Source: Bacillus nitratireducens (lineage in GTDB: Bacteria; Bacillota; Bacilli; Bacillales; Bacillaceae_G). Taken from it: a stretch of DNA of 64,000 nucleotides. The notes beneath the pieces are model-generated. The model was not told the origin of the DNA. It saw only the letters and a program-made list of their open reading frames with translations, and made no database searches. This document shows, piece by piece, positions 1-64,000 of this stretch (the first letter of the stretch is position 1; each line of letters starts with the position of its first letter). A program made the translations under genes and the position numbers. The stretch is taken from contig NZ_MAOC01000081.1 of NCBI RefSeq assembly GCF_001884135.1, positions 62,001-126,000 of the forward strand. The letters run 5' to 3'.

Positions 1-4
1 AAGC

Positions 5-1090
5 ATGGAGCGTAAATTAGGAATTTCACTTTATCCAGAGCATTCAACGAAAGAAAAAGATATGGCATACATTTCGGCAGCGGCACGCCACGGTTTTTCA
101 AGAATATTTACTTGTTTGTTGTCTGTGAATCGCCCGAAAGAAGAAATTGTAGCTGAATTTAAAGAAATTATTAATCATGCAAAAGAGTACAATATGGAAG
201 TTATTTTAGATGTAGCTCCGGCAGTATTCGATCAACTTGGTATTAGCTATAGTGATCTATCATTCTTCGCAGAGTTAGGTGCAGACGGTATTCGATTAGA
301 TGTAGGATTTGACGGATTAACAGAAGCAAAAATGACGAACAACCCGTACGGTTTAAAAATTGAGCTAAACGTAAGTAATGATATTGCCTATTTAGAAAAT
401 ATTCTTTCGCATCAAGCGAATAAAGCAGCTTTAATTGGTTGCCATAATTTTTATCCGCAAAAATTCACTGGTCTTCCGTATGATTATTTCATTCGCTGTA
501 GTGAACGCTTTAAAAAACACGGTATTCGCACGGCAGCCTTTATTACGTCACATGCAGCTGAAATCGGTCCATGGGATATTAATGACGGATTATGTACGTT
601 AGAACAACATCGTAACTTACCGATTGAAGTACAAGCGAAACATTTATGGGCAACAGGGCTTATTGATGATGTTATTATCGGAAATGCTTATGCGAGTGAA
701 GAAGAGTTAGAGAAACTAGGAAACTTAAATCGTTACATGTTACAGCTAAAGGTACACTTTGTAGACGAAGCGACTGAAGTAGAGAAAAAAGCGACACTGC
801 AAGAATTACACGTAAGACGCGGCGACATAACAGAATATATGGTACGTTCTACAGAAGTACGCAAAAAGTACAAAGACTATGACTTCCCAGTGCGCGAAAG
901 TGTACGACAGGAAAGAGGGCAAGTTGTAATTGGTAACAACTCATTTGGTAAGTATAAAGGTGAACTACAAATCATCTTGATAGAAATGCCGATAGATGAA
1001 CGGAAAAATATTGTCGGTACAATTGCTGAAGAGGAGTTATTCTTATTAGATTATGTAGGAGCCTGGACACAGTTTACTTGTGTGGAATAG
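5..1090 (+). CDS. DUF871 / GH170-type 6-phospho-muramidase-like protein (MupG paralogue)
   Basis: 361-residue cytoplasmic protein with no signal peptide. It has the DUF871 layout: an N-terminal TIM-barrel-like half beginning MERKLGISLYPEHSTKEKD, and a C-terminal small domain (about residues 250-361). It shares landmarks with the second DUF871 protein of this window (27853-28926): HNFYP near residue 155, a GP...GL.TLE.HR block near 195-208, IGNAYAS versus IGDISGS, and a C-terminal YKGEL/YAGEM element. The family includes Staphylococcus aureus MupG, which splits 6-phospho-MurNAc from 6-phosphorylated muropeptide disaccharide. The exact substrate of this copy cannot be read here. The start lies 4 bases inside the window, so its ribosome binding site and any upstream operon partners (often PTS genes) are not visible. 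A terminator follows immediately. Confidence 0.85.
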   Translation: MERKLGISLYPEHSTKEKDMAYISAAARHGFSRIFTCLLSVNRPKEEIVAEFKEIINHAKEYNMEVILDVAPAVFDQLGISYSDLSFFAELGADGIRLDVGFDGLTEAKMTNNPYGLKIELNVSNDIAYLENILSHQANKAALIGCHNFYPQKFTGLPYDYFIRCSERFKKHGIRTAAFITSHAAEIGPWDINDGLCTLEQHRNLPIEVQAKHLWATGLIDDVIIGNAYASEEELEKLGNLNRYMLQLKVHFVDEATEVEKKATLQELHVRRGDITEYMVRSTEVRKKYKDYDFPVRESVRQERGQVVIGNNSFGKYKGELQIILIEMPIDERKNIVGTIAEEELFLLDYVGAWTQFTCVE

Positions 1091-1102
1091 GGAAGGGCAG
1101 GA

Positions 1103-1128
1103 GAGGATGCTATGGCATCCTCTTTTTT
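1103..1128 (+). terminator. Rho-independent terminator after the DUF871 gene
   Basis: Stem GAGGATGC / GGCATCCTC with a TAT loop, followed by a run of T. It sits 13 bases after the stop codon. Confidence 0.85.
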
Positions 1129-1198
1129 CTGTTGAAATAGTAGTCTATCGTATATAGAATGCAAAGAGATATATTTAACTTGGACGGGGGAGAAGGAG

Positions 1199-2044
1199 AT
1201 GGAAGAGTATATAGATGATTTATTAAGGCGAATGGCCGATGAAGAGACAGATATATGGCATCGTGCATATGATGAAGCAAAAGAGCTAAATGACCTATTA
1301 ACTTTTCCTTATTTACAGGAGAAGTTAATAAAAGCAAAAAAGGTATCTATGAAGAAAGATATTTATTATTTAATGACGAAACTCGCTGTAAATACGAAAG
1401 AAATCTGTATTGCTGATTACCTTATAGATCGTTTGGAATATGAAGAGAGCCCGACTCTGTTAAGTGAATTACTTAGTAATATTTATCCGTTGCCAGAAGT
1501 AAGTAGTACAAATAAAATTATTCCTTATATTTATCATAAAAACGATAGTGTTCGTTTTTGGGCAGTTTCTTCCTTAAAGTTATATAAATCGTTAGAAGCG
1601 GAACGTGCGTTGCTAAAGTTGCTGGATACTGAAGAAAATAAAGATGAGATTACAAATATTTGTTATACGTTGCTTGAGATTGGAACAAATCAATCGATTC
1701 TTCCATTAACAAAGCTTTTATATAGGGATAGTGCTTATGTTCGTTCAACCGTTATTGAAGTGTTAGCAAAAATAGGGGGATCGGACTTACAAATAGTCTA
1801 TATTGAAGCTTTAAAGGATAGAAATGTTATGGTGAAATACGAAGCTGTTCGAGCTATTTATGCATATGGAGATGAAATGGCGACTAAGCCAATTTGCGAA
1901 CGTGTAACTAAAGTTGTTTCTAGAAGACGCAAAAATGAAGTAGAGCCTACTGATGAATCAGAGATCGTCATCGCTCTCCGTTTCTTACATAAGTTTGCCG
2001 ATCAAGAGGAAGTTTTAAAGACGTTTGGTAAAGTGAAACTTTAA
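1199..2044 (+). CDS. HEAT-repeat domain protein, 3' end supplied by a bcr1 element
   Basis: 281 residues of helical HEAT/PBS-lyase-like repeats, clearest at about 110-240 (SVRFWAVSSL, AYVRSTVIEVLAKIGG, VMVKYEAVRAIYAYG). Such repeats act as protein-protein scaffolds; no enzyme motif is seen. The start is an ATG with GGGGGAG and GGAG just upstream. The last codons (GTG AAA CTT TAA) lie inside a bcr1-type repeat, so the final residues VKL and the stop are not native. Joining codon AAA at 2030-2032 directly to the sequence after the right target-site copy (2185) continues in the same frame for 29 more codons to TAA at 2272. The intact gene therefore probably encoded about 307 residues. The truncated protein keeps all recognisable repeats and may still function. 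Confidence 0.8.
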   Translation: MEEYIDDLLRRMADEETDIWHRAYDEAKELNDLLTFPYLQEKLIKAKKVSMKKDIYYLMTKLAVNTKEICIADYLIDRLEYEESPTLLSELLSNIYPLPEVSSTNKIIPYIYHKNDSVRFWAVSSLKLYKSLEAERALLKLLDTEENKDEITNICYTLLEIGTNQSILPLTKLLYRDSAYVRSTVIEVLAKIGGSDLQIVYIEALKDRNVMVKYEAVRAIYAYGDEMATKPICERVTKVVSRRRKNEVEPTDESEIVIALRFLHKFADQEEVLKTFGKVKL

Positions 2045-2184
2045 TCAGTGGGGGTTTTGTTCATCCCCCACTGATTATTAGTTGAACCAATCGGGCGTTT
2101 ACGGGCAGTTAATCACCCACCTAACTACTTTGCTCCAGCCGAATTTTGAGGTGGGAGTTTTACTGCCCGTTAATGCGGGATAAA
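2028..2184 (+). repeat. bcr1-type interspersed repeat (copy A) with target-site duplication
   Basis: Element about 147 bp (2033-2179) running from GTGAAACTTTAATCAGTGGG to GCGGG. It is bounded by GTAAA on the left and ATAAA on the right, consistent with the TTTAT target duplication reported for bcr1 (one mismatch). It contains a 12-bp perfect hairpin (AATCAGTGGGGG / CCCCCACTGATT, 2042-2075) and an internal GGGCAGTTAA / TTAACGGGC-like arm. Other copies are at 22805-22900 (opposite strand, shorter) and related pieces at 21011-21066, 36235-36300 and 44010-44027. It carries no ORF, so it would be a non-autonomous element. Confidence 0.8.
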
Positions 2185-2274
2185 GTATATAAAAAACGAG
2201 GAAACTTGTTTATGTCAGAGAGAAAATGGCTTCGGGATAATATTAGTTACTTTCAAGAGAAAGAAAGAATATAA
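2185..2274 (+). pseudogene. Displaced 3' end of the HEAT-repeat gene
   Basis: Open reading frame of 29 codons plus TAA, starting immediately after the right target-site copy of the bcr1 element and in phase with the HEAT gene if the element is removed. Its last 20 residues are MSERKWLRDNISYFQEKERI. An internal ATG at 2212 preceded by GAGGAAAC could allow separate translation of that 20-residue tail, but the simpler reading is an orphaned C-terminus. Confidence 0.6.
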
Positions 2275-2281
2275 GAATCAT

Positions 2282-2322
2282 AAAAAAAGAGTTAGCCTCA
2301 ATAATGAGACTAACTCTTTTTT
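2282..2322 (-). terminator. Bidirectional terminator
   Basis: A-run, stem GAGTTAG.CTCA / TGAG.CTAACTC, T-run. It ends transcription of the 3D-domain gene on the minus strand and could also stop plus-strand readthrough from the HEAT gene. Confidence 0.8.
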
Positions 2323-2328
2323 AAATAA

Positions 2329-3615
2329 TTAGTTTAAAATTTTCACTGTAACTGTTTTACGTCCCCAGTTACTTGATGTGCCTTTATCTGGCATTAAAAC
2401 ATCAATTTTATTTCCTTTAATAGCTCCACCAGTATCACCAGCGATTGCTACTCCGTAACCTTCAACCCATACTTTTGAACCTAATGGAATGACACTTGGA
2501 TCAACTGCAATTAGTTTCATGTTTGGATTAGCTGTTAAGTTATGACCCATAGCTGATTTTACTTGGTCTCCTGCTTTGTAACCATTTTCAAGTGGATCCG
2601 CTGTGTAAGCTGTTGCTTGAACTCTTAATTCACGAGAAGAAGATGGTGCACTTGTTTCAGTTTCTTTTGCAACAGGTTGTTGTGTAGCTGGTTTTTGAGC
2701 TTTAGCCGCTTCACGAGCTTTAGCTGCCTCTTGAGCTTTAGCTGCTTCACGAGCTTCAGCTGCCTCTTGAGCTTTAGCTGCTTCACGAGCTTCAGCCGCT
2801 GCCTGAGCTTCAGCTGCTTCACGAGCTTTAGCTGCCTCTTGAGCTTTAGCTGCTGCTTGAGCTTCAGCCGCTTCTTGAGCTTTAGCTGCTTCACGAGCTT
2901 TAGCCACTTCTTGAGCTTTAGCTGCTGCTTGAGCCTCAGCCGCTTCTTGAGCTTTAGCTGCATCTTTAGCTTTAGCTACTTCCTCGGCTTTAGTTGCTGC
3001 TTGAGCTTCAGCTGCCTCTTGAGCTTTAACTGCTTCACGAGCTTTAGCTGCTTCCTGAGCTTTAGTTTTTGCTTGAGCTTCAGCTGCCTCCTGAGCTTTA
3101 ACTGCTTCACGAACTTTAGCAGTATCTTGAACGTTAGTTACTTTTTCAGCTTTAACTACTGGCTGAACTTTAACTGGCGCTTTCCCTGTTAAGTAAGGAA
3201 CGTGTACATAAGCTGTTTGGCCGTTATATTCAAATTGAATCCAATCATTTTGTACTTGGTGTGTTGTTTCGATTACATCATCTTTTTTCAATTTACCAAG
3301 AATCGCTGAATCTGTATTTGCTCCAGCACGTACGTTTAATACGTTTGCTGTTACGTAGTAAGAATCTTTAGTGTAGTCAGCGCTTATGAAAGCTTCTTTA
3401 CCACTATTTAATTTAACTTTTGACCATCCGTTTTCTGTATGTAAAACGTTAACTTTATATCCATCTAATAACTTTCCGACAACTTTTGATTCAGTAGTTG
3501 GGTTTTCTCGTACATTTAGTACATCAGTTGTTACAATCGTTTCTGCTTTAGCAGATGTTGTGAAAATCCCAAGACCAAAAACCGCTGCTGTTGCTATACC
3601 CATAAATTTTTTCAT
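2329..3615 (-). CDS. Secreted SH3 / 3D-domain cell-wall protein with Ala-Glu-Lys repeat
   Basis: 428 residues. The start MKKFMGIATAAVFG is chosen because GGAGG lies 7 bases upstream of this ATG. An upstream in-frame ATG overlaps that GGAGG. A signal peptide ends at about SAKAE. Two bacterial SH3 domains follow (about 25-75 and 85-145, with NVRENPT and NVRAGAN). Then comes a long low-complexity stretch (about 160-320) of AAKAQE/AAEAQ units. The C-terminus is a 3D domain (about 345-428) with the motif VDPSVIPLGSKVWVEGYG and the catalytic-type aspartates (AGDTGGAIKGNKIDV). 3D domains occur in lytic transglycosylase-like hydrolases such as YocH. In the B. cereus group this architecture matches the EntA/EntB/EntC 'enterotoxin-like' wall proteins. 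The likely role is peptidoglycan binding and hydrolysis at the cell surface. Confidence 0.85.
   Translation of the reverse strand: MKKFMGIATAAVFGLGIFTTSAKAETIVTTDVLNVRENPTTESKVVGKLLDGYKVNVLHTENGWSKVKLNSGKEAFISADYTKDSYYVTANVLNVRAGANTDSAILGKLKKDDVIETTHQVQNDWIQFEYNGQTAYVHVPYLTGKAPVKVQPVVKAEKVTNVQDTAKVREAVKAQEAAEAQAKTKAQEAAKAREAVKAQEAAEAQAATKAEEVAKAKDAAKAQEAAEAQAAAKAQEVAKAREAAKAQEAAEAQAAAKAQEAAKAREAAEAQAAAEAREAAKAQEAAEAREAAKAQEAAKAREAAKAQKPATQQPVAKETETSAPSSSRELRVQATAYTADPLENGYKAGDQVKSAMGHNLTANPNMKLIAVDPSVIPLGSKVWVEGYGVAIAGDTGGAIKGNKIDVLMPDKGTSSNWGRKTVTVKILN
2695..3125 (-). repeat. In-frame tandem repeat coding for Ala/Glu/Lys/Gln/Arg-rich spacer
   Basis: About 430 bp of degenerate repeats of 15-18 bp (GCTTTAGCTGCTTCACGAG-like on the plus strand) inside the 3D-domain gene. 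Repeats of AAKAQE, AAEAQ and AAKARE predict a long alpha-helical stalk between the SH3 domains and the 3D domain. Because of the repeat, the other frames are also free of stops. Confidence 0.85.
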
Positions 3616-4265
3616 AATAGCCTCCATTGCATTTGTTTTTCGTTGACCTCATTATATCAACCATTATTTTCTTATTTGCGGAAAACACAAAACTACAAAG
3701 CATTCGTAATGAGGCGTTAATATTCTGTAATAATTCCATTAATATCCTGATAACGTTTTCTTTGCGGTTTTTGGGGGGTTATAACATATGATTCATAAAA
3801 TCAACACTATTTTAATTACTAATAGATTAATAATATATCAGTGGTATTACTTAAATGTTTCTGTAATGTTACGAAAAAGGGGTATTTAACTATTTGAATC
3901 GTAATGTAGTTATGAAAATATAATCTTATTGTGTGTGAAGTCGTATATATAGGGGGGATTTTAATGAAATAGAGATATAATTGTTACAAAATAAGTTGTA
4001 GTATGGAAAAAATTACGCCTTGAATTTGTGTTATTACATAGTATTTTTGCAATAATAGGATTGCAGGATAGTTGTAATGTGAAATGGAAGCTGCAAGGAT
4101 AAAAAGGTAATCGCAACATGAAACATATATAATAGAAGAAACATGATTTAAAGGGACGATATTGTTATGAATTTGTTCGTGAATTGCTTCAGAGTTATAT
4201 AGTAGAAGTTAGAGACGCAGATTTTTAATAAAACAGCGATAAAATTGAATTTGCCTTCAATAAAA
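3616..4265. other. Long AT-rich intergenic stretch without a recognisable gene
   Basis: About 650 bp between the SH3/3D gene and the export operon. The part near 3616-3850 must hold the promoter of the SH3/3D gene. I see only very short ORFs and no tRNA, riboswitch or repeat that I recognise. Confidence 0.6.
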
Positions 4266-4301
4266 TAAAAAACGTAGGAGTGTAAACTCCTACGTTTTTT
4301 A
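4266..4301 (-). terminator. Terminator of the MacAB-like operon
   Basis: AAAAAACGTAGGAGT / ACTCCTACGTTTTTT hairpin, symmetric, just after the stop codon of the permease gene. Confidence 0.9.
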
Positions 4302-4302
4302 T

Positions 4303-5478
4303 TTACTCATATCGTAAACATTCAATTGGATCAAGTTTTGCAGCTTTGTTAGCAGGTAGTAGACCGAATATAATACCGATTAACATTGAGATACCTACCG
4401 CAAGAAGTCCAAGTTCTTTTGAGACAACGAGTGGCCATCCGGCAAATATTGAGACAATCCAAGCGAAGAAGATACCGAGCATGAATCCGATGAAACCACC
4501 GAGCCCTGTTAAAATACAAGATTCAATTAAGAATTGTGTTAATACTTTACCGCGCGTTGCACCAAGTGCTTTACGAATACCAATCTCACGTGTACGCTCT
4601 GTTACAGATACAAGCATGATGTTCATTACACCGATACCACCAACAAGTAAGGAGATAGCGGCAATACCACCGAATACCATTTTCATCATACCGATGGATT
4701 CGTCTAATTGCTTCGTAAATTCACCTAAGTCTTGTGCTTCGAATTTGTGCTCAAATTTAGGAGCTTTCATTTCGTTTAAAACAGAAACGGCTTGTTTTTC
4801 TACACTTTTACGTTCTGTTGGAGAGGTCATTGTTAATCTTACAGAGTCATACTCATTTACTCCTGAAATGACAGGCGCGTTTTCCAGTGATGTGTAACCT
4901 TCAGGCATAGCCATTCCAAATTCGTTTTTCGTTTCGTATACACCGACTATTTTATACGGCTTTCCTTTTATATCTGTGTATTGATTTGATTCCCAACCAC
5001 TAAATAATTTGTTGAAAGCTTCTTCATTTAATATAACAGCAGGGATTGCCTGGTTTAATTCGCTGTCGTTTAATTCACGACCGTGAACTAATTTTATTTT
5101 CGAATCTGTCATAAAGGCGCCTGTTCCACCTTTTAAATCAAGAGAGACATCTTTTGAACCAGCAGATGCTTTTACTTTCATACTTACATCTGGATAAACA
5201 TCTTTAACGCCTGGCACAGTTTGAAGACGGTTTAGCATATCAGGTGTGATTTTGGCACTATCTGTTCCATAATCAGGATTGTTGTAGTAAATCGTTATTT
5301 CATTATCTTTTCCTTGGCCTAACTCTTCTTTAAACTTTGCGTTTGTACCATCACCCATTGAAATGATAGTAATAATAGCACTAATACCAATAATAATTCC
5401 TAGCATCGTTAATATAGAACGCATTTTATGGGCAAAGATAGAGGAAAGGGCCATGCGTATATTTTCACTCGTGTTCAA
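4303..5478 (-). CDS. MacB-like ABC transporter permease (YknZ type)
   Basis: 391-residue membrane protein. It has an N-terminal transmembrane helix (about 15-40, MLGIIIGISAIITIISMG), an extracytoplasmic MacB_PCD domain (about 45-255) and three C-terminal helices of an FtsX domain with the hallmark VTERTREIGIRKALGATRG (about 290-310). The start is taken as TTG at 5478: GGAGAGG lies 6 bases upstream and the codon follows the ATPase stop by 2 bases. The longer frame would place the ribosome site inside the gene. It is the third gene of an operon with a membrane-fusion adaptor and an ATPase, the arrangement of B. subtilis yknXYZ, which protects against a sporulation delaying peptide toxin. Here the substrate is unknown. 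Confidence 0.85.
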   Translation of the reverse strand: MNTSENIRMALSSIFAHKMRSILTMLGIIIGISAIITIISMGDGTNAKFKEELGQGKDNEITIYYNNPDYGTDSAKITPDMLNRLQTVPGVKDVYPDVSMKVKASAGSKDVSLDLKGGTGAFMTDSKIKLVHGRELNDSELNQAIPAVILNEEAFNKLFSGWESNQYTDIKGKPYKIVGVYETKNEFGMAMPEGYTSLENAPVISGVNEYDSVRLTMTSPTERKSVEKQAVSVLNEMKAPKFEHKFEAQDLGEFTKQLDESIGMMKMVFGGIAAISLLVGGIGVMNIMLVSVTERTREIGIRKALGATRGKVLTQFLIESCILTGLGGFIGFMLGIFFAWIVSIFAGWPLVVSKELGLLAVGISMLIGIIFGLLPANKAAKLDPIECLRYE

Positions 5479-5480
5479 AA

Positions 5481-6155
5481 TTAACCTCTCCAATCTTGGA
5501 CGATATTTCCGTCACGAATTACAATTTGACGTGCTGCCGCTTCCCCGATTTCACGATCGTGGGTAATCATAATGATTGTTGAGCCTTGTTTGTTTAGTTC
5601 GTAAAAGAGGTCCATAATTTGTGTACTCGTTTTCGTATCAAGTGCACCCGTCGGTTCATCTGCTAAGAGAAATTTCGGGTTATTTACGATTGCACGTGCG
5701 ACTGCGACACGCTGCTTTTGTCCACCTGACAATTCATTTGGTAAGTGAGTAGCACGATCAGCTAAACCTACTTTTGTTAAAGCTGCTAGTGAACGTTCAC
5801 GTCGCTCTTTTTTATCAACACCTGCATAAATAAGAGGTAATTCAACATTTTGCATTGCTGTAAGTCTTGGTAGTAACATAAAGTTTTGGAATATGAATCC
5901 GATCTCTTTATTACGAACGTGTGCAAGTTCTGTCTCAGACATGTTTGAAATATTTTGACCAGCTAGTTCATACGCACCTGTTGTTGGTTTATCTAAGCAA
6001 CCGATAATGTTCATTAATGTTGATTTACCAGAACCAGAGGGTCCCATAATAGAAGTGAATTCTCCCTGGTTCAGTGTTACGTCAATGCCGTGTAATATTT
6101 GAACGGATTCTGCACCATTTTGGAAAGATTTCGTGATGCCTTTTAAGTTAATCAT
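5481..6155 (-). CDS. ABC transporter ATP-binding protein (MacB/LolD/YknY type)
   Basis: 224 residues with a complete nucleotide-binding domain: Walker A GPSGSGKST (about 39-47), Q-loop FIFQNF, signature LSGGQKQR, Walker B FLLADEPTGALD and the switch histidine in MITHD. It overlaps the upstream adaptor gene by four bases (ATGA) with a GGAGG-type site in the adaptor end, so translation is coupled. It energises the neighbouring MacB-like permease. Confidence 0.92.
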   Translation of the reverse strand: MINLKGITKSFQNGAESVQILHGIDVTLNQGEFTSIMGPSGSGKSTLMNIIGCLDKPTTGAYELAGQNISNMSETELAHVRNKEIGFIFQNFMLLPRLTAMQNVELPLIYAGVDKKERRERSLAALTKVGLADRATHLPNELSGGQKQRVAVARAIVNNPKFLLADEPTGALDTKTSTQIMDLFYELNKQGSTIIMITHDREIGEAAARQIVIRDGNIVQDWRG

Positions 6156-7255
6156 TCAACGACAACCTCCATACCATCTTTTAAGTCTTTTTCAGGTTTA
6201 GAGATAATTTGCTCTCCTTTTTTCACTCCAGAAACTTTCGCTTCGCTATCTGTTTCAAATTCAACAGTAACCGCTTGTTCTTTCGCTTTACCGTCTTTTA
6301 TAACGAAGACAACATTTTTGTCACCTTTTTTCACGATGCTACTTTTCGGAATAATTGTACCAGTTGCTTCACCAGATTTACTTGTCACGTATACGTGGAA
6401 GCCGTTTTGTAATTCTTCACTATTGTCTAATGTGACAGTGAATTGGTAATTAGAAACTGTTTTGTTTTCGTCCATACTCTTTAATGGTGTAGAACCGATT
6501 TCTGTTACTTTTCCTGTCCAAGTCTTACCAGCGACCGTTTTTGACGAAACAGTTACTTCTTGCCCAACTTTCATACTAGCAAGCTCATATTCAGAGAGTT
6601 GACCTTTTACTTTAAATGGACCAGCGTGACGAAGTGTAATGCCGCTCATACCTGTTTTTTCATCAGCAGTTTTTACGATATCATCAATTACACCATCAGT
6701 AGGGCTCGTTACAGAAAGGGTGTTTACCTTTTCTTTTGCTACTTTAATCATTTCATCAGCTTTTTCAACTTCAAATTTCTTCATTTCAAGTTGTGATTCT
6801 AATTGCCCAACTTCAATTTCTGATGCTTTTAATGCTTCAGCGGGAAGGCCTGCATTTTTATCTTTTTGTAATTTTTGTTTCGCTGCATCAATTTGTTTTT
6901 GGAACAATGTTACTTCTTTTTGTGCGATTTTCTTTTGCATTTCTGCTTCCGTTACACCTTGTTTAGCAGTAGGGTCATTGTATTTAAACAGAAGCTGACC
7001 TTTTTTCACTTCATCACCTTTTTTAACAGCTAATTCATACGTGCCTTTTGTTGGATCGAATGAAATTGTTTCAATACCGCTTGGAATAACTTCGCCGCCA
7101 AATTTTTGTGCATTTTCAATTTGTTTTTCTGTAACTTTATAACCGCTATATGCCATTGCTACTTCTGAACCACCGCCAGCAAATGCAAAATATGATCCAG
7201 CTGCAATTCCGATTGCTACTACACTAGTAATTAACACTTTATTTTTCTTCTTCAT
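6152..7255 (-). CDS. Membrane-fusion / periplasmic-adaptor-type subunit of the MacAB-like exporter
   Basis: 367 residues. It has a short N-terminal membrane anchor (about 6-26), lipoyl/barrel-sandwich halves around residues 60-95 and 195-215, a central alpha-hairpin of two Lys/Glu-rich helices (about 100-195) and a C-terminal beta-barrel/membrane-proximal domain ending GMEVVVE. This is the RND/HlyD adaptor architecture (compare B. subtilis YknX and E. coli MacA). In a Gram-positive cell it would be an extracellular accessory of the permease. It is the first gene of the operon. Tandem TGTAA repeats lie upstream (see 7334-7381). Confidence 0.88.
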   Translation of the reverse strand: MKKKNKVLITSVVAIGIAAGSYFAFAGGGSEVAMAYSGYKVTEKQIENAQKFGGEVIPSGIETISFDPTKGTYELAVKKGDEVKKGQLLFKYNDPTAKQGVTEAEMQKKIAQKEVTLFQKQIDAAKQKLQKDKNAGLPAEALKASEIEVGQLESQLEMKKFEVEKADEMIKVAKEKVNTLSVTSPTDGVIDDIVKTADEKTGMSGITLRHAGPFKVKGQLSEYELASMKVGQEVTVSSKTVAGKTWTGKVTEIGSTPLKSMDENKTVSNYQFTVTLDNSEELQNGFHVYVTSKSGEATGTIIPKSSIVKKGDKNVVFVIKDGKAKEQAVTVEFETDSEAKVSGVKKGEQIISKPEKDLKDGMEVVVE

Positions 7256-7333
7256 CTATTTATCACCTTTTCGTTCGTTTTAGTATCTACATTAAGTATA
7301 AAAGAGGTGAAGAATCTGACAAATCGTTTTAGC

Positions 7334-7381
7334 TTACAATAACCTTACAGTTTTGTAAGGTATGAATATCTAAATGTAAGG
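7334..7381. promoter_or_regulatory. Cluster of TGTAA direct and inverted repeats (response-regulator-like box)
   Basis: On the minus strand TGTAAGGTTATTGTAAG gives two TGTAA half-sites 11 bp apart (7334-7349). On the plus strand TGTAAGGTA occurs at 7354 and again 21 bp later at 7375. CCTTACA-gttt-TGTAAGG is a perfect palindrome (7343-7360). The 11-bp period resembles OmpR-family boxes such as WalR (TGTWAH-N5-TGTWAH). A similar pair occurs at 10210-10225. Confidence 0.45.
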
Positions 7382-7466
7382 TAGAGGTTGTCCTAGTTTA
7401 AGCAAATGAATTGACTCGTTGCTTCTTTCTAACAATAATATTGTATGAAGGAGAGGAGGAAGGAAG

Positions 7467-8201
7467 ATGGAAGCTTATTTTAGTGCTCATCCATTAAAAC
7501 CATTTATTCCGTACTCGAGGCAACATGTCATTATATTATTTATTATGTTGGTGGGGATATTTTTTCTATATCAATACCAAGATTTATTGCGTCAAAGTGA
7601 GTGGAATATAACGGTTCGATATGCGATTGCATTTCTATTTATAGGAAGTGAGATTGGACTTCATATGTGGGAATGGAAAGCTGGGATTTTTGAGCTAGGC
7701 ACTTCATTACCATTTGAGTTATGTACGATTAGTTTATTGTTAGCATCGATTATGATTGTAACGAAAAGCTATCGAATATATGAGATTGTGTTTTTTACAG
7801 GAATTATCGGTGCATCGCAAGCCATTTTAACGCCGAACGTGCAATATGCTTTTCCGCATTTTCGCTTTATAGAATTCTTTATCGCACATATATTGCTCAT
7901 TTGGGCACCACTCTTTATGACATGGGTGGAAGGATATCGTCCGACATTACAATCTATTAAGCGTACGATGATATTTTTAAATATATTGATTCCAATTGTT
8001 TCGTTTGTGAATTACAAAACAGGCGGTAATTATATGTTTTTAGCTCGTAAGCCAGAAACTGCTTCATTACTCGATATGTTAGGACCGCATCCTTACTATA
8101 TCATTTCATTAGAAATAGCTGCGCTTACGGGATGTTTTATTTTGTATATGCCGTTTGTGAAAAGAGAAGGGCATGCGCATAAAGAATCACTAGGATCATA
8201 A
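7467..8201 (+). CDS. TIGR02206-type integral membrane protein (YwaF family)
   Basis: 244 residues with about seven predicted membrane helices and no enzymatic motif. The N-terminal HPLKPFIPYSRQH, the HMWEWKAGIF segment and the conserved GPHPYYI near the C-terminus match the YwaF-like family of unknown function. The start ATG is preceded by GGAGAGGAGGAAGG. It is a single-gene unit; a terminator overlaps its last codons. Confidence 0.75.
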   Translation: MEAYFSAHPLKPFIPYSRQHVIILFIMLVGIFFLYQYQDLLRQSEWNITVRYAIAFLFIGSEIGLHMWEWKAGIFELGTSLPFELCTISLLLASIMIVTKSYRIYEIVFFTGIIGASQAILTPNVQYAFPHFRFIEFFIAHILLIWAPLFMTWVEGYRPTLQSIKRTMIFLNILIPIVSFVNYKTGGNYMFLARKPETASLLDMLGPHPYYIISLEIAALTGCFILYMPFVKREGHAHKESLGS

Positions 8202-8215
8202 CCTAGTGATTTTTT
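8186..8215 (+). terminator. Terminator overlapping the end of the TIGR02206 gene
   Basis: ATCACTAGG / CCTAGTGAT stem with TTTTT. The stop codon lies in the loop region. Confidence 0.85.
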
Positions 8216-8291
8216 ATTTTATAAATATTTACAATTCAGAAAATTAAGAATAAAATTAGGAGGTAAATTATATAAAGAGAGAAGGGAAAAC

Positions 8292-9158
8292 GTGGTCAAA
8301 AAAGTTTTTCTGAATGGGATGGAAGTGACGATTCAATTTATTATTTCGATTTTGGGTATTATTTTTTTAGGGGCACTGCCGAAATTATTTTATGGATTTG
8401 AGCTGAATGTATCAGCGTACATAAAGAGTCTAAAAGAAGTATTTGCGAAATTAATGGATATTTCCAATATGCAATATGCAAGTGATAAATTTTTATTTCC
8501 ACAGTTGTTTGTTCATTATAAAGAAACAATGGTTATTTTCTTGTCTGCATTTTGCATTTCATTATTGGTAGCATTTTGTATCGTTTATATGATTATGAGT
8601 AGTTCACCGCGTATACAACATCGCATTAAATCGTTTCTCATTTTTCTAGAATCCATTCCAGACATTCTTCTTATTTTGGGATCACAAATTTTAGTTATAT
8701 GGTTTTTTAAACAGACAGGTTTTTTACCCTTTCAAATTGCGTCAATCGGAGGCGAGTCTATTAGAGGATTGCCAATATTTTGTTTGAGTATACCGACTAC
8801 GATTCTGTTTGTAAAACTGTTAGTGCTTCGTTTTGAAAATGAGCTAGAAAAAGAGTATGTACTATTTGCTAAGGCGAAAGGGTTGGGGCGTTTTCACATT
8901 TTAAATCGTCATATTTTACGAAATGTGTTGCTTAGTACACTGTTCTTTGCGAAAACGAATATTTTTTTTATGTTATCTAATTTATATATTATAGAATGGA
9001 TTTTTAATACGAGAGGTATTTTTATGTTTTTGAAATCATATCCGGATATTAGGGTTGAGGTTTTCATCGTTAGTGTGCTGCTTATTTATATTCCGATTTT
9101 TATTTTGTTTAAATTGTTTCATTATCTCATTCCAGCTGCGATGAAGGAGAGACTATAA
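8292..9158 (+). CDS. ABC transporter permease, OppB/DppB-like
   Basis: 288 residues, about six membrane helices. The binding-protein-dependent permease 'EAA' loop is seen as EYVLFAKAKGLGRFHILNRH (about 196-215). The GTG start has AGAAGGGAAAAC upstream. It is shorter than typical OppB (about 305-310 residues) but complete. The next gene, an OppC-like permease, begins one base after its stop. No substrate-binding protein or ATPase lies next to this pair, so the complex must use subunits encoded elsewhere or the pair is orphaned. Confidence 0.8.
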   Translation: MVKKVFLNGMEVTIQFIISILGIIFLGALPKLFYGFELNVSAYIKSLKEVFAKLMDISNMQYASDKFLFPQLFVHYKETMVIFLSAFCISLLVAFCIVYMIMSSSPRIQHRIKSFLIFLESIPDILLILGSQILVIWFFKQTGFLPFQIASIGGESIRGLPIFCLSIPTTILFVKLLVLRFENELEKEYVLFAKAKGLGRFHILNRHILRNVLLSTLFFAKTNIFFMLSNLYIIEWIFNTRGIFMFLKSYPDIRVEVFIVSVLLIYIPIFILFKLFHYLIPAAMKERL

Positions 9159-9159
9159 T

Positions 9160-10164
9160 ATGTGGACGTATATAAAACGCGATAAAAGATTTTGGATAAG
9201 CATTGGGTTTCTTCTCATATTAGTTCTTTTGAGCATCGGAAATACGATATGGAATGATGGACATATTAGACAAGTTACATTGCAATATGATGCGGATGAA
9301 AATCCACAAGTGCCACCGTTTTCACCTTCATTACAATTTTTACTCGGGACAGACCGGAAAGGATACGACCTGTTACATTTAGTCATTGAAGGTGCGAAGT
9401 GGACGATTGGTATATCTATTTTAATTGCGGCATTTAGAATGGTGATAGGTGTGTTTTTTGGTGTTGTGCTTGGAACATATGTAAAAAGAGGGTTTTCAAA
9501 AATCGAGGCTTTTTTTGATAGTTTTACAGTCATTCCAACAGTTATGATTGCGTATTTCTTGCTTCGCTCTGTGAATACCTTTGGAAATGGAGAGGAAACA
9601 ACAACTTTTTTTGAAAGAGCTTCGTTTCAAGTTGTATTACTTGTAATGCTTGCGATGCCGGTTATTGCACTGTATGTTGCGAAGGAAGTTCGTAAATTAC
9701 AAACGGAAGAATTTATTGATGCCGCGCGCATATTAGGTGGATCGAGAAGACATATTGTTATAAAGCATCTTTTTCCGCATCTCTATATGACGTTTATACT
9801 CGTATTTCTTCAACAGTTTACGCAGACTCTTACCATTTTACTGCACTTAGGGCTACTGGAAGTATTCTTTGGCGGAACTGTTAAGTTTTTCGGACCGGTA
9901 GAAGAAGTAGACTCTTACACGCTTGAATGGTCAGGTTTAATTGGAGTATACTTTAGATCCTTAACGGTGCATCCGTGGATTCCTCTTGTCCCAATTACAT
10001 TTTTCGGGCTTACTATTTTTTCAGGAAATATGATTGTGAAAAGTATAGAAGAAGCGATGACAAAAGTTCGATTAGGGGGAGAGATAAAGAAGACGGATGT
10101 AGAAGAAGAACAACCTGCTGTGCAGTCAAAAGAAGAGTTATTTACTTTTAAACATACGATGTGA
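9160..10164 (+). CDS. ABC transporter permease, OppC/DppC-like
   Basis: 334 residues. It has an N-terminal helix (about 12-30), then an extracytoplasmic segment containing FLLGTDRKGYDLL (typical of OppC N-termini) and about five further helices. The EAA loop is EFIDAARILGGSRRHIVIKH (about 187-206). The ribosome site GGAGAG lies in the end of the preceding gene, so translation is coupled. It is probably the heterodimer partner of the 8292-9158 permease for peptide or nickel-type uptake. A hydrophilic C-terminal tail of about 35 residues is unusual. Confidence 0.8.
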   Translation: MWTYIKRDKRFWISIGFLLILVLLSIGNTIWNDGHIRQVTLQYDADENPQVPPFSPSLQFLLGTDRKGYDLLHLVIEGAKWTIGISILIAAFRMVIGVFFGVVLGTYVKRGFSKIEAFFDSFTVIPTVMIAYFLLRSVNTFGNGEETTTFFERASFQVVLLVMLAMPVIALYVAKEVRKLQTEEFIDAARILGGSRRHIVIKHLFPHLYMTFILVFLQQFTQTLTILLHLGLLEVFFGGTVKFFGPVEEVDSYTLEWSGLIGVYFRSLTVHPWIPLVPITFFGLTIFSGNMIVKSIEEAMTKVRLGGEIKKTDVEEEQPAVQSKEELFTFKHTM

Positions 10165-10165
10165 A

Positions 10166-10195
10166 GGGCCTAGGAAACTAGGTTCTTTTATTTTG
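10166..10195 (+). terminator. Terminator after the OppBC-like pair
   Basis: CCTAG-gaaa-CTAGG stem followed by TTCTTTTATTTTG. Confidence 0.6.
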
Positions 10196-10200
10196 TTATA

Positions 10201-10225
10201 TTACAATATTGTAAGAGAGATGTAA
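10201..10225. promoter_or_regulatory. TTACAATATTGTAA palindrome plus TGTAA-N6-TGTAA direct repeat
   Basis: A perfect 14-bp palindrome (10201-10214) whose right half TGTAAG is repeated 11 bp later as TGTAAT (10221). It is located 80-100 bp upstream of the BceB-like gene. The same half-site and period occur upstream of the MacAB-like operon. Confidence 0.4.
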
Positions 10226-10303
10226 TGAAAATCGATAGGGGAGAAATACAAATTCGTATACACTGCATGTATAGAGAAATACGAGAGTAGGTGAAGGTAT
10301 ACG

Positions 10304-12226
10304 ATGGATTTTTTAGAAGTATCAAAACGTAGTATAAAGCGAAATGTGAAAGATTATTTTCTATACTTTATTTCATTAGTAGGCAGCATTATTATTTATT
10401 TTACATTCGTATCGATTAAACGGAATGAAAGTGTAGTGGCTCTTTTAAAAGAATCAGATAAGGTGGAAACGACATTTACGTTTGCACAAATTTTGTTGAT
10501 TATCTTTTTAACGATTTTTATTTTTTATTGTAATAGCTTCTTTTTGCGAAAGAAGAAAAAAGAAATTGCGTTATACAGTTTATTAGGCATTCGTAAAGAG
10601 GAAATTGCTAAGTTACTCTTTTATGAAACATTACTAGTTGGTGCTGCGGCAAGTGTATTAGGTATTATTTCTGGTCTATTTATAGCGAATATGTGTGCAG
10701 GGCTTCTTGTGAAATTAATGGGAAGTGCGTTTACTTTTACATTTACGATTTCATTTTTATCTATAGTAGAAGTCCTTATAACGATAGGTACGATTTTCTT
10801 TATTGCATCATGGAAAAGTAAAAAGTTAATTTATGAGCAGCGTTTAGTTGAATTACTATATGGTGAAAATCAGAAAGAAGAGGCACCTACGTATTCAAGT
10901 AAGAAGGCAAAACGAGCGATTGTTTTATTAATTACAGGTTATATCATTGCGTTACTCACACAAGTTTTTGGATTGGGAGCAATCTTTATTACAGGTCTAC
11001 TTATTTTTGGGTGTATTGTAAAAGGTACGTTTTTACTATTTGAGCAGTATACAGTGAAATCACTCCATAAAATAAAGGGAGATAAAACGAAATATTGGAA
11101 TGGAACGAACATTTTATCGATTTCTTCATTGTTCTTCAGAATAAAAGGAAACGTAAAGATGCTGGCGCTATTATCTTTATTAAGTGCAGTGACACTATGT
11201 ACAATTGGAATTAGTTCTAGTATGTATTATGGAGCGCAGAAAACGGCGACATTAATGAATCCAGTTAGTTATGAGTATGTAACAACTGGAAAGGAATTAG
11301 ATAAGAAAGTTAGAGAAGAAATTCAAAAACACGAGTTAGGAATCAAAAATGAAACGTCTGTAGCTATGCTCTCTATGCAAGGAAAGATAGAGGGAGAACA
11401 AATATTAACAGGATATTTAATAGGTAATGGTAACGTACAAGTTATAAAAGAGTCAGATTTTAATAAATCTGCTTCTATGTTAGGTAATAAACAAGTCATT
11501 CTAGGTTCTGAAAGGGAAGTTGTTTTATTAGATCCGTATAAATCATATAACATAGAAAAGAATTCGCTTGAAGGAAACGACGTATCCTTTGAAGGGATGA
11601 AGAATGGTATAACAATCGCTGATCATCGTGAGGAAACAATTGTGAGTGCGAAACTTGCACCAGTTGGACTTGTTGTTCAAGATTCGTTATTTAATAAGTT
11701 GCAGCAAGGACATGCTGTTTCAACAGTTAGCGGATTTATCGTTGAAGGTAATGGGAGTGCAGAGCTAACGAAAGAGTTAGGGAGTATCCTATCTAAGGAA
11801 GCAAAATTCCAATCCTTTGAAGAGGCGAGCCAATCTGAATTGCAAGATGGTGCAGTATTATTATTTGCAAGTATATTTTTAGGGATTGTCTTTATTCTTG
11901 CTACTGGATGTATTTTATACTTTAAACAAATAACAGAAGCTATGGCAGAGCGACCGGCATACGGCATGTTAAAGAAAATTGGATTAACGAAAAGGGAAGC
12001 AACAGAGTCTGTAAGAAAACAAGTAGGAGCGATTTTTGTAGTACCATTACTGCTTGCGATTTGTCATACATTCTTTGCATTTTTAAGTTTGATGGGCTTT
12101 ACAGGAATGTTCGAATATAGTCTTCCGTTACTAGGTAGTATAGGAGTGTATATCATCATTTACTTTAGTTACTATATGTTAACGGTTCGATCGTACACAA
12201 ATACTGTATTCAGCGATAGAAAATAA
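10304..12226 (+). CDS. FtsX-domain ABC permease, BceB-like
   Basis: 640 residues. The layout is that of Bce-type permeases: four N-terminal helices, more helices around 205-305, a large extracytoplasmic domain of about 200 residues (about 310-520), and three C-terminal helices with an FtsX block (AMAERPAYGMLKKIGLTKRE). A second FtsX-like signature, KKKKEIALYSLLGIRKEE, lies near residue 85. Bce modules sense and remove cell-wall-active peptide antibiotics, normally with a BceA ATPase and a BceRS two-component system next to them. Here neither ATPase nor kinase is adjacent. Confidence 0.82.
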   Translation: MDFLEVSKRSIKRNVKDYFLYFISLVGSIIIYFTFVSIKRNESVVALLKESDKVETTFTFAQILLIIFLTIFIFYCNSFFLRKKKKEIALYSLLGIRKEEIAKLLFYETLLVGAAASVLGIISGLFIANMCAGLLVKLMGSAFTFTFTISFLSIVEVLITIGTIFFIASWKSKKLIYEQRLVELLYGENQKEEAPTYSSKKAKRAIVLLITGYIIALLTQVFGLGAIFITGLLIFGCIVKGTFLLFEQYTVKSLHKIKGDKTKYWNGTNILSISSLFFRIKGNVKMLALLSLLSAVTLCTIGISSSMYYGAQKTATLMNPVSYEYVTTGKELDKKVREEIQKHELGIKNETSVAMLSMQGKIEGEQILTGYLIGNGNVQVIKESDFNKSASMLGNKQVILGSEREVVLLDPYKSYNIEKNSLEGNDVSFEGMKNGITIADHREETIVSAKLAPVGLVVQDSLFNKLQQGHAVSTVSGFIVEGNGSAELTKELGSILSKEAKFQSFEEASQSELQDGAVLLFASIFLGIVFILATGCILYFKQITEAMAERPAYGMLKKIGLTKREATESVRKQVGAIFVVPLLLAICHTFFAFLSLMGFTGMFEYSLPLLGSIGVYIIIYFSYYMLTVRSYTNTVFSDRK

Positions 12227-12228
12227 AA

Positions 12229-12264
12229 AAGAAGCGAGCAATTTTTCATGCTCGCTTCTTTTCG
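12229..12264 (+). terminator. Bidirectional terminator between the BceB-like gene and brnQ
   Basis: GAAGCGAGCA / TGCTCGCTTC stem with A- and T-runs on both sides. It serves the two convergent genes. Confidence 0.9.
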
Positions 12265-13581
12265 TTATTTCGTAGAAACTTCACCTTCAGTTTCTGTTTG
12301 CGGAATAAAGTATCCGACTATACCACCAATTATTGCTGGAACAATCCAGCCAATACCTAATTCATAAAAAGGAATTGCGTGTACGATATTAGCGATAAAA
12401 CTTGGTATCATTCCCACATTATCAAGTGCATGAATACAGCTAATAAGGAAGGCCGCAATCATTGCTCCGATATAGACAGAAGGTTTACGTTTCGTATATT
12501 TATCAATAAAGGATACGAAAATTAAAATGATTGTAATTGGATATAAAATAATTAATACGGGTAATGTAATTTTGATTAATAAACTTAAACCTAAGTTTGA
12601 AATAACGAAACTAAAAATACAAACGTATAGTACAAGCTTCTTGTATGAAACATTTGTTAATACTGTTGTGAAATAGTTAGCGAATGCACTTACAACACCA
12701 ATTGCTGTCGTTAAACAAGCGGCTATAATTGCGATACTTAATAAAACATTACCGCTTGTCCCAAAGAATTGGTACATAACAGTAGCTAATAGTTGACCAC
12801 CGTTTTCGAATTGCCCTAAGTTCCCGTTTGAAGCGCCGATATAGCCGAGTAAGAAGTAAACAATTGTTAGGAACAGGGCCGCAATGCTTCCGCAAATAAT
12901 TGTATATTTCGCAATGGATTTCTTATCTTGTATACCGTTTTGACGAATTGCATTTACAACAATCGTTGATAATACGAGTGCTCCGATTGCATCTAAAGTT
13001 AAAAATCCTTCAAGAAATCCTTTGAAAAATGGAATTTCTTTATAGTCACCGATAGGTTCTGCAAATGATCCTGGTGAAAGAATCGCTTTTGTCGCCATAA
13101 TTGCAATAATTCCAAGTAAAATTGGCGTTAATATTTTACCGATATGATCTACTAATTTGGATGGATTTAATGATAAGAAGTAGACGACTGTAAAGAAAAT
13201 CGCACTAAAGATTAACATAGAGTACCATTGATCTGGGAAAAGTGGTGCGATTCCAATTTCATAAGATACAGATCCAGTTCGTGGAATAACAAATAGTGGG
13301 CCGATTGAAAGATAAATAATGATGGCGAATATTGCTGCGAATTTTGGATGAACACGGCTCGCTAAAGTATTAAAGCTACCACCAGCAAGGGCAACAGCGA
13401 CGATAGCTAGTAAAGATAAACCGACGTCTGTAATAATAAATCCTGTAATGGAAACCCACATATTCTCTCCGGAAGAAAGACCGAGAAGGGGCGGGAAAAT
13501 CATATTACCAGCACCGAAGAAAACTGCGAATAGTAGTAAACTAATCGAAAGTATTTGCGCTGGTTTTAAAGTTGTACGCAT
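12265..13581 (-). CDS. brnQ: Branched-chain amino acid:cation symporter BrnQ
   Basis: 438 residues with about 12 membrane helices. The N-terminal block LLFAVFFGAGNMIFPPLLG is diagnostic of the LIVCS/BrnQ family, which takes up leucine, isoleucine and valine with Na+ or H+. AGGAGG lies upstream of the ATG. It is monocistronic, between a terminator and about 215 bp of AT-rich DNA in which I see no T-box or other riboswitch. Confidence 0.93.
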   Translation of the reverse strand: MRTTLKPAQILSISLLLFAVFFGAGNMIFPPLLGLSSGENMWVSITGFIITDVGLSLLAIVAVALAGGSFNTLASRVHPKFAAIFAIIIYLSIGPLFVIPRTGSVSYEIGIAPLFPDQWYSMLIFSAIFFTVVYFLSLNPSKLVDHIGKILTPILLGIIAIMATKAILSPGSFAEPIGDYKEIPFFKGFLEGFLTLDAIGALVLSTIVVNAIRQNGIQDKKSIAKYTIICGSIAALFLTIVYFLLGYIGASNGNLGQFENGGQLLATVMYQFFGTSGNVLLSIAIIAACLTTAIGVVSAFANYFTTVLTNVSYKKLVLYVCIFSFVISNLGLSLLIKITLPVLIILYPITIILIFVSFIDKYTKRKPSVYIGAMIAAFLISCIHALDNVGMIPSFIANIVHAIPFYELGIGWIVPAIIGGIVGYFIPQTETEGEVSTK

Positions 13582-13767
13582 ATAAAGAAAATCCTCCTAA
13601 TGAGTGTTTTTGTCGAAAATTCAAATAATTTGTCGAGTAACTGTTATTATTTTAAAGGTCTGATGACTAGAAAGCAAGAGGGAATTTTATAAATATTAAA
13701 AAATAATGCATTAAATTGAATAAATATACTATTTATATGTTAATTAGGAAGGATTTAACTTTAAATA

Positions 13768-13800
13768 TAAAAAAACACATATCGTTACGATATGTGTGTT
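13768..13800 (-). terminator. Terminator of the cotJ operon
   Basis: ACACATATCG-tta-CGATATGTGT stem just past the cotJC stop. On the minus strand it is followed by a T-run. Confidence 0.88.
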
Positions 13801-14368
13801 AAAAGAAAATCTTTTTATCACGTTCTTCTTTTAAAATTTCAACCGCTTCTCGGAAACGTTGTGAATGGACAATTTCTCGTTCACGTAAAAAGCGCAAGCT
13901 GTCGTTTATGTCGGGGTCGTCAGATAAATCAATTAGCCATTGATAAGTTGCTCGTGCTTTCTCTTCAGCGGCAATATCTTCATATAAATCTGCGATAGGG
14001 TCTCCTTTTGCTTGAATATAAGTAGCAGTAAAAGGAACGCCACCTGAATTATGATAAAACAAAGCGCTATCGTGATTAGCGTACTGCGCATCCAATCCGG
14101 AAGCTTTCATTTGTTCAGGTGTTGCATCTTTCGTTAATTTATAAATCATCGTAGCAATCATTTCTAAATGGGCGAACTCTTCTGTACCGATATCGGTTAG
14201 TAAGCCAACGACTTTGTCAGGAATTGTATAACGCTGATTTAAGTAACGGAGGGCGGCAGCTAGTTCACCGTCCGCACCGCCATATTGTTCAACTAATAAT
14301 TTGGCGAGTGCTGGATTACAAGTACTCACTTTAACTGGATATTGTAATTTTTTTTCATAAATCCACAT
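13799..14368 (-). CDS. cotJC: Spore coat protein CotJC (manganese-catalase-like)
   Basis: 189 residues of the Mn-catalase/ferritin-like fold. Metal-ligand-type residues occur in ...LTDIGTEEFAHLEMI... (about 62-76), and the family ending EREIVHSQRFREAVEIL is present. It is the third gene of the cotJABC operon, which in B. subtilis is made in the mother cell under sigma-E and assembles in the inner coat. The ribosome site is AGGAG. Length equals that of B. subtilis CotJC (189). Confidence 0.95.
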   Translation of the reverse strand: MWIYEKKLQYPVKVSTCNPALAKLLVEQYGGADGELAAALRYLNQRYTIPDKVVGLLTDIGTEEFAHLEMIATMIYKLTKDATPEQMKASGLDAQYANHDSALFYHNSGGVPFTATYIQAKGDPIADLYEDIAAEEKARATYQWLIDLSDDPDINDSLRFLREREIVHSQRFREAVEILKEERDKKIFF

Positions 14369-14429
14369 AGTTTCTCTCCTTTATCCTGCTATTTGCTGCC
14401 AGTAAACTCCACTTAATTAAAGTTTCATT

Positions 14430-14705
14430 TTATATTTGCCATGGCCACGGTCCTTGGCTCCATTGCCATGGAGCGTTAGAATAACTATTTCCGAACTGCT
14501 GAAGTGGCCCGTATTTTTCTTCAATTTTTTGTTGTAATACTCTTCGTTTATAGGAGAAATCGTTGAATTGATTTATAGCTGCAGTATCGTCGGGGTGCGT
14601 ATCTAAATAGAGGGTAAGTTCAACTAATACAAAGTCTAGTTCTTGTAGTTCTTCAATCCATTTGTAATATTCATCAGGCAATGTTTGTGTCACGTTTTTA
14701 TTCAC
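14430..14705 (-). CDS. cotJB: Spore coat protein CotJB
   Basis: 91 residues, rich in aromatic residues, with the family motifs YYKWIEELQELDFVLVELTLYLDTHPDD and a Pro/Trp-rich tail (QWSQGPWPWQI). It overlaps the end of cotJA by four bases, so translation is coupled. It is a partner of CotJA and CotJC in spore coat assembly. Confidence 0.93.
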   Translation of the reverse strand: MNKNVTQTLPDEYYKWIEELQELDFVLVELTLYLDTHPDDTAAINQFNDFSYKRRVLQQKIEEKYGPLQQFGNSYSNAPWQWSQGPWPWQI

Positions 14706-14917
14706 CGTCCTTTTTTGTGAGGATTTTCATAAAAATCATAAAAAGCAGGCCATAAAGTCCCTTTTCTTAAAGCTTCTTTTGGTGGGAATTGGGGTAAGTT
14801 AGGTGGTTGGAAGCCCATAAATAGGTGTGGGGGAGTTGAGTAATATTTCTTTCCAATTGGAGGGCAAGGATCGTTTGGGCCATGGAAAGGTATGTAGGAT
14901 TTCATAAATTCATTCAT
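14702..14917 (-). CDS. cotJA: Spore coat associated protein CotJA
   Basis: 71 residues, Pro-rich (SYIPFHGPNDPCPPIGKKYY). The start is MNEFMKSYIPF because AAAGGAGG lies 8 bases upstream of that ATG; a longer frame exists but lacks such a site. It is the first gene of the operon, behind a sigma-E-type promoter at 14959-14989. Confidence 0.93.
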   Translation of the reverse strand: MNEFMKSYIPFHGPNDPCPPIGKKYYSTPPHLFMGFQPPNLPQFPPKEALRKGTLWPAFYDFYENPHKKGR

Positions 14918-14958
14918 GTTACACGCCTCCTTTATAAATGAAATATTCATCACTATGT

Positions 14959-14989
14959 ATTGTATTCGTACATAATTGCAAATTATGAC
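14959..14989 (-). promoter_or_regulatory. Candidate sigma-E promoter of cotJABC
   Basis: On the minus strand GTCATAAT, 14 bp, then GAATACAAT: close to the sigma-E consensus (GTCATATT / CATACAAT). It lies 42 bp upstream of the cotJA start. Confidence 0.6.
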
Positions 14990-15025
14990 TCATATAGAAA
15001 ACTAAAAGGGGCAGGGGGAGTGCGG

Positions 15026-15418
15026 ATGAAGAGTGTTACAACATGTATTGTCTTAGAATCCAAAAACTTAAAGGAAACATTATATTTTTATGAAGGAATT
15101 CTAGGGGTTAAACCGAGCAAGGAGAGGCCACAAATACGTGTAACAGGTGTGTGGTATGATATCGGTTCAACGAGAATTTGTTTTGTTGTAAACAGGGGAC
15201 TGGGAGAGCATAGAGAGACTGTTATATCATCAGTGAAAGAACTATTGTTAAAAACTACAAATGTCGAGCGGTTAAAGAAAAAGTTAGCGTTTTATCAAAT
15301 ATCATTTGTAGAAAAGCGCTGCGGTGAAGAAATTAGAATAATATTTCATGATCCAGATGGTTATACACTCCAATTTATTTCAATAGAGAACATGGAAAAA
15401 GAGCCTTTTACAATGTAA
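15026..15418 (+). CDS. Glyoxalase/VOC-family protein
   Basis: 130 residues with two beta-alpha-beta-beta-beta modules: MKSVTTCIVLESKNLKETLYFYEGILGVKP at the start and FHDPDGYTLQFISIE near the end, typical of vicinal-oxygen-chelate proteins (glyoxalase, bleomycin or fosfomycin resistance, dioxygenases). The start is ATG 15026 with CAGGGGGAG upstream; the longer frame would overlap the cotJ promoter. A specific substrate cannot be assigned. Confidence 0.78.
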   Translation: MKSVTTCIVLESKNLKETLYFYEGILGVKPSKERPQIRVTGVWYDIGSTRICFVVNRGLGEHRETVISSVKELLLKTTNVERLKKKLAFYQISFVEKRCGEEIRIIFHDPDGYTLQFISIENMEKEPFTM

Positions 15419-15445
15419 TAATCTGAATGGTGAATGAAAAAAATA

Positions 15446-15472
15446 TTGACAAGCTTAGGCAAATATTTTAAT
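15446..15472 (+). promoter_or_regulatory. Candidate promoter of the Mn riboswitch transcript
   Basis: TTGACA (15446-15451) with TTTAAT after 15 bp. A second AT-rich TATAAA at 15480 is an alternative -10 with a poorer -35. It is placed just upstream of the aptamer. Confidence 0.4.
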
Positions 15473-15494
15473 GTGATTGTATAAAATTGTGTAT

Positions 15495-15588
15495 ATAAAG
15501 GGGAGTAACTTATTACAGTAAAGTCGTCATTACAGGGAGAAACCCTCGGCTTTATTGGCAACGTTTCGTTGTTAGTGAGACCTTTACC
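15495..15588 (+). ncRNA. yybP-ykoY (Mn2+) riboswitch aptamer
   Basis: It contains the conserved elements in order: AAAGGGGAGTA at the 5' side of P1, AAGTCGTCA, a GGG-AGAA-CCC hairpin followed by TCGGCTTT, TTGGCAA, and TTAGTGAGACCTTTACC closing P1 (AAAGG with CCTTT). This matches the manganese-sensing yybP-ykoY class. The 3' P1 strand CCTTTACC is also the left arm of the following terminator, so Mn2+ binding should favour readthrough into DUF1232 and dedA. Confidence 0.92.
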
Positions 15589-15653
15589 AGCAATGGTAAA
15601 GGCCCCTTCTTGTCTTTTTTAGGACCCTTACCATATTTGGTAGGGTCCTTTTT
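15581..15653 (+). terminator. Tandem terminators forming the riboswitch expression platform
   Basis: First hairpin CCTTTACC-agcaat-GGTAAAGG (15581-15602) with a mixed pyrimidine/T tract. A second, stronger hairpin AGGACCCTTACC / GGTAGGGTCCT (15621-15649) is followed by TTTTT. The first shares its left arm with P1 of the aptamer. Confidence 0.8.
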
Positions 15654-15678
15654 GTATACAAAGAGAGGAGAAATAAAA

Positions 15679-15960
15679 ATGAAAAAACTTATTAGTAGAT
15701 TAAGAGTTGTATTTCATGTCCGTCGTTTTGTTCCATTTCTATTTGACTTTTTTACTTCAAAAGAGGTTTCAATAAAGAAGAAAATTTTATCTGTTGCTTT
15801 TTTAGTTGGGTATGTTGCGATGCCGCTTGATTTAATTCCAGACTTCCTGCCGTTTATCGGTATTTTAGATGATATTGGAATTGTGTTGTTCATTTTGAAT
15901 CGAATTGTAAAAATGGCGCCAGTACAATTACAAGAAAAGCATAACGTAAACGTAGGATAG
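15679..15960 (+). CDS. DUF1232 (YkvA-type) small membrane protein
   Basis: 93 residues. The core LSVAFLVGYVAMPLDLIPDFLPFIGILDDIGIVLFIL is the DUF1232 signature (YxxxPxDxIPDxxPxxGxxDD). The start is MKKLISRLR with GAGAGGAG upstream, behind the Mn riboswitch. The function is not established. Control by a Mn2+ riboswitch and pairing with a DedA protein suggest a role in metal or membrane homeostasis. A 93-residue DUF1232 gene followed by dedA is, as I recall, the described left flank of the ena1 cluster in B. cereus. Confidence 0.88.
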   Translation: MKKLISRLRVVFHVRRFVPFLFDFFTSKEVSIKKKILSVAFLVGYVAMPLDLIPDFLPFIGILDDIGIVLFILNRIVKMAPVQLQEKHNVNVG

Positions 15961-15971
15961 GAGTTGAAAAT

Positions 15972-16577
15972 ATGGAGCAAATGATTTTAGATATAATCGA
16001 GTTTTTAAAGCAGTTTTCTTATTTTGGAGTTGTGTTAGCATTAACGTTTGAATTTATTCCAGCAGAAGTAGTTTTGCCCATGGTTGGGTATTGGGTATAT
16101 GAGGGAGATATGAATTTTTGGCTAGCTGTATTAGCTGGAACGCTAGGCGGAACGACAGGACCTTTAACGCTATATGCGCTCGGGTATTACGGTGGTCGTC
16201 CTCTATTAATAAAATACGGGAAATACTTCTTTATTAAAGAAGAACAAATTCAAAAAGCAGATGATTTCTTTGAAAAATATGGACCGGTTGTAGCATTTGT
16301 TGGACGCTTTGTGCCAGGAGTTCGAACGCTTATTTCTGTTCCATGTGGTATGGCGAAAATGAATATATGGAAATTTAGCATATATACATTTGTAGCAATG
16401 TTCCCATTAACGACTTTGTATATTTATTTTGGAATGAAATTAGGTCCGCATTGGGAAAAAGCAGCGGGTGTTGTTGGACAATATATGCTACCGATATTAG
16501 CAGTCGTTCTTATTATCGTAGGTGGTATTTTAATCTATAAATTTATGAAAAAAAGAAACAAAACTGAATCTATCTAG
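15972..16577 (+). CDS. DedA family membrane protein
   Basis: 201 residues. It has a DedA (SNARE-associated) domain with the FEFIPAEVVLPMVGYW segment and the FVGRFVPGVRTLISVPCGMAKM motif (about 113-134). DedA proteins include undecaprenyl-phosphate and phospholipid flippases and proteins affecting proton motive force and metal tolerance. It starts 11 bases after the DUF1232 stop, so both genes are under the Mn riboswitch. Confidence 0.9.
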   Translation: MEQMILDIIEFLKQFSYFGVVLALTFEFIPAEVVLPMVGYWVYEGDMNFWLAVLAGTLGGTTGPLTLYALGYYGGRPLLIKYGKYFFIKEEQIQKADDFFEKYGPVVAFVGRFVPGVRTLISVPCGMAKMNIWKFSIYTFVAMFPLTTLYIYFGMKLGPHWEKAAGVVGQYMLPILAVVLIIVGGILIYKFMKKRNKTESI

Positions 16578-16687
16578 TTATTAGCACTGAAGTTTGAATA
16601 TTTTTTGAAAGTAGATGAATAGTACAGGCAAAAGACTTTAAAGGACATACACATATAGGGAATATAAAAGAGAGAGGGGAAACAACT

Positions 16688-17056
16688 ATGTCTTGTGAGT
16701 GCTCAGGGTCAGCATTAACTTGTTGTCCAGATAAAAATTATGTACAAGATAAAGTGTGTAGTCCGTGGTCTGCTACTGTAGTTGCAACAGCAATTGATAA
16801 TGTTCTTTATACAAATAATATTAGCCAAAATGTAGTTGGTACTGGTTTTGTTAAATATGATGTTGGTCCAGGTCCAATTACTGTAGAAGCGCTTGATTCT
16901 GCTGGGGCTACAATTGATACACAAACATTAAACCCAGGAACGAGTATTGCTTTCACGTATCGCCGCTTTGATAGTATACAAGTTGTGTTACCTGCAACAC
17001 CTGCTGGAACGTATCAGGGAGAATTTTGTATTACAACACGTTATCCACTTTCATAG
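16688..17056 (+). CDS. ena1A: Endospore appendage subunit Ena1A (DUF3992)
   Basis: 122 residues. It has a flexible Cys-rich N-terminal connector (MSCECSGSALTCCPDKNYVQDKVC) followed by a jellyroll-like beta domain ending YQGEFCITTRYPLS. This matches the S-type endospore appendage (Ena) subunits of B. cereus, in which cysteines of the N-terminal connector crosslink to cysteines of other subunits in the helical fibre. It pairs with ena1B 20 bp downstream; GAGAGGGG lies upstream of the ATG. It is expected to be expressed during sporulation, but I cannot assign a clear sigma-factor promoter. Confidence 0.9.
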   Translation: MSCECSGSALTCCPDKNYVQDKVCSPWSATVVATAIDNVLYTNNISQNVVGTGFVKYDVGPGPITVEALDSAGATIDTQTLNPGTSIAFTYRRFDSIQVVLPATPAGTYQGEFCITTRYPLS

Positions 17057-17076
17057 CAGAATAGGAGAGGATCAAA

Positions 17077-17421
17077 ATGGGAATGAGAAGTTCCGGTTTG
17101 TCTTGTTGTTCTAATAAAACACTTGTGCAAGATCAAGTATGTACAGACTGGTCTATTACAGGTGCTGGTACTCAAATTGTATATACGAATAATATTACAC
17201 AAGAAGTATATGGTTCAGGTTACGTGAAATATGATGTAGGGGCGGCTCCGATTACAGTTGATTTTTTAGTAGGTGCTACAGTAGTTGATACAATTACTGT
17301 ACAACCACAAAGTAGTGGTACTTTCACTGTACGATATTTTACGACTGTCCGAATTACTACGACAGGAACAACTATTAATCAAGGCGAGTTTTGTATTACA
17401 GTACGTTATCCAATTTCATAA
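17077..17421 (+). CDS. ena1B: Endospore appendage major subunit Ena1B (DUF3992)
   Basis: 114 residues, homologous over its whole length to the preceding gene (VQDQVC.DWS, YTNNITQEVYGSGYVKYDVG, QGEFCITVRYPIS). Cysteines at positions 10, 11, 22 and near 106 match the crosslinking pattern known for Ena1B: connector CC pair plus two core cysteines. The N-terminus MGMRSSGLSCC is shorter in cysteines than that of Ena1A. It ends in a strong terminator shared with the convergent ena1C. Confidence 0.9.
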   Translation: MGMRSSGLSCCSNKTLVQDQVCTDWSITGAGTQIVYTNNITQEVYGSGYVKYDVGAAPITVDFLVGATVVDTITVQPQSSGTFTVRYFTTVRITTTGTTINQGEFCITVRYPIS

Positions 17422-17452
17422 AAAAGCATACCGTAAATGGTATGCTTTTTTT
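17420..17452 (+). terminator. Bidirectional terminator between ena1B and ena1C
   Basis: AAAAAAGCATACC-gtaaat-GGTATGCTTTTTT. It sits between the two convergent genes. Confidence 0.92.
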
Positions 17453-17479
17453 AATTGAGAAAGTAATGAAATTGGTATT

Positions 17480-17905
17480 CTATAAGCAACATGTAAATTG
17501 GCAACAGTACTTGCCTTCTAAATATAGTGAAGGATTACTTTGTATATTAATAATACTGACAGATTGTAAGTCTTTTCCTGTGTAAGATATCGTATTGCCA
17601 GGAAACACAGTGAAAATATTGGTTACTGCTCCAACGATTTGAATTGTAATTGCTTCTGTGCTGCTAGTACTATTGTAAACCGAGACAGTACCTGATATAA
17701 GTAGTATCCCATCACTTTGCCACAGTATCATTGATTGTGATGCATCTTTGGCAGAAGGGATGGTGTTATTAGTTATGAGGAAATTTCCTGCAAATTCATT
17801 TGTTACTCGCTCGCAATTTGGATTTGGAGGAGGGGGCGGTGGACAAGGGTCTGGACAAATAATAGATAAAGGAGCGAAACAGCCAATATTTTTTTTGTTC
17901 TTCAA
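17480..17905 (-). CDS. ena1C: Endospore appendage protein Ena1C (DUF3992)
   Basis: 141 residues. The start is taken as TTG at 17905 because AAAGGAGGGG lies about 7 bases upstream; the 5' extension of the frame has no site. The N-terminus contains a [15 protein letters not shown] segment, then the Ena-type beta domain with a C-terminal CC pair (YCCQFTCCL). The orientation opposite to ena1A/B is the published arrangement for ena1C, which is needed for appendage formation. The proline run is a likely flexible linker. Confidence 0.82.
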
Positions 17906-18257
17906 TACAACCCCTCCTTTTAAGTTGTCTTTTACTATTATTAAATGTAGAAGCATGGCCGATGTGTTAAAAAAAGAAGGAAATGTTAAAAATTAAGATT
18001 GTCTAATAGGCTTAAACCTTTACGTATCATTAGTGTTATAGAAAAGATTATATGTGAATAGTCATAGGAAAAGAATGATCAGACTCTTTTAGACAAAAGG
18101 TGGTTGTATACAATAGTACAAGGAATGTTGGACTTAACTTTTAATTAACTGTATATTTACAAAAATCTAATAAAGTTCATTTGTTATTTAAACGACATTA
18201 ATATGTTTTAGATAAAATAGCCCTTGTAATGAATCAATTATTATGAGGAGGATTCAC
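17906..18257. other. Divergent intergenic region, ena1C / metallophosphoesterase
   Basis: About 350 bp, AT-rich. It must hold the ena1C promoter and the promoter of the phosphoesterase gene. I see no repeat, small RNA or clear sigma-K site. Confidence 0.5.
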
Positions 18258-20720
18258 GTGGAAAGAACTGCTTTACGAAAAGTAAAAGGTCTTATTGGAT
18301 TATTAATGGTGTTTGTATTGGCATTTGTATCATTACCGTGGAGTACGTCGGTTAAAGCGGAAGAGAAAAAGCAAGAAAAGGCACCAAGTGAGAAGAAAAT
18401 CGTTTTCCCAGTGGTAAGTGATGTGCATATTAAGGATAGTGGAACAGATGATACATTTCGCTGGAAACGAGCGATTGAGCAATTCAATACGCTTGCACCA
18501 AAGCAAGATGCTTTTGTTATTGTAGGTGATTTTACTGATTCGGGTTCAGTAAAGCAATATGATCGTTTCATGCAAGTGTATAATGAGAATGCAAATAAAG
18601 ATGCGGTACGAATGAATTCTCTAGGTAATCATGATTATTGGAATAACTTGCCTGTAGGGGATGCACAGAAGCGTTTCTTAGAAAAAACAGGAATGGAATC
18701 TATTTATTATCATAATGTAGTGAAAGGGTATCACTTCCTTGTTATGTCACCAGAGGATGGAACAACGCATGGCTATTATTCGGACAAGCAAATTAATTGG
18801 TTAAAAGAAGAAATGGCAAAGGCACAAAAGGATGATCCGGAAAAACCAATTTTTGTGTTTTTACATCAACATATTAAAGATACAGTGTATGGTAGCCAAG
18901 AATGGGGAACGAAAGATAGTGCGAAAATTAATGCGGTATTAAAAGAATATCCACAAGTCATTACGTTTTCAGGTCATTCGCATTATCCGTTAGATGATCC
19001 AAGATCGATTCATCAAAAAGACTTTACATCCGTTGGTACATCTTCTGTAAGTTATATGGAAGTTGAAGGTGGTAAAGTACAAGGAAATATCCCGTCAGGA
19101 GCTAGCACGTTAAGCCAAGGGTTATTAGTAGAAGTGGATGATAAAGAAGTAACAATTAATCGCCGTGATTTCCATACGAATTCTTGGACAGGCGAGCCAT
19201 GGAAAATTCAGTTACCATCAAAGAAAGAAACATTTACGCATGTAGAAGATCGCGATAAAGAAAATCCTTACTTTGCAAAAGATGCGAAGTTATCGGTATC
19301 AAATGTAACAGAAAATGCAGCAACAGTAACATTCCAGCAAGCATTGGACAACCTTCTTGTTCATTCTTATCGTGTACAAGCTAGAGATAAGCAAACTGGA
19401 GAAATAAAGAATAAATTGTTAGCATTCTCAGAGTTTTATCGTGATCCAGTTCCAAAAGAACTTACATTTACACTTGCAGGATTAGATGGTGGGAAAGCAT
19501 ATACACTTGAGGTATTTGCGATTGATTCGTTTGGAAATGAGAGCGTGCAGCCATTAACTGCAGAAATCACAACGAAAAAAGATAACATCGATCCGAATGT
19601 AAAGGTGCCAAAGGCAGACGTTTTTGATGTGAATTTCTTAGATGGTACATTTAAAGATAACTCACCGTTTGGAACAAAAGGTGATGTGAAAGGGAATGTA
19701 TCTATTGAATATGATAAAGCGTTGAAAACAAATGTAATGAAATTAAATGGAAAAGCAAATACATTTGGGTATCTTCCGTTTTCAGCAGCACAAAAAGAAA
19801 AAGTAGCAAATTCATTTACGTTAGAAACTGTATTTTCAATGAATGAAATTCGCGGACAAGGTATTTTGCAAAATACAGAGAGCGGTGGAATTGGTTTTGA
19901 GTCTACAGGAAGTGGATATGTAGAATTATGGGCTCATATTGGCGGAAGCTATAAACGTGTGGGTGTTCAATTAGAAGCAAACAAAACGTATCATTTAACA
20001 GGAACATATAACGGCAGTGAAGTAGCAATTTATGTAGATGGTAAAAAAGTAAATAGTCAGCCAGCTCAAGGGAAAGTATATCACCCGAACGTACCATTCG
20101 CACTTGGTGCAGATCCTGATAGCAACGGAAATGGCGGTATTCCGTTAAATGGACAAATTACACTCGCAAAATTATATAGTAAAGCATTAAGTTCTTCAGA
20201 AGTAGTAGCGGCATATAATGAGTTTTCTACTCGTACAAAATTAGAGCAAGTAAATGCGCTATATGAAGAGAGTGGAAAAGTAAAAGAAGTGTTAGCTGGT
20301 ACTTATGAATTTGGTGAAAAGCCAGGTCAGTATTCACAAGCAGCTTTTAACGAATTACAAAGAAGCTATGACAATGCAAAGAAAGTGTTTGAGAATATAG
20401 TAAGTACAGGAGAACAAATTGTTCAAACGTATAATGAATTAAAAACAGCAAACCAAACATTTGTACAATCAAAAGTAGCAGAAGAACAGCCAAAAACACC
20501 GAAAGAAAAATTACAAGTGAATATTGAATCTGCAAAAGCTTTAGTAAAGAAAGCACAAGATGGAAATGTAACAGACGGTTCTGTTAAATCATTAAGTCAA
20601 AAAATCACAGTTGCAGAAGCTGTGTTACAAGATAAAAATGTAAAAGATGAGTATGTAGAATCAATGAATCGTACGTTAGAGCACGCTATTTCACTCGTTG
20701 AAAAAAGTATCAATAAGTAA
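18258..20720 (+). CDS. Secreted metallophosphoesterase with LamG-like domain
   Basis: 820 residues. The start is GTG 18258: TGAGGAGG lies 6 bases upstream, and the longer ATG frame would start on that site. The signal peptide ends near STSVKA|EEK. A calcineurin-like phosphoesterase domain (about 50-300) shows all metal-site blocks: SDVHI, GDFTDSG, GNHDYW, LHQH and SGHSHY. A fibronectin-III-like segment (about 345-440), a concanavalin/LamG-like domain (about 450-640) and a helical C-terminal region (about 650-820) follow. There is no LPXTG anchor. It probably hydrolyses an extracellular phosphate ester, perhaps binding carbohydrate through the LamG domain. Substrate unknown. Confidence 0.85.
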   Translation: MERTALRKVKGLIGLLMVFVLAFVSLPWSTSVKAEEKKQEKAPSEKKIVFPVVSDVHIKDSGTDDTFRWKRAIEQFNTLAPKQDAFVIVGDFTDSGSVKQYDRFMQVYNENANKDAVRMNSLGNHDYWNNLPVGDAQKRFLEKTGMESIYYHNVVKGYHFLVMSPEDGTTHGYYSDKQINWLKEEMAKAQKDDPEKPIFVFLHQHIKDTVYGSQEWGTKDSAKINAVLKEYPQVITFSGHSHYPLDDPRSIHQKDFTSVGTSSVSYMEVEGGKVQGNIPSGASTLSQGLLVEVDDKEVTINRRDFHTNSWTGEPWKIQLPSKKETFTHVEDRDKENPYFAKDAKLSVSNVTENAATVTFQQALDNLLVHSYRVQARDKQTGEIKNKLLAFSEFYRDPVPKELTFTLAGLDGGKAYTLEVFAIDSFGNESVQPLTAEITTKKDNIDPNVKVPKADVFDVNFLDGTFKDNSPFGTKGDVKGNVSIEYDKALKTNVMKLNGKANTFGYLPFSAAQKEKVANSFTLETVFSMNEIRGQGILQNTESGGIGFESTGSGYVELWAHIGGSYKRVGVQLEANKTYHLTGTYNGSEVAIYVDGKKVNSQPAQGKVYHPNVPFALGADPDSNGNGGIPLNGQITLAKLYSKALSSSEVVAAYNEFSTRTKLEQVNALYEESGKVKEVLAGTYEFGEKPGQYSQAAFNELQRSYDNAKKVFENIVSTGEQIVQTYNELKTANQTFVQSKVAEEQPKTPKEKLQVNIESAKALVKKAQDGNVTDGSVKSLSQKITVAEAVLQDKNVKDEYVESMNRTLEHAISLVEKSINK

Positions 20721-20728
20721 GGTATAAG

Positions 20729-20761
20729 AAAAAGAAGCTTATCATGATAGGCTTCTTTTTT
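20729..20761 (+). terminator. Terminator after the metallophosphoesterase gene
   Basis: GAAGC.TATCatGATA.GCTTC stem followed by TTTTTTG. Confidence 0.8.
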
Positions 20762-20800
20762 GTTATACTAAAAGTAGTATAGAAAAAGGGAGCGAATAAT

Positions 20801-21004
20801 TTGGAAGAGAAAAAGCTAAAAAGAATTCTTGAATATGTATGGATCGCCGTTGTGCTCCTTGTAGGATATTATTTATTAAAAGATAAAAGTATATGGATTC
20901 TATTTCTAATGACATTTTTATTAGCGGGATTAGGAACGTTATTTATTAACTTTTTCTTTGATAGTGTAAACGCGTGGAGAAAGAAAAAGAAAGAGACGAA
21001 GTAA
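20801..21004 (+). CDS. Small two-helix membrane protein
   Basis: 67 residues starting with TTG, with AAAAAGGGAGCG upstream. Two hydrophobic helices (about 12-25 and 29-48) lie between a charged N-terminus and a very basic C-terminus (AWRKKKKETK). I do not recognise the family. Good ribosome site and membrane topology support a real gene. Confidence 0.6.
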   Translation: MEEKKLKRILEYVWIAVVLLVGYYLLKDKSIWILFLMTFLLAGLGTLFINFFFDSVNAWRKKKKETK

Positions 21005-21010
21005 GGGAAA

Positions 21011-21066
21011 ATAAAGTGAAGCTTTAATCAGTGGGAGTCTTACTGCCCGGCAAATAGCGGGATAAG
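21011..21066 (+). repeat. Short bcr1-related repeat
   Basis: ATAAA-GTGAAGCTTTAATCAGTGGG ... ACTGCCCGGCAAATAGCGGG-ATAAG. It has both ends of the bcr1 element but only about 46 bp in between, with near-identical 5-bp flanks. It looks like a miniature or internally deleted relative. Confidence 0.65.
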
Positions 21067-21113
21067 TATACAAAAGTTGATCGGTATATTTTTTGTTTTA
21101 CAATCGTTAATGA

Positions 21114-21147
21114 AAATAGCTCGCCTTTATGATAGGCGAGCTATTTT
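21114..21147 (-). terminator. Terminator of the APC permease gene
   Basis: AATAGCTCGCCT-ttatgat-AGGCGAGCTATTTTTTT, symmetric; next to the stop codon of the minus-strand gene. Confidence 0.9.
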
Positions 21148-21148
21148 T

Positions 21149-22552
21149 TTATGCTTCTTTTTTCTCATCATTTGTTTTTTCATTAGCTAAATGACTATGT
21201 TTTCTAGAGTAGAAGAAGTAGACGCATAAACCGACTATAAGCCAAACTGCAAAGCTGATCCATGTTGTTTTGGAGAGATTCATCATTAAATATAAACAAC
21301 AAAGAATAGCGACAATTGGTAATGCAGGTACGAGAGGTGTACGAAAGCCTCGTTTTAAATCAGGATGAGTTTTACGTAAAATAAGTACAGCAAAGCAAAC
21401 GAAGGTGAAGGCTGTTAACGTACCGATGTTTACTAAATTAGCTAGTAAATGTAAGTCTAAAAGTCCTGCTAATAAAGCTGCAAATACTCCAGTAATCCAT
21501 GTGTTTAATAAAGGGATTTTTACTTTTTTATTTACGCGTGATAACGCTTTCGGGAGTAAGCCGTCTCGGCTCATCGCATAAGAAACACGAACTTGTCCAT
21601 ACATAACGACTAAAAGAACGGTTGTCATTCCTGTCATCGCACCAACTGCAAGTAGCCCCGCAATTGTATCTTCACCAACGAAATGTAGTGCAAATGCAAC
21701 TGGATCAGAAACGTCTAATTGCGTATAAGGAACCATGCCTGTTAAAACGAAAGATACGATCATGTATAAAACTGTACAAATAAGAAGGGAACCGATAATG
21801 CCAATTGGTAAATCACGCTGCGGTTTTTTCGTTTCTTCTGCCGCGGTTGCGATTGCATCAAAACCTAAAAAGGCGAAGAAGACAGTGGCAGCTCCGGTAA
21901 TAATACCGTCGTACCCGAATGGAATGAACGGTGTCCAATTTTCAGGCTTTACATATTTTGCACCCGCTACGATAAAGGCGATAATAACTGCTAATTTTAT
22001 AAGGACCATAATATTATTAATGCGTGCGCTTTCGCGTATACCAAAACTTAAAAGCCCAGTAATGAGAAGTAAAATACAAACAGCTGGTAAATCAATGAGA
22101 CCACCTTTTCCTGTACCAGGGGCCGAGGCTATTATGGCGGGCAGATGGATGTTAAATCCTTGTAGTAAAGATTGTAAATAACCAGACCAACCGACAGCTA
22201 CTGCTGCGACGGCAAGTAAATATTCGAGCATTAAACACCAACCAACGATAAAGGCGACAACTTCTCCGACTGTCATATATGCGTAAGTATACACACTTCC
22301 TGAGACAGGAATAGAAGAAGCAAATTCGGCATAACAAAAGGCTACACAAGCACAAGTAAATGCAGCAATAAGGAATGATAACATAATACCAGGACCAGAA
22401 TGTTTCGCTGCGACAATACCTGTTAATACAAAGATCCCTGTCCCAATTACGGCGCCAATTCCTAAAAATGTTAAATCGAGTGCGGTTAATGTTCTATCTA
22501 ACTGCCGTGGTGATTCAGTACTAAGCGCTTTTTTTCGTAATAATGACTTCAC
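21149..22552 (-). CDS. APC-superfamily amino acid permease (cationic amino acid transporter type, YfnA-like)
   Basis: 467 residues, about 12-13 helices. The conserved first segment GIGAVIGTGIFVLTGIVAAKHSGPG and the helix-6 region ATVFFAFLGFDAIATAAEETKKP are those of the CAT subfamily. The GTG start is preceded by GGGGGGAGAG. It is a monocistronic unit, probably for amino acid uptake; the specificity is not readable. Confidence 0.88.
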   Translation of the reverse strand: MKSLLRKKALSTESPRQLDRTLTALDLTFLGIGAVIGTGIFVLTGIVAAKHSGPGIMLSFLIAAFTCACVAFCYAEFASSIPVSGSVYTYAYMTVGEVVAFIVGWCLMLEYLLAVAAVAVGWSGYLQSLLQGFNIHLPAIIASAPGTGKGGLIDLPAVCILLLITGLLSFGIRESARINNIMVLIKLAVIIAFIVAGAKYVKPENWTPFIPFGYDGIITGAATVFFAFLGFDAIATAAEETKKPQRDLPIGIIGSLLICTVLYMIVSFVLTGMVPYTQLDVSDPVAFALHFVGEDTIAGLLAVGAMTGMTTVLLVVMYGQVRVSYAMSRDGLLPKALSRVNKKVKIPLLNTWITGVFAALLAGLLDLHLLANLVNIGTLTAFTFVCFAVLILRKTHPDLKRGFRTPLVPALPIVAILCCLYLMMNLSKTTWISFAVWLIVGLCVYFFYSRKHSHLANEKTNDEKKEA

Positions 22553-22795
22553 TTTGGACTCTCCCCCCGTTTTTTCATTTCCATAACTGCGAATATATTA
22601 TGAGCCCACTAGAAAAGAGTATGTAAGTGAATGGAGGTACAGTTATGGTATGTAGTTATTTAAAAATTCTGGGTTAATCTTAATATAATTCAGAATATTT
22701 TGTCAAATAAAAAATATGACAAATAAAATGCGAATGAATAGGGGAAACTACTTGCAGAAATAGACGAAGGTTAACAGAGTGACAAAACCACTCTT

Positions 22796-22905
22796 AAAAG
22801 TTTCACTTTATCCCGCATTAACTGCCCGTAAATGCCCGATTAGTGCGGGCTAATAATCAGTGGGGATGGGAAAATTCCCCACTGATTAAAGTTTCACTTT
22901 ATAAA
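22796..22905 (-). repeat. bcr1-type repeat (copy B), shortened, directly upstream of the antiporter gene
   Basis: On the minus strand it runs from GTGAAACTTTAATCAGTGGG to GGGCAGTTAATGCGGG, about 96 bp, lacking about 60 bp of the middle of copy A. Both sides carry AAGTTTCACTTTAT (22797-22810 and 22889-22903). The outer flank therefore itself looks like a bcr1 end and the element may be nested in an older one. It ends 16-20 bp before the antiporter start codon. Confidence 0.75.
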
Positions 22906-22920
22906 GTAGGAGAAGATGCT

Positions 22921-24048
22921 ATGTTATTTTATTTTGAACTTGTTGTCATTTTACTTTGTACGAAATTAGCTGGTGATATTAGCGTGCGACTCGGCCAGCC
23001 TTCTGTACTTGGTAAATTAATTGTTGGTATTATTATCGGTCCAGCTTTACTTGGTATTATTAATAGTTCAGAACTTATTGATGAACTTAGCGAGATTGGT
23101 GTTTTGCTACTTATGTTTATGGCGGGGCTTGAAACAGATTTAGAAGAGTTAAATCGGAATTTAAAATCTGCATTCGCAGTAGCGATGGGAGGAATTATTT
23201 TCCCATTCCTTGGTGGGTATTTAGCAGGACTTGCGTTTGGAATGTTACAGTCGCATGCAATCTTTTTAGGATTATTACTTTGTGCCACTTCGGTTAGTAT
23301 TTCTGTTCAAACACTAAGAGATTTAGGGAAAATGAATACGAGAGAAAGTACGACGATTTTAGGGGCTGCTGTATTTGATGATGTAATTGTCGTTATTTTA
23401 TTAGCATTTGTGATGAGTTTTTTAGGTACACAAGATGTAAATGTAACGCTTGTCATTGCAAAGAAAATTATCTTTTTTGTAAGTATCGTTTTCATTTCTT
23501 GGAAAGTTGTTCCATGGATTATGAAAATGCTCGTACCACTTCGCGTAACAGAAGCGTTAATTAGTGCAGCTCTTATTATTTGTTTCTCTTTTTCGTATTA
23601 CAGTGAAATGATGGGAATCGCAGGTATTATTGGAGCATTTGCAGCCGGAATTGCCATTTCTCAAACAGAGTATAAGCACGAAGTAGAACATAAAATTGAA
23701 CCGATTGCTTATGCGATATTTGTACCGGTGTTCTTCGTAAGTATTGGAATGGAAATTACATTTCAAGGCATTGGAAGCCAGCTTTGGTTCATTATCATCA
23801 TGACGCTTATTGCGATATTCACAAAGTTAATCGGATCAGGCTTAGGAGCAAGACTGACAGGGTTCAACCTTCAATCTTCTATTAGTATCGGTGCGGGAAT
23901 GGTTTCGCGCGGAGAAGTCGCGCTTATCATCGCGGCGAATGGGCTTGCGGCGAATTTATTAGCGAAAGAAAATTTCACAGCGATTGTTATTGTTGTTATA
24001 TTGACGACGATTATTACGCCGCCGCTTTTGAAGAAGTATTTTGTATAG
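22921..24048 (+). CDS. CPA2-family cation:proton antiporter (NapA/GerN-like)
   Basis: 375 residues. The start MLFYFELVV is chosen because GTAGGAGAAG lies 6 bases upstream; the longer frame begins inside the bcr1 repeat. It has about 12 helices. LGQPSVLGKLIVGIIIGP is the family N-terminal motif, AAVFDDVIVVILLAFV (about 130-145) carries the Asp-Asp ion-binding pair, and ISIGAGMVSRGEVALIIAANGL is the C-terminal signature. No TrkA-type regulatory domain. In B. cereus relatives (GerN, GerT) such antiporters act in spore germination or outgrowth in salt. The physiological role here is an inference. Confidence 0.85.
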   Translation: MLFYFELVVILLCTKLAGDISVRLGQPSVLGKLIVGIIIGPALLGIINSSELIDELSEIGVLLLMFMAGLETDLEELNRNLKSAFAVAMGGIIFPFLGGYLAGLAFGMLQSHAIFLGLLLCATSVSISVQTLRDLGKMNTRESTTILGAAVFDDVIVVILLAFVMSFLGTQDVNVTLVIAKKIIFFVSIVFISWKVVPWIMKMLVPLRVTEALISAALIICFSFSYYSEMMGIAGIIGAFAAGIAISQTEYKHEVEHKIEPIAYAIFVPVFFVSIGMEITFQGIGSQLWFIIIMTLIAIFTKLIGSGLGARLTGFNLQSSISIGAGMVSRGEVALIIAANGLAANLLAKENFTAIVIVVILTTIITPPLLKKYFV

Positions 24049-24054
24049 AAGAAA

Positions 24055-24087
24055 AGAGCTTATCTGATGTAGGTAAGCTCTTTTTTT
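24055..24087 (+). terminator. Terminator after the antiporter gene
   Basis: AGAGCTTATC / GGTAAGCTCT stem followed by TTTTTTT. Confidence 0.9.
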
Positions 24088-24172
24088 ATTGCAAAAAGCA
24101 ATGGTCATGTGGCATGAAAGGTTTTGAATTATGGTAAAATCTATGTATGTGATATGACAAGGAGAGGGAAGT

Positions 24173-24487
24173 GTGAAGATTACAAAGGGGAAAGTTATAG
24201 GTGTAATCATACTCATTGCACTATGTATACCATTTACTGCATGGAAAGAATCAAAAGTGAAAGATTTTCCAGTTTCTATTTTTTCTTCTTATGTAGAAGA
24301 CGAAAACCCGAAAGACTATAAGTACACTGCTTTTGTACCTGACTTTGCAATTTGGATACATGGATGGGAAAAACAGCGATCTGAAGGTGAAATAACGTCA
24401 TATAAAAAAGGGGATCGAACTGTAATTGTTCACCATCCTCCTGGCGATGATGGTTTTTATCTTTTTGAAGCAAGAGAAAATAAGTGA
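24173..24487 (+). CDS. Hypothetical membrane-anchored protein
   Basis: 104 residues starting with GTG, AAGGAGAGGG upstream. It has one N-terminal hydrophobic helix (about 6-22), then a soluble domain rich in aromatic residues (FAIWIHGWEKQ, HHPPGDDGFYLFEA). I do not recognise the family. It lies 29 bp upstream of murR and may be co-transcribed with it. Confidence 0.6.
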   Translation: MKITKGKVIGVIILIALCIPFTAWKESKVKDFPVSIFSSYVEDENPKDYKYTAFVPDFAIWIHGWEKQRSEGEITSYKKGDRTVIVHHPPGDDGFYLFEARENK

Positions 24488-24516
24488 AAGCAACCGTAAG
24501 AAGTGGAGGTTAAATA

Positions 24517-25380
24517 GTGAAAGCTTCAACATTACTATTTAAAATTGAAAGTAATATGGATCAATTTTCACCAGCTGAAAAGAAGGTTGCCATGTACATA
24601 ATGGGGAATGCAGAAATTGTTCCGAACTTAACGACGAAAGAAGTGTCAACGAATGCAGGCGCAAGTGAGGCGAGTGTTGTTCGCTTTTGTAAATCGATTG
24701 GGATTGGAAGCTTTAAAGCATTTAAAATCGCGCTCGTTCGTGAATTGACGATTGCTGATTATAATATTAATGATTTTTCAGTTATGAATACGGAAGATGG
24801 ACCGTATGACTTGTTTAATAAAGTTACGTATGTGAATAAAGCTGCAATTGAGGCGAGCGTTACTGCGATAGATAAAAAGGAACTTGAGAAAGCTGCAGAT
24901 CGTATTGTAAATGCAGATAAAATTATATTTTATGGAGTAGGCGGATCAGCTACTCCGGCGATGGATGGGGCTTATAAATTTACAAGGCTCGGTTTTACAG
25001 CGATGATGCTATCTGATTTTCATATGATGTTGCCGCTTGTGACGAATTTAAAAGAGGGCGATATATTTGTTGCGATTTCAACATCTGGTCGTACGAAAGA
25101 TGTACTTGAAATGGCGCAATATGCGAAGAGACAAGGTGCAACAGTTATTGCGATTACAAAGCTTGACCAATCATCACCTTTATATAAAGAAGCGGATATT
25201 CGTCTTTGTATGCCAGATGTAGAGCAAGATCATCGTATTGCAAGTATTGCTTCAAGAATGACACAACTGAATATGATTGATGCTTTATATGTGATTACGT
25301 TTAATCGTATTGGTAATAAAGTGTTGGATCAATTTATGGAGACAAGAGAAGAAGCTCTACGGTTACGGAAGTTAAAATGA
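24517..25380 (+). CDS. murR: MurR/RpiR-family transcriptional regulator of MurNAc utilisation
   Basis: 287 residues. An N-terminal RpiR helix-turn-helix (about 20-65: TTKEVSTNAGASEASVVRFCKSIG) is followed by a SIS sugar-phosphate-binding domain (about 115-265, GVGGSATPAMDGAYKF and STSGRTKDV). The GTG start has GTGGAGG upstream. The next genes encode MurNAc-6-P etherase, a MurNAc PTS permease and MupG, so the effector is expected to be MurNAc-6-phosphate. A palindrome over the murQ start point is its probable target. Confidence 0.9.
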   Translation: MKASTLLFKIESNMDQFSPAEKKVAMYIMGNAEIVPNLTTKEVSTNAGASEASVVRFCKSIGIGSFKAFKIALVRELTIADYNINDFSVMNTEDGPYDLFNKVTYVNKAAIEASVTAIDKKELEKAADRIVNADKIIFYGVGGSATPAMDGAYKFTRLGFTAMMLSDFHMMLPLVTNLKEGDIFVAISTSGRTKDVLEMAQYAKRQGATVIAITKLDQSSPLYKEADIRLCMPDVEQDHRIASIASRMTQLNMIDALYVITFNRIGNKVLDQFMETREEALRLRKLK

Positions 25381-25381
25381 G

Positions 25382-25407
25382 AAGATGGGGAAACCCATCT
25401 TTTTTTG
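25382..25407 (+). terminator. Terminator between murR and murQ
   Basis: GATGGG-gaaa-CCCATC stem followed by TTTTTTT, so murR is a separate transcription unit from murQ-murP. Confidence 0.9.
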
Positions 25408-25428
25408 CATACTGACATAAATTCGTCA

Positions 25429-25516
25429 TGAAAAGAAATAAAATTTCATAAAATAATAAAGTAATGTTGATTTTAAATTTCTTAAAGTTATAATGAAAGT
25501 ATGAAATTAAATTTCA
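25429..25516 (+). promoter_or_regulatory. murQ promoter with candidate MurR operators
   Basis: TTGATT (25467-25472), 16 bp, TATAAT (25489-25494). A palindrome TGAAATTAAATTTCA (25502-25516) covers the predicted start point. A second inverted pair TGAAA-N10-TTTCA lies at 25429-25448, upstream of the -35. The arrangement fits repression, or looping, by the adjacent RpiR-type regulator. Confidence 0.65.
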
Positions 25517-25530
25517 AAGTGGGTGGCAAT

Positions 25531-26415
25531 ATGTTAGAAAATTTATCGACAGAACATCGTAATGAGAAGACGATGAATTTAGATGAGATGAGTATAAAAG
25601 AAGTGTTACAAAGTATGAATCAAGAAGATCGAACTGTTGCGTTAGCAGTTGAAAATGAAATAGAAGAAATTGCAAAGATTGTAGGGGCTGTTATTCAATC
25701 TTTTGAAGAAGAGGGCCGATTAATTTACATTGGGGCTGGTACGAGTGGCCGTTTAGGTATTTTAGACGCGGTTGAATGTCCGCCGACATTTGGTACAGAT
25801 GATAAAATGGTACAAGGAATTATAGCAGGTGGATTGAAAGCGTTTACTAAAGCGGTAGAAGGTGCCGAAGACCGCGAAGAGTTAGCAGAAGAAGATTTAA
25901 AAAGCATTGGATTAAACGAGAAAGATACAGTGATTGGAATTGCAGCAAGTGGCCGAACTCCTTATGTAATTGGCGGCTTGAAATACGCAAGTAGCGTGGG
26001 AGCGAGTACAGCTAGTATCTCTTGTAATAAAAATGCTGAAATAAGTAAATATGCAAAACTAAATGTGGAAGTAGAAACAGGCGCAGAAATTTTAACAGGC
26101 TCAACGCGTTTGAAGGCTGGTACAGCGCAAAAATTAGTACTCAATATGATTTCAACAGCTTCTATGATTGGTGTTGGGAAAGTATATAAAAACTTAATGG
26201 TAGATGTTCAATCTACAAATGAAAAGTTAGTAGAACGATCAAAACGAATTATTGTGGAAGCAACAGGCATTAGTTATGAAGTAGCAGCAGAGTATTATGA
26301 AAAAGCAGAACGTAATGTGAAAGCTGCGATTGTTATGGTGTTATTGCAGTGTGAGTATGGGGAAGCACTGGAGAAATTAAAAGAAGCGAAAGGGTTTGTG
26401 AAGAAGGCACTATAA
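25531..26415 (+). CDS. murQ: N-acetylmuramic acid 6-phosphate etherase MurQ
   Basis: 294 residues. The start is MLENLSTEHRN (ATG 25531, GGGTGG upstream); the earlier in-frame ATG would lie in the operator. The family N-terminus TE.RNE.T..LD, the SIS motif IGAGTSGRLGILDAVECPPTF (about 58-78) and the second block GIAASGRTPYV are present. It cleaves the lactyl ether of MurNAc-6-P to give GlcNAc-6-P and D-lactate in the cytoplasm. First gene after the operator, 24 bp upstream of murP. Confidence 0.96.
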   Translation: MLENLSTEHRNEKTMNLDEMSIKEVLQSMNQEDRTVALAVENEIEEIAKIVGAVIQSFEEEGRLIYIGAGTSGRLGILDAVECPPTFGTDDKMVQGIIAGGLKAFTKAVEGAEDREELAEEDLKSIGLNEKDTVIGIAASGRTPYVIGGLKYASSVGASTASISCNKNAEISKYAKLNVEVETGAEILTGSTRLKAGTAQKLVLNMISTASMIGVGKVYKNLMVDVQSTNEKLVERSKRIIVEATGISYEVAAEYYEKAERNVKAAIVMVLLQCEYGEALEKLKEAKGFVKKAL

Positions 26416-26439
26416 AATAATAGGGAGGGGGATTCTATT

Positions 26440-27804
26440 ATGAAGAAAGAAGAGAGAATGGCCAAAGAGATTTCAGAGCAACTTGGGGGAGTAAAAAATA
26501 TTCGTGGCATTGCTCATTGTATGACGAGACTGCGATTAACGCTTCATGATGAAAGTAAAGTGAATATGGACCTTTTGAAAAAGGTTGAAGGGGTTATGGG
26601 CGTTATTGAAGATGAGACGCTTCAAGTTGTTGTTGGACCAGGGACAGTAAATAAAGTAGCAGCTGAAATGGAAGTTTTAACAGGCCTGCGAATTGGTGAG
26701 GTGGCAGATCATCACCTTGAAGATCTTGGGCAAGAGATGAAGTCAGAGATTAAGAAGAAAAATAATACACCAGTGAAAAACTTTTTAAGAAAAATAGGAA
26801 GTATTTTCATTCCGTTAATTCCGGGGCTTGTTGCGTCAGGAATTATAAATGGGGTTGCTAACTTTGCGAAAAATGCAGGTGCCGATCCGAATGCAACGTG
26901 GCTACAAATGCTACTACTCATTGGTGGCGGTATCTTTACATTCTTAGGCATTTTAGTCGGCTGGAATACAGCGAAAGAATTTGGCGGGACACCAGTTCTT
27001 GGGGCAATTGCTGGTATTTTAATTTTTAACCCGGCGATGGCGACTGTAAAATTATTCGGTGAAGCGCTAGTACCCGGACGGGGCGGATTATTTGCAGTTA
27101 TTTTTGCAGCATGGCTTATGGTTGTAGTGGAAAGACAAGTTCGAAAAGCTGTACCAAATGCAGTTGATATTATCGTGACACCGCTTATTACTGTGTTAGT
27201 GGTAAGTATCGTAACGATGTTAGCAATTCAGCCGGTAGCAGGTTTCTTATCTGAAGGAATTACAAGCGGAATTAATGGTATTTTAAGTATTGGCGGAGCG
27301 TTTGCGGGAGCGGTGCTTGCTGGAACATTTTTACCTCTCGTTATGGTCGGATTACATCACGGTTTAACACCAATTCATATGGAATTTATTAATCAAACGC
27401 ACGTAACACCTTTATTACCAGTACTAGCAATGGCTGGAGCTGGGCAAGTTGGCGCAGCGATTGCTATTTTTGTAAAAACTAAAAACAAACGACTTCGTAA
27501 CGTAATTAAAGGTGCATTACCAGTTGGCTTTTTAGGAATTGGCGAACCTTTATTATACGGGGTTACATTACCACTTGGGAAACCGTTTCTTACTGCTTGT
27601 CTCGGTGCAGCAGTTGGCGGTGCATTCCAAGCAGTTATGAAAACAGCTGCACTCGGAATCGGTGTATCAGGATTATCATTAATTCCGTTAATTGCTGATA
27701 ATAAATATTTATTATATTTCCGTGGGTTAGTAGTTGCATATACTTTCGGTTTCATCTTTACGTACTTCTTTGGCTTTAAAGAAGAAATGGCAGAAAACAT
27801 ATAG
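26440..27804 (+). CDS. murP: MurNAc-specific PTS permease EIIBC (MurP)
   Basis: 454 residues. An N-terminal EIIB domain (about 5-85) has the phosphorylation cysteine in IAHCMTRLRL. A linker follows, then an EIIC domain (about 110-450) of the glucose/sucrose superfamily with GLHHGLTPIHMEF and GIGEPLLYGVTLPLG. No EIIA domain, so a separate EIIA (as for E. coli MurP) is needed. It imports and phosphorylates MurNAc or MurNAc-containing disaccharide. Lies between murQ and mupG. Confidence 0.93.
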   Translation: MKKEERMAKEISEQLGGVKNIRGIAHCMTRLRLTLHDESKVNMDLLKKVEGVMGVIEDETLQVVVGPGTVNKVAAEMEVLTGLRIGEVADHHLEDLGQEMKSEIKKKNNTPVKNFLRKIGSIFIPLIPGLVASGIINGVANFAKNAGADPNATWLQMLLLIGGGIFTFLGILVGWNTAKEFGGTPVLGAIAGILIFNPAMATVKLFGEALVPGRGGLFAVIFAAWLMVVVERQVRKAVPNAVDIIVTPLITVLVVSIVTMLAIQPVAGFLSEGITSGINGILSIGGAFAGAVLAGTFLPLVMVGLHHGLTPIHMEFINQTHVTPLLPVLAMAGAGQVGAAIAIFVKTKNKRLRNVIKGALPVGFLGIGEPLLYGVTLPLGKPFLTACLGAAVGGAFQAVMKTAALGIGVSGLSLIPLIADNKYLLYFRGLVVAYTFGFIFTYFFGFKEEMAENI

Positions 27805-27830
27805 AGAAAGGGATTCCTTTCTCTTTTTTT
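27803..27830 (+). terminator. Terminator-like hairpin between murP and mupG
   Basis: AGAGAAAGG-gatt-CCTTTCTCT followed by TTTTTTT, starting at the murP stop. No room for a separate promoter (22 bp to mupG). It may reduce mupG expression relative to murQ-murP. Confidence 0.85.
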
Positions 27831-27852
27831 ATTCATAGAAAGGGAGATTCAT

Positions 27853-28926
27853 ATGATAGGAGTTTCAATTTATCTTTCAAAAGAACGAGTAAAGAAGCAA
27901 GAAGAGTGGCTAAAAGTAGCGAAGGAAAACGGGTTTTCATCTATTTTTACATCATTGCACATTCCAGAAGATAATCCAAATACGTATAAAGAGTTAATTC
28001 AAATACTTGGGAAACAAGCTCTCGAAAATGAAATGGAATTAATGGTCGATGTTTCTCCAAAATCGTTACATCATTTAGGGATGACGTACGAAAATGTGGA
28101 AGAGTTAGTAGAGTGGGGTATTACTGGTTTACGAATGGATTATGGCATCACGCCGAAAGAAATTGCACGCGTATCCCATAAGATGAAAGTAGCTTTAAAT
28201 GCGAGTACGATTACAGAATCATTTTGGAGAGAGTTACTTACGGAAAATATCCGAGTAGATTGTGTAGAAGCGTGGCATAATTTTTACCCGCGCCCAGAAA
28301 CAGGACTAGCCAAGTCCTTCTTACAAAAACAAAACCAATACTTACATGAGTGCGGAATAAAAACGATGGCATTTATTCCGGGAGATGGTGAAAAACGCGG
28401 TCCATTATATGAAGGTTTACCGACATTAGAAGAACACCGCTATATGCGGCCGCTTGAAGCGTATTTAGAACTTGTGCAAGATTGTGGTGTCGATAAGGTG
28501 TTAATCGGGGATATAAGCGGAAGTCTAGAAAGTGTACAAGAAATAGCGAGTGCGAGTAGAGGAATTATTCCAGTGCGATATGAACCATTGATCAAGGAAA
28601 GAGAAGTATTAGAAATGGTAGAACAAGTGCATACAAATAGACTAGATCCAGCTCGTGATGCCATTCGTTCTGTAGAATCACGAGAGGAAACTAAAGTCGT
28701 ATTACAGCCGATGCAGACCATTGTAAGAAAGAAAGGCAGCATTACAATTGATAATGAATTGTACGGTAGATATGCTGGAGAAATGCAAATTGTTGTAAAT
28801 GATTTACCTGTAGATGAGAAAGTGAATGTTGTTGGAATGGTTGTGGAAGAGGACGTGCTGTTATTGCCTTATATTGGTGCTGGAAAAAAGTTTCAACTTT
28901 TTCTGTGTGATAGAGTAAAAGCTTGA
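27853..28926 (+). CDS. mupG: 6-phospho-N-acetylmuramidase MupG (DUF871, GH170)
   Basis: 357 residues of the DUF871 family, beginning MIGVSIYLSKERVKKQEEW, with HNFYPRPETGL (about 147-157) and GLPTLEEHRYMRP (about 190-202). No signal peptide, so it acts in the cytoplasm. In S. aureus MupG hydrolyses MurNAc-6P-GlcNAc to MurNAc-6-P, the substrate of MurQ. Position after murR-murQ-murP strongly supports this function. GAAAGGGAG lies upstream of the ATG. Confidence 0.92.
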   Translation: MIGVSIYLSKERVKKQEEWLKVAKENGFSSIFTSLHIPEDNPNTYKELIQILGKQALENEMELMVDVSPKSLHHLGMTYENVEELVEWGITGLRMDYGITPKEIARVSHKMKVALNASTITESFWRELLTENIRVDCVEAWHNFYPRPETGLAKSFLQKQNQYLHECGIKTMAFIPGDGEKRGPLYEGLPTLEEHRYMRPLEAYLELVQDCGVDKVLIGDISGSLESVQEIASASRGIIPVRYEPLIKEREVLEMVEQVHTNRLDPARDAIRSVESREETKVVLQPMQTIVRKKGSITIDNELYGRYAGEMQIVVNDLPVDEKVNVVGMVVEEDVLLLPYIGAGKKFQLFLCDRVKA

Positions 28927-28943
28927 ATTAGCGCTATTTTATA

Positions 28944-28977
28944 AAAAACATTATTCGTAAAACGGATAATGTTTTTT
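28944..28977 (+). terminator. Terminator of the mur locus
   Basis: AAAAAACATTAT.CG / CG.ATAATGTTTTTT hairpin after mupG. Confidence 0.85.
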
Positions 28978-28997
28978 GTTTTCTTTAAAAAAAGCAT

Positions 28998-29050
28998 TTG
29001 ACGAATGAAAAGAAATACCGTATTGTTTTGTCTTGTGAATAAATGTTCAC
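28998..29050 (+). promoter_or_regulatory. Promoter of the DoxX gene with downstream palindrome
   Basis: TTGACG (28998-29003), 17 bp, TATTGT (29021-29026). An inverted repeat GTGAA-N6-TTCAC (29035-29050) lies at about +2 to +17, suitable for a repressor. Confidence 0.55.
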
Positions 29051-29079
29051 CATAACAAAATAAAAAAGGGGAGTTCAAA

Positions 29080-29484
29080 ATGAATCAATATATTGGGAAT
29101 TTAATTATTCGTATCGTGTTAGGAGTAACGTTCTTTGCACACGGTTTAGCAAAGTTTCAATCAGGTATAGATAACGTAGCAGGATGGTTTACAAGCATCG
29201 GATTACCAGGTGGTCTTGCATATGGCGTAGCGACAGTTGAATTAGTAGGTGGTATATTATTAATTATCGGTTTAGGCGTAAGATATGTAGGATTGTTATT
29301 CGCTCTTATTTTAGCTGGAGCTATCGTAAAGGTAAATGGAGCAGCAGGATTATTAGGAGATGGAAAGAATCCAGGATATGAATTAGATCTTGCATTATTA
29401 TCAATGGGTGCGTATTTATTCGTTGTAAAAGCAGAAGGATATGTAGATCGTTTCTTAAAAGAGAAAGTAATGAAAACGAAGTAA
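29080..29484 (+). CDS. DoxX-family membrane protein
   Basis: 134 residues, four helices. It opens with LIIRIVLGVTFFAHGLAKFQSG and has GGLAYGVATVELVGGILLIIGLGVR, both typical of DoxX/MhqP/CatD-like proteins. These are often induced by quinones or thiol stress and act as small membrane oxidoreductase subunits. GGGGAG lies upstream. A single-gene unit behind its own promoter. Confidence 0.88.
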   Translation: MNQYIGNLIIRIVLGVTFFAHGLAKFQSGIDNVAGWFTSIGLPGGLAYGVATVELVGGILLIIGLGVRYVGLLFALILAGAIVKVNGAAGLLGDGKNPGYELDLALLSMGAYLFVVKAEGYVDRFLKEKVMKTK

Positions 29485-29501
29485 ATTTTATTTATAAATT
29501 G

Positions 29502-29543
29502 TTGACTTAAATAGTTATTGTAACTATAATGGTTACAATAACT
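29502..29543 (+). promoter_or_regulatory. Promoter with an operator exactly framing the -10 box
   Basis: TTGACT (29502-29507), 17 bp, TATAAT (29525-29530). A perfect 12-bp inverted repeat AGTTATTGTAAC / GTTACAATAACT (29513-29524 and 29532-29543) has the TATAAT as its loop. Confidence 0.8.
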
Positions 29544-29576
29544 GAATTAAGAATAAAATAATTTGAATATTTTTTT

Positions 29577-29611
29577 ACACAAGTTGTAACTAAATTAGTT
29601 ACAACTTGTGT
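29577..29611 (+). promoter_or_regulatory. 35-bp palindrome, second operator (or leader hairpin)
   Basis: ACACAAGTTGTAACTAA and its exact reverse complement around a single A. It shares the core TTGTAAC...GTTACAA with the operator at the promoter. No T-run follows, so a terminator is unlikely. 30 bp upstream of the NTF2-like gene. Confidence 0.7.
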
Positions 29612-29641
29612 AAAGAATAAATAAACGAGGGAGGAAGTACT

Positions 29642-30043
29642 ATGCCTAAATCAAATTTAGAAATTATTCGAAGCACATATGAAGGATCAGCTTCTTCGAA
29701 TGCAAAACATTTAGCGGAAGCCCTCTCTGAAAAAGTAGAATGGACAGAGGCAGAAGGTTTTCCTTATGGCGGAACGTATATAGGTGTAGAAGCTATAATA
29801 GAAAATGTATTTAGCCGTTTAGGATCAGAGTGGGATAACTATAAAGCGAGTGTAAATACGTACCATGAAGTAAACGAAAAAGATGTAATTATTGCTGAAG
29901 GGGTTTATTCAGGAGTTTATAAAGAAACGGGAAAATCGTTTGAAGCAGAATTCGTTCATGTATGGCAGCTTAAAAATGAAAAAATTGTAAAATTAAAGCA
30001 ATATGTGGATAGTTTTATTGTACGAGAAGCGATGAAGGTTTAA
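29642..30043 (+). CDS. NTF2-like / SnoaL-like protein
   Basis: 133 residues, one NTF2-like fold domain: helix EIIRSTYEGSASSNAKHLAEAL, then VEWTEAEGFPYGGTYIG, and the C-terminal FVHVWQLKNEKIVKLKQYVDS typical of ketosteroid-isomerase-like proteins. GAGGGAGG lies upstream. The tight double operator implies strong, inducible control. A catalytic or ligand-binding role is likely but unspecified. Confidence 0.82.
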   Translation: MPKSNLEIIRSTYEGSASSNAKHLAEALSEKVEWTEAEGFPYGGTYIGVEAIIENVFSRLGSEWDNYKASVNTYHEVNEKDVIIAEGVYSGVYKETGKSFEAEFVHVWQLKNEKIVKLKQYVDSFIVREAMKV

Positions 30044-30055
30044 AATGAAATAAGG

Positions 30056-30098
30056 AAACAAATGGAATCGGCTGTGCGCAGGCGATTCCATTTGTTTA
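30056..30098 (+). terminator. Terminator-like hairpin after the NTF2-like gene
   Basis: AACAAATGGAATCG / CGATTCCATTTGTT, 14-bp stem, weak T-run (TTTGTTTATG). Confidence 0.6.
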
Positions 30099-30130
30099 TG
30101 TAATTATTAGGGGAATGGGGAGTACATAAT

Positions 30131-30613
30131 ATGAAAAAATGGATAATAGGGACAATTACAATGATTGTAATTGCGATAGGAGCTGTATTCGGTGTTACGA
30201 AACTTCTTAATTATATAGAGGAAGAAGAGAAGAGTCTTAAAGAACAAAAAGTAATGGGGCAACAGGAGAAGAAAGTTAAGGAAGAGAAGCCACAAGCTAG
30301 TGAAGATGAAATTATTTCTACAATGCATAGGATGGTACATCAAAAAGTGAAGTCCTCTGAAAAATGGGGATTTATTGAAATGACAAATAAGGAAATTCGT
30401 ATCGCGAAGAACGCAGTAGAAAGCAGTACAAATTTCAAATATAAATCAAAGCTACTTTCTACGTTGGAACGCTGGGAGAAAGGGGATTTTTCACAAACGG
30501 TTGAGGAGCATAACTTTTTGTGGGAAATTCAAGGTGGTGATACTGGAAAAGCAACAGAACGTTTATCGCCAGAAGAAGAAAAGCAGTATGTGAAAGAAAT
30601 GAAAGGTAAATAA
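30131..30613 (+). CDS. Hypothetical membrane-anchored protein (DUF6241-like)
   Basis: 160 residues. It has an N-terminal helix (about 5-26) followed by a charged coiled segment (EEEEKSLKEQKVMGQQEKK) and a soluble domain (about 55-155) with EIISTMHRMVHQKVKSSEKWGFIEMT and HNFLWEIQGGDTGKATERLSPEEE. This resembles a small Bacillus family of unknown function (DUF6241, from memory). Single gene, ends in a shared terminator. Confidence 0.7.
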   Translation: MKKWIIGTITMIVIAIGAVFGVTKLLNYIEEEEKSLKEQKVMGQQEKKVKEEKPQASEDEIISTMHRMVHQKVKSSEKWGFIEMTNKEIRIAKNAVESSTNFKYKSKLLSTLERWEKGDFSQTVEEHNFLWEIQGGDTGKATERLSPEEEKQYVKEMKGK

Positions 30614-30643
30614 AAACATCGCCACTTTGGTGGCGATGTTTTT
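30612..30643 (+). terminator. Bidirectional terminator
   Basis: AAAAACATCGCCAC-tttg-GTGGCGATGTTTTT, between two convergent genes. Confidence 0.93.
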
Positions 30644-30645
30644 GA

Positions 30646-31557
30646 TTAAGAATGTTTTCGCATTAAAGCTCTAGTTGGCTGAATAGCAATGGTTTTGAAA
30701 TGAGAAAATAAATAACATCCTGTCACGACGATAATTGTACCGAAAATTTGAATCCATGTTAATTCTTCTCCAAGGAAAATAAATGCTAAAATCGCTGTAA
30801 AAATGGGATTGAAGTTTAGAAAAATACCTGATGTTGTAGCTCCTAATTTTTGTACGCCAATATTCCAAAACACCATACAAAGTACTGTTGATATTAATCC
30901 TGTATATAAAAGTGATGTAATGAAAGAAGAATTAATATTGGAAACAGTGAAGCTACCTATGTTAAATGGCAGTAATAAAATAACGCCGAAAATACCAGAA
31001 TATAATGTTGCCATGAGTGGTGTAGTTGTTTTTGTAGCCCATTTACTACAAACAGAATAGATTCCCCAAATACAAACTGCCGCAATCATCCATAAATCTC
31101 CGCTATTAAAATGTAGTGAAAATAAAAGTGCGAAATTTCCTTTTAAAAGGACGAGAATAACCCCGAAGAAAGAAAGAATCATTGATAAAATTTGAAGCGT
31201 ATTTACTTTTTCTTTTAAAAATAAAGATGAAAATAGTGCAATTGAGATCGCGTTTAATGTAGAAATAAGTCCTACATTCGTTGCGGATGTTTTTTCAAGT
31301 GCTAAAAATTGAAAAATGTTAAACAGAGCAACGCCTGAAATGCCCATAAGTATTAACGGAAGTATTGCAGCACGAGGCGGAACGATTTTTTTTTCTTTAA
31401 ACCATACCATCGGTAATAAACAAACAATCGCAATCATCCATCTTAAACTTGTCAGTGTCATTGGTGATGCATGATCAACGAGCGATTTCCCAACGACGAA
31501 ATTTCCTCCCCATAGTAAGCTCGTTAATAATAGTAAAAAGACGTAAAAATAAGGCAT
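30646..31557 (-). CDS. EamA/DMT-family transporter
   Basis: 303 residues, ten helices in two EamA repeats. The start is MPYFYVFLLLLTSLLWGGNFVVGKS, with AAAGGGGA upstream of that ATG. SATNVGLISTLNAISIALFSSLFLKEKV closes the first repeat and GIFLNFNPIFTAILAFIFLGEELTW the second. Probably an exporter of an amino acid or metabolite. The divergent neighbour is an Lrp-type regulator, a common pairing for amino-acid efflux. Confidence 0.88.
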   Translation of the reverse strand: MPYFYVFLLLLTSLLWGGNFVVGKSLVDHASPMTLTSLRWMIAIVCLLPMVWFKEKKIVPPRAAILPLILMGISGVALFNIFQFLALEKTSATNVGLISTLNAISIALFSSLFLKEKVNTLQILSMILSFFGVILVLLKGNFALLFSLHFNSGDLWMIAAVCIWGIYSVCSKWATKTTTPLMATLYSGIFGVILLLPFNIGSFTVSNINSSFITSLLYTGLISTVLCMVFWNIGVQKLGATTSGIFLNFNPIFTAILAFIFLGEELTWIQIFGTIIVVTGCYLFSHFKTIAIQPTRALMRKHS

Positions 31558-31761
31558 ACAAAAATCCCCTTTGCCGTAATTAATATGAATTGTAAATAAT
31601 TTTAGCATTTTTCTTTATTGTGTAATATATTCTTTTGTATAATGGTTAAAAATCAATAAAATATTTTGTTGTAAATACGATTTACAGAAAAACGTTCAGC
31701 TTTATGTAAGGTGTGAGGTGTTTTTTCGAATAATCATCGGTAATAAAAAGGGGGAATTTTG

Positions 31762-32256
31762 ATGGAGTCATCTGTTATTAAAGTGTTAGATGATTTAGAT
31801 GTACAAATTTTAGATATATTGCAGAAGGAATCACAAGTAAGTAACGCAGAGCTTGCACGACGCGTTAATTTATCACCGGCTGCTATGCATGCAAGAATAA
31901 AAAGGTTAGATGGGGAAGGTTTTATTGATAAGCAAGTAGCAATTTTAAATCAAGAAAAGCTTGGTTTTGATTTACTATGCTTCATTTTTATGAGTACGAA
32001 TATTCATCAATCAGATAAGCTGGAAGTGTTGGAAAAAGAATTAGAAGCGATGCCAGAAGTGTTAGAATGTCACTGTTTAACAGGAGAGTATGATTATTTA
32101 TTAAAGGTTGCAAATCGTGATCGTAAAGAACTGGAGCAGTTTATTAGAAAGCTGAATAAGCTTGGTATTACACGGATACAGACGAGTTTAGCACTTCGTG
32201 AAATTAAATATTCGACAGTATTACCGATCCGAAATGAGGAACCGAGCATCGATTAG
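31762..32256 (+). CDS. Lrp/AsnC-family transcriptional regulator
   Basis: 164 residues. The start is ATG 31762 with AAAAGGGGG upstream. A winged helix (about 10-60: LDDLDVQILDILQKESQVSNAELARRVNLSPAAMHARIKRLDGEGFI) is followed by a RAM effector domain (about 75-155) with CHCLTGEYDYLLKV. Divergent from the EamA transporter, which it probably controls in response to an amino acid. Confidence 0.9.
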   Translation: MESSVIKVLDDLDVQILDILQKESQVSNAELARRVNLSPAAMHARIKRLDGEGFIDKQVAILNQEKLGFDLLCFIFMSTNIHQSDKLEVLEKELEAMPEVLECHCLTGEYDYLLKVANRDRKELEQFIRKLNKLGITRIQTSLALREIKYSTVLPIRNEEPSID

Positions 32257-32272
32257 ATTGCTTGGTTTTTTG
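32240..32272 (+). terminator. Terminator overlapping the end of the Lrp-type gene
   Basis: CCGAGC / GCTTGG stem followed by TTTTTTG. The stop codon is in the loop. Confidence 0.55.
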
Positions 32273-32384
32273 TTTGTATAAAGTGATTGACGGGGAGAAA
32301 GGAGAGATGTATTATTATATAAAATTATGTATTAAAATACAGTTCGAGTTATGAATATTAATATCGGGGGCAAGGGGATATAAT

Positions 32385-32840
32385 ATGAAAATCTTTAATG
32401 CGGTTACGAGTGATGTGAAAGAAATTTATAGTCTCATTGAAGCTTATGCAAAAGAGGGAGTGGTTTTACCGCGTTCTCTTTTATCTCTCTATCAATATTT
32501 ACAATGTTTATATGTTATGAAAGAAGGAGAGGAAATCGTTGGAGTTGCTGGTTTACATGTGTTAGGAGAGGATCTTGCAGAGGTACGATCGTTAGTAGTT
32601 TCGCATACATATGCAGGAAAAGGGATAGGGCGTAAGTTAGTAAATCATGTAATGAATGAGGCGGAAAAGATAAAAGTGAACAGGGTAATTTCTTTAACAT
32701 ATGAAACGGAATTTTTTCAAAAGTGCGGGTTTGATTTTGTGAATAGAGAAGCATTACCAGAAAAAGTGTGGATTGATTGTAGACATTGCCCCAAAGTTGA
32801 TTATTGTGATGAGGTGGCGATGATACGGTATGTTGGGTGA
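32385..32840 (+). CDS. GNAT acetyltransferase, short ArgA-like
   Basis: 151 residues. Acetyl-CoA-binding motif A is EVRSLVVSHTYAGKGIGRKLVNHVM (about 67-91). The C-terminal block EKVWIDCRHCPKVDYCDEVAM is characteristic of the short, single-domain N-acetylglutamate-synthase-like proteins (S-ArgA type). GGGGGCAAGGGG lies upstream. An arginine biosynthetic role is an inference; no arg genes are adjacent. Confidence 0.75.
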   Translation: MKIFNAVTSDVKEIYSLIEAYAKEGVVLPRSLLSLYQYLQCLYVMKEGEEIVGVAGLHVLGEDLAEVRSLVVSHTYAGKGIGRKLVNHVMNEAEKIKVNRVISLTYETEFFQKCGFDFVNREALPEKVWIDCRHCPKVDYCDEVAMIRYVG

Positions 32841-32852
32841 AATTTTTAGAGA

Positions 32853-32890
32853 GAAAAAAGGCCCACTATTATTTAAGAAATAGTGGGTAT
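32853..32890 (-). terminator. Terminator of the SDR gene
   Basis: CCCACTATT / AATAGTGGG hairpin. On the minus strand it is followed by CCTTTTTTC. It also lies after the convergent GNAT gene. Confidence 0.75.
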
Positions 32891-32918
32891 CTATATTTTA
32901 TTCAGAAATGAGATGTTG

Positions 32919-33689
32919 TTAAGAATTTGAATTCGTTTGTCTTACTGCAAAATTATAAAGCGGATCTCTAAGCTCAAAGTTATACGTAGAACCATCGACA
33001 AGCCCTACAACTTTATCGCTATCATAAAGGTCGAGCATAAATTGTGCCATTTGTTTTGCAGTGTGGAATTTCGGTACAACATTATCGTATTGGAATTCAT
33101 CAATATCAAATGAGCGTTTCGCGAACTCTGTTTCAGTTGCAGCAGGAGCTAAAACTTTTGCTTGTAATTTTGCACCTTGTTCTTTCAGTTCGTGAGATAA
33201 TCCTTCTGTAAATGCACTTACATAGAATTTTGTAGCGCAATACGTAACAGCATCAGCCACAATCGTATATCCACCGCCTGATGAAACGTTAATAAGCTGT
33301 GTTCCATCAACCATTGAATAATCCCGAACGAAAAGGGAAGAGAGTATTGTTAGTGCTTCTATATTTACATGCAACATCGTTTCTATTTTATTTAAATTTT
33401 GTTCAGCAATTGAGGCGAAATTACCAAATCCTGCGTTGTTAATCCACGTTTCAATTTGAAAAGTTTGTAGGCTTTCATAAAGTTTATAAACATTTTCAGT
33501 GACGGATAAATCAGTTCTTCGAATGACAACATCCAACTTTGGATGCATTTCGTTAATTTTTAATTTTAATCCGTCTAATTCTTCTTGTCTTCGAGCTACA
33601 AGTATTAAATTTTTTCCGCGAGATGCAAAGGCTAAAGCCGATTCATAGCCAATTCCGGAACTAGCACCAGTAATAACAGTATATTTCAT
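32919..33689 (-). CDS. Short-chain dehydrogenase/reductase
   Basis: 256 residues. The start is MKYTVITGASSGIGYE, with GGGGGGA upstream of that ATG. The nucleotide-binding TGASSGIG, NNAGFG and the catalytic Ser...YxxxK (SSGGGYTIVADAVTYCATK) are present. Classical SDR, NADP-preferring by the RRQEE region after strand 2. Substrate unknown. Expression is probably switched by the divergent MerR-type regulator acting at the unusual promoter at 33730-33760. Confidence 0.9.
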   Translation of the reverse strand: MKYTVITGASSGIGYESALAFASRGKNLILVARRQEELDGLKLKINEMHPKLDVVIRRTDLSVTENVYKLYESLQTFQIETWINNAGFGNFASIAEQNLNKIETMLHVNIEALTILSSLFVRDYSMVDGTQLINVSSGGGYTIVADAVTYCATKFYVSAFTEGLSHELKEQGAKLQAKVLAPAATETEFAKRSFDIDEFQYDNVVPKFHTAKQMAQFMLDLYDSDKVVGLVDGSTYNFELRDPLYNFAVRQTNSNS

Positions 33690-33729
33690 ATAAAATCCCC
33701 CTAAGTTCAAATTAATTTAGTATGGTTAG

Positions 33730-33760
33730 ATTTTATTTGTTAGAGTATACTCTAAGTCAA
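33730..33760 (-). promoter_or_regulatory. MerR-type promoter with operator in a 19-bp spacer
   Basis: Minus strand TTGACT (33760-33755), 19-bp spacer, TAAAAT (33735-33730). The spacer holds the perfect palindrome TTAGAGTATACTCTAA (33740-33755, which also shares the last -35 base). Overlong spacers with a central dyad are the hallmark of MerR-activated promoters. Confidence 0.8.
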
Positions 33761-33829
33761 ATGTTTTTTATACATTTAATAAAGCAGTCAAATATATGAT
33801 GGTAAATGGCATGTGGAGGGAGTATGAGT

Positions 33830-34189
33830 ATGTACACAATTAGCGAGGTAGCTAAATTATTAGGAGTGAGCACACATACATTACGTTATTATGAAAAAGA
33901 GAACATATTAATTACAAATCGCGATACAAATGGGAATCGACTGTATGAAGAATCACATATAAAGTGGTTGCAGTTTGTAATGAAGTTAAAACAAACGCAA
34001 ATGCCGATAGCGAAAATAAGAGAATACGCTAGATTATATACAGAAGGGGAACATACAACCGAAGATCGTTTACAACTGTTAGAAAATCATAAAAAATCTA
34101 TTCGAACTCAAAGAGAAAACTTAGAAATTACGGAGAAGATGCTCGAAAATAAAATTATTGCATACAAAGACTCGTTGAAAAATAAATAG
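33830..34189 (+). CDS. MerR-family transcriptional regulator
   Basis: 119 residues. ATG 33830 (MYTISEVAKLLGVSTHTLRYYEKE) is preferred since GGAGG lies 10 bases upstream; an ATG 6 bases earlier is only 4 bases from it. N-terminal winged helix, wing with NGNRLYEES, then a coiled coil (about 70-115). No effector-binding cysteine is seen apart from the common fold, so it is not a typical metal sensor. Similar to the AdhR/YraB group next to SDR or alcohol dehydrogenase genes. Confidence 0.88.
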   Translation: MYTISEVAKLLGVSTHTLRYYEKENILITNRDTNGNRLYEESHIKWLQFVMKLKQTQMPIAKIREYARLYTEGEHTTEDRLQLLENHKKSIRTQRENLEITEKMLENKIIAYKDSLKNK

Positions 34190-34274
34190 ATTAAAAAATA
34201 CTCTGTTCCTTGTTATGTGATGAAAAATGGGTCTGATCTATGGGTATTTCACCATAGTGTGCCGACAAATAAAA

Positions 34275-34308
34275 AAGAGCAGTTAGCAAAAGCTAACTAC
34301 TCTATTTA
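34275..34308. terminator. Terminator hairpin after the MerR gene
   Basis: GAG.AGTTAGC-aaaa-GCTAACT.CTC. The plus side has only TATTT; on the minus strand the hairpin is followed by TTTTTTATTT, so it would be the stronger terminator for antisense transcripts. Confidence 0.7.
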
Positions 34309-34463
34309 AGGGATCTCCAAGGGGGAATGGAGAAAATATTATGTTACTCTTATTATTAACAGATTATTGAGAAATATACAGGTAGAAATGAAATTTTTTC
34401 CTAAATGTATTTCGTTTCGTTTTTTATTATGTGGCGGTCCATATTCAGTATGAAAATTTACAG

Positions 34464-34515
34464 TTGACATATTGTGAATTGTTCACATACAATAGTAATG
34501 AATGACATTCAGTCA
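34464..34515 (+). promoter_or_regulatory. Promoter and TetR-type operator 1 upstream of the SMR pair
   Basis: TTGACA (34464-34469), 18 bp, TACAAT (34488-34493). A dyad TGTGAA-ttg-TTCACA lies in the spacer. Operator TGAATGACATTCAGTCA (34499-34515) lies over the start point and belongs to the TGAnTGA-N3-TCAnTCA set. Confidence 0.6.
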
Positions 34516-34723
34516 TTTTAACTTTTGAAAGGGTGCTGATAATATATTTTTGGATGCATACAAGAAGGTTAGGGAAGACGATAATTCATTGATTAAGGAT
34601 GTTAAAAGTACATTAAATAATTTTTGAATTTAGTTAGCTATGTAATGAAATAAATGATAAATGAGGATGATAGTTGCTTTTATATAGTAGTGATTGAAGA
34701 GTATATTTTTTTTAAAACGAAAA

Positions 34724-34740
34724 TGACTGATAGTCAGTCA
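34724..34740. promoter_or_regulatory. TetR-type operator 2
   Basis: TGACTGATAGTCAGTCA, perfect arms around TAG (ATGACTGA / TCAGTCAT when extended). 15 bp before the start codon of the first SMR gene. Confidence 0.7.
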
Positions 34741-34755
34741 TAAGAGGTGGTAAGT

Positions 34756-35112
34756 ATGAAAAATAAAGCTTGGTTATATGTGATATTAACATGTATCTTT
34801 GAAATATTTTGGGTGTTCGGTTTTAATACAGCTCATACTTGGTGGCATTGGGTCATTATTGTAGGAGTTATTGCTGTTGATTTTCATTTTCTTTCTAAAG
34901 CGTGCGAACATCTTGCAACAGGGACTGTATATGCTGTGTTTGCCGGAGCTGGTACGGTAGGTACTTTCCTAATGGATGTATTCCTTTTCGGCGGCAGTTT
35001 CAGTGTAGGGAAACTATTCTTTATCGTGATGGTCGTAGCGGGTGTTATCGGTTTAAAACTGGCTGATAATAAAGAAGAAACCGCGGAAGAAATTGTGAAA
35101 GGAGCTGCTTAA
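34756..35112 (+). CDS. SMR-family efflux protein, YkkC-like subunit
   Basis: 118 residues, four helices. The start is ATG 34756 with AGAGGTGG upstream. It retains the membrane glutamate in helix 1 (CIFEIFWVFGF) and the GTVYAVFAGAGTVGT segment of paired SMR proteins such as B. subtilis YkkC/YvdR. Unlike a homodimeric QacE type, it is followed two bases later by a second SMR gene, so the pump is probably a heterodimer. Export of a cationic drug or guanidinium-like compound is possible. No guanidine riboswitch is seen upstream. Confidence 0.85.
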   Translation: MKNKAWLYVILTCIFEIFWVFGFNTAHTWWHWVIIVGVIAVDFHFLSKACEHLATGTVYAVFAGAGTVGTFLMDVFLFGGSFSVGKLFFIVMVVAGVIGLKLADNKEETAEEIVKGAA

Positions 35113-35114
35113 AA

Positions 35115-35429
35115 ATGGGTTGGATTTTCGTATTTTGTGCCGCAATTAGTGAAATAGTCGGTGTGATAGGCCTTAAAATGTATAGTAAAGATAAGACGTT
35201 AACAAATGGAGCGATTTATATAGGTGGATTTGCAATTTCCTTTGCATTCTTATACACATCTTTCTTGTTCTTACAAGTAAGTGTAGCTTATGCGGTTTGG
35301 ATTGGCATTGGAACAGCAGGAGCTGTTTTATTAAATATGTTTCTGTTTGGTGAATCGAAAAGTAAGGCACGTTTGATTAGCGTAGCTCTTATCGTATGTG
35401 GAGTTACGGGATTAAAGGCTCTTTCATAA
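35115..35429 (+). CDS. SMR-family efflux protein, YkkD-like subunit
   Basis: 104 residues, four helices. Helix-1 glutamate is in CAAISEIVGVIGLKMYSKDK, followed by VAYAVWIGIGTAGAVLLNM and the ending VTGLKALS, which resemble YkkD/YvdS. It is translated in tandem with the YkkC-like gene (2-bp gap). A terminator follows. Confidence 0.87.
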   Translation: MGWIFVFCAAISEIVGVIGLKMYSKDKTLTNGAIYIGGFAISFAFLYTSFLFLQVSVAYAVWIGIGTAGAVLLNMFLFGESKSKARLISVALIVCGVTGLKALS

Positions 35430-35447
35430 GAAAAGGATATTAAAGTT

Positions 35448-35478
35448 AAATCTCCTAACGATTTGTTGGGAGATTTTT
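35448..35478 (+). terminator. Terminator of the SMR operon
   Basis: AAATCTCCTAAC / GTTGGGAGATTT stem, then TTATT. Confidence 0.8.
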
Positions 35479-35499
35479 ATTATGAAAAGTACACGATAA

Positions 35500-35545
35500 T
35501 TGACAGTACAGCTAGTTATTTTATAAAATGAGTGACAGTCATTCA
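35500..35545 (+). promoter_or_regulatory. Promoter and TetR-type operator 3 (autoregulation)
   Basis: TTGACA (35500-35505), 16 bp, TATAAA (35522-35527), immediately followed by TGAGTGACAGTCATTCA (35529-35545). Confidence 0.7.
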
Positions 35546-35567
35546 ATACGCGTGTGAAAGGGTTTAG

Positions 35568-36146
35568 ATGATGAATAAAAAAGAAAAAATTGTCTATGCA
35601 GCTATTGAAGTGTTTCAGGAAAAAGGCGTTGAAAAAACGAAGATTTCTGACATCGTGAAATTGGCTGGCATTGCACAAGGAACTTTCTATTTATATTTTC
35701 CTTCTAAGTTATCTGTTATGCCTGCAATAGCAGAAGTGATGGTTGAGAAGATGATACTTGCAGTGAAAGAAAAAGTACAGAACGATGCACCTTTTTCAAG
35801 TAAAGTTGAGCAAGTAATAGATGCGGTATTTAACTTTATAGCTGAATATCGTGAAATACAAGCATTAATGTATGCGGGCCTTGCATCAACTGAACATATA
35901 AAAGAATGGGAAGCTGTATATGAGCCTCTTTATATATGGCTAAGTGACTTTTTAAGTGAGGCAAAAGAATCAGGTGAAATTCGTGATTCGGTTCACGCAG
36001 AGCGAACAGCGAAGTTATTTATCGCTCTTGTTGAATCAGCAGCGGAACAAGTTTATTTATATGATCATAAAGATGATGAGCAAGTTGAGCTACAAAAGGC
36101 AGAAGTACTAGATTTTTTAACACATGCACTACATATAAAGAAGTAG
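35568..36146 (+). CDS. TetR-family repressor of the adjacent efflux genes
   Basis: 192 residues. The N-terminal helix-turn-helix is typical (KEKIVYAAIEVFQEKGVEKTKISDIVKLAGIAQGTFYLYFPSK, about 4-46). The C-terminal ligand domain is helical. Two adjacent ATGs are possible starts; the second is better spaced from AAAGGG. Operator-like sequences of one type occur before this gene, before the SMR pair and before the MFS gene. A local multidrug-responsive regulon is therefore inferred. Confidence 0.88.
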   Translation: MMNKKEKIVYAAIEVFQEKGVEKTKISDIVKLAGIAQGTFYLYFPSKLSVMPAIAEVMVEKMILAVKEKVQNDAPFSSKVEQVIDAVFNFIAEYREIQALMYAGLASTEHIKEWEAVYEPLYIWLSDFLSEAKESGEIRDSVHAERTAKLFIALVESAAEQVYLYDHKDDEQVELQKAEVLDFLTHALHIKK

Positions 36147-36191
36147 TAAGGTGAACCTGTCTGAAAAGGTAGGTTCATTTCTGCGAAAAAC

Positions 36192-36208
36192 TGAATGATA
36201 GTCATTCA
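36192..36208. promoter_or_regulatory. TetR-type operator 4, upstream of the MFS gene
   Basis: TGAATGATAGTCATTCA, perfect palindrome around TAG. About 150 bp before the MFS start. Confidence 0.7.
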
Positions 36209-36234
36209 CCCTGTATTTATGTATGTGTGGAAGG

Positions 36235-36300
36235 ATAGAGTGAAATTCTAATGAGTGGGGGATCTTTACTCAGTATGAGCCCACAAATAGCAGGATAAAG
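36235..36300 (+). repeat. Degenerate bcr1-related short repeat
   Basis: ATAGAGTGAAATTCTAATGAGTGGGGG ... CCCACAAATAGCAGGATAAA aligns with the short repeat at 21011-21066, with several differences. It lies in the leader of the MFS gene. Confidence 0.45.
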
Positions 36301-36357
36301 AAAAAGCTTCTTGGGCATTATTTTTTGAGAGGAACTTACGGGAAGAGGTGTTAAAAA

Positions 36358-37560
36358 TTGAAGAAACCGATAAAAGAACAAAAGATGGTATTGATCATTC
36401 TTTTGAGTAATATATTTATCGCTTTTTTAGGGATTGGATTAATTATTCCGGTTATGCCGTCCTTTATGAATGATATGAATTTAACAGGGAAGACGATGGG
36501 CTATCTCGTTGCAGTGTTTGCAATGGCTCAGCTCATTACGTCACCTATTACAGGCCGGTGGGTCGACCTTTACGGTAGGAAGAAAATGATCATCATTGGA
36601 TTATTTATTTTTGGTGTTTCAGAACTTCTTTTTGGATTAGGAAAAGATGTGTGGATGCTTTATGCAGCAAGGGTGCTAGGCGGAATTAGTGCTGCGTTTA
36701 TTATGCCTGGTGTTACGGCATATGTTGCGGATATTACATCTATGCAGGAACGTCCAAAGGCGATGGGATATTTATCAGCGGCGATTAGTACTGGTTTTAT
36801 TATAGGGCCTGGAATTGGCGGATTTATTGCAGAGTATGGTATACGTGTGCCGTTTTTCGTTGCAGCAGCAATTGCCTTTATAGCATGTATAATTTCCATC
36901 TTTATTTTGAAAGAGCCGTTAACGAAAGAACAAATTGCAGAGATTTCTGCTAATACGAAGGAATCAAGCTTTATTGGGGATTTAAAGAAATCATTACATC
37001 CAATGTATGCAATCGCATTTATTATTGTATTTGTACTCGCATTCGGATTATCGGCATATGAAACTGTGTTTAGTCTGTTTTCTGATCATAAGTTTGGTTT
37101 CACACCGAAAGATATTGCTGCAATTATTACGATTAGCTCCATCTTTGGGGTAGTTGTGCAAGTATTTATGTTTGGCAAATTGGTCGACATGTTCGGTGAA
37201 AAAGTGTTAATTCAAATATGTTTAATTGTAGGTGCAGTATTAGCATTCGTTTCAACTGTAGTCTTTAATTATTGGATTGTACTTCTCGTTACTTGCTTCA
37301 TTTTCCTTGCATTTGATTTACTTCGTCCAGCTTTAACGACGTTTTTATCAAAAGCAGCTGGAAAAGAGCAAGGATTCGTTGCTGGTATGAACTCGACTTA
37401 TACGAGTTTAGGAAATATCGCAGGACCAGCGATGGGCGGAATATTATTTGATATAAACATTCATTATCCATATGCATTTTCAGGTGTTGTTTTAATAGTT
37501 GGTCTCGGCATTACATTTATGTGGAGAGAGAAACAGCTAGCTCAAAGTTTTGCGAAGTAA
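36358..37560 (+). CDS. MFS multidrug efflux transporter (Bmr/Blt/NorA-like)
   Basis: 400 residues, 12 helices, TTG start with AGAGGTG upstream. Motif A GRWVDLYGRKK between helices 2 and 3, and antiporter motif C GFIIGPGIGGFIAEYG in helix 5, mark it as a drug:H+ antiporter. Divided from the TetR gene by an operator and a bcr1-related repeat. Expected substrates are hydrophobic cations; not determined by the sequence. Confidence 0.9.
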   Translation: MKKPIKEQKMVLIILLSNIFIAFLGIGLIIPVMPSFMNDMNLTGKTMGYLVAVFAMAQLITSPITGRWVDLYGRKKMIIIGLFIFGVSELLFGLGKDVWMLYAARVLGGISAAFIMPGVTAYVADITSMQERPKAMGYLSAAISTGFIIGPGIGGFIAEYGIRVPFFVAAAIAFIACIISIFILKEPLTKEQIAEISANTKESSFIGDLKKSLHPMYAIAFIIVFVLAFGLSAYETVFSLFSDHKFGFTPKDIAAIITISSIFGVVVQVFMFGKLVDMFGEKVLIQICLIVGAVLAFVSTVVFNYWIVLLVTCFIFLAFDLLRPALTTFLSKAAGKEQGFVAGMNSTYTSLGNIAGPAMGGILFDINIHYPYAFSGVVLIVGLGITFMWREKQLAQSFAK

Positions 37561-37562
37561 TA

Positions 37563-37592
37563 AAACCCCTTACGACGGTAAGGGGTTTTTGT
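37563..37592 (+). terminator. Bidirectional terminator
   Basis: AAAACCCCTTAC-gacg-GTAAGGGGTTTTT, between convergent MFS and HxlR-type genes. Confidence 0.93.
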
Positions 37593-37593
37593 T

Positions 37594-37932
37594 TTATAAA
37601 CTTAATCCAAACCGCTTTAATTCAATAAAAATCCCCTCTAATTGCTTTCCTTTATCCGTTAAAGTGTACTCTACACGAGGCGGAACTTCTGGATATACTT
37701 TTCTCGTTATAATTTCTTGTGCTTCCAATTCTTTTAGGCGAAGTGATAATGTTTTCGGACTAATCCCGTCCAGTGATTTTTGTAAATCACTAAAGCGTAA
37801 TGTTCCTTCGATAAGAAGGTCGCGAATAATTAAAAACGTCCATTTTGTACTAATTACGTCAAGTGTTTTAGCGATAGGACAAGGTATGCCTGGTAAACCT
37901 TTTGTTAATACAACTGGATCTATATTGGTCAT
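37594..37932 (-). CDS. HxlR-family transcriptional regulator
   Basis: 112 residues. The start is MTNIDPVVLTKG, with GGAGG 8 bases upstream of that ATG. The winged helix has CPIAKTLDVISTKWTFLIIRDLLIEGTLRFSDLQKSLDGISPKTLSLRLKELE; the cysteine before the domain is conserved in HxlR/YodB/HypR-type redox sensors. Divergent from a SnoaL lipoprotein and a flavodoxin-fold reductase, its likely targets. Confidence 0.88.
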   Translation of the reverse strand: MTNIDPVVLTKGLPGIPCPIAKTLDVISTKWTFLIIRDLLIEGTLRFSDLQKSLDGISPKTLSLRLKELEAQEIITRKVYPEVPPRVEYTLTDKGKQLEGIFIELKRFGLSL

Positions 37933-37972
37933 GGAAATAGCCTCCATAAAAATTTTTTGAATGAATTTGCTT

Positions 37973-38007
37973 TATAGTATCACAAAACTATACTTTTGGT
38001 AACTATA
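37973..38007. promoter_or_regulatory. TATAGT/ACTATA repeats in the HxlR divergent region
   Basis: TATAGT (37973-37978) and ACTATA (37987-37992 and 38002-38007): one inverted and one direct pair. Possible HxlR-type operator overlapping the regulator promoter. Confidence 0.35.
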
Positions 38008-38105
38008 TGAAAAAAATATCACTACTTCCATAAAGGAAGTTAGTGCATATACAATAGCAATACGAAATACAAAATACAAAGGGTTTGTATGAGGAGGTGA
38101 TTTCC

Positions 38106-38645
38106 ATGAGTATAAAAAAGTTGTTTGGGTTCTTTAGTTTTTTTGTCATTTGTATTGTGCTTGTAGCATGTAGTGGTGAGCAAAAAACTGAAATTCAGTT
38201 ATTAAAGGAAATGCCGAAGCCAAAAGAAATGACAATTGATCCTTCACTAAATAAAAAGGAAGCGACAGAAAGAGTTCATGCAGCGCAGCGTTTTTATGCA
38301 TTTTGGGATACAGGTAAAGAGGAGCTTATTCCGCAGACTGTTACGGAAAATTTTTTCGATAATACACTGCCGAAAGGGCGACCACAAGGCACTGAAGGAT
38401 TAAAGTTTGCAGCACAAAATTTTCGCAAAGTCGTTCCTGATATACATTGCGAGATTGAAGATCTATTAGTTGCTGGTGATAAAGTAACGGCTCGTCTTTC
38501 CTTTACAGGAACTCATAATGATAAGAAAATCAATTTTTTTGCAATTGATATTTTGCATGTGAAGGACGGCAAGATAACGGAAGATTGGCATTTAGAAGAT
38601 AATCTTACGCTGAAGCAGCAACTGGGCTTAATAGCTGAAGAATAG
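38106..38645 (+). CDS. SnoaL-like lipoprotein
   Basis: 179 residues. The start is MSIKKLFGF with GAGGAGGTG upstream. A lipoprotein signal peptide with lipobox LVAC (cysteine at about 23) is followed by a SnoaL/NTF2-like domain (about 60-175; NFRKVVPDIHCEIEDLLVAGDKVTARLSFTGTH, DILHVKDGKITEDWHLED). It is a membrane-anchored extracytoplasmic protein, first of a two-gene unit with a reductase 23 bp downstream. Confidence 0.85.
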   Translation: MSIKKLFGFFSFFVICIVLVACSGEQKTEIQLLKEMPKPKEMTIDPSLNKKEATERVHAAQRFYAFWDTGKEELIPQTVTENFFDNTLPKGRPQGTEGLKFAAQNFRKVVPDIHCEIEDLLVAGDKVTARLSFTGTHNDKKINFFAIDILHVKDGKITEDWHLEDNLTLKQQLGLIAEE

Positions 38646-38668
38646 ATCATATAGGGGAGAGAAAAGTG

Positions 38669-39217
38669 ATGAAAAATATATTGATTATAAATGGACATGA
38701 AAAATACGGTACGAAAGAAGGACGATTAAATAGAACGTTAGTTGATTATATGGTAACTGTATTAAGTGAGAATCATCATGTGAAAACAACAACGATTCAA
38801 GATGGATATAGTATTAAGGACGAACAAGAGAAGTTTTTATGGGCCGATGTTGTAATTTATCAAACACCAATTTATTGGTTTAGTGTTCCTGGATTATTTA
38901 AAACGTATATGGATGAAGTATATGAATATGGCTTGTTCTTTAAAGGTGCAGATGAATATGGAACAGGCGGTTTATTAAAAGAGAAGCAGTATATGTTTTC
39001 TACAACTTGGAACGCACCTGAAAAAGCATTCGGAGATAAGACGAAGTTCTTTGAAGGAGAAAGTTTAGAATCAGCACTTAGTCATTTACATCGTGCGCAG
39101 AAGTTTCTTGGCATGAGTCCGTTAAAGAGTTTTGCTTGTTATGATGTGGTGAAGAATCCTACAATTGAGCAATTTTTATTGAACTTGAAAGATCACTTAG
39201 ATGGAGTAATTAAATAA
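38669..39217 (+). CDS. Flavodoxin-fold NAD(P)H oxidoreductase (MdaB/YwrO-like)
   Basis: 182 residues. Flavin-binding start MKNILIINGHEKYG, then YQTPIYWFSVPGLFKTYMDEVYEYGLFFKG, a block conserved in MdaB-type NADPH:quinone reductases, and STTWNAPEKAFG. Start ATG 38669 with GGGGAG upstream. Likely a two-electron quinone reductase giving protection against quinone stress, consistent with an HxlR-type neighbour. Confidence 0.88.
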   Translation: MKNILIINGHEKYGTKEGRLNRTLVDYMVTVLSENHHVKTTTIQDGYSIKDEQEKFLWADVVIYQTPIYWFSVPGLFKTYMDEVYEYGLFFKGADEYGTGGLLKEKQYMFSTTWNAPEKAFGDKTKFFEGESLESALSHLHRAQKFLGMSPLKSFACYDVVKNPTIEQFLLNLKDHLDGVIK

Positions 39218-39235
39218 TAGTTTGTATCTGTATGT

Positions 39236-39272
39236 GAAGAAGGTACTACTAAGGATGTAGTACCTTCTCTTT
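39236..39272 (+). terminator. Terminator of the SnoaL-reductase unit
   Basis: AGAAGGTACTAC / GTAGTACCTTCT stem, followed by CTTTC. It is next to the end of the convergent gene. Confidence 0.75.
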
Positions 39273-39790
39273 CATGAAATACGTTGAAAGTCTTTACTTA
39301 TACAGGACTGTTTTAGTTTTTTTGATTTGATTAAATGTTTAATATCAGAGATGTTATCGTATGAAAGCTGAGTATGAAAATAGTTAATGTACTCAAGTAA
39401 TGCAAAAATATAAATAAATAGAGTGAATGATACCCCGCCTAAAGGTAAGTGGGGATACCATATTACAAAATCAATAGTAAACGTAATAAATCCCGTGATA
39501 AGTAATGCTATATTTATCTTTTTAAGTATTTTTAAATATTGAATCAACCTAATAGGCGTAACAGATGTTTTCTCTTTTTTTAGTCGTTTCCACTTTACGT
39601 ACCAGTAAATTATTCCTTGTAATAAGATAAACTCTAAAAGAAGAAATGAGACCCAGAAAGAATATAGGGAATATAAATGTAACGTAGGATAAGCATAATT
39701 AAGTAAGTAACTTGTGAAAATAAAAGTAATGACTGAAAATAACTCACCTGTGTATAGATAGGAAAGTCTTTTTTCTAGAGTGCGTTTCAT
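39272..39790 (-). CDS. Hypothetical four-helix membrane protein
   Basis: 172 residues with four hydrophobic helices (about 15-33, 40-62, 90-112, 120-142) and basic loops. AAAGGAG lies upstream of the ATG. Located 31 bp downstream of the SgrR-like gene on the same strand, so probably co-transcribed. No family recognised. Confidence 0.65.
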   Translation of the reverse strand: MKRTLEKRLSYLYTGELFSVITFIFTSYLLNYAYPTLHLYSLYSFWVSFLLLEFILLQGIIYWYVKWKRLKKEKTSVTPIRLIQYLKILKKINIALLITGFITFTIDFVIWYPHLPLGGVSFTLFIYIFALLEYINYFHTQLSYDNISDIKHLIKSKKLKQSCISKDFQRIS

Positions 39791-39821
39791 GGTTTTTCTC
39801 CTTTTTATAGAGACTCACATT

Positions 39822-41561
39822 TTAAAACGTGGATGGCTGTATCCATAACTTCGCAAAATTTGCCCAACCGAATGAATCAATTGTTACATTTTTTAAAGAA
39901 GAGGGATATGTTTTCCTTTTTAGAACGTGATAGTTAAATAAAATGATGTGTTCTGCTTGTAAAAACTCTTCGATCTCATACATGAGCTTATACCGTTTTT
40001 CTTTATTGTCTTCTAATAAAAAGGTATCAAGTAAACAATTAATTTGTTTTGCATAGTGTGGGTCCATGAACCGATTTACGAAGCAACTTTTATTTTTAAA
40101 TACATTTAAAAATGCAAGTTCATGATCAGCAGCAAATACTTCCCCCATGAAAATAATATCGGCATGTTTATCGATAGAACGATCCATATAATCTGAAACG
40201 AGAAATGGGTGAAGTTCTACGTGTATTCCTAATTGTCCGCAGCGTTCCTTTAGGAAATGTGCGTCATTTGCACTATCTTTAAAGGCGAAGAAATAAATAT
40301 GTATCGTTTCTCCGTTATAGGTGCTCTTTTTTAAATACTCTCTCGCCTTTTCTAAAGAGTAAGATCTTTTAGAAGCTTGGCGACTTCGTTCAGGGAAAAA
40401 GCTTGATGCAGCAATTGTTCGTCTACCCTCTATGCTATGAAGTATCGTTTCAACGTCATATAGTTCTCTCCAAGCTTTTCGAAAGTGAATGTCGTGATGA
40501 GGACCAGGTTTTGTAAAGTTGAAGCCAGCATAAATACAACCTATTTCTTCTATTTGTATATCATGCCTTTCATTTTCCTTTTCATTTGGCAGTTCATAAT
40601 CAGCATCTATTTGCACATGATCAGGAATACCCCAAAATTCAATACGGTCTAATAACGCGCGCTCTTTAAAATAATGGTTGAACGCTTCGAGTACGATATT
40701 GTCTTCAGAGTAATGAGCAAGTTTGAAAGGTCCAGTACCTACATAATGATGATTTTGAATGACTGCATCATGTGGCAAAATAGCTAGTTGCATGGAACTC
40801 ACATAGTGTAAGAAAAATAAGTTGGGTTTTGCTAAATGGAATCGAATTTGCAGTGGTGATGGTGTTTCAATTTGAACAATTTCTTCTGTTAACCATTCGA
40901 AAGGAGAGTGAACTTGCTTTAATCGTTCAAATGAAAATTGTACATCTTTAGAAGTTAAAACTGTTTCGTTATGAAAATATATATCTTTTCGTAAATAAAA
41001 GGTCCACGTAAGCCCGTCTTCACTTAATTCCCACGTATGTGCAATGTGTGGCTCCATTTTTTCAGTAACATCGTTATAAACGACTAACGTATCAAAAATT
41101 TGACTCGTAAGATGGCTCTCTGTAGTTACAGCCACAAAAGCTGGATCTAATGGGAATATCTTTCTCGATATAGGAATCTTTAATATGTCATACATATCAT
41201 TTGAAGGTTCGTATCCAAAATGATGATGCAGTTTATTTTCTATCTTTTTTTGAAGTGCAAGGGGTAGGGGTTCTTTTAAAAGAAGAAAAACATCCTTTAA
41301 CTTTTCTTGCGCTAACAGTTCATCTGTATAGGATTCAATTGCTTCTAGGAAACTATGTGCAAATAAAATTTCCGTTTTATTCCCGCGGCCTCGCCCTGGA
41401 GTCCAGTGAATTAATTGCTCTTCGTTCATTTTCTTTAATAAAATTTTTACGTTTTTCGTACTGCAATATAATATATCCGCTAATTCTTGTAAGCTATTTC
41501 GTATATGTTGTTGGTCTTGTGCATGTAGTCTTAGTCTAATGTAATAGTCCATAATTTTCAT
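39822..41561 (-). CDS. SgrR-like transcriptional regulator fused to a solute-binding domain
   Basis: 579 residues. An N-terminal SgrR-type winged helix (about 5-110: LHAQDQQHIRNSLQELADILYCSTKNVKILLKKMNEEQLIHWTPGRGRGNKT) is followed by a periplasmic-binding-protein family 5 domain (about 160-500) kept in the cytoplasm. In E. coli SgrR senses glucose-phosphate stress and activates the small RNA SgrS and the sugar exporter SetA. Here the divergent neighbour is an MFS transporter, so a sensor-exporter pair is inferred. GAAGGAAG lies upstream of the ATG. Confidence 0.88.
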   Translation of the reverse strand: MKIMDYYIRLRLHAQDQQHIRNSLQELADILYCSTKNVKILLKKMNEEQLIHWTPGRGRGNKTEILFAHSFLEAIESYTDELLAQEKLKDVFLLLKEPLPLALQKKIENKLHHHFGYEPSNDMYDILKIPISRKIFPLDPAFVAVTTESHLTSQIFDTLVVYNDVTEKMEPHIAHTWELSEDGLTWTFYLRKDIYFHNETVLTSKDVQFSFERLKQVHSPFEWLTEEIVQIETPSPLQIRFHLAKPNLFFLHYVSSMQLAILPHDAVIQNHHYVGTGPFKLAHYSEDNIVLEAFNHYFKERALLDRIEFWGIPDHVQIDADYELPNEKENERHDIQIEEIGCIYAGFNFTKPGPHHDIHFRKAWRELYDVETILHSIEGRRTIAASSFFPERSRQASKRSYSLEKAREYLKKSTYNGETIHIYFFAFKDSANDAHFLKERCGQLGIHVELHPFLVSDYMDRSIDKHADIIFMGEVFAADHELAFLNVFKNKSCFVNRFMDPHYAKQINCLLDTFLLEDNKEKRYKLMYEIEEFLQAEHIILFNYHVLKRKTYPSSLKNVTIDSFGWANFAKLWIQPSTF

Positions 41562-41597
41562 ATATACACTTCCTTCTATAATAAAAGGGGAAACTCT

Positions 41598-41611
41598 TTA
41601 GAATATTCTAA
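41598..41611. promoter_or_regulatory. 14-bp palindrome in the SgrR-like / MFS divergent region
   Basis: TTAGAATATTCTAA, perfect dyad between the two divergent genes; candidate binding site for the SgrR-like protein. Confidence 0.45.
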
Positions 41612-41666
41612 CCTTTTTCTTCCTCTTTTTCAAAGTAAAATAAGTAAGCATAAGGAGGGGGAAACA

Positions 41667-42929
41667 ATGGGATTTTGGAGTATGCACCGAAATATAAAAA
41701 TTAGAATTATAACTTCGTTTTTAACACGTACTGTGTCCACAATGATTTTTCCATTTATGGCAATTTACTTTTCAATAAAGTTAGGTAGTGCGATGGCTGG
41801 GGCTTTACTACTTATTAATGTAATAGCTTCATTAGTAATTGGTTTATACGGTGGATATGTTGGAGATCGGCTCGGTCGTAAAAAAGTAATGATTATCGGC
41901 CAAAGTATACAAGTCGTTTCCATTGCTTGTATGGGAATTGCAAACTCAGATTATGTAGATTCACCGTGGCTAACATTTGTGTTTATGTTAGTGAATAGTT
42001 TAGGATCTGGACTTATGAATCCAGCGACGGAAGCGATGTTAATAGATGTGAGTACACCTGAAAATCGAAAAGTGATGTACAGCATTAACTACTGGGCTAT
42101 TAACTTATCAATTGCGATTGGAGCAATATTTGGTGGATTATTATTTGAAAATTATAGATTACAATTGTTTATCGTATTAACGGCTGTTGCGGTCATTACT
42201 TTATATGTGATGGCTGTATATATGGAAGAAGTGTATGTCGCACGAAAAACAGTGGAGAAGAAAAATGTATTAAAAGATATGGCGGATAGTTATAAAGTTG
42301 TGATGAAAGATCGGGCGTTTTTAATTTTTTGCGCAGCAAGTATATGTACATTATCTTTAGAGTTTCAAATTAATAATTATTTAGGGATACGTTTGCAGAA
42401 GGAATTTGAAACGGTGCACTTTTTATTCGGGAATGGTTTTACGTTTGATTTAACAGGTATTCGAATGCTGAGCTGGATATCGGCGGAAAATACAATTTTG
42501 GTTGTGTTATGTTCAGCACTTCTTATTAAAATGCTGAAAAGCTTCAACGATTTGAAAATTTTATATGTAGGCTTATTCATTTATACAATTGGATTTACAA
42601 TACTCGGAACGAGTAATAGCTTATGGATCTTATTAATCGCAGGGCTTTTCCAAACTGTAGGAGAGATGATGTATGTGCCGGTTCGTCAATCTATAATGGC
42701 GGACATGGTGCCGGATGAGGCGAGAGGTTCTTATATGGCGATAAACGGAATGGTCTTTCAAGTGGCGAAAATGAACGGTGCATTAGGTGTTATGCTAGGC
42801 TCGTTTATTGCATCTTGGGGCATGAGTGCTCTGTACTTTATTGTTGGTATGAGCAGTATTTTATTATTTATGAAGGCAATTGGGAAAGAGAAGTATGAGG
42901 ATGAGAGGGAGGTTTCTCAGATTGGATAA
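41667..42929 (+). CDS. MFS transporter divergent from the SgrR-like regulator
   Basis: 420 residues, 12 helices. Motif A GGYVGDRLGRKK between helices 2 and 3, and GSGLMNPATEAMLIDV, FQTVGEMMYVPVRQSIMADMVPDEARG typical of the MdtG/YttB-like drug or sugar exporter group. AAGGAGGGGG lies upstream. Partner of the SgrR-like regulator by position. Confidence 0.87.
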   Translation: MGFWSMHRNIKIRIITSFLTRTVSTMIFPFMAIYFSIKLGSAMAGALLLINVIASLVIGLYGGYVGDRLGRKKVMIIGQSIQVVSIACMGIANSDYVDSPWLTFVFMLVNSLGSGLMNPATEAMLIDVSTPENRKVMYSINYWAINLSIAIGAIFGGLLFENYRLQLFIVLTAVAVITLYVMAVYMEEVYVARKTVEKKNVLKDMADSYKVVMKDRAFLIFCAASICTLSLEFQINNYLGIRLQKEFETVHFLFGNGFTFDLTGIRMLSWISAENTILVVLCSALLIKMLKSFNDLKILYVGLFIYTIGFTILGTSNSLWILLIAGLFQTVGEMMYVPVRQSIMADMVPDEARGSYMAINGMVFQVAKMNGALGVMLGSFIASWGMSALYFIVGMSSILLFMKAIGKEKYEDEREVSQIG

Positions 42930-42935
42930 AACTAT

Positions 42936-42967
42936 ATAAAAAGCGAACGAACTGGACTCGCTTTTTA
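42936..42967 (+). terminator. Terminator after the MFS gene
   Basis: AAAAAGCGA / TCGCTTTTT stem with an 11-base loop; also usable by the convergent small gene. Confidence 0.8.
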
Positions 42968-42975
42968 TATAATTT

Positions 42976-43179
42976 TTAAAACGGATCAACTTCAGCTAAG
43001 TTTGGAGTGGTACTAGGCTGTAGCAAAAGGTTTTTTAACGTTCCTACTTCAGAAAGTGCTACTAATATGTAGCCACTAATCAGTACAATAAGCCCAATGA
43101 CGCGTAACGTTTGTAAGCTTACTTCACGATTATTCGTTTCCGTTGGATTAGGGGGCGTTGAAGGTGGATTGTTATTCAT
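42976..43179 (-). CDS. Small single-helix membrane protein
   Basis: 67 residues. The start is MNNNPPSTPPNPTETNNREV, with ATGGGAGCC upstream of that ATG. A Pro/Asn-rich N-terminus, one helix (about 26-45, LRVIGLIVLISGYILVALS) and a short polar tail. Unknown family; ribosome site and terminator support a gene. Confidence 0.6.
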   Translation of the reverse strand: MNNNPPSTPPNPTETNNREVSLQTLRVIGLIVLISGYILVALSEVGTLKNLLLQPSTTPNLAEVDPF

Positions 43180-43383
43180 AAATAAGGCTCCCATCTTTTG
43201 TATTTATATATGTGTAAAATCATGATTTAACTTATGGATAGGAATTATATAGTTATTTTCACTATATGAGAACTGCCTATGAAAAGTGATTAGAAATTTT
43301 GGGACGAAAAAAGAGGCTGTCTCAAAAAATCATTAAAGATGAAGAAATGTTTCATATGGTGTTAATTTTGTTTTTTACAAATA

Positions 43384-43428
43384 AAAAGGTTAACCAAAGT
43401 AGTTATTTAGCTACATTGGTTAACCTCT
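43384..43428 (-). terminator. Terminator of the PfpI gene
   Basis: AGGTTAACCAA / TTGGTTAACCT, 11-bp perfect stem. On the minus strand it is followed by TTTTTATTTG. Confidence 0.85.
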
Positions 43429-43433
43429 AATAA

Positions 43434-43949
43434 TTATCCTAATATACGCAACGATTCTTCAATAAACGCTGGAATGTCCTCTGGTTTTCTACTTGTTACT
43501 AGCTGATTTTGGCATACAACCACTTCTTTATCATGAAAATTTCCACCGGCATTTTTCAAATCGACCTCAATGGATTTATATCCAGTCACATCGCGTCCTT
43601 CAAGTGTTTGTGCAGTGATGAGTAATTGGGGGCCGTGACAAATAGCAAAAACAGGTTTTTTCGCATCCATAAATGCTTTGCTAAAGCGAACAAAACGTTC
43701 ATCTGCACGAAGTATATCTGGGGAAAATCCGCCTGGTATAAAGAGGGCATCAAAGTTCTCTGGAGAAACATCATCAATACTTTTATCAATCACGAGTTCA
43801 CTTTTTCCTTGTTTACCGTGTACCGTTTTACCTTTTTCCATTTCAATAGTTGTTAATTTGTATCCCTTTTGATTAAAAGCTTCTACTGGCTCTGTGTATT
43901 CTGTGTCCTCGAAATAATCCGTTATTAAAATAGCAATTTTTTTACTCAT
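43434..43949 (-). CDS. DJ-1/PfpI-family protein (general stress protein 18-like)
   Basis: 171 residues. Nucleophile elbow AICHGPQLLI (Cys about 104, His 105) with the supporting glutamate in the FDALFIPGGFSPD region. Family members are described as proteases, deglycases or glyoxalases acting on damaged proteins or methylglyoxal. GGAGC lies upstream of the ATG. Single-gene unit. Length and sequence match the YfkM/YraA type of Bacillus. Confidence 0.9.
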   Translation of the reverse strand: MSKKIAILITDYFEDTEYTEPVEAFNQKGYKLTTIEMEKGKTVHGKQGKSELVIDKSIDDVSPENFDALFIPGGFSPDILRADERFVRFSKAFMDAKKPVFAICHGPQLLITAQTLEGRDVTGYKSIEVDLKNAGGNFHDKEVVVCQNQLVTSRKPEDIPAFIEESLRILG

Positions 43950-44009
43950 TGCAATCAGCTCCTTATATTATATAATCGGTTCCAGAATTGTCCTTGAGCA
44001 ACGCCTTTT

Positions 44010-44027
44010 ATAAAGTGAAACTTTAAT
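44010..44027 (+). repeat. Solo bcr1 end fragment
   Basis: ATAAAGTGAAACTTTAAT, identical to the left terminus of bcr1 copy A plus its target sequence. No other part of the element is present. Short enough that chance cannot be fully excluded. Confidence 0.4.
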
Positions 44028-44175
44028 TCATATTTTTTCATTCCCTCCAGTTCCTTTGCCCTGTTAATTTAATAAATACCCTTTTTATTAGGACGTAAAC
44101 ATGTATTATCGTTTTTGTATGTAAAAATCATAAAATATCGGTTGTTTCAGTGATTCTTGTTTGGGGAAGAAAAAT

Positions 44176-44216
44176 AAAAAAGCCAAGGAGATAATTTATT
44201 TTCTCCTTGGCTTTTA
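44176..44216 (-). terminator. Terminator of the EcsB-like gene
   Basis: AAAAAGCCAAGGAG / CTCCTTGGCTTTT hairpin after the stop codon. Confidence 0.9.
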
Positions 44217-44231
44217 AGATAATTCTTTTCG

Positions 44232-45431
44232 TTAAAACGAAGAAACGCGTTGCTTCGTTTTTGGTACAATAATAAATTTGATCCAAAGTACTCCGATTAC
44301 CATAATAATCAAAGCATGTAGTAATTGTCCTGTGGCAATGAGTATAATACTTGAAAATACAATGAGTTGAATGCTTAGCAATATAAAGATTAAGCGGAGA
44401 AATTGATTCATTCGTTTTTCAGTATCAATTGGATATAATGCTACAATAATATTTCCCGAAAAATATTTCCACAGAGAACGAAGCTGCATAGAAATCATAT
44501 ATAGGACGATATAAGCGATAGCGCCTTTTACATATATATTCGGAATAAAATATAGAGCGAAAGCACCGATCAACCCTAAGCGAATATATATACCGAAATA
44601 ATCATTACCGCGTAAAAATGCTAGTGTATGTAAATAGAAGAAAGTTGCTCGTTTTTTATGTAATAAAGGTTCAATCCAATTTGTAAGCCATTTTCTTTTA
44701 TTGACTTGCTTATTCAGTTGCGGAACATCGGTGAAAATGCTAGCAAATTGATAGAAACGAACGTCCATTTTTTCTTCTTGTTCGATTATGTAATCCCACG
44801 GTATTCGTTTGGTAGGTTGTTTCTTCGTGTATAGAAGCAGGAAAGCAAGAAGTAAGAGTAGTCCGCCTAATACGATCACATTTGCAGTATAAAACAGCAT
44901 GTAAATGATCAGGGCGTTACAAGCAATGCGAATGATAAACCATATGCTTTTTTCATAATTATCACGCCACATCCAGTGTATGTATATGTTCCACGCTTTC
45001 GTAATCATTAAAACGATAAAGATTGTACATAAGAACGGTACAGTTAATTGTAATGATTGCATAGCAAGTGGTACGAGAATAAGGAACGTAAATAATAATG
45101 GGAAAAGCTGAATGATGTAATTATATAGAAGAGATTTTTTAAAATAAGATGTTAATTTCTCTTCTAATGCAAGTAAATAGACAGCATCCGGTTTTTGAAT
45201 AAATGTGCGAATGGGACATCTCATTATAATAAATGTAAGAACGGTCGTTATGAGTATTAAAGATATTCCTTTAGAAGGAGATGTTTTTAGAAATTGAGCA
45301 TAATAATATGCACCAACGCATGAAATAAAGATGAAGCTATATAGTAAACCGTTAATCATACGTGCAAAGTATGTAATGATATTTTGAATATGTTGTTGGA
45401 AGCGACTGCTCCATAGTGATTCGATTGACAT
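44232..45431 (-). CDS. EcsB-like ABC transporter permease (orphan)
   Basis: 399 residues, about 10 helices. Start MSIESLWSSRFQQHI at 45431, with AGAGGTG upstream. The family opening (xLWxxRfxxH...) and the central soluble part PWDYIIEQEEKMDVRFYQFASIFTDVPQLNKQVNKRKWL match EcsB, the membrane subunit of the Ecs exporter that affects secretion, competence and site-2 proteolysis in B. subtilis. The EcsA ATPase gene normally precedes ecsB, but none is adjacent here, so this is probably a second, stand-alone paralogue. Confidence 0.8.
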   Translation of the reverse strand: MSIESLWSSRFQQHIQNIITYFARMINGLLYSFIFISCVGAYYYAQFLKTSPSKGISLILITTVLTFIIMRCPIRTFIQKPDAVYLLALEEKLTSYFKKSLLYNYIIQLFPLLFTFLILVPLAMQSLQLTVPFLCTIFIVLMITKAWNIYIHWMWRDNYEKSIWFIIRIACNALIIYMLFYTANVIVLGGLLLLLAFLLLYTKKQPTKRIPWDYIIEQEEKMDVRFYQFASIFTDVPQLNKQVNKRKWLTNWIEPLLHKKRATFFYLHTLAFLRGNDYFGIYIRLGLIGAFALYFIPNIYVKGAIAYIVLYMISMQLRSLWKYFSGNIIVALYPIDTEKRMNQFLRLIFILLSIQLIVFSSIILIATGQLLHALIIMVIGVLWIKFIIVPKTKQRVSSF

Positions 45432-45474
45432 GTCTTTCACCTCTTTGTTCTATTATATATGTTTTATAAAAGAA

Positions 45475-45515
45475 AAAACGAGCAAATTGCGTTATGCAAC
45501 TTGCTCGTTTTTCTT
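45475..45515 (-). terminator. Terminator overlapping the 3' end of the lysine permease gene
   Basis: AAAAAACGAGCAA.TTGC / GCAA.TTGCTCGTTTTT. The stop codon is within the hairpin. Confidence 0.85.
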
Positions 45516-46916
45516 TTCGTTATTTTTTTTCTGATCACGATTCATTAATGGATAGAAAGCAAAGCCAATTGCGAATAAACCGATTCCGAGAAGGAACGTT
45601 TTTATATCGGATGCGCCGGTTTTAATAACCCATAGTGCATAGCAAAGTGCGATAACTGCGACTATACCATCTGTAATTCTTGCCCGCATTTCATTTTTAT
45701 ATGTTTCACCAGTTGCGACTAGTTTTAACTGGAAGATTGGTGAAACGAGATATGGAATGAGGTAGGCCAGTGTTGATACGGTAATAACGAATGTATAAGC
45801 TTCCGCAATTGTTCCTGATAATGTTGAGAATAAGAACACTTGCGACATAATGTTTGTTAATCGTAGTGAATGAATTGGACTTCCTTTTTTATTTGTTTTT
45901 GCGAAGAAGGAAGGGAAGAAACCTTCTTTTGCAGCTTGATAAGGTACTTCTGAGCTTAATAAAATCCAACCTAATATTGAACCGAATAGGGAAGTAAGAG
46001 CAAGTAATGCCATAAGTTTCCCGCCGCCGTGACCCATTGCAGCGTTTAATGCATCGGCTAATGGACGTTCAGAAGCTTGTAATTTATCAACGTGAAGTAC
46101 ACCCATTGTTAAAATTGTAATTCCTAAATAAATTGCAACTGTTATTAATAAACCAGCAACAGTCGCGCGTTTTACCGTTTTGGGAGAAGTAGCTCGGTTT
46201 GATAAAAGAACCGCTGATTCAATCCCAATAAATGCCCAAAGCGTTGTAAGGGCCGCTAAATTTACTTGTGAAAGGAGACCGTGTGATACGCCTTCTTTAT
46301 CGATCATCGGTGTGTACCATTGTCCAAACTTTGAAGCTTCGAACGCAAATAACGTAACGACAATGAATAGAAGGAATCCAGTTACTTTCGTTGTTGTTGC
46401 TAAGAAGTTTAGTTTCCCAGCTCCGCTTACACCGTTTGTTAATATTAAATGAGTTCCCCAAAGTAAGACGGAACAAATAGTAAATGTAATGAGCTTTCCA
46501 ACTTCTATATCGAACGAGCCGATTGAAAATAATAGTCGCGTATCTTTCATAATCGGGAAGAAGAGTGATAAATATCCCGCGAAAGATGTAATGATGGCAA
46601 CGTTACTTGCCCAGTTTGCAACCCAATATCCCCATACCATACTGAAACCAGCCATTTTCTTTCTTTTTGGTGTTGAGAATAAAGCATATGCATGACTTTG
46701 TGGTCCCGTTGTTAAATCAGGACGACGAATTGCTAAATTACCGAAAACAAGAGCTAGCATTAAAACACCAAACCCTGTTGTTAACCAAGCTAAAGTGACA
46801 CCGAGTGGGCTTGCTGTTTGTGCTAACGTACTTGGCACCATGAAAATACCAGCGCCAACCATGTTACCGACAACGAAAGCTGTTAGTACCCAAAAGCCCC
46901 ATTTTTTTTGTTGCAT
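45492..46916 (-). CDS. Basic amino acid permease (lysine/arginine type, YvsH-like)
   Basis: 474 residues, about 12 helices of the APC/APA family: WVLTAFVVGNMVGAGIFMVPSTLAQ, TTLWAFIGIESAVLLSNRA and LSSEVPYQAAKEGFFPSFFAKTNKKG. Start MQQKKWGFW at 46916 with GGAGG 8 bases upstream; a longer frame lacks a site. A lysine riboswitch precedes it, as for B. subtilis yvsH, which makes lysine (or a related basic amino acid) the likely substrate and repressor. Confidence 0.9.
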   Translation of the reverse strand: MQQKKWGFWVLTAFVVGNMVGAGIFMVPSTLAQTASPLGVTLAWLTTGFGVLMLALVFGNLAIRRPDLTTGPQSHAYALFSTPKRKKMAGFSMVWGYWVANWASNVAIITSFAGYLSLFFPIMKDTRLLFSIGSFDIEVGKLITFTICSVLLWGTHLILTNGVSGAGKLNFLATTTKVTGFLLFIVVTLFAFEASKFGQWYTPMIDKEGVSHGLLSQVNLAALTTLWAFIGIESAVLLSNRATSPKTVKRATVAGLLITVAIYLGITILTMGVLHVDKLQASERPLADALNAAMGHGGGKLMALLALTSLFGSILGWILLSSEVPYQAAKEGFFPSFFAKTNKKGSPIHSLRLTNIMSQVFLFSTLSGTIAEAYTFVITVSTLAYLIPYLVSPIFQLKLVATGETYKNEMRARITDGIVAVIALCYALWVIKTGASDIKTFLLGIGLFAIGFAFYPLMNRDQKKNNEKKNEQVA

Positions 46917-47006
46917 AGAAAATACCTCCAAAGTTAGTATAACCAAGTCAAGCGAGGAGATATGTATGTCTTCCTGATAAGGAAGAGAAGGTCCAAACAA
47001 AACAAA

Positions 47007-47038
47007 AAAAGCACGTAATCTGCCGCTACATGCTTTCT
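47007..47038 (-). terminator. Terminator of the lysine riboswitch
   Basis: Minus strand AGCATGTA / TACGTGCT stem followed by TTTTTTTG, between aptamer and permease gene. Confidence 0.88.
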
Positions 47039-47058
47039 ATCTTATAAGAAACCCACGA

Positions 47059-47251
47059 CATACCTCTCGATAGCTCTCCACAAACGAAACGTTTGTGACA
47101 GTTCTGCACTTATTAAATGCAGACCCAGCAAGCGTGCATGGTGGACACGACTTACTTCGGCAATCATTCCTTTCTCATTTCTTCATCAATGCCACTACAT
47201 CTCCTGAAATGATACTCTTAATGACTGCAACCTCTACCTCACCGAGATACG
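47059..47251 (-). ncRNA. Lysine riboswitch (L box)
   Basis: On the minus strand P1 is CGTATCTC paired with GAGGTATG (47251-47244 with 47066-47059). Between them are GAGGTAGAGGTTGCAG, the AAGAGTAT element, GAAAGGAATGATTGCCGAAG and CTGGGTCTGC, all in L-box order. Size about 193 nt is normal. A terminator follows, so lysine should cause premature termination ahead of the permease gene. Confidence 0.92.
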
Positions 47252-47437
47252 AATGAGGATTTATGTATTAAATTAACATGTTTAAGAGTAACAAATGTAT
47301 TTTTATACGTCAATGGATATAGTAATAATCAGATTATAGAGAAGAGTTCGTTATTGAGAGGTTGGAGGGTTTGAGATGGATTCATTGAATAAATTCCAAT
47401 AAGGAATTTACTTTTAATGGGAATGGGGATTGTTTAA

Positions 47438-48292
47438 ATGATACGTGCTTATAGTGAAAAAGAAGATCGGATCGGGACATTGAATTTAATAAAAAGTATG
47501 GGGACAGAAGAAGAGATAGGTTCTTTAGATGATATTGTATCGAACTCCACGCATTTTCTTTTATATAACCAAAATGGGATTGAAGGATTCGCGTATTCAT
47601 CCTTTTATACAAATAGTAATGGAGAGTCTATTGGTCAAATAAGTGTGTATGTGGAACCTGGTTCTCGCTTGAAAGGTATTGGTTCTGGATTATACAAGGC
47701 AATAGAAGATTTAATTTCTAAAATAAAACCGGATTTTGTGTGCACTTATATGAGAATAGAATCAGAAAATTGTATTGGTTTTGCTAAGAAAATGGGATTT
47801 GAAAGATGGTGGGGATCGCTTGAATTGATATATAAGGGAGGGAGTTTTCCTAAAACCGATCTCAAGTTTATTAAGTATGAAGATATATTTTTTAACCAGT
47901 TTGTAACAATGGTACAGGAATGTTATTACGAATTGCATGAAAGGAATGATATGAAGCCGTATCTTGCCTCGGAAGATAGTATAAAGAAATACAAATTGAA
48001 CAATGAAAGTAATGTGTATGTAGCTTTAGAAAATGAGCAGCTAGTTGCATCAGTTACAGTAGGGGAAGGGACAATAGAGAATTTAATAGTTGCACAAAGT
48101 CATCAAGGAAATGGATATGGGCGTAAAGCTTTACAATTTGGTATGAACAAGTTGTTAGAAGGCGGGTATGAAGATATTAGACTCTGTTATATAGAAGGAA
48201 ATGAAAGTGCTGAGAGGTTATACAAATCTGTAGGGTTTAAGCCGTTTCATAATACGCAGGTGTATCGGAAATTTAAAAAGCAGCGGATCTAA
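47438..48292 (+). CDS. Tandem GNAT acetyltransferase
   Basis: 284 residues with two GNAT modules: residues 1-140 (QISVYVEPGSRLKGIGSGLYKAIEDL as motif A) and about 145-284 (NLIVAQSHQGNGYGRKALQFGMNKLL, ending NESAERLYKSVGFKPF). Only the second has a fully canonical Q/R-x-x-G-x-G/A loop (QGNGYG). GGGATTGTTTA precedes the ATG. Substrate unknown. Confidence 0.85.
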   Translation: MIRAYSEKEDRIGTLNLIKSMGTEEEIGSLDDIVSNSTHFLLYNQNGIEGFAYSSFYTNSNGESIGQISVYVEPGSRLKGIGSGLYKAIEDLISKIKPDFVCTYMRIESENCIGFAKKMGFERWWGSLELIYKGGSFPKTDLKFIKYEDIFFNQFVTMVQECYYELHERNDMKPYLASEDSIKKYKLNNESNVYVALENEQLVASVTVGEGTIENLIVAQSHQGNGYGRKALQFGMNKLLEGGYEDIRLCYIEGNESAERLYKSVGFKPFHNTQVYRKFKKQRI

Positions 48293-48310
48293 ATACTAGA
48301 TCAGCTGCTA
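48279..48310 (-). terminator. Terminator of gapN
   Basis: AGCAGC.GATCTA / TAGATC.GCTGCT hairpin. On the minus strand it is followed by TTTTT. It overlaps the end of the convergent GNAT gene. Confidence 0.75.
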
Positions 48311-48319
48311 CATATAAGA

Positions 48320-49759
48320 TTAAACTAAGTTTAATACAGTTACTTTTTCACGTGTCATAGACTCAAGGCTCTTGCGAATACCTTGTGCGCCCATACCTGA
48401 ACCTTTTACACCGATGAATGGGAAGTGGTCAGGGCCGCGCTCTGTGCGTCCGTTAATTTGAACAGAACCAGTTTCGATTTTGTTAGCAATTGCAAATGCT
48501 TTGTTAATGTCTTTTGTGAAGACACTTGCTTGCAGACCGAACTCTGATTTGTTAGCAATTTCAATCGCTTGTTCGTCAGAAGAAACACGGATGATTGGAA
48601 GGATTGGGCCAAATGGCTCTTCCCAAGCAACTTTCATTTCTTCTGTTACGTGGTCGATTAATGTTGGGTAAATTAAGTTGCGCTCACGTTTGTTACCAAT
48701 AACGATTGTTGCACCTTTTTCAACAGCGTCGTCAACTAAGCCTTGAACGAAGTCAGCAGATTTATCGTCGATTAATGGAACGATTGTGCTGTCTTGTTCT
48801 GGAGATCCAACTGATAGTTCAGCTACTTGCGCTTTTAATAAGCTAACAAGCTCGTCTGCTACGTTTTCGTGTACAAGTACACGTTTAATAGCTGTACAAC
48901 GTTGACCAGAGTAAGAGAATGCACCGCTTACGATGTGGTTTGCAGCATCTTGTAAGTCAGCATCTTCACGAACGATACCAGGGTCTTTACCACCAAGTTC
49001 TAATACAAGTGGAATCATTGCAGCTTTTTTCGCTAAATGTTTACCTGTGTTTGTACCACCTGTGAACGATACCATATTGATGCCTTCGTGTTCTACTAAG
49101 TAGTCACCAATTACAGAACCGCGTCCTGTCGCTACGTTTACAAGACCTTTTGGAAGGCCAGCTTTATGAAGTGCTTCCACCATTTTAATACCGCTAATTG
49201 CACCTTGAGTTGCTGGTTTGAAAATAACAGCGTTACCCATAATTAATGCTGGTGCAAGTTTTGCAGCAGATAAGTTTACTGGATAGTTAAATGGTGCGAT
49301 TGCTAATACAACACCAAGTGGTGCGCGTTGGATGATCGCAAGTTTAGACTTCGTTCCGCCAGGGAAGCTATCGCCCATCATGCTTTCTCCGTGCATATGT
49401 AAAGCTTCTTCAATTGTGTAACGAATGAAATCAGCTGTACGAACAACTTCTTTCTTCGCATCTTTATAACCTTTACCGACTTCTTTCATAATGATATCGG
49501 CAATTTCATCTTGCATATTTACGAGCTCATCAGCCCATTTATATAAATATTTTGCGCGATCTTGTAGAGAAGCTTCAGCCCATGATTTTTGAGCTTCTTT
49601 TGCAGATGCAATTGCTTCATCTACTTCTCCGCGAGTAATTGCTTGTACTTGACCAATTACTTCGTGTAAGTATGGAGATGGAATTTCGATTGTTTGACCT
49701 GAAGAGCTTTCTCTCCATTCTCCGTTTAAATAAAATTTGTACGTATTGCTAGTTGTCAT
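48320..49759 (-). CDS. gapN: NADP-dependent non-phosphorylating glyceraldehyde-3-phosphate dehydrogenase
   Basis: 479 residues of the aldehyde dehydrogenase superfamily. Start MTTSNTYKFYLNGEW at 49759 with TAGGAGG upstream. Catalytic cysteine in FSYSGQRCTAIKR, glutamate in PLVLELGGKDPGIV, Asn in APFNYPVNLS. The RTERGPDHFPFIGVKGSGMGAQGIRKSLESMTREK ending is GapN-like. It oxidises glyceraldehyde-3-P to 3-phosphoglycerate and makes NADPH, bypassing the ATP-yielding GAPDH/PGK step. Monocistronic. Confidence 0.93.
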   Translation of the reverse strand: MTTSNTYKFYLNGEWRESSSGQTIEIPSPYLHEVIGQVQAITRGEVDEAIASAKEAQKSWAEASLQDRAKYLYKWADELVNMQDEIADIIMKEVGKGYKDAKKEVVRTADFIRYTIEEALHMHGESMMGDSFPGGTKSKLAIIQRAPLGVVLAIAPFNYPVNLSAAKLAPALIMGNAVIFKPATQGAISGIKMVEALHKAGLPKGLVNVATGRGSVIGDYLVEHEGINMVSFTGGTNTGKHLAKKAAMIPLVLELGGKDPGIVREDADLQDAANHIVSGAFSYSGQRCTAIKRVLVHENVADELVSLLKAQVAELSVGSPEQDSTIVPLIDDKSADFVQGLVDDAVEKGATIVIGNKRERNLIYPTLIDHVTEEMKVAWEEPFGPILPIIRVSSDEQAIEIANKSEFGLQASVFTKDINKAFAIANKIETGSVQINGRTERGPDHFPFIGVKGSGMGAQGIRKSLESMTREKVTVLNLV

Positions 49760-49989
49760 GATTAGTCCTCCTAAAATAGCAACTTGTAAGAGTGAGTATA
49801 AGGTGATTGTAGGTGGTTTGATAATATTTTTCAAATGAAATGTTTGTGAAAACGATTTCTTATTATTTTTTTGTTTTGTATGCCCTTTCTTACAGAAGAT
49901 TCTCTTATTTCAAACGGATGTATCGTATTATGAATCCCCTTCATTTTCTTGTGATAAAAGATTATTTTATTCTATAGTAAAAAAAACAA

Positions 49990-50025
49990 TTGACAGAATA
50001 CTCAATAAAGTTGTAAGATTATAAA
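49990..50025 (+). promoter_or_regulatory. Promoter of the bmrCD leader
   Basis: TTGACA (49990-49995), 18 bp, TAAGAT (50014-50019), with TTATAA as an overlapping alternative. About 35 bp upstream of the leader ORF. Confidence 0.6.
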
Positions 50026-50053
50026 TGGAAAATAAATGAAGGGGGTGTGCGTA

Positions 50054-50140
50054 ATGATTGTAATCGTAAATGGAATGGGCTTAGCTCTGTTAAATGGCAG
50101 AAAACATTCATATCATTACGCAACCCGTACGGATATATAG
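50054..50140 (+). CDS. Leader peptide of the bmrCD operon (bmrB/yheJ-equivalent position)
   Basis: 28-codon ORF (begins MIVIVNGMGLALLNG, ends TRTDI) with the strong site GAAGGGGGTG upstream. It is bracketed by a promoter and an intrinsic terminator, upstream of the bmrC/bmrD genes. In B. subtilis bmrCD is controlled by ribosome-mediated attenuation over the bmrB leader ORF. This ORF occupies the equivalent place but is shorter. The last codons (50126-50137, CGTACGGATATA) are exactly complementary to part of the terminator, as expected for an attenuator. Confidence 0.65.
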   Translation: MIVIVNGMGLALLNGRKHSYHYATRTDI

Positions 50141-50195
50141 GGCATCTTTGTCTTATAAAAAGCGTACGTTGCGTATATCGTAACGTACGCTTTTT
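50126..50195 (+). promoter_or_regulatory. Transcription attenuator of bmrCD (terminator / antiterminator)
   Basis: Terminator: AAAAGCGTACGTT / AACGTACGCTTTTT (50157-50195). Alternative pairing: CGTACG-GATATA (50126-50137) with TATATC (50174-50179) and, after a 4-base bulge, CGTACG (50184-50189). This would destroy the terminator. A ribosome finishing the leader ORF (stop 50138-50140) would cover the first strand and permit termination. One stalled earlier would expose it and allow readthrough. Confidence 0.7.
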
Positions 50196-50387
50196 ATGCA
50201 TTTCTGTGCATATCGTCAAGCGGCGGTATGCTTTTTTTGTTTATTTTCCTTGTTACTATAAAAAATCAGAATGTGGAAGGTGGAAAAATGTGATGAAATT
50301 GTATGGCTTACGAAATGTAAATGTGATGGGTTTGGATAGCGGATAAAGAAATGTGAATTAAACGAGAACGAGAAAGGAGAGGTTATA

Positions 50388-52148
50388 TTGTTTTCAGTAT
50401 TACTAAAGTTAAGCTGGTTTTTTAGGGAGCATTGGAAAAGGTATAGTATCGCAATTGGGGTACTTTTAATTGTAAACGTGATAGAGGTAATTCCTCCGAA
50501 AGTATTAGGTATTACAATTGATAACATTAAAACAGGAGCCTTAACGAACGAGGCGATTATGCAATATATTTTTATTTTACTTGGGGTAACGATTGGTGGG
50601 TATGTGCTTACTTTCATTTGGCAGCACCAACTATTTGGCGGTGCGTTCGTACTTGAGAAAACGATGCGTTCAAAATTTATGGGGCATTTACTCAAGATGA
50701 CACCGACGTTTTATCAAAAAAATCGTACTGGCGATTTAATGGCGAGAGCGACGAATGATTTAAAAGCAATCTCCATGACAGCTGGTTTTGGTATATTAAC
50801 GCTCGTTGATTCTAGTCTATATATGCTTACAATCGTTTGTATGATGGGCTTTTCAATTAGTTGGCAGTTAACATTTGCTGCGCTTATACCGCTTCCGATT
50901 ATGGCGTTTGCAATGAATAGGTACGGAAAGAAATTGCATGAACGATTTACAGTCGCGCAAGATGCGTTCGGGGATATGAACGATAAAGTACTTGAATCAA
51001 TTGCGGGTGTGCGTGTTATTCGTGCGTATGTACAGGAGGATGCTGATCAAGAAAGGTTTCATCATTTAGGAGATGACGTATACGAGAAAAATATGAGAGT
51101 AGCAAGAATCGATGCATTATTCCAGCCGACTGTGAAAATGCTTGTCGGTCTTAGTTATTTAATTGGTTTAGTGTACGGTGCATATCTCGTATTCCAATCA
51201 AAAGTGACACTTGGGGAGCTCGTTTCTTTTAACGTCTATTTAGGAATGATGATTTGGCCGATGTTTGCAATTGGTGAATTGATTAATGTTATGCAAAGAG
51301 GAAATGCGTCGCTCGACCGTGTAAATGAAACGTTAGCTTATGAACCGGATGTAAAGAATCCGAAAAATCCAAAGGTTGTACAAGAGCCAGATTACATTCA
51401 ATTTGATAACGTTACTTTTTCATATCCTTCATCAAATGAAACGAATTTGAAAAATGTTTCGTTCTCATTAAAACAAGGAGAGACACTTGGAGTTGTTGGG
51501 AAAACAGGGAGCGGGAAAACGACGCTCGTACGCCAGTTTCTTCGTCAATATCCACTTGGAGAAGGGGATATTGCAGTTTCTGATGTAAAGCTAGATAAAA
51601 TTCCGAATGATAACGTACTTGGCTGGATTGGGTATGTACCGCAGGAACACATTTTATTTTCAAAAACAGCGAAGGAAAATATTTTATTCGGAAACAGAGA
51701 AGCGACTGAAGAAGAACTTGAAAAAGCGATTGAAATAGCTGCGTTTAAAAAGGATTTAGAGTTTTTACCGGAAGGTTTAGAAACGCTCGTTGGAGAGAAA
51801 GGTGTTTCTTTATCAGGTGGACAAAAGCAAAGGATTTCGATTGCGAGAGCTGTTATTCAAAATCCGGAAATTTTAATTTTGGACGATTCTTTATCAGCTG
51901 TTGATGCTCGTACGGAAGCAGCGATTATTGAAAATATAAGAACAGAAAGAAGCGGGAAGACGACGATTATAACAACGCATCGTTTGTCAGCAGTGCAGCA
52001 TGCGGATTGGATTCTCGTTATGGATAACGGTGAGGTTATTGAAGAAGGTTCGCATGAAGCGCTCGTTCGAAATGGGGGCTGGTATGCAGAGCAGTTCGAA
52101 AGACAACAAGGTGAAAGTGAAAGTGCGGATAGTGGGGTGAAAATATGA
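50388..52148 (+). CDS. bmrC: Multidrug ABC exporter half-transporter BmrC (YheI)
   Basis: 586 residues, TTG start with GAAAGGAGAGG upstream. It has six helices in the first 310 residues, then a nucleotide-binding domain with Walker A GKTGSGKTT, signature LSGGQKQR and Walker B ILILDDSLSAVD. The residue after the Walker B aspartate is Asp instead of the catalytic Glu, so this half carries the degenerate site, as known for B. subtilis BmrC. Length matches (about 585). It forms a heterodimer with the next gene, which overlaps by four bases. Synteny with yheI-yheH-sspB-yheD-yheC-yheB-yheA supports the name. Confidence 0.9.
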   Translation: MFSVLLKLSWFFREHWKRYSIAIGVLLIVNVIEVIPPKVLGITIDNIKTGALTNEAIMQYIFILLGVTIGGYVLTFIWQHQLFGGAFVLEKTMRSKFMGHLLKMTPTFYQKNRTGDLMARATNDLKAISMTAGFGILTLVDSSLYMLTIVCMMGFSISWQLTFAALIPLPIMAFAMNRYGKKLHERFTVAQDAFGDMNDKVLESIAGVRVIRAYVQEDADQERFHHLGDDVYEKNMRVARIDALFQPTVKMLVGLSYLIGLVYGAYLVFQSKVTLGELVSFNVYLGMMIWPMFAIGELINVMQRGNASLDRVNETLAYEPDVKNPKNPKVVQEPDYIQFDNVTFSYPSSNETNLKNVSFSLKQGETLGVVGKTGSGKTTLVRQFLRQYPLGEGDIAVSDVKLDKIPNDNVLGWIGYVPQEHILFSKTAKENILFGNREATEEELEKAIEIAAFKKDLEFLPEGLETLVGEKGVSLSGGQKQRISIARAVIQNPEILILDDSLSAVDARTEAAIIENIRTERSGKTTIITTHRLSAVQHADWILVMDNGEVIEEGSHEALVRNGGWYAEQFERQQGESESADSGVKI

Positions 52149-54145
52149 GTGTTTCAAAACGATTGTTTCAATACGCGATGAAAGTAAAAGGGCCGATTTT
52201 TGCAGCGATGGCGATGCTATTTGTTTTCGTTATTGCAGAACTAGCGGGTCCTTTCGTCGCAAAAACGATGATCGATGAGCATATCGTTGGAATAGAGAGA
52301 CCTTGGTATGAAACAGAAAAGAGTGAGGATGCTGTTTCATATAATGGCGCCTTGTATAAGCGAAGTGATCGCTTTGAGGAAGGTGAGAAAAAGGGGAAAG
52401 AGGTTCGGGTTATTCAAGTTGGTTTTCAGTACTATTTTGTACCGAATAAAATAACGCTTGAAGGAACTCGTTCTGTTAAGGGTGATGTACTTACAGTACA
52501 AAGTGGTAAGGCAGTGCAGGTTTATAAAGCGAAAGCCTTAACGAAAGAGGAAGTATTTGCGTTTTATAAACCAGAAATAAATCGGTTATTACTACTCGGC
52601 GGTGGATATTTCGCTTTATTAGTAGTTGTATCATTATTTGCATACGGAAAGCAGTTCTTCTTACAGAAGGCAGCAAACAAAATTATTCAAATTATGAGGG
52701 AGGATGTCTTTTCTCATATACAAACGTTACCAATTCGTTATTTCGATCATTTACCAGCAGGGAAAATTGTATCGCGTGTAACGAATGATACAGAAGCGAT
52801 TCGTGATTTATATGTGACAGTACTTGCAACATTCGTCTCTAGTATCATCTATATCATCGGGATTTTTGCTGCGCTATTTTTACTTGATGTAAAACTGGCG
52901 GCGCTATGCTTACTCATCATTCCAATTTTAATTGTTTGGGCGATTATGTATAGAAAGTATGCGTCTGTATACAATCATAAAATGCGTTCTCGTTTATCGG
53001 ATATTAACGGAACGGTGAATGAATCGATTCAAGGTATGCCAATTATTCAAGCATTTCGCCAAGAACGTGAAACGAAGAAGGAATTTGAAGAACTTAATGG
53101 CGATTATTTTAAATATCAAAATAAAATTTTGAATTTAAATGCAGCAACTTCGCATAACTTAGTGTCTGTATTAAGAAATATCGCTTTTACAGGTGTAATT
53201 TGGTATTTCGGTGGTGCTTCATTAAGTGCTTCGGGGCTCCTTTCTCTAGGGATACTATATGCTTTCGTCGATTATTTAACGAGATTATTCTCGCCAATTA
53301 CGAATATGGTGAACCAACTTGCAAACTTAGAGCAGGCGCGCGTTGCATCAGAACGTGTCTTTGAATTGCTAGAGGAAAAGGGAGAGGCAGTAGAGGAAGA
53401 GCGTATGCCTCGCTTAAACGGAAATGTGAAATTCGATAATGTTTCGTTTTCTTACAATGGAAAAGACGAAGTGTTAAAAAATATTTCTTTTGAAGCGAAA
53501 CAAGGGGAGACAGTGGCACTTGTTGGTCATACTGGATCAGGAAAAAGTTCCATTATGAACGTACTCTTTCAGTTTTATGAATTTCAAAAAGGAAAGCTTA
53601 CGATTGATGGTCATGATGTAACAGAGATGCCGAAACAAGCAACTCGTGAACATATGGGAATTGTACTACAAGATCCGTTTCTATTTAGCGGGACAGTGGC
53701 ATCCAATGTTAGCTTAGAGAATGAAAAAATTTCAAAAGATCGCATCGTAAAGGCGTTACGTGACGTTGGTGCTGAAAGGTTTGCAAACAATATAGATGAA
53801 GAAATTACGGAGAAAGGAAGTACACTTTCAACCGGAGAAAGACAGCTTATATCGTTTGCTAGGGCGCTTGCTTTTGATCCGGCGATTTTAATTTTAGATG
53901 AAGCGACTTCTAGTATTGATACAGAGACTGAAGCGATGATTCAACAAGCGCTAGAGGTTGTCAAGAAAGGACGAACGACGTTTATTATTGCTCATCGCCT
54001 TTCAACAATTAAAAGTGCAGATCAAATTATTGTACTTGATAGAGGAACGATTTTGGAAAAAGGATCTCATGATGAATTAATGAAAAAGCGCGGGCGTTAT
54101 TACGATATGTACAAAACGCAAATGGAAGGAAACCAGAGCGCTTAA
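52145..54145 (+). CDS. bmrD: Multidrug ABC exporter half-transporter BmrD (YheH)
   Basis: 666 residues. After helix 1 (about 18-40) there is a large extracytoplasmic insertion of about 110 residues, a hallmark of BmrD/YheH. Five more helices follow, then a nucleotide-binding domain with GHTGSGKSS, a variant signature LSTGERQL, and Walker B ILILDEATSSID with the catalytic Glu. Start ATG overlaps the bmrC stop (ATGA), giving coupled translation. Exports diverse drugs with BmrC. In B. subtilis the pair is induced by ribosome-targeting antibiotics. Confidence 0.91.
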   Translation: MSVSKRLFQYAMKVKGPIFAAMAMLFVFVIAELAGPFVAKTMIDEHIVGIERPWYETEKSEDAVSYNGALYKRSDRFEEGEKKGKEVRVIQVGFQYYFVPNKITLEGTRSVKGDVLTVQSGKAVQVYKAKALTKEEVFAFYKPEINRLLLLGGGYFALLVVVSLFAYGKQFFLQKAANKIIQIMREDVFSHIQTLPIRYFDHLPAGKIVSRVTNDTEAIRDLYVTVLATFVSSIIYIIGIFAALFLLDVKLAALCLLIIPILIVWAIMYRKYASVYNHKMRSRLSDINGTVNESIQGMPIIQAFRQERETKKEFEELNGDYFKYQNKILNLNAATSHNLVSVLRNIAFTGVIWYFGGASLSASGLLSLGILYAFVDYLTRLFSPITNMVNQLANLEQARVASERVFELLEEKGEAVEEERMPRLNGNVKFDNVSFSYNGKDEVLKNISFEAKQGETVALVGHTGSGKSSIMNVLFQFYEFQKGKLTIDGHDVTEMPKQATREHMGIVLQDPFLFSGTVASNVSLENEKISKDRIVKALRDVGAERFANNIDEEITEKGSTLSTGERQLISFARALAFDPAILILDEATSSIDTETEAMIQQALEVVKKGRTTFIIAHRLSTIKSADQIIVLDRGTILEKGSHDELMKKRGRYYDMYKTQMEGNQSA

Positions 54146-54155
54146 TATGTAGAGG

Positions 54156-54187
54156 GGAGAACTTGCGATTTTCGCAAGTTCTTTTTT
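54156..54187 (+). terminator. Terminator of bmrCD
   Basis: GAACTTGCGA-tttt-CGCAAGTTC followed by TTTTTT. Confidence 0.92.
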
Positions 54188-54452
54188 GATTGAATTGTCC
54201 GCTCAGAAGTTAACATATTTCACCGGCAGGAAAACTTATAAATAAGTAAGTATTGTTTTACCTTTTTCTATATAAATGCTATATTAAAAAATGTTACTTA
54301 TTTTTTGTATGTAGCGTTATTTTTCCATTTTGTTTGATTATGAAGAAAAAGGTTAAACTAAATAAGAACATTTTCATTGAAAAATTGTTCGAAATTGCAT
54401 ACAATCAATATAGTTTTTAAATTCCTATCAGAATACTTGGAGGACTACTATC
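54188..54452. other. Upstream region of the cystine uptake operon
   Basis: 265 bp, very AT-rich, with no S-box, T-box or other riboswitch visible. A possible -10 is TACAAT at about 54401 in GCATACAATCAATATAG. CymR-type control is known for related tcy genes, but I cannot point to a convincing site. Confidence 0.4.
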
Positions 54453-55250
54453 ATGAAAAAATTATTTTCAGTGCTTGCAGTAACTACATTAGCGATCGGG
54501 ATTGTAGCAGGCTGCGGTAAAGAAGAGAAAAAAGATACAGCTAGTCAAGATGCATTACAAAAGATTAAACAAAGCGGTGAGCTTGTAATTGGTACAGAAG
54601 GTACATATCCACCATTTACGTTTCACGATACAAACGATAAATTAACTGGATTTGACGTTGAATTAGCAGAAGAAGTTGCAAAACGTTTAGGTGTAAAACC
54701 TGTATTTAAAGAAACGCAATGGGATAGCTTACTTGCAGGAATAGATGCAAAACGTTTCGACATGGTTGCGAACGAAGTTGGTATTCGTGAAGATCGCCAA
54801 AAGAAATATGACTTCTCTAGTCCATATATTTCTTCTTCAGCAGCATTAGTTATTGCGAAAGATAAAGATAAACCTGCTACATTTGCTGACGTAAAAGGAT
54901 TAAAAGCAGCACAATCTTTAACAAGTAACTACGCAGATATTGCTAAGAAAAATGGTGCGGAAATCACAGGTGTAGAAGGATTTAGCCAAGCAGCAGAATT
55001 ATTAAGTTCCGGCCGCGTTGATTTCACAATCAATGATAAATTATCAGTGTTAAACTATTTAGAAACGAAAAAAGATGCAAAAATTAAAATTGTAGATACA
55101 GAAAAAGAAGCGTCACAAAGTGGATTCTTATTCCGTAAAGGTAGCGACAAACTTGTACAAGAAGTAAATAAAGCGTTAGAAGATATGAAAAAAGATGGTA
55201 CGTACGATAAAATAACGAAAAAATGGTTCGGTGAAAATGTATCTAAGTAG
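54453..55250 (+). CDS. tcyA: L-cystine ABC transporter substrate-binding lipoprotein TcyA-like
   Basis: 265 residues. Lipoprotein signal with lipobox IVAGC (Cys about 21), then a family-3 binding protein: ELVIGTEGTYPPFTFHD, GFDVELAEEVAKRLGVKPVFKETQWDSLLAGIDAKRFDMVAN, AQSLTSNYADIAKKNGAEI and the ending [10 protein letters not shown]. All are close to B. subtilis TcyA. Binds cystine outside the membrane for the permease and ATPase encoded next. TTGGAGGA lies upstream. Confidence 0.88.
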   Translation: MKKLFSVLAVTTLAIGIVAGCGKEEKKDTASQDALQKIKQSGELVIGTEGTYPPFTFHDTNDKLTGFDVELAEEVAKRLGVKPVFKETQWDSLLAGIDAKRFDMVANEVGIREDRQKKYDFSSPYISSSAALVIAKDKDKPATFADVKGLKAAQSLTSNYADIAKKNGAEITGVEGFSQAAELLSSGRVDFTINDKLSVLNYLETKKDAKIKIVDTEKEASQSGFLFRKGSDKLVQEVNKALEDMKKDGTYDKITKKWFGENVSK

Positions 55251-55935
55251 CGCATTGATGTCAGATCGATTGTCTACTTGGATGGATATTATGCAGACTT
55301 CCTTCGCGCCTATGCTGAAGGAAGCTGTCTTTACGACAATTCCGTTAACGCTTATTACATTTATTATCGGTATTATACTTGCGACGTTAACAGCGCTCGC
55401 ACGTATTTCAGGTAGTCGTATTTTACAATGGATTGCTCGTATCTATGTATCTATCATTCGCGGAACGCCACTTCTTGTACAGTTATTTATTATTTTCTAT
55501 GGTCTTCCAACTCTTAATATTGAAGTTGAGCCATATACAGCAGCAATTATTGGCTTTTCATTAAATGTTGGTGCATATGCATCTGAAATTATTCGTGCTT
55601 CTATTCTTTCTATTCCGAAAGGACAGTGGGAAGCGGCTTACACAATTGGGATGACATATCCGCAAGCATTAAAACGTGTTATTTTACCGCAAGCAACGCG
55701 TGTATCTATTCCGCCGCTTTCGAATACATTTATTAGTTTAGTGAAGGATACGTCATTAGCATCGTTAATTTTAGTAACAGAAATGTTCCGAAAAGCGCAG
55801 GAAATTGCGGCAATGAACTATGAGTTTTTAATTGTTTATTTCGAAGCAGGTCTAATTTATTGGGTAATTTGCTTCTTATTATCTATCGTGCAACAAATAT
55901 TAGAAAAACGTTCTGAACGTTATACTCTAAAATAA
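55231..55935 (+). CDS. tcyB: L-cystine ABC transporter permease TcyB-like
   Basis: 234 residues (same length as B. subtilis TcyB), five helices. Signature of the HisM/ArtQ-type permease: [18 protein letters not shown] and the EAA loop [25 protein letters not shown]. The frame overlaps the end of tcyA. GTG 55231 or ATG 55237 are the likely starts, without a strong ribosome site, so coupling to tcyA translation is probable. Confidence 0.88.
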
Positions 55936-55963
55936 CCCTTTCATAAAAGGAGTTTTTGTTTTT

Positions 55964-56698
55964 ATGATTTCAATTCAACATTTACAAAAAAGTTTCGGAG
56001 ATAATACCGTACTAAAGCATATAGATTTATCAGTTGAGAAGGGCGAAGTGGTTGTTATTATCGGGCCATCTGGATCTGGTAAAACGACATTCTTACGTTG
56101 CCTCAACGTGTTAGAAACGCCGAATGCTGGTAACATTCGTATCGGCAATAAAGAGCTTAATTTCTCTCAAAAAGTATCGAAGAAAGATATTGTAAATCTT
56201 CGTACGCAAACAGGTATGGTATTCCAACACCATAATCTATTTCCTCATTTAACAGCACTTCAAAATGTAATGGAAGGTCTCGTTACAGTGAAAAAGATGG
56301 AGAAAGAAGAAGCGAAGAAAAAAGCAAACTATTTCCTTGAAAAAGTTGGCCTTGCGGATAAAGTAGACTTATATCCGTTCCAATTATCAGGCGGACAACA
56401 ACAGCGCGTTGGAATCGCTCGTGCGCTTGCGATGGAGCCGGAAGTTTTACTATTTGATGAACCAACGTCAGCACTTGATCCTGAGCTAGTTCAAGAAGTT
56501 TTAAAGGTTATGAAAGAACTTGCTAAAGAAGGAATGACGATGGTTATTGTAACGCATGAAATGCGCTTTGCTCATCAAATTGCGAACCGTGTTATTTTCA
56601 TGGATGGCGGTGTCGTTGTCGAACAAGGTACACCGGAAGATGTATTTACAAATCCGACAGAAGAACGAACGAAGAAGTTTTTACAAATGTTGCAATAA
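55964..56698 (+). CDS. tcyC: L-cystine ABC transporter ATP-binding protein TcyC-like
   Basis: 244 residues of the polar-amino-acid ATPase family: Walker [11 protein letters not shown]-loop [10 protein letters not shown], signature LSGGQQQR, Walker [15 protein letters not shown], switch VTHEMRFA. Third gene of the tcyABC operon; AAAAGGAG lies upstream. Ends at a terminator shared with the convergent SASP gene. Confidence 0.91.
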
Positions 56699-56703
56699 AT
56701 TAA

Positions 56704-56740
56704 GGAAGGTCTCAAGGCATATGCCTTGAGACCTTTTTGC
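56704..56740 (+). terminator. Bidirectional terminator between tcyC and the SASP gene
   Basis: AAGGTCTCAAGGCATATGCCTTGAGACCTTTTT, near-perfect 15-bp stem. Confidence 0.93.
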
Positions 56741-56749
56741 CATATATAT

Positions 56750-56953
56750 TTATTTTTGGAATCCGCCAAGGCTTTGCTCAGCCATTGCAACTAGACGTTT
56801 TGTGATTTCTCCACCAACAGAACCGTTAGCACGAGCCGTAGAATCTGCTCCTAATTGTACACCAAATTCTTGAGCGATTTCGTACTTCATTTGATCGATT
56901 GCAGCTGTTGCTCCTGGTACTACTAATTGATTGTAAGAACTTTGGTTTGCCAT
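56750..56953 (-). CDS. sspB: Alpha/beta-type small acid-soluble spore protein
   Basis: 67 residues. [15 protein letters not shown] at the start, the GPR-protease cleavage region [11 protein letters not shown] and the DNA-binding segment [30 protein letters not shown] are diagnostic. It saturates DNA in the forespore and protects it against UV and heat, then serves as an amino acid store at germination. The position between bmrCD and yheD matches sspB of B. subtilis. AAGGAGG lies upstream. Its sigma-G-type promoter lies beyond a tRNA-like element (see 56990-57094). Confidence 0.93.
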
Positions 56954-56989
56954 AGGAATATATCCTCCTTAGAGTTATAAAAATTTTTT

Positions 56990-57043
56990 TGGTTGGACTA
57001 GCTGGATTTGAACCAGATTATCGCCCCGTTTGGCGCTAATCCA
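56990..57043 (-). ncRNA. Compact tRNA-like element with encoded CCA
   Basis: On the minus strand TGGATTA (57043-57037) can form seven pairs with TAGTCCA (57000-56994). A discriminator A and CCA follow (56993-56990). Between them is a T-arm CTGG-TTCAAAT-CCAG with the GGTTCAAATCC consensus, and one hairpin CGCC-AAACGG-GGCG. There is no D arm and no normal anticodon arm, and the total is only about 54 nt. GATTA/TAATC flanking the hairpin offers an alternative fold. It may correspond to the pseudo-tRNA / 'tRNA-Other' annotated in B. cereus-group genomes; this identification is from memory. Confidence 0.65.
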
Positions 57044-57065
57044 TCGGTAATTAAGTTTGTACTCA

Positions 57066-57094
57066 TAGTATGGATGTTACCTAGAAAGATATAC
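57066..57094 (-). promoter_or_regulatory. Candidate sigma-G promoter for the tRNA-like element and sspB
   Basis: Minus strand GTATA (57094-57090), 17 bp, CATACTA (57072-57066). It fits the sigma-G consensus (GNATR / CATNNTA) and would start about 105 nt upstream of the SASP start codon, before the tRNA-like element. Confidence 0.55.
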
Positions 57095-57379
57095 AAAATA
57101 ATAATTTGTAAATTTTGTAAAAAAATCTTCGCTATTTTGTAAATTATGAAATAAGAGTAATCGTTGTATTTTTAAGAAAGAAGGCTAAACTAAGAGCGAA
57201 ATCATCTGCGTTTAAATTCTATATACAATCAGCTGTGCTTACAGCTTAGTAAAATAAAAATTAAATTGGTATCAACTTCATAGTTCTGTTTGAATCCGGG
57301 ATGGGGCAGGAAAAGGTACTGACTGACCGCTCCTATGCACGGCTAGAATCTAAAAAGGATAACATATGGAGGAATCACG
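57095..57379. other. Intergenic region with a GC-richer segment
   Basis: AT-rich until about 57285; then 57290-57350 is clearly richer in G and C than its surroundings. It can form AGGA.GGT-actgactg-ACC.TCCT (57308-57335). It precedes the zinc-ribbon gene. No known RNA family recognised. Confidence 0.35.
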
Positions 57380-57625
57380 ATGGGAATTTGCCCGCTTTGC
57401 AACGCATTAGAATCACAAACATATTCTTGTCAAAATTGCCAAGGTATACTCCAAGATTATGGGAAAACTGTAGATTACATAGACGATTATAGTGCGTATA
57501 TGGATCAAGAATTATTGCGTGCAGTAGATGGTTTAACACATAGTAATTCACAAGAGTACTGCAATCATGTTTTTTATTGCGGGATGTGTAATGTGGAAAC
57601 AGAGGTTGTAGTGAAACTTGTGTAA
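57380..57625 (+). CDS. Small zinc-ribbon-like protein
   Basis: 81 residues with two N-terminal CxxC pairs (CPLCN, CQNCQ) and a later C...CGMC (YCNHVFYCGMCN), suggesting one or two zinc sites. The middle is acidic (DYIDDYSAYMDQE). TGGAGGAA lies upstream of the ATG. It occupies the place of yheE in the B. subtilis yhe block but does not look like it. Unknown function; possibly sporulation-related by position. Confidence 0.72.
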   Translation: MGICPLCNALESQTYSCQNCQGILQDYGKTVDYIDDYSAYMDQELLRAVDGLTHSNSQEYCNHVFYCGMCNVETEVVVKLV

Positions 57626-57627
57626 AT

Positions 57628-57664
57628 AGAAAACTTCCACCTTATGAGTGAGGTGGAAGTTTTT
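57628..57664 (+). terminator. Bidirectional terminator
   Basis: AAAACTTCCACCT-tatgagtg-AGGTGGAAGTTTTTG, between convergent genes; it overlaps the yheD 3' end. Confidence 0.9.
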
Positions 57665-59102
57665 GTTTTTTTATTTGTGAGTTAATCATAGGGGACGGGA
57701 TATTGTCAGTGTTAGGTGCAGGATTTGATTGTATTTGAGATATTTTTTCTTTCGAATCGCGCAAAGAGTGTTCAGTTAAATAGATGGCATATTCATAAAA
57801 TAATTGGCGCGTAAGCTCGCTTTGTTCTTTTAACTTTTCATCTTGGAATACAGTTCGCCCCGGTTTAGAATTTGCTTCAAATAACCACGGATTTTCTGCT
57901 GTATCTAAACCGATATCGAAACCAATCTCTCCAATGTTCCCGGTTACTTGCCCGTCAAGTGCATAGCTGATTTGTAAGGCTGTTTGTTTTAGTTTATTTT
58001 CAATTTGAACTTGCTTTGTTGAATCGGGAAATAGTTCTTGAAGTAATTTCGTATCACCGCCGCTATTTACATGAGTCGTTAAGCTACCTTTGCCGGCGAT
58101 TTTTGCGACGATTGCACTGACTACCCAATTACCAAAATGGTTTTTATTTGTATGAATGCGAAAATCGACGGGTTGCCCTTCGAAGCGGAGCAATGAGATA
58201 CCTTGTTGTACGATAAACTTTTTTAAATCATGTCCTTTTAACACATGGTTAAGAAGTGCTTCTAATGATTGATACTTTCTTAGTTTATTTTGGTCATTTT
58301 CACGATAACGACAATAGTAGCGATTTTCAGTTTGAGAATAGAGTATTTGATGAATGTTTCTTCCAAAGCTACCATGTATCGGCTTCATATAAATGTACTT
58401 ATACGTACCGAGAAGTCGTTCTACTTGTTCAAAATGTTGAAATACTTCTGTTTTTGGTAAGAATGGTTTCATTGAATCTTCTTTCATTAGAAGGCGATGC
58501 ACTTCCCATTTGTTGAAAAACCCTGGATTAAACCATGGAATCGCATAGTCGCATTCTAATCGTTTTTTTGCTCTTATGATAGGTTTGTAATTTTCTGCTT
58601 GGCGATTTGGTAAACGGTCGTAAATGACATTTGGTAAAGGGACTTTGTTTTTTACCCATTTGCTATCTTGAAAGAAGTACCCTTCAATTGTTTCCTCTTC
58701 CCAGTTTATATGTTGAAGGCCAAAGACAAATACAAATGGCTGCAATGTGAATGGTGGTGTTAATAATTCACCGAGAGAGATGGAACGACTCCCTAAAGGA
58801 GAATTAGAATCATCGTTAAAGCCAGTTGTGAAAATCCCGATTAATGGGCCGAAAACAATGGTTTGATTGTGTAAGAAGGCATGGATTGTTGCTGAATGCG
58901 GTAGTAAAAGATCGGCTGCAATCTGTTCGCCAATAATAATTTCTCGCGTGAATGAATAATGAATTTTAATATTCTCACATGCAATATAACGTAAGCCAAA
59001 GGAAAGGGATGTAATTGGCGGTGTAATAGAAAAAACGTAAGGTAAAGTAATACTATTTGGATGCTCATCTGAAATACTTAATGTATATATGTGCTCTTTC
59101 AA
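57642..59102 (-). CDS. yheD: YheD-like ATP-grasp protein, spore coat associated
   Basis: 486 residues. The N-terminal half (about 1-190) belongs to the YheC/D family. The C-terminal ATP-grasp fold (about 195-445) has KPIHGSFGRNIHQI, QGISLLRFEGQPVDFRIHTNKN and the metal-binding ...GEIGFDIGLDTAENPWLFEANSKPGR. Family members are endospore-coat-associated proteins of unknown ligase activity. A Ser/Pro/Lys-rich tail of about 40 residues is extra compared with B. subtilis YheD (about 453). Follows yheC on the same strand (19-bp gap). Confidence 0.85.
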   Translation of the reverse strand: MKEHIYTLSISDEHPNSITLPYVFSITPPITSLSFGLRYIACENIKIHYSFTREIIIGEQIAADLLLPHSATIHAFLHNQTIVFGPLIGIFTTGFNDDSNSPLGSRSISLGELLTPPFTLQPFVFVFGLQHINWEEETIEGYFFQDSKWVKNKVPLPNVIYDRLPNRQAENYKPIIRAKKRLECDYAIPWFNPGFFNKWEVHRLLMKEDSMKPFLPKTEVFQHFEQVERLLGTYKYIYMKPIHGSFGRNIHQILYSQTENRYYCRYRENDQNKLRKYQSLEALLNHVLKGHDLKKFIVQQGISLLRFEGQPVDFRIHTNKNHFGNWVVSAIVAKIAGKGSLTTHVNSGGDTKLLQELFPDSTKQVQIENKLKQTALQISYALDGQVTGNIGEIGFDIGLDTAENPWLFEANSKPGRTVFQDEKLKEQSELTRQLFYEYAIYLTEHSLRDSKEKISQIQSNPAPNTDNIPSPMINSQIKKQKLPPHS

Positions 59103-59121
59103 CGGGGGTCTCCTCCTTTCG

Positions 59122-60183
59122 TTATGGTGTAAATCGGCTAAATTTTAATGGACCATGAAAAATTTGTTCAGCCAGTTCGTCGTTGTACCTAGTATAAACT
59201 TCGTAAGAAGGCATCGTATTAACGTACATAAGCCAAATGGCACCTTTTTGATCCATAATGGTAGAAAGCTCTAATTCAAATAATGACGAATAGGACTGAT
59301 CTAGTGTTTTAAATACTTCATTTACAACATCATGCAAAGCATCTTTCAATAATTGAACACCAGTTGAAGAAAGCAAATATTTAATTTTGGAAAATGGATG
59401 TAGCATGGAACGCTCTGTTACGGAAAGTAAAAATTGTGCTGGGAATGAAGCTTTTTGTATGAATTGACCGAGCACTACCCAATTCTGTTCTTTATTTTTT
59501 TGCATAATAGTTCGAATATGAATCGGATATGATAGTTGATTTGGAGGATGTAACATTGGATGAATCATATAACGGGATGAGTGTATGTTCGATTGGCACC
59601 ATGATATAAAGTCATCTGTCCGTTTGAATTGAGTAGAAGTACGATGCTGTTCATTTATTGTATCGATATGAAATGTTTTATGTTGGTAAGTGACTCGATA
59701 TAAATTTTCATTAGAATGTATATTGATTGGTCTTATAATGATATCTCTTGTTTCTAGTAGTAATTTGAAAATTCCTTGTACCGTTCCTTTTTTTATTTTT
59801 GGAATGTAAGGGGAAAGACGTTTATTAGTAAGAAAAAGATTGTGTAAATCACTTGGATTAATAAGTGTGTTATTTAAAAAGGTAGTCGAGGAACGTTTGT
59901 GTAATGAATGAATAATCGATTTTGCTTGTTGGAATTCTTTATCTTCTTTGAAATGACAGCGATCATATATGTATGAAGGAATGGGAAAGGTTTGATCTAT
60001 CCAATTTCCTGTATCTGTATCGTAAATAAGACCAGAAACAAGATCTGTCTTTGAATCAATGCTAAACGGTGTGAATTGAGCAACGACGTTATGATACAGA
60101 CGAGCTCGCTTAGCGATTTCGGTGTAATACATTTGCTCGTGATGAAATTTAGAAGTTAAAAGACCAAGAACCAACGAAATCAC
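59122..60183 (-). CDS. yheC: YheC-like ATP-grasp protein, spore coat associated
   Basis: 353 residues of the YheC/D family. The pattern of YheD is seen in weaker form: IIRPINIHSNENLYRVTY, SRYMIHPMLHPPNQLSYPIHIRTIMQKN and LFELELSTIMDQKGAIWLMYVNTMPSYE. Several ATP-grasp catalytic positions look changed (no clear GE.GFD...FEAN), so it may be an inactive partner of YheD. First gene of the yheC-yheD unit. Confidence 0.82.
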   Translation of the reverse strand: MISLVLGLLTSKFHHEQMYYTEIAKRARLYHNVVAQFTPFSIDSKTDLVSGLIYDTDTGNWIDQTFPIPSYIYDRCHFKEDKEFQQAKSIIHSLHKRSSTTFLNNTLINPSDLHNLFLTNKRLSPYIPKIKKGTVQGIFKLLLETRDIIIRPINIHSNENLYRVTYQHKTFHIDTINEQHRTSTQFKRTDDFISWCQSNIHSSRYMIHPMLHPPNQLSYPIHIRTIMQKNKEQNWVVLGQFIQKASFPAQFLLSVTERSMLHPFSKIKYLLSSTGVQLLKDALHDVVNEVFKTLDQSYSSLFELELSTIMDQKGAIWLMYVNTMPSYEVYTRYNDELAEQIFHGPLKFSRFTP

Positions 60184-60308
60184 TCCTTTGTTAACAGGAT
60201 GTTTGCATAATAGGCGAAGCTATATATTGCAAATACATTTTTATACCATTATACTTTTGTCCGTATGACGATATGCTATAGTTTTGGAGAAGTGAAAGGT
60301 TGATTATG

Positions 60309-61445
60309 ATGAATATATGGTTGAATATGTTAACAACGACAGGACTCGGGGCGATTATTGGAGGATATACAAATCATTTAGCAATAAAAATGTTATTCCG
60401 TCCCCATCGTCCGATTTATGTTGGAAAGTTTCAAGTTCCATTTACGCCAGGGTTAATTCCGAAGCGTCGCGATGAGCTTGCTGTTCAATTAGGGAAAATG
60501 GTTGTAGAACATTTGTTAACACCGGAAGGAATCGGAAAGAAATTAACAAATGAAGAGTTTCAAGCCAGTTTAATTCGCTGGGCACAAGTGGAAGTGGATC
60601 AAGCAATTACGAATGAACAGTCGTTACGACATATGTTAGAAAAATGGAACTTGGCACATGTAGAAGAAGAGGCTACTCAAAAAATTGAACATGTGATCAC
60701 AGAAAAAATTCAGGCATTTTTAGCAGAGTACTATACATATACATGGGAACAAGCTTTACCTCATTCTATACATGAAAAAGTAGAGAATGCGATTCCGAAT
60801 GTATCGGCGTTTATTTTAGATCGAGGAATTCGCTTTTTTGAAAGTGAAGAAGGGAAAGGTCGTCTTTCAAAAATGATTGATGATTTCTTTGCTTCCAGGG
60901 GAACGCTACTTAACTTAGTCGGAATGTTTTTAGGGAATGTCAGTTTGGTGGATCGAGTACAGCCAGAAGTCATTAAGTTTTTAGGACAAGATGGCACGAA
61001 AAAGCTTTTAACTGATGTACTGCAAAAAGAGTGGGAAAAGTTAAAAGGAAGAGATGTAAAAGAATTAGAAACGTTTGTAGAGAAAGAAATGATTGTGAAA
61101 TCCATACTGTCAGCAGTTAAAGTAGAGGAAACAGTGAGTAAATTTTTAAATCAGTCTGTGCAGCAAGTATGTGAACCAGTTCGAGAAACAATCATTGAAA
61201 AGATCGTCCCAAGTGCAGTAACGAAAGGCTTGAAGTGGGGAACAGAAAATGTAGAGAGTATACTAAAGAATTTACACCTTGCGGAAATTGTCCAACAAGA
61301 AGTTTCTACATTTTCAACGGAGAGATTAGAAGACCTAGTTCTGTCTATTACGAAAAACGAATTGAAAATGATTACGTATTTAGGGGCATTATTAGGAGGA
61401 ATGATTGGACTTGTGCAAGGGGTGTTACTTCTGTTCCTTAGGTAA
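60309..61445 (+). CDS. yheB: DUF445 / UPF0754 membrane protein YheB
   Basis: 378 residues. N-terminal helix with the family motif [24 protein letters not shown] and [30 protein letters not shown]; a long helical middle; C-terminal helix [20 protein letters not shown]. Start MNIWLNML at 60309, best spaced from GAAAGG (an ATG one codon earlier is possible). Membrane protein of unknown function, syntenic with B. subtilis yheB. Confidence 0.9.
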
Positions 61446-61536
61446 TAAAAGCGAATACATAGAAATAAAAGTGAAATTTCTTCACATCTCTTGCATAGTT
61501 TGATATGGTAAGAAGAGGTGCGTATGTAAATGCACT

Positions 61537-61571
61537 TAAAAGGCAGTGCGAGCGAAAAGCGCTAGCCTTCT
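61537..61571 (+). other. Leader hairpin before yheA
   Basis: AAGGC.GTGCGAGCGAAAAGCGCTAGCCTT can form a stem (AAGGC/GCCTT with inner GCG/CGC). No T-run follows, so it is not a terminator. It may stabilise the mRNA or hide nothing; 18 bp before the start codon. Confidence 0.3.
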
Positions 61572-61588
61572 AAAGGAGGAAAAATAAA

Positions 61589-61945
61589 ATGACAAAAAAC
61601 ATTCATGATGTTGCATATGAATTACAAAAAACAATCGCTGAAAACGAAGATTTCCAAACTTTAAAAGCAAGCTACGCAGCAGTACAAGGAGATGCAGAGT
61701 CAAAGAACTTATTCGATGAGTTCCGTACAATGCAACTTGGCCTACAACAAAAAATGATGCAAGGTCAAGAAATCACTGAAGAAGATAACCAAAAAGCACA
61801 AGAAGTTGTAGCTCGCATTCAACAAGATGCTAAAATTACAAAGTTAATGGAAACTGAGCAACGTTTAAACATCGTTATCACTGACGTTAACAAAATTATC
61901 ATGAAGCCACTTGAAGAATTATATAACGCGCAACAACAAGCGTAA
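61589..61945 (+). CDS. yheA: YheA (UPF0342, YlbF/YmcA family)
   Basis: 118 residues, all helical: [56 protein letters not shown] is the Com_YlbF domain. YlbF and YmcA act with YaaT in the Y-complex that modulates RNase Y; YheA is a paralogue with no established function. AAAGGAGGA lies upstream. Length equals B. subtilis YheA (117-118). Confidence 0.93.
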
Positions 61946-61949
61946 TAAG

Positions 61950-61982
61950 AGAAGACGCTCCTAGTATAGGGGCGTCTTTTTT
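61950..61982 (+). terminator. Terminator of yheA
   Basis: AAGACGCTCC / GGGGCGTCTT followed by TTTT. Confidence 0.88.
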
Positions 61983-62042
61983 ATTGTGGCGAAATGTAAG
62001 GGTTTTCCTTTTGTTTGTCAAAAAACTGTCAAATCCATATCG

Positions 62043-62071
62043 TTGGAAAAATAATGCATTTGTACTATAAT
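62043..62071 (+). promoter_or_regulatory. Promoter of alsSD
   Basis: TTGGAA (62043-62048), 17 bp, TATAAT (62066-62071). A roughly 95-nt leader follows, with an imperfect dyad around TTAATTAA (62097-62104) whose regulator is unknown. Confidence 0.65.
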
Positions 62072-62168
62072 GATAATCGAGATATATTACACTATGTTAA
62101 TTAATGTGGTGAAGTATATAGAATAAAAATCTTTATTACACACATTATGAAATAAAGGGATGATTAGT

Positions 62169-63857
62169 TTGAGTACAGGTGTAAAAGCAAACGACGTGAA
62201 GACAAAAACAAAAGGAGCAGATCTTGTTGTTGATTGTTTAATTAAACAAGGTGTTACACATGTTTTCGGTATTCCAGGAGCAAAGATTGACTCTGTATTT
62301 GATGTACTGCAAGAAAGAGGACCAGAGTTAATTGTTTGTCGTCATGAACAAAACGCAGCATTTATGGCAGCTGCTATTGGTAGATTAACAGGAAAACCGG
62401 GTGTGTGTCTTGTAACTTCAGGACCAGGGACATCGAATTTAGCGACAGGTCTTGTTACTGCGAATGCGGAGAGTGATCCCGTTGTTGCTTTAGCTGGTGC
62501 GGTTCCACGTACGGATCGATTAAAACGTACGCACCAATCTATGGATAATGCTGCACTATTCGAACCAATCACAAAATATAGCGTAGAAGTAGAGCATCCT
62601 GATAATGTGCCAGAAGCGCTATCAAATGCATTCCGAAGTGCGACTTCGACAAATCCAGGAGCTACTTTAGTAAGTCTTCCGCAAGACGTTATGACTGCGG
62701 AAACGACTGTAGAGTCTATCGGTGCACTTTCTAAGCCACAGCTTGGAATCGCTCCCACACATGAAATTACATATGTAGTAGAAAAAATAAAATCAGCGAA
62801 ATTACCAGTTATTTTACTCGGTATGAGAGCGAGCACAAATGAAGTGACGAAAGCCGTTCGTGAATTAATTGCGGATACAGAACTTCCTGTTGTTGAAACA
62901 TATCAAGCAGCTGGCGCGATTTCACGTGAGTTAGAAGATCATTTCTTCGGCCGCGTTGGATTATTCCGTAATCAACCAGGTGATATTTTACTAGAAGAAG
63001 CAGATCTTGTTATTTCTATCGGTTATGACCCAATTGAGTATGATCCGAAATTCTGGAATAAACTTGGAGACAGAACGATTATTCATCTTGATGATCATCA
63101 AGCAGATATCGACCATGATTACCAACCAGAGCGTGAATTAATTGGTGATATTGCTTTAACAGTAAATAGCATTGCAGAAAAATTACCGAAACTTGTATTA
63201 AGTTCGAAATCAGAAGCAGTTTTAGAACGATTACGCTCGAAATTATCAGAGCAAGCAGAAGTTCCAAACCGTGCTTCAGAAGGTGTTACGCATCCACTTC
63301 AAGTCATTCGTACACTTCGTTCTTTAATTAGTGACGATACAACCGTTACATGTGACATCGGTTCCCATTCTATTTGGATGGCGAGATGCTTCCGTTCTTA
63401 TGAACCACGTAGACTATTATTTAGTAACGGTATGCAAACGTTAGGTGTTGCACTACCTTGGGCAATTGCCGCTACTTTAGTTGAACCGGGTAAAAAAGTT
63501 GTTTCCGTGTCAGGTGATGGTGGTTTCTTATTCTCTTCGATGGAATTAGAAACAGCAGTACGTTTAAATGCACCGGTTGTCCATCTCGTATGGAGAGACG
63601 GTACGTACGATATGGTTGCGTTCCAACAAATGATGAAATACGGCAGAACATCAGCTACAGAATTTGGGGATGTTGATCTTGTGAAATATGCGGAAAGTTT
63701 CGGGGCGTTAGGTCTTCGTGTTAATACACCAGATGAATTAGAAGATGTATTGAAAACGGCATTAGAAGCAGACGGTCCTGTCATTATTGATATTCCAATC
63801 GATTACCGTGACAACATTAAATTAAGCGAAAAACTATTACCGAACCAATTAAATTAA
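62169..63857 (+). CDS. alsS: Catabolic acetolactate synthase AlsS
   Basis: 562 residues. TTG 62169 ([13 protein letters not shown]) is favoured because AAAGGGATGA lies just upstream; an in-frame ATG at 62160 is possible. Thiamine-diphosphate enzyme: catalytic Glu in [22 protein letters not shown], and ThDP/Mg motif [35 protein letters not shown]. The FAD-type acetohydroxyacid synthase features are absent, as in the catabolic AlsS class. Condenses two pyruvates to 2-acetolactate for acetoin. Followed by alsD. Confidence 0.94.
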
Positions 63858-63874
63858 TGGGGGGCATGAGTGAG

Positions 63875-64000
63875 ATGAATGTTGCGCAATTAATTGATAT
63901 TGATGCAAAAAGAACGAAAACGAGTAATGAAGTATATCAAACATCTACAATGCTTGCGCTATTAGATGGTATATATGATGGTGTTATTAACTTTGAGGAA
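63875..64000 (+). CDS. alsD: Acetolactate decarboxylase AlsD (5' part, cut by the window end)
   Basis: First 42 codons (MNVAQLIDIDAKRTKTSNEV, YQTSTMLALLDGIYDGVINFEE), matching the AlsD N-terminus. GGGGGG lies 10 bases upstream of this ATG; an in-frame ATG three codons earlier is too close to it. It would convert 2-acetolactate to acetoin. The rest of the gene lies outside the window. Confidence 0.88.
   Translation, partial: MNVAQLIDIDAKRTKTSNEVYQTSTMLALLDGIYDGVINFEE

Follow-up and report, generated by a model that had tools for sequence, protein, structure and literature searches.

A conserved tRNA-like element in the predicted leader of an alpha/beta-type SASP gene

The SASP locus and its tRNA-like element

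We analyzed a stretch of 64,000 nt from Bacillus nitratireducens (referred to as the window; all positions are window positions). On its minus strand a sigma-G-type promoter, a 54-nt tRNA-like element, a Shine-Dalgarno sequence and the reading frame of an alpha/beta-type SASP follow each other in this order, and the element has the SASP gene, a GlnQ-like gene and YheC/YheD-type genes as neighbours. The name sspB and its linkage to yheCD, which we take from B. subtilis, are the basis for naming the SASP gene, and the name YheC/YheD for the frame at 57642..59102 is likewise presumed. The features are the following:

56750..56953, minus: alpha/beta-type SASP gene, 67 aa (reading frame and homologues; sspB-type by neighbourhood)
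56954..57059, minus: predicted 5' leader of the SASP mRNA (start placed about 7 nt past the -10 box from the promoter position)
56964..56970, minus: Shine-Dalgarno sequence AAGGAGG of the SASP gene (from the sequence)
56990..57043, minus: tRNA-like leader element, whole, 54 nt, ending in A73-CCA (model R2, fold)
56990..56993, minus: discriminator A and encoded CCA (RCCA in 118 of 121 elements)
56994..57000, minus: acceptor stem, 3' strand TAGTCCA (covariation)
57001..57017, minus: T arm TCTGG-TTCAAAT-CCAGC with U55 (outermost pair mismatched)
57022..57035, minus: internal hairpin CGCC-AAACGG-GGCG at the D-arm position (fold; counts of D-like hairpins)
57037..57043, minus: acceptor stem, 5' strand TGGATTA (covariation)
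57066..57094, minus: sigma-G-type promoter GTATA-N17-CATACTA (exact match)
57380..57625, plus: 81-aa reading frame with CxxC pairs (neighbour conserved across genera, tblastn)
57642..59102, minus: YheC/YheD-type reading frame (neighbour in some relatives)

The promoter was called with what we take to be the sigma-G consensus, and GTATA-N17-CATACTA was the sole match on the minus strand of the window for hexamer-like boxes at a spacing of 15-19. The CCA of the element is separated from the SASP ATG at 56953 by 36 nt. Upstream of SASP genes we also observed a motif [AT]TTACCA, present in 52 of 113 regions (L001-L115 and the window) compared to 4 of 113 on the other strand and 143 of 3308 control windows; a -10-like box followed the motif in 36 regions, and 32 of these had a gap of 32-35 nt between motif and box. 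The SASP upstream region of the window has TTTACAAAATTTACAAAT in its place. This motif could be a site for an activator that works on sigma-G SASP promoters.

Read on the minus strand from 57043 to 56990, the element is TGGATTA-GCGCCAAACGGGGCGATAA-TCTGG-TTCAAAT-CCAGC-TAGTCCA-A-CCA. In standard tRNA numbering the acceptor stem extends from U1-A72 to A7-U66 and is followed by A73 and CCA74-76, the distance from the T loop to the CCA is canonical, and the outermost T-stem pair (49-65) is mismatched in this copy. The 54-mer folds with -18.0 kcal/mol compared to a shuffled mean of -11.0 (z -2.55; 4 of 200 shuffles equally stable), which taken alone is only moderately unusual. The sole internal hairpin lies at the D-arm position and 114 of 116 elements of the family described below can form a D-like hairpin there, from which it follows that the missing arm is the anticodon arm. 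The window copy is a reduced one-hairpin form without anticodon arm. An earlier reading of this DNA, made from the sequence only, had noted that both the D arm and a usual anticodon arm were missing; the latter is indeed absent, while the single hairpin takes the place of the supposedly lacking D arm.

Established detection tools were applied to the window and to related loci. ARAGORN found no tRNA in the window and called only 1 of 121 distinct elements given with 60-nt flanks (L118, as tRNA-Arg), and on this count an ordinary tRNA overlooked by chance was set aside. At gathering score, none of 4227 Rfam families matched the window element, and no match was obtained in any of the 16 element loci scanned. 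A permissive threshold gave one match of chance level in the window (cow-rumen-4, 16.9 bits, E 1.7), and membership in a known Rfam family was set aside. The only Rfam family that reached its gathering score in the window was the lysine riboswitch (RF00168) at 47063-47244 on the minus strand with 132.3 bits. One exact degenerate pattern, too strict for variants including the window copy, had 0 matches in IMG/VR contigs, and a plasmid search with a 701-base query returned SASP-gene matches with a best coverage of 25%.

Distribution and structure of the element family

A search with an SASP protein query provided a sample of at least 80 loci from named species; the 80 analyzed include none with a B. 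cereus-group label. A first descriptor, which matched 100 of 3112 control windows, gave way to a second one composed of the T arm and a 7-bp acceptor. Of 113 distinct regions upstream of SASP genes, 28 contained tRNA-like elements by this second descriptor, and the matches nearest to the SASP gene had T54 at -48 to -60 relative to the start codon; the background was 65 matches in 4682 generic 250-nt windows, true elements included. The elements of L001, L076 and L079 were added by eye and afterwards scored by model. From 25 of the 32 collected elements (alignment A1, including the window element, excluding flanks and omitting six proximal copies without CCA as well as L066) we built the covariance model R1. 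For a second model, R2, we took 40 elements from other genomes and excluded the window (alignment A2). The rows of A2 are later genome matches picked by hand for variety; the one nearest to the window element differs from it by 19 edits, and one (L153) duplicates both an A1 row and the named locus L072. The whole collection of 146 elements (106 genome hits, the named loci, two loci of an R1 search in five genomes, three loci of the family labelled G001, and the window) was reduced to 121 distinct elements by identity of the element plus 60 nt downstream, and to 116 by the element alone. L011 and L042, which are mainly of the proximal type without CCA, are outside the 121 and were counted as element-bearing in the comparison of neighbours.

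R2, which was built without the window, recovered the window element with 35.3 bits (E 4.8e-6 in 64 kb), confirming the tRNA-like element with 7-bp acceptor, T arm, discriminator A and CCA that the sequence-only reading had described. A second R2 match in the window (16766-16825, minus strand; 15.1 bits, E 0.18) is probably due to chance. In the 80 named loci (489 kb) R2 gave 32 hits at E up to 1, all shortly upstream of an SASP start, in a run that is less independent as A2 holds one identical copy and near relatives.

Next, R1 was applied to 299 genomes of the order under stricter filtering, at the cost of weak matches; 106 of them gave a single match each at E<=1e-5, and a run from another centre matched 105 of the 299, largely the same genomes. 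Within the class 19 of 398 genomes matched, hence the element is confined to part of it. An SASP frame was located downstream of all 106 genome-wide hits; since the named loci had been pre-selected upstream of SASP genes, this genome-wide search serves as the specificity test, with some of the 106 genomes holding training elements. By a motif test on the translation, an alpha/beta SASP frame follows each of the 121 distinct elements, and for the window this agrees with the earlier placement of the element in a predicted SASP leader under a sigma-G-type promoter (57094-57066). The SASP start lies 12-38 nt past the element in 108 of the 121; in 12 of the other 13 a second T arm intervenes, and the remaining one (L231) has an SASP frame that seems shifted near its start. 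The L231 element is unusually long with 111 nt. A -10-like CATA[ACT][TG]A was found at most 70 nt upstream of 80 of the 121 elements compared to 8.85 on average and at most 12 in 20 rounds of shuffling, and the other 41 have no such match within this distance, part of them showing near variants. In five whole genomes the best R1 hit was the SASP leader element in four (52-63 bits) and the fifth had none; R1 gave eight weaker hits there (75 nt, 31.6-41.7 bits), and in those loci ARAGORN identified eight tRNA-Gln genes.

No R1 match at E 1e-5 was obtained in 193 of the 299 genomes of the order. Twenty of these were checked: all 20 have SASP genes, and in four a weaker element was found beside an SASP gene (three of the four were read). 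The real frequency of the element in the order therefore exceeds 106 of 299, and a genome can have SASPs without it. Among 19 genomes in the G001 family, six have a match covering all or part of the element. Bearers within Bacillus are B. halotolerans (L071), B. haynesii (L068), B. safensis, B. zhangzhouensis and B. tianshenii, and beyond this genus we found the element in Ectobacillus, Neobacillus, Heyndrickxia, Weizmannia, Geobacillus, Anoxybacillus, Metabacillus, Cytobacillus, Domibacillus and an Alkalihalobacillus MAG; Mesobacillus (L042) has only the type without CCA. In 35 of the 80 loci the SASP gene has the CxxC frame or a YheC/YheD frame as neighbour, and the element occurs in 22 of these 35 compared to 4 of the 45 others. 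This ties the element to the CxxC/YheC-YheD neighbourhood and thereby to the sspB-type paralogue. The 13 loci with such a neighbour and without the element include Halobacillus, several alkaliphiles and Gottfriedia. At L009/L081, L019/L082, L092, L093 and L094 a divergent second SASP gene adjoins the element-bearing one; it has a short leader in which no element was seen.

In alignment A1 94.6% of the cells pair, and the number of changes on both sides of a pair is 38 compared to 10.0 +/- 2.4 after shuffling (0 of 500 as high). For A2 we observed 39 compared to 8.4 +/- 2.5 (0 of 500 as high), a value that leans to the R1 stems because the A2 members were found with R1; in both alignments the cells count sequences, not events. 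The conservation of acceptor and T stems, on which the sequence-only reading had made its claim depend, is thus evident from their covariation. RNAalifold on A2 recovered the T stem and six of the seven acceptor pairs; the D-like stem was not recovered, which leaves the D-like arm on weaker evidence. When acceptor and T stems were enforced, 108 of the 121 elements folded as a four-arm cloverleaf with two hairpins between the stems, 12 (52-60 nt) had one hairpin and one had a shifted acceptor. The D-like hairpin possible in 114 of 116 elements, mostly of the GCC/GGC type, was possible in 66 of 116 with shuffled middles, and the middle segments fold with greater stability than when shuffled (mean z -1.95, n=104, 56 within the best 5%).

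The end is RCCA in all except three of the 121 elements (ACCA 87, GCCA 31), the T loop has U54 in 121, C56 in 118 and A58 in 120, and position 55 is G in 103 and U in 18, the window included. The acceptors mostly start with U1-G2-G3. Upstream of them, C is present at -3 in 103 of 121, and CAT (35) and CGA (32) are the commonest triplets right before U1. From the canonical tRNA the elements retain the 7-bp acceptor, the 5-bp T stem (with the outermost pair mismatched in the window) and RCCA. For the most part they lack the 7-nt-loop anticodon arm with a defined anticodon, the arm being absent in the window, as well as the elbow of U55 and G18-G19, although the window itself has U55; of 114 D-like loops, 18 contain GG. 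The elements do have the acceptor/T stack and the RCCA expected of an RNase P substrate. Judged by these comparisons, it is nearly certain that the conserved tRNA-like element in the SASP leader is real.

Tandem tRNA-like elements occur at L023, L038, L039, L046, L050, L062, L136, L137, L149, L154, L176 and L182. The distal copy ends in CCA in 10 of the 12 pairs, and the proximal copy, which adjoins the SASP gene, has a TTC T loop and is without CCA at 74-76. At L135, L144, L186 and L191 we noticed by eye an inverted repeat CGCCAGC/GCTGGCG just 5' of the element.

Relation to tRNA-Gln and to known tRNA-like RNAs

We compared the acceptor 5' strand and the last 28 nt of the elements with 86 tRNAs from eight loci, a set without tRNA-Ile in which tRNA-Gln is over-represented (8 of 86) because the loci had been chosen for an R1 hit on tRNA-Gln. 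The window element agrees with tRNA-Gln(UUG) at 29 of the 35 letters compared and with none of the other tRNAs at more than 21, and 112 of the 121 elements have tRNA-Gln as their best match. The likeness to Bacillaceae tRNA-Gln (UUG) covers the acceptor TGG..TA, the GCCAA start of the D arm, the T arm and the 3' end. In contrast to tRNA-Gln, the element has an anticodon arm that is missing or without the standard loop, a short D-like loop, mostly G55 (103 of 121) and R73 that is mostly A, and it is situated inside an mRNA leader. The tRNA-like structure is probably derived from tRNA-Gln, going by these shared letters. The same 29 of 35 letters would fit a neutral relic of a tRNA-Gln gene, for instance an old attachment site, but two-sided changes in the stems among many genera and the position upstream of an SASP gene in 121 of 121 cases make this very improbable, and the covariation led us to set a relic tRNA or attachment site aside.

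The sequence-only reading had also linked the element to tRNA-Other of B. cereus. Both are tRNA-like, the window probably belongs to the B. cereus group judging by its genes, and tRNA-Other is described as a pseudo-tRNA that is part of larger transcripts. According to the parts of the report available to us, however, tRNA-Other of B. cereus ATCC 14579 has a Trp anticodon, lies with a thioesterase ORF immediately 5' of it and flanks a pathogenicity island, and similar sequences are given for several B. cereus-group genomes and for no other organisms (PMC3399842). The window element has no anticodon arm, stands beside an SASP gene and has relatives in many genera, and in those parts of PMC3399842 we found no mention of an SASP gene, sspB or spores. 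Set against this published description, which differs in anticodon, genomic place and range, the link is not supported, and the two are almost certainly not the same RNA.

We know of no RNase P-cut bacterial mRNA that carries an RCCA cloverleaf conserved throughout an order in its leader. Viral 3' tRNA-like structures and the tRNA-like domain of tmRNA are RNase P substrates (PMC11143913, PMC12710915, as far as these sources were available), and tmRNA is aminoacylated (PMC3985003, in the part available). Like these, the element is a tRNA mimic with a CCA within another RNA; unlike them, it is not a 3' end or a stable RNA that is aminoacylated, being situated in the 5' leader of a bacterial mRNA. 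Operon mRNAs and riboswitch transients are examples of bacterial mRNAs cut by RNase P in the accessible part of PMC11143913, and the element resembles them as a candidate RNase P target inside a bacterial transcript.

The non-proteinogenic cell-wall tRNA-Gly of staphylococci has G55 in its T loop, as do most of the elements, but it is complete, charged with glycine and encoded by a separate gene. The T-loop sequence of this special tRNA-Gly was not found in the portions of PMC4052509 and PMC4810233 at hand. Several other candidates were discarded on the accessible parts of the respective sources: the strongest leader of PMC3651082, Phj3, belongs to rplU and not to an SASP gene; the sRNA Bvs196 (PMC9147052) sits between hinT and ecsA and not in an SASP leader; PMC13317604 mentions no ssp genes; and PMC2916919 has no bearing on the SASP leader. 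In the open full-text literature we found, among the matches listed, no description of a tRNA-like element in an SASP leader, and the element appears to be an undescribed RNA element.

A possible role of the element in SASP expression

The sigma-G-type promoter implies that the transcript would be made in the forespore. The linkage to one gene, the placement between promoter and Shine-Dalgarno sequence and the lack of a second strong copy argue for a function in cis. As a tentative reading, to which we assign a probability of roughly 40%, the element may be a cis-acting tRNA-Gln-like leader domain of the sspB-type SASP mRNA that is cut by RNase P and shields the mRNA. Bacterial RNase P reads the acceptor/T stem, with RCCA pairing to the P15 loop, and mRNAs as well as tRNA-like structures serve as its substrates (PMC11143913, PMC12710915, each seen in part). 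Since the most conserved parts of the element are the determinants of RNase P and the parts for decoding are degenerate, trimming at U1 is favoured. RNase P would cut before U1, as the acceptor/T stack with RCCA suggests, and the trimmed SASP mRNA would start with a closed tRNA-like helix. Capped in this way, it might be poorly attacked from the 5' end and persist in the forespore. TruB, EF-Tu and the ribosome read features of tRNAs, and the change of U55 to G together with the lost anticodon may keep the domain off all three.

Some observations speak against this RNase P-trimmed cap. With GG in few D-like loops and mostly G55, a true tRNA elbow is doubtful, and recognition by RNase P may be weakened. 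Since CCA also acts as a block to RNase Z, the CCA end could equally be such a block, or an end for aminoacylation. The tandem proximal copies have no CCA, and the conserved C at -3 is unaccounted for.

The conservation evidence is the same for a leader structure that acts in cis without RNase P cleavage, its stable fold shielding the 5' end or keeping the ribosome site open, and the position just before the Shine-Dalgarno sequence would suit it. We nevertheless regard it as doubtful: a plain hairpin would do for this purpose, whereas the kept stack of 7 + 5 bp, the T-loop letters and RCCA ask for a reader of tRNA shape. Such a reader could also be a protein that binds the leader and controls SASP translation, for instance GluRS, GatCAB, EF-Tu, the CCA enzyme or a spore protein such as an SASP, in line with the tRNA-Gln-like acceptor and T arm and the conserved T-loop letters. 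These partners are putative, and G55 and the absence of an anticodon argue against synthetases and EF-Tu, given their known roles. A protein site of this kind is distinctly unlikely.

A trans-acting small RNA is another unlikely explanation. RNase P and 3' trimming would excise a CCA-ended tRNA-like RNA that acts in the forespore and is perhaps charged, which would account for the nearly invariant RCCA, for U1 with the tRNA-Gln-like acceptor and for G55, which is shared with the staphylococcal cell-wall tRNA-Gly. On the other side, none of the 106 genome-wide hits (E<=1e-5) lies away from an SASP gene, and the proximal tandem copies carry no CCA. A crude longest-stem search found a 7-nt loop in only 4 of 84 middle hairpins, one of them with TTG, so there is no decoding arm, which also argues against an excised RNA.

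For the RNase P-trimmed leader domain, one possible, rather speculative origin is that a tRNA-Gln gene was captured in an ancestral sspB leader and became a tRNA-mimic cap that was retained in much of this spore-forming order. RNase P would trim the transcript in the forespore, and a tRNA-recognising factor would then read the mostly G55 domain with its RCCA and keep the SASP mRNA in store until the spore matures or for dormancy. To our knowledge, no counterpart of such a tRNA-mimic mRNA cap has been described in a bacterial leader.

Alpha/beta-type SASPs coat the spore DNA and are central to spore resistance. A tRNA-shaped leader with covarying stems before one SASP gene in more than 100 species implies a post-transcriptional step in the production of these proteins, of which we found no description in the literature searched. 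The element would also be an example from nature of a tRNA that was converted into part of an mRNA, and it may sharpen the view of what RNase P and other readers of tRNAs need in vivo.
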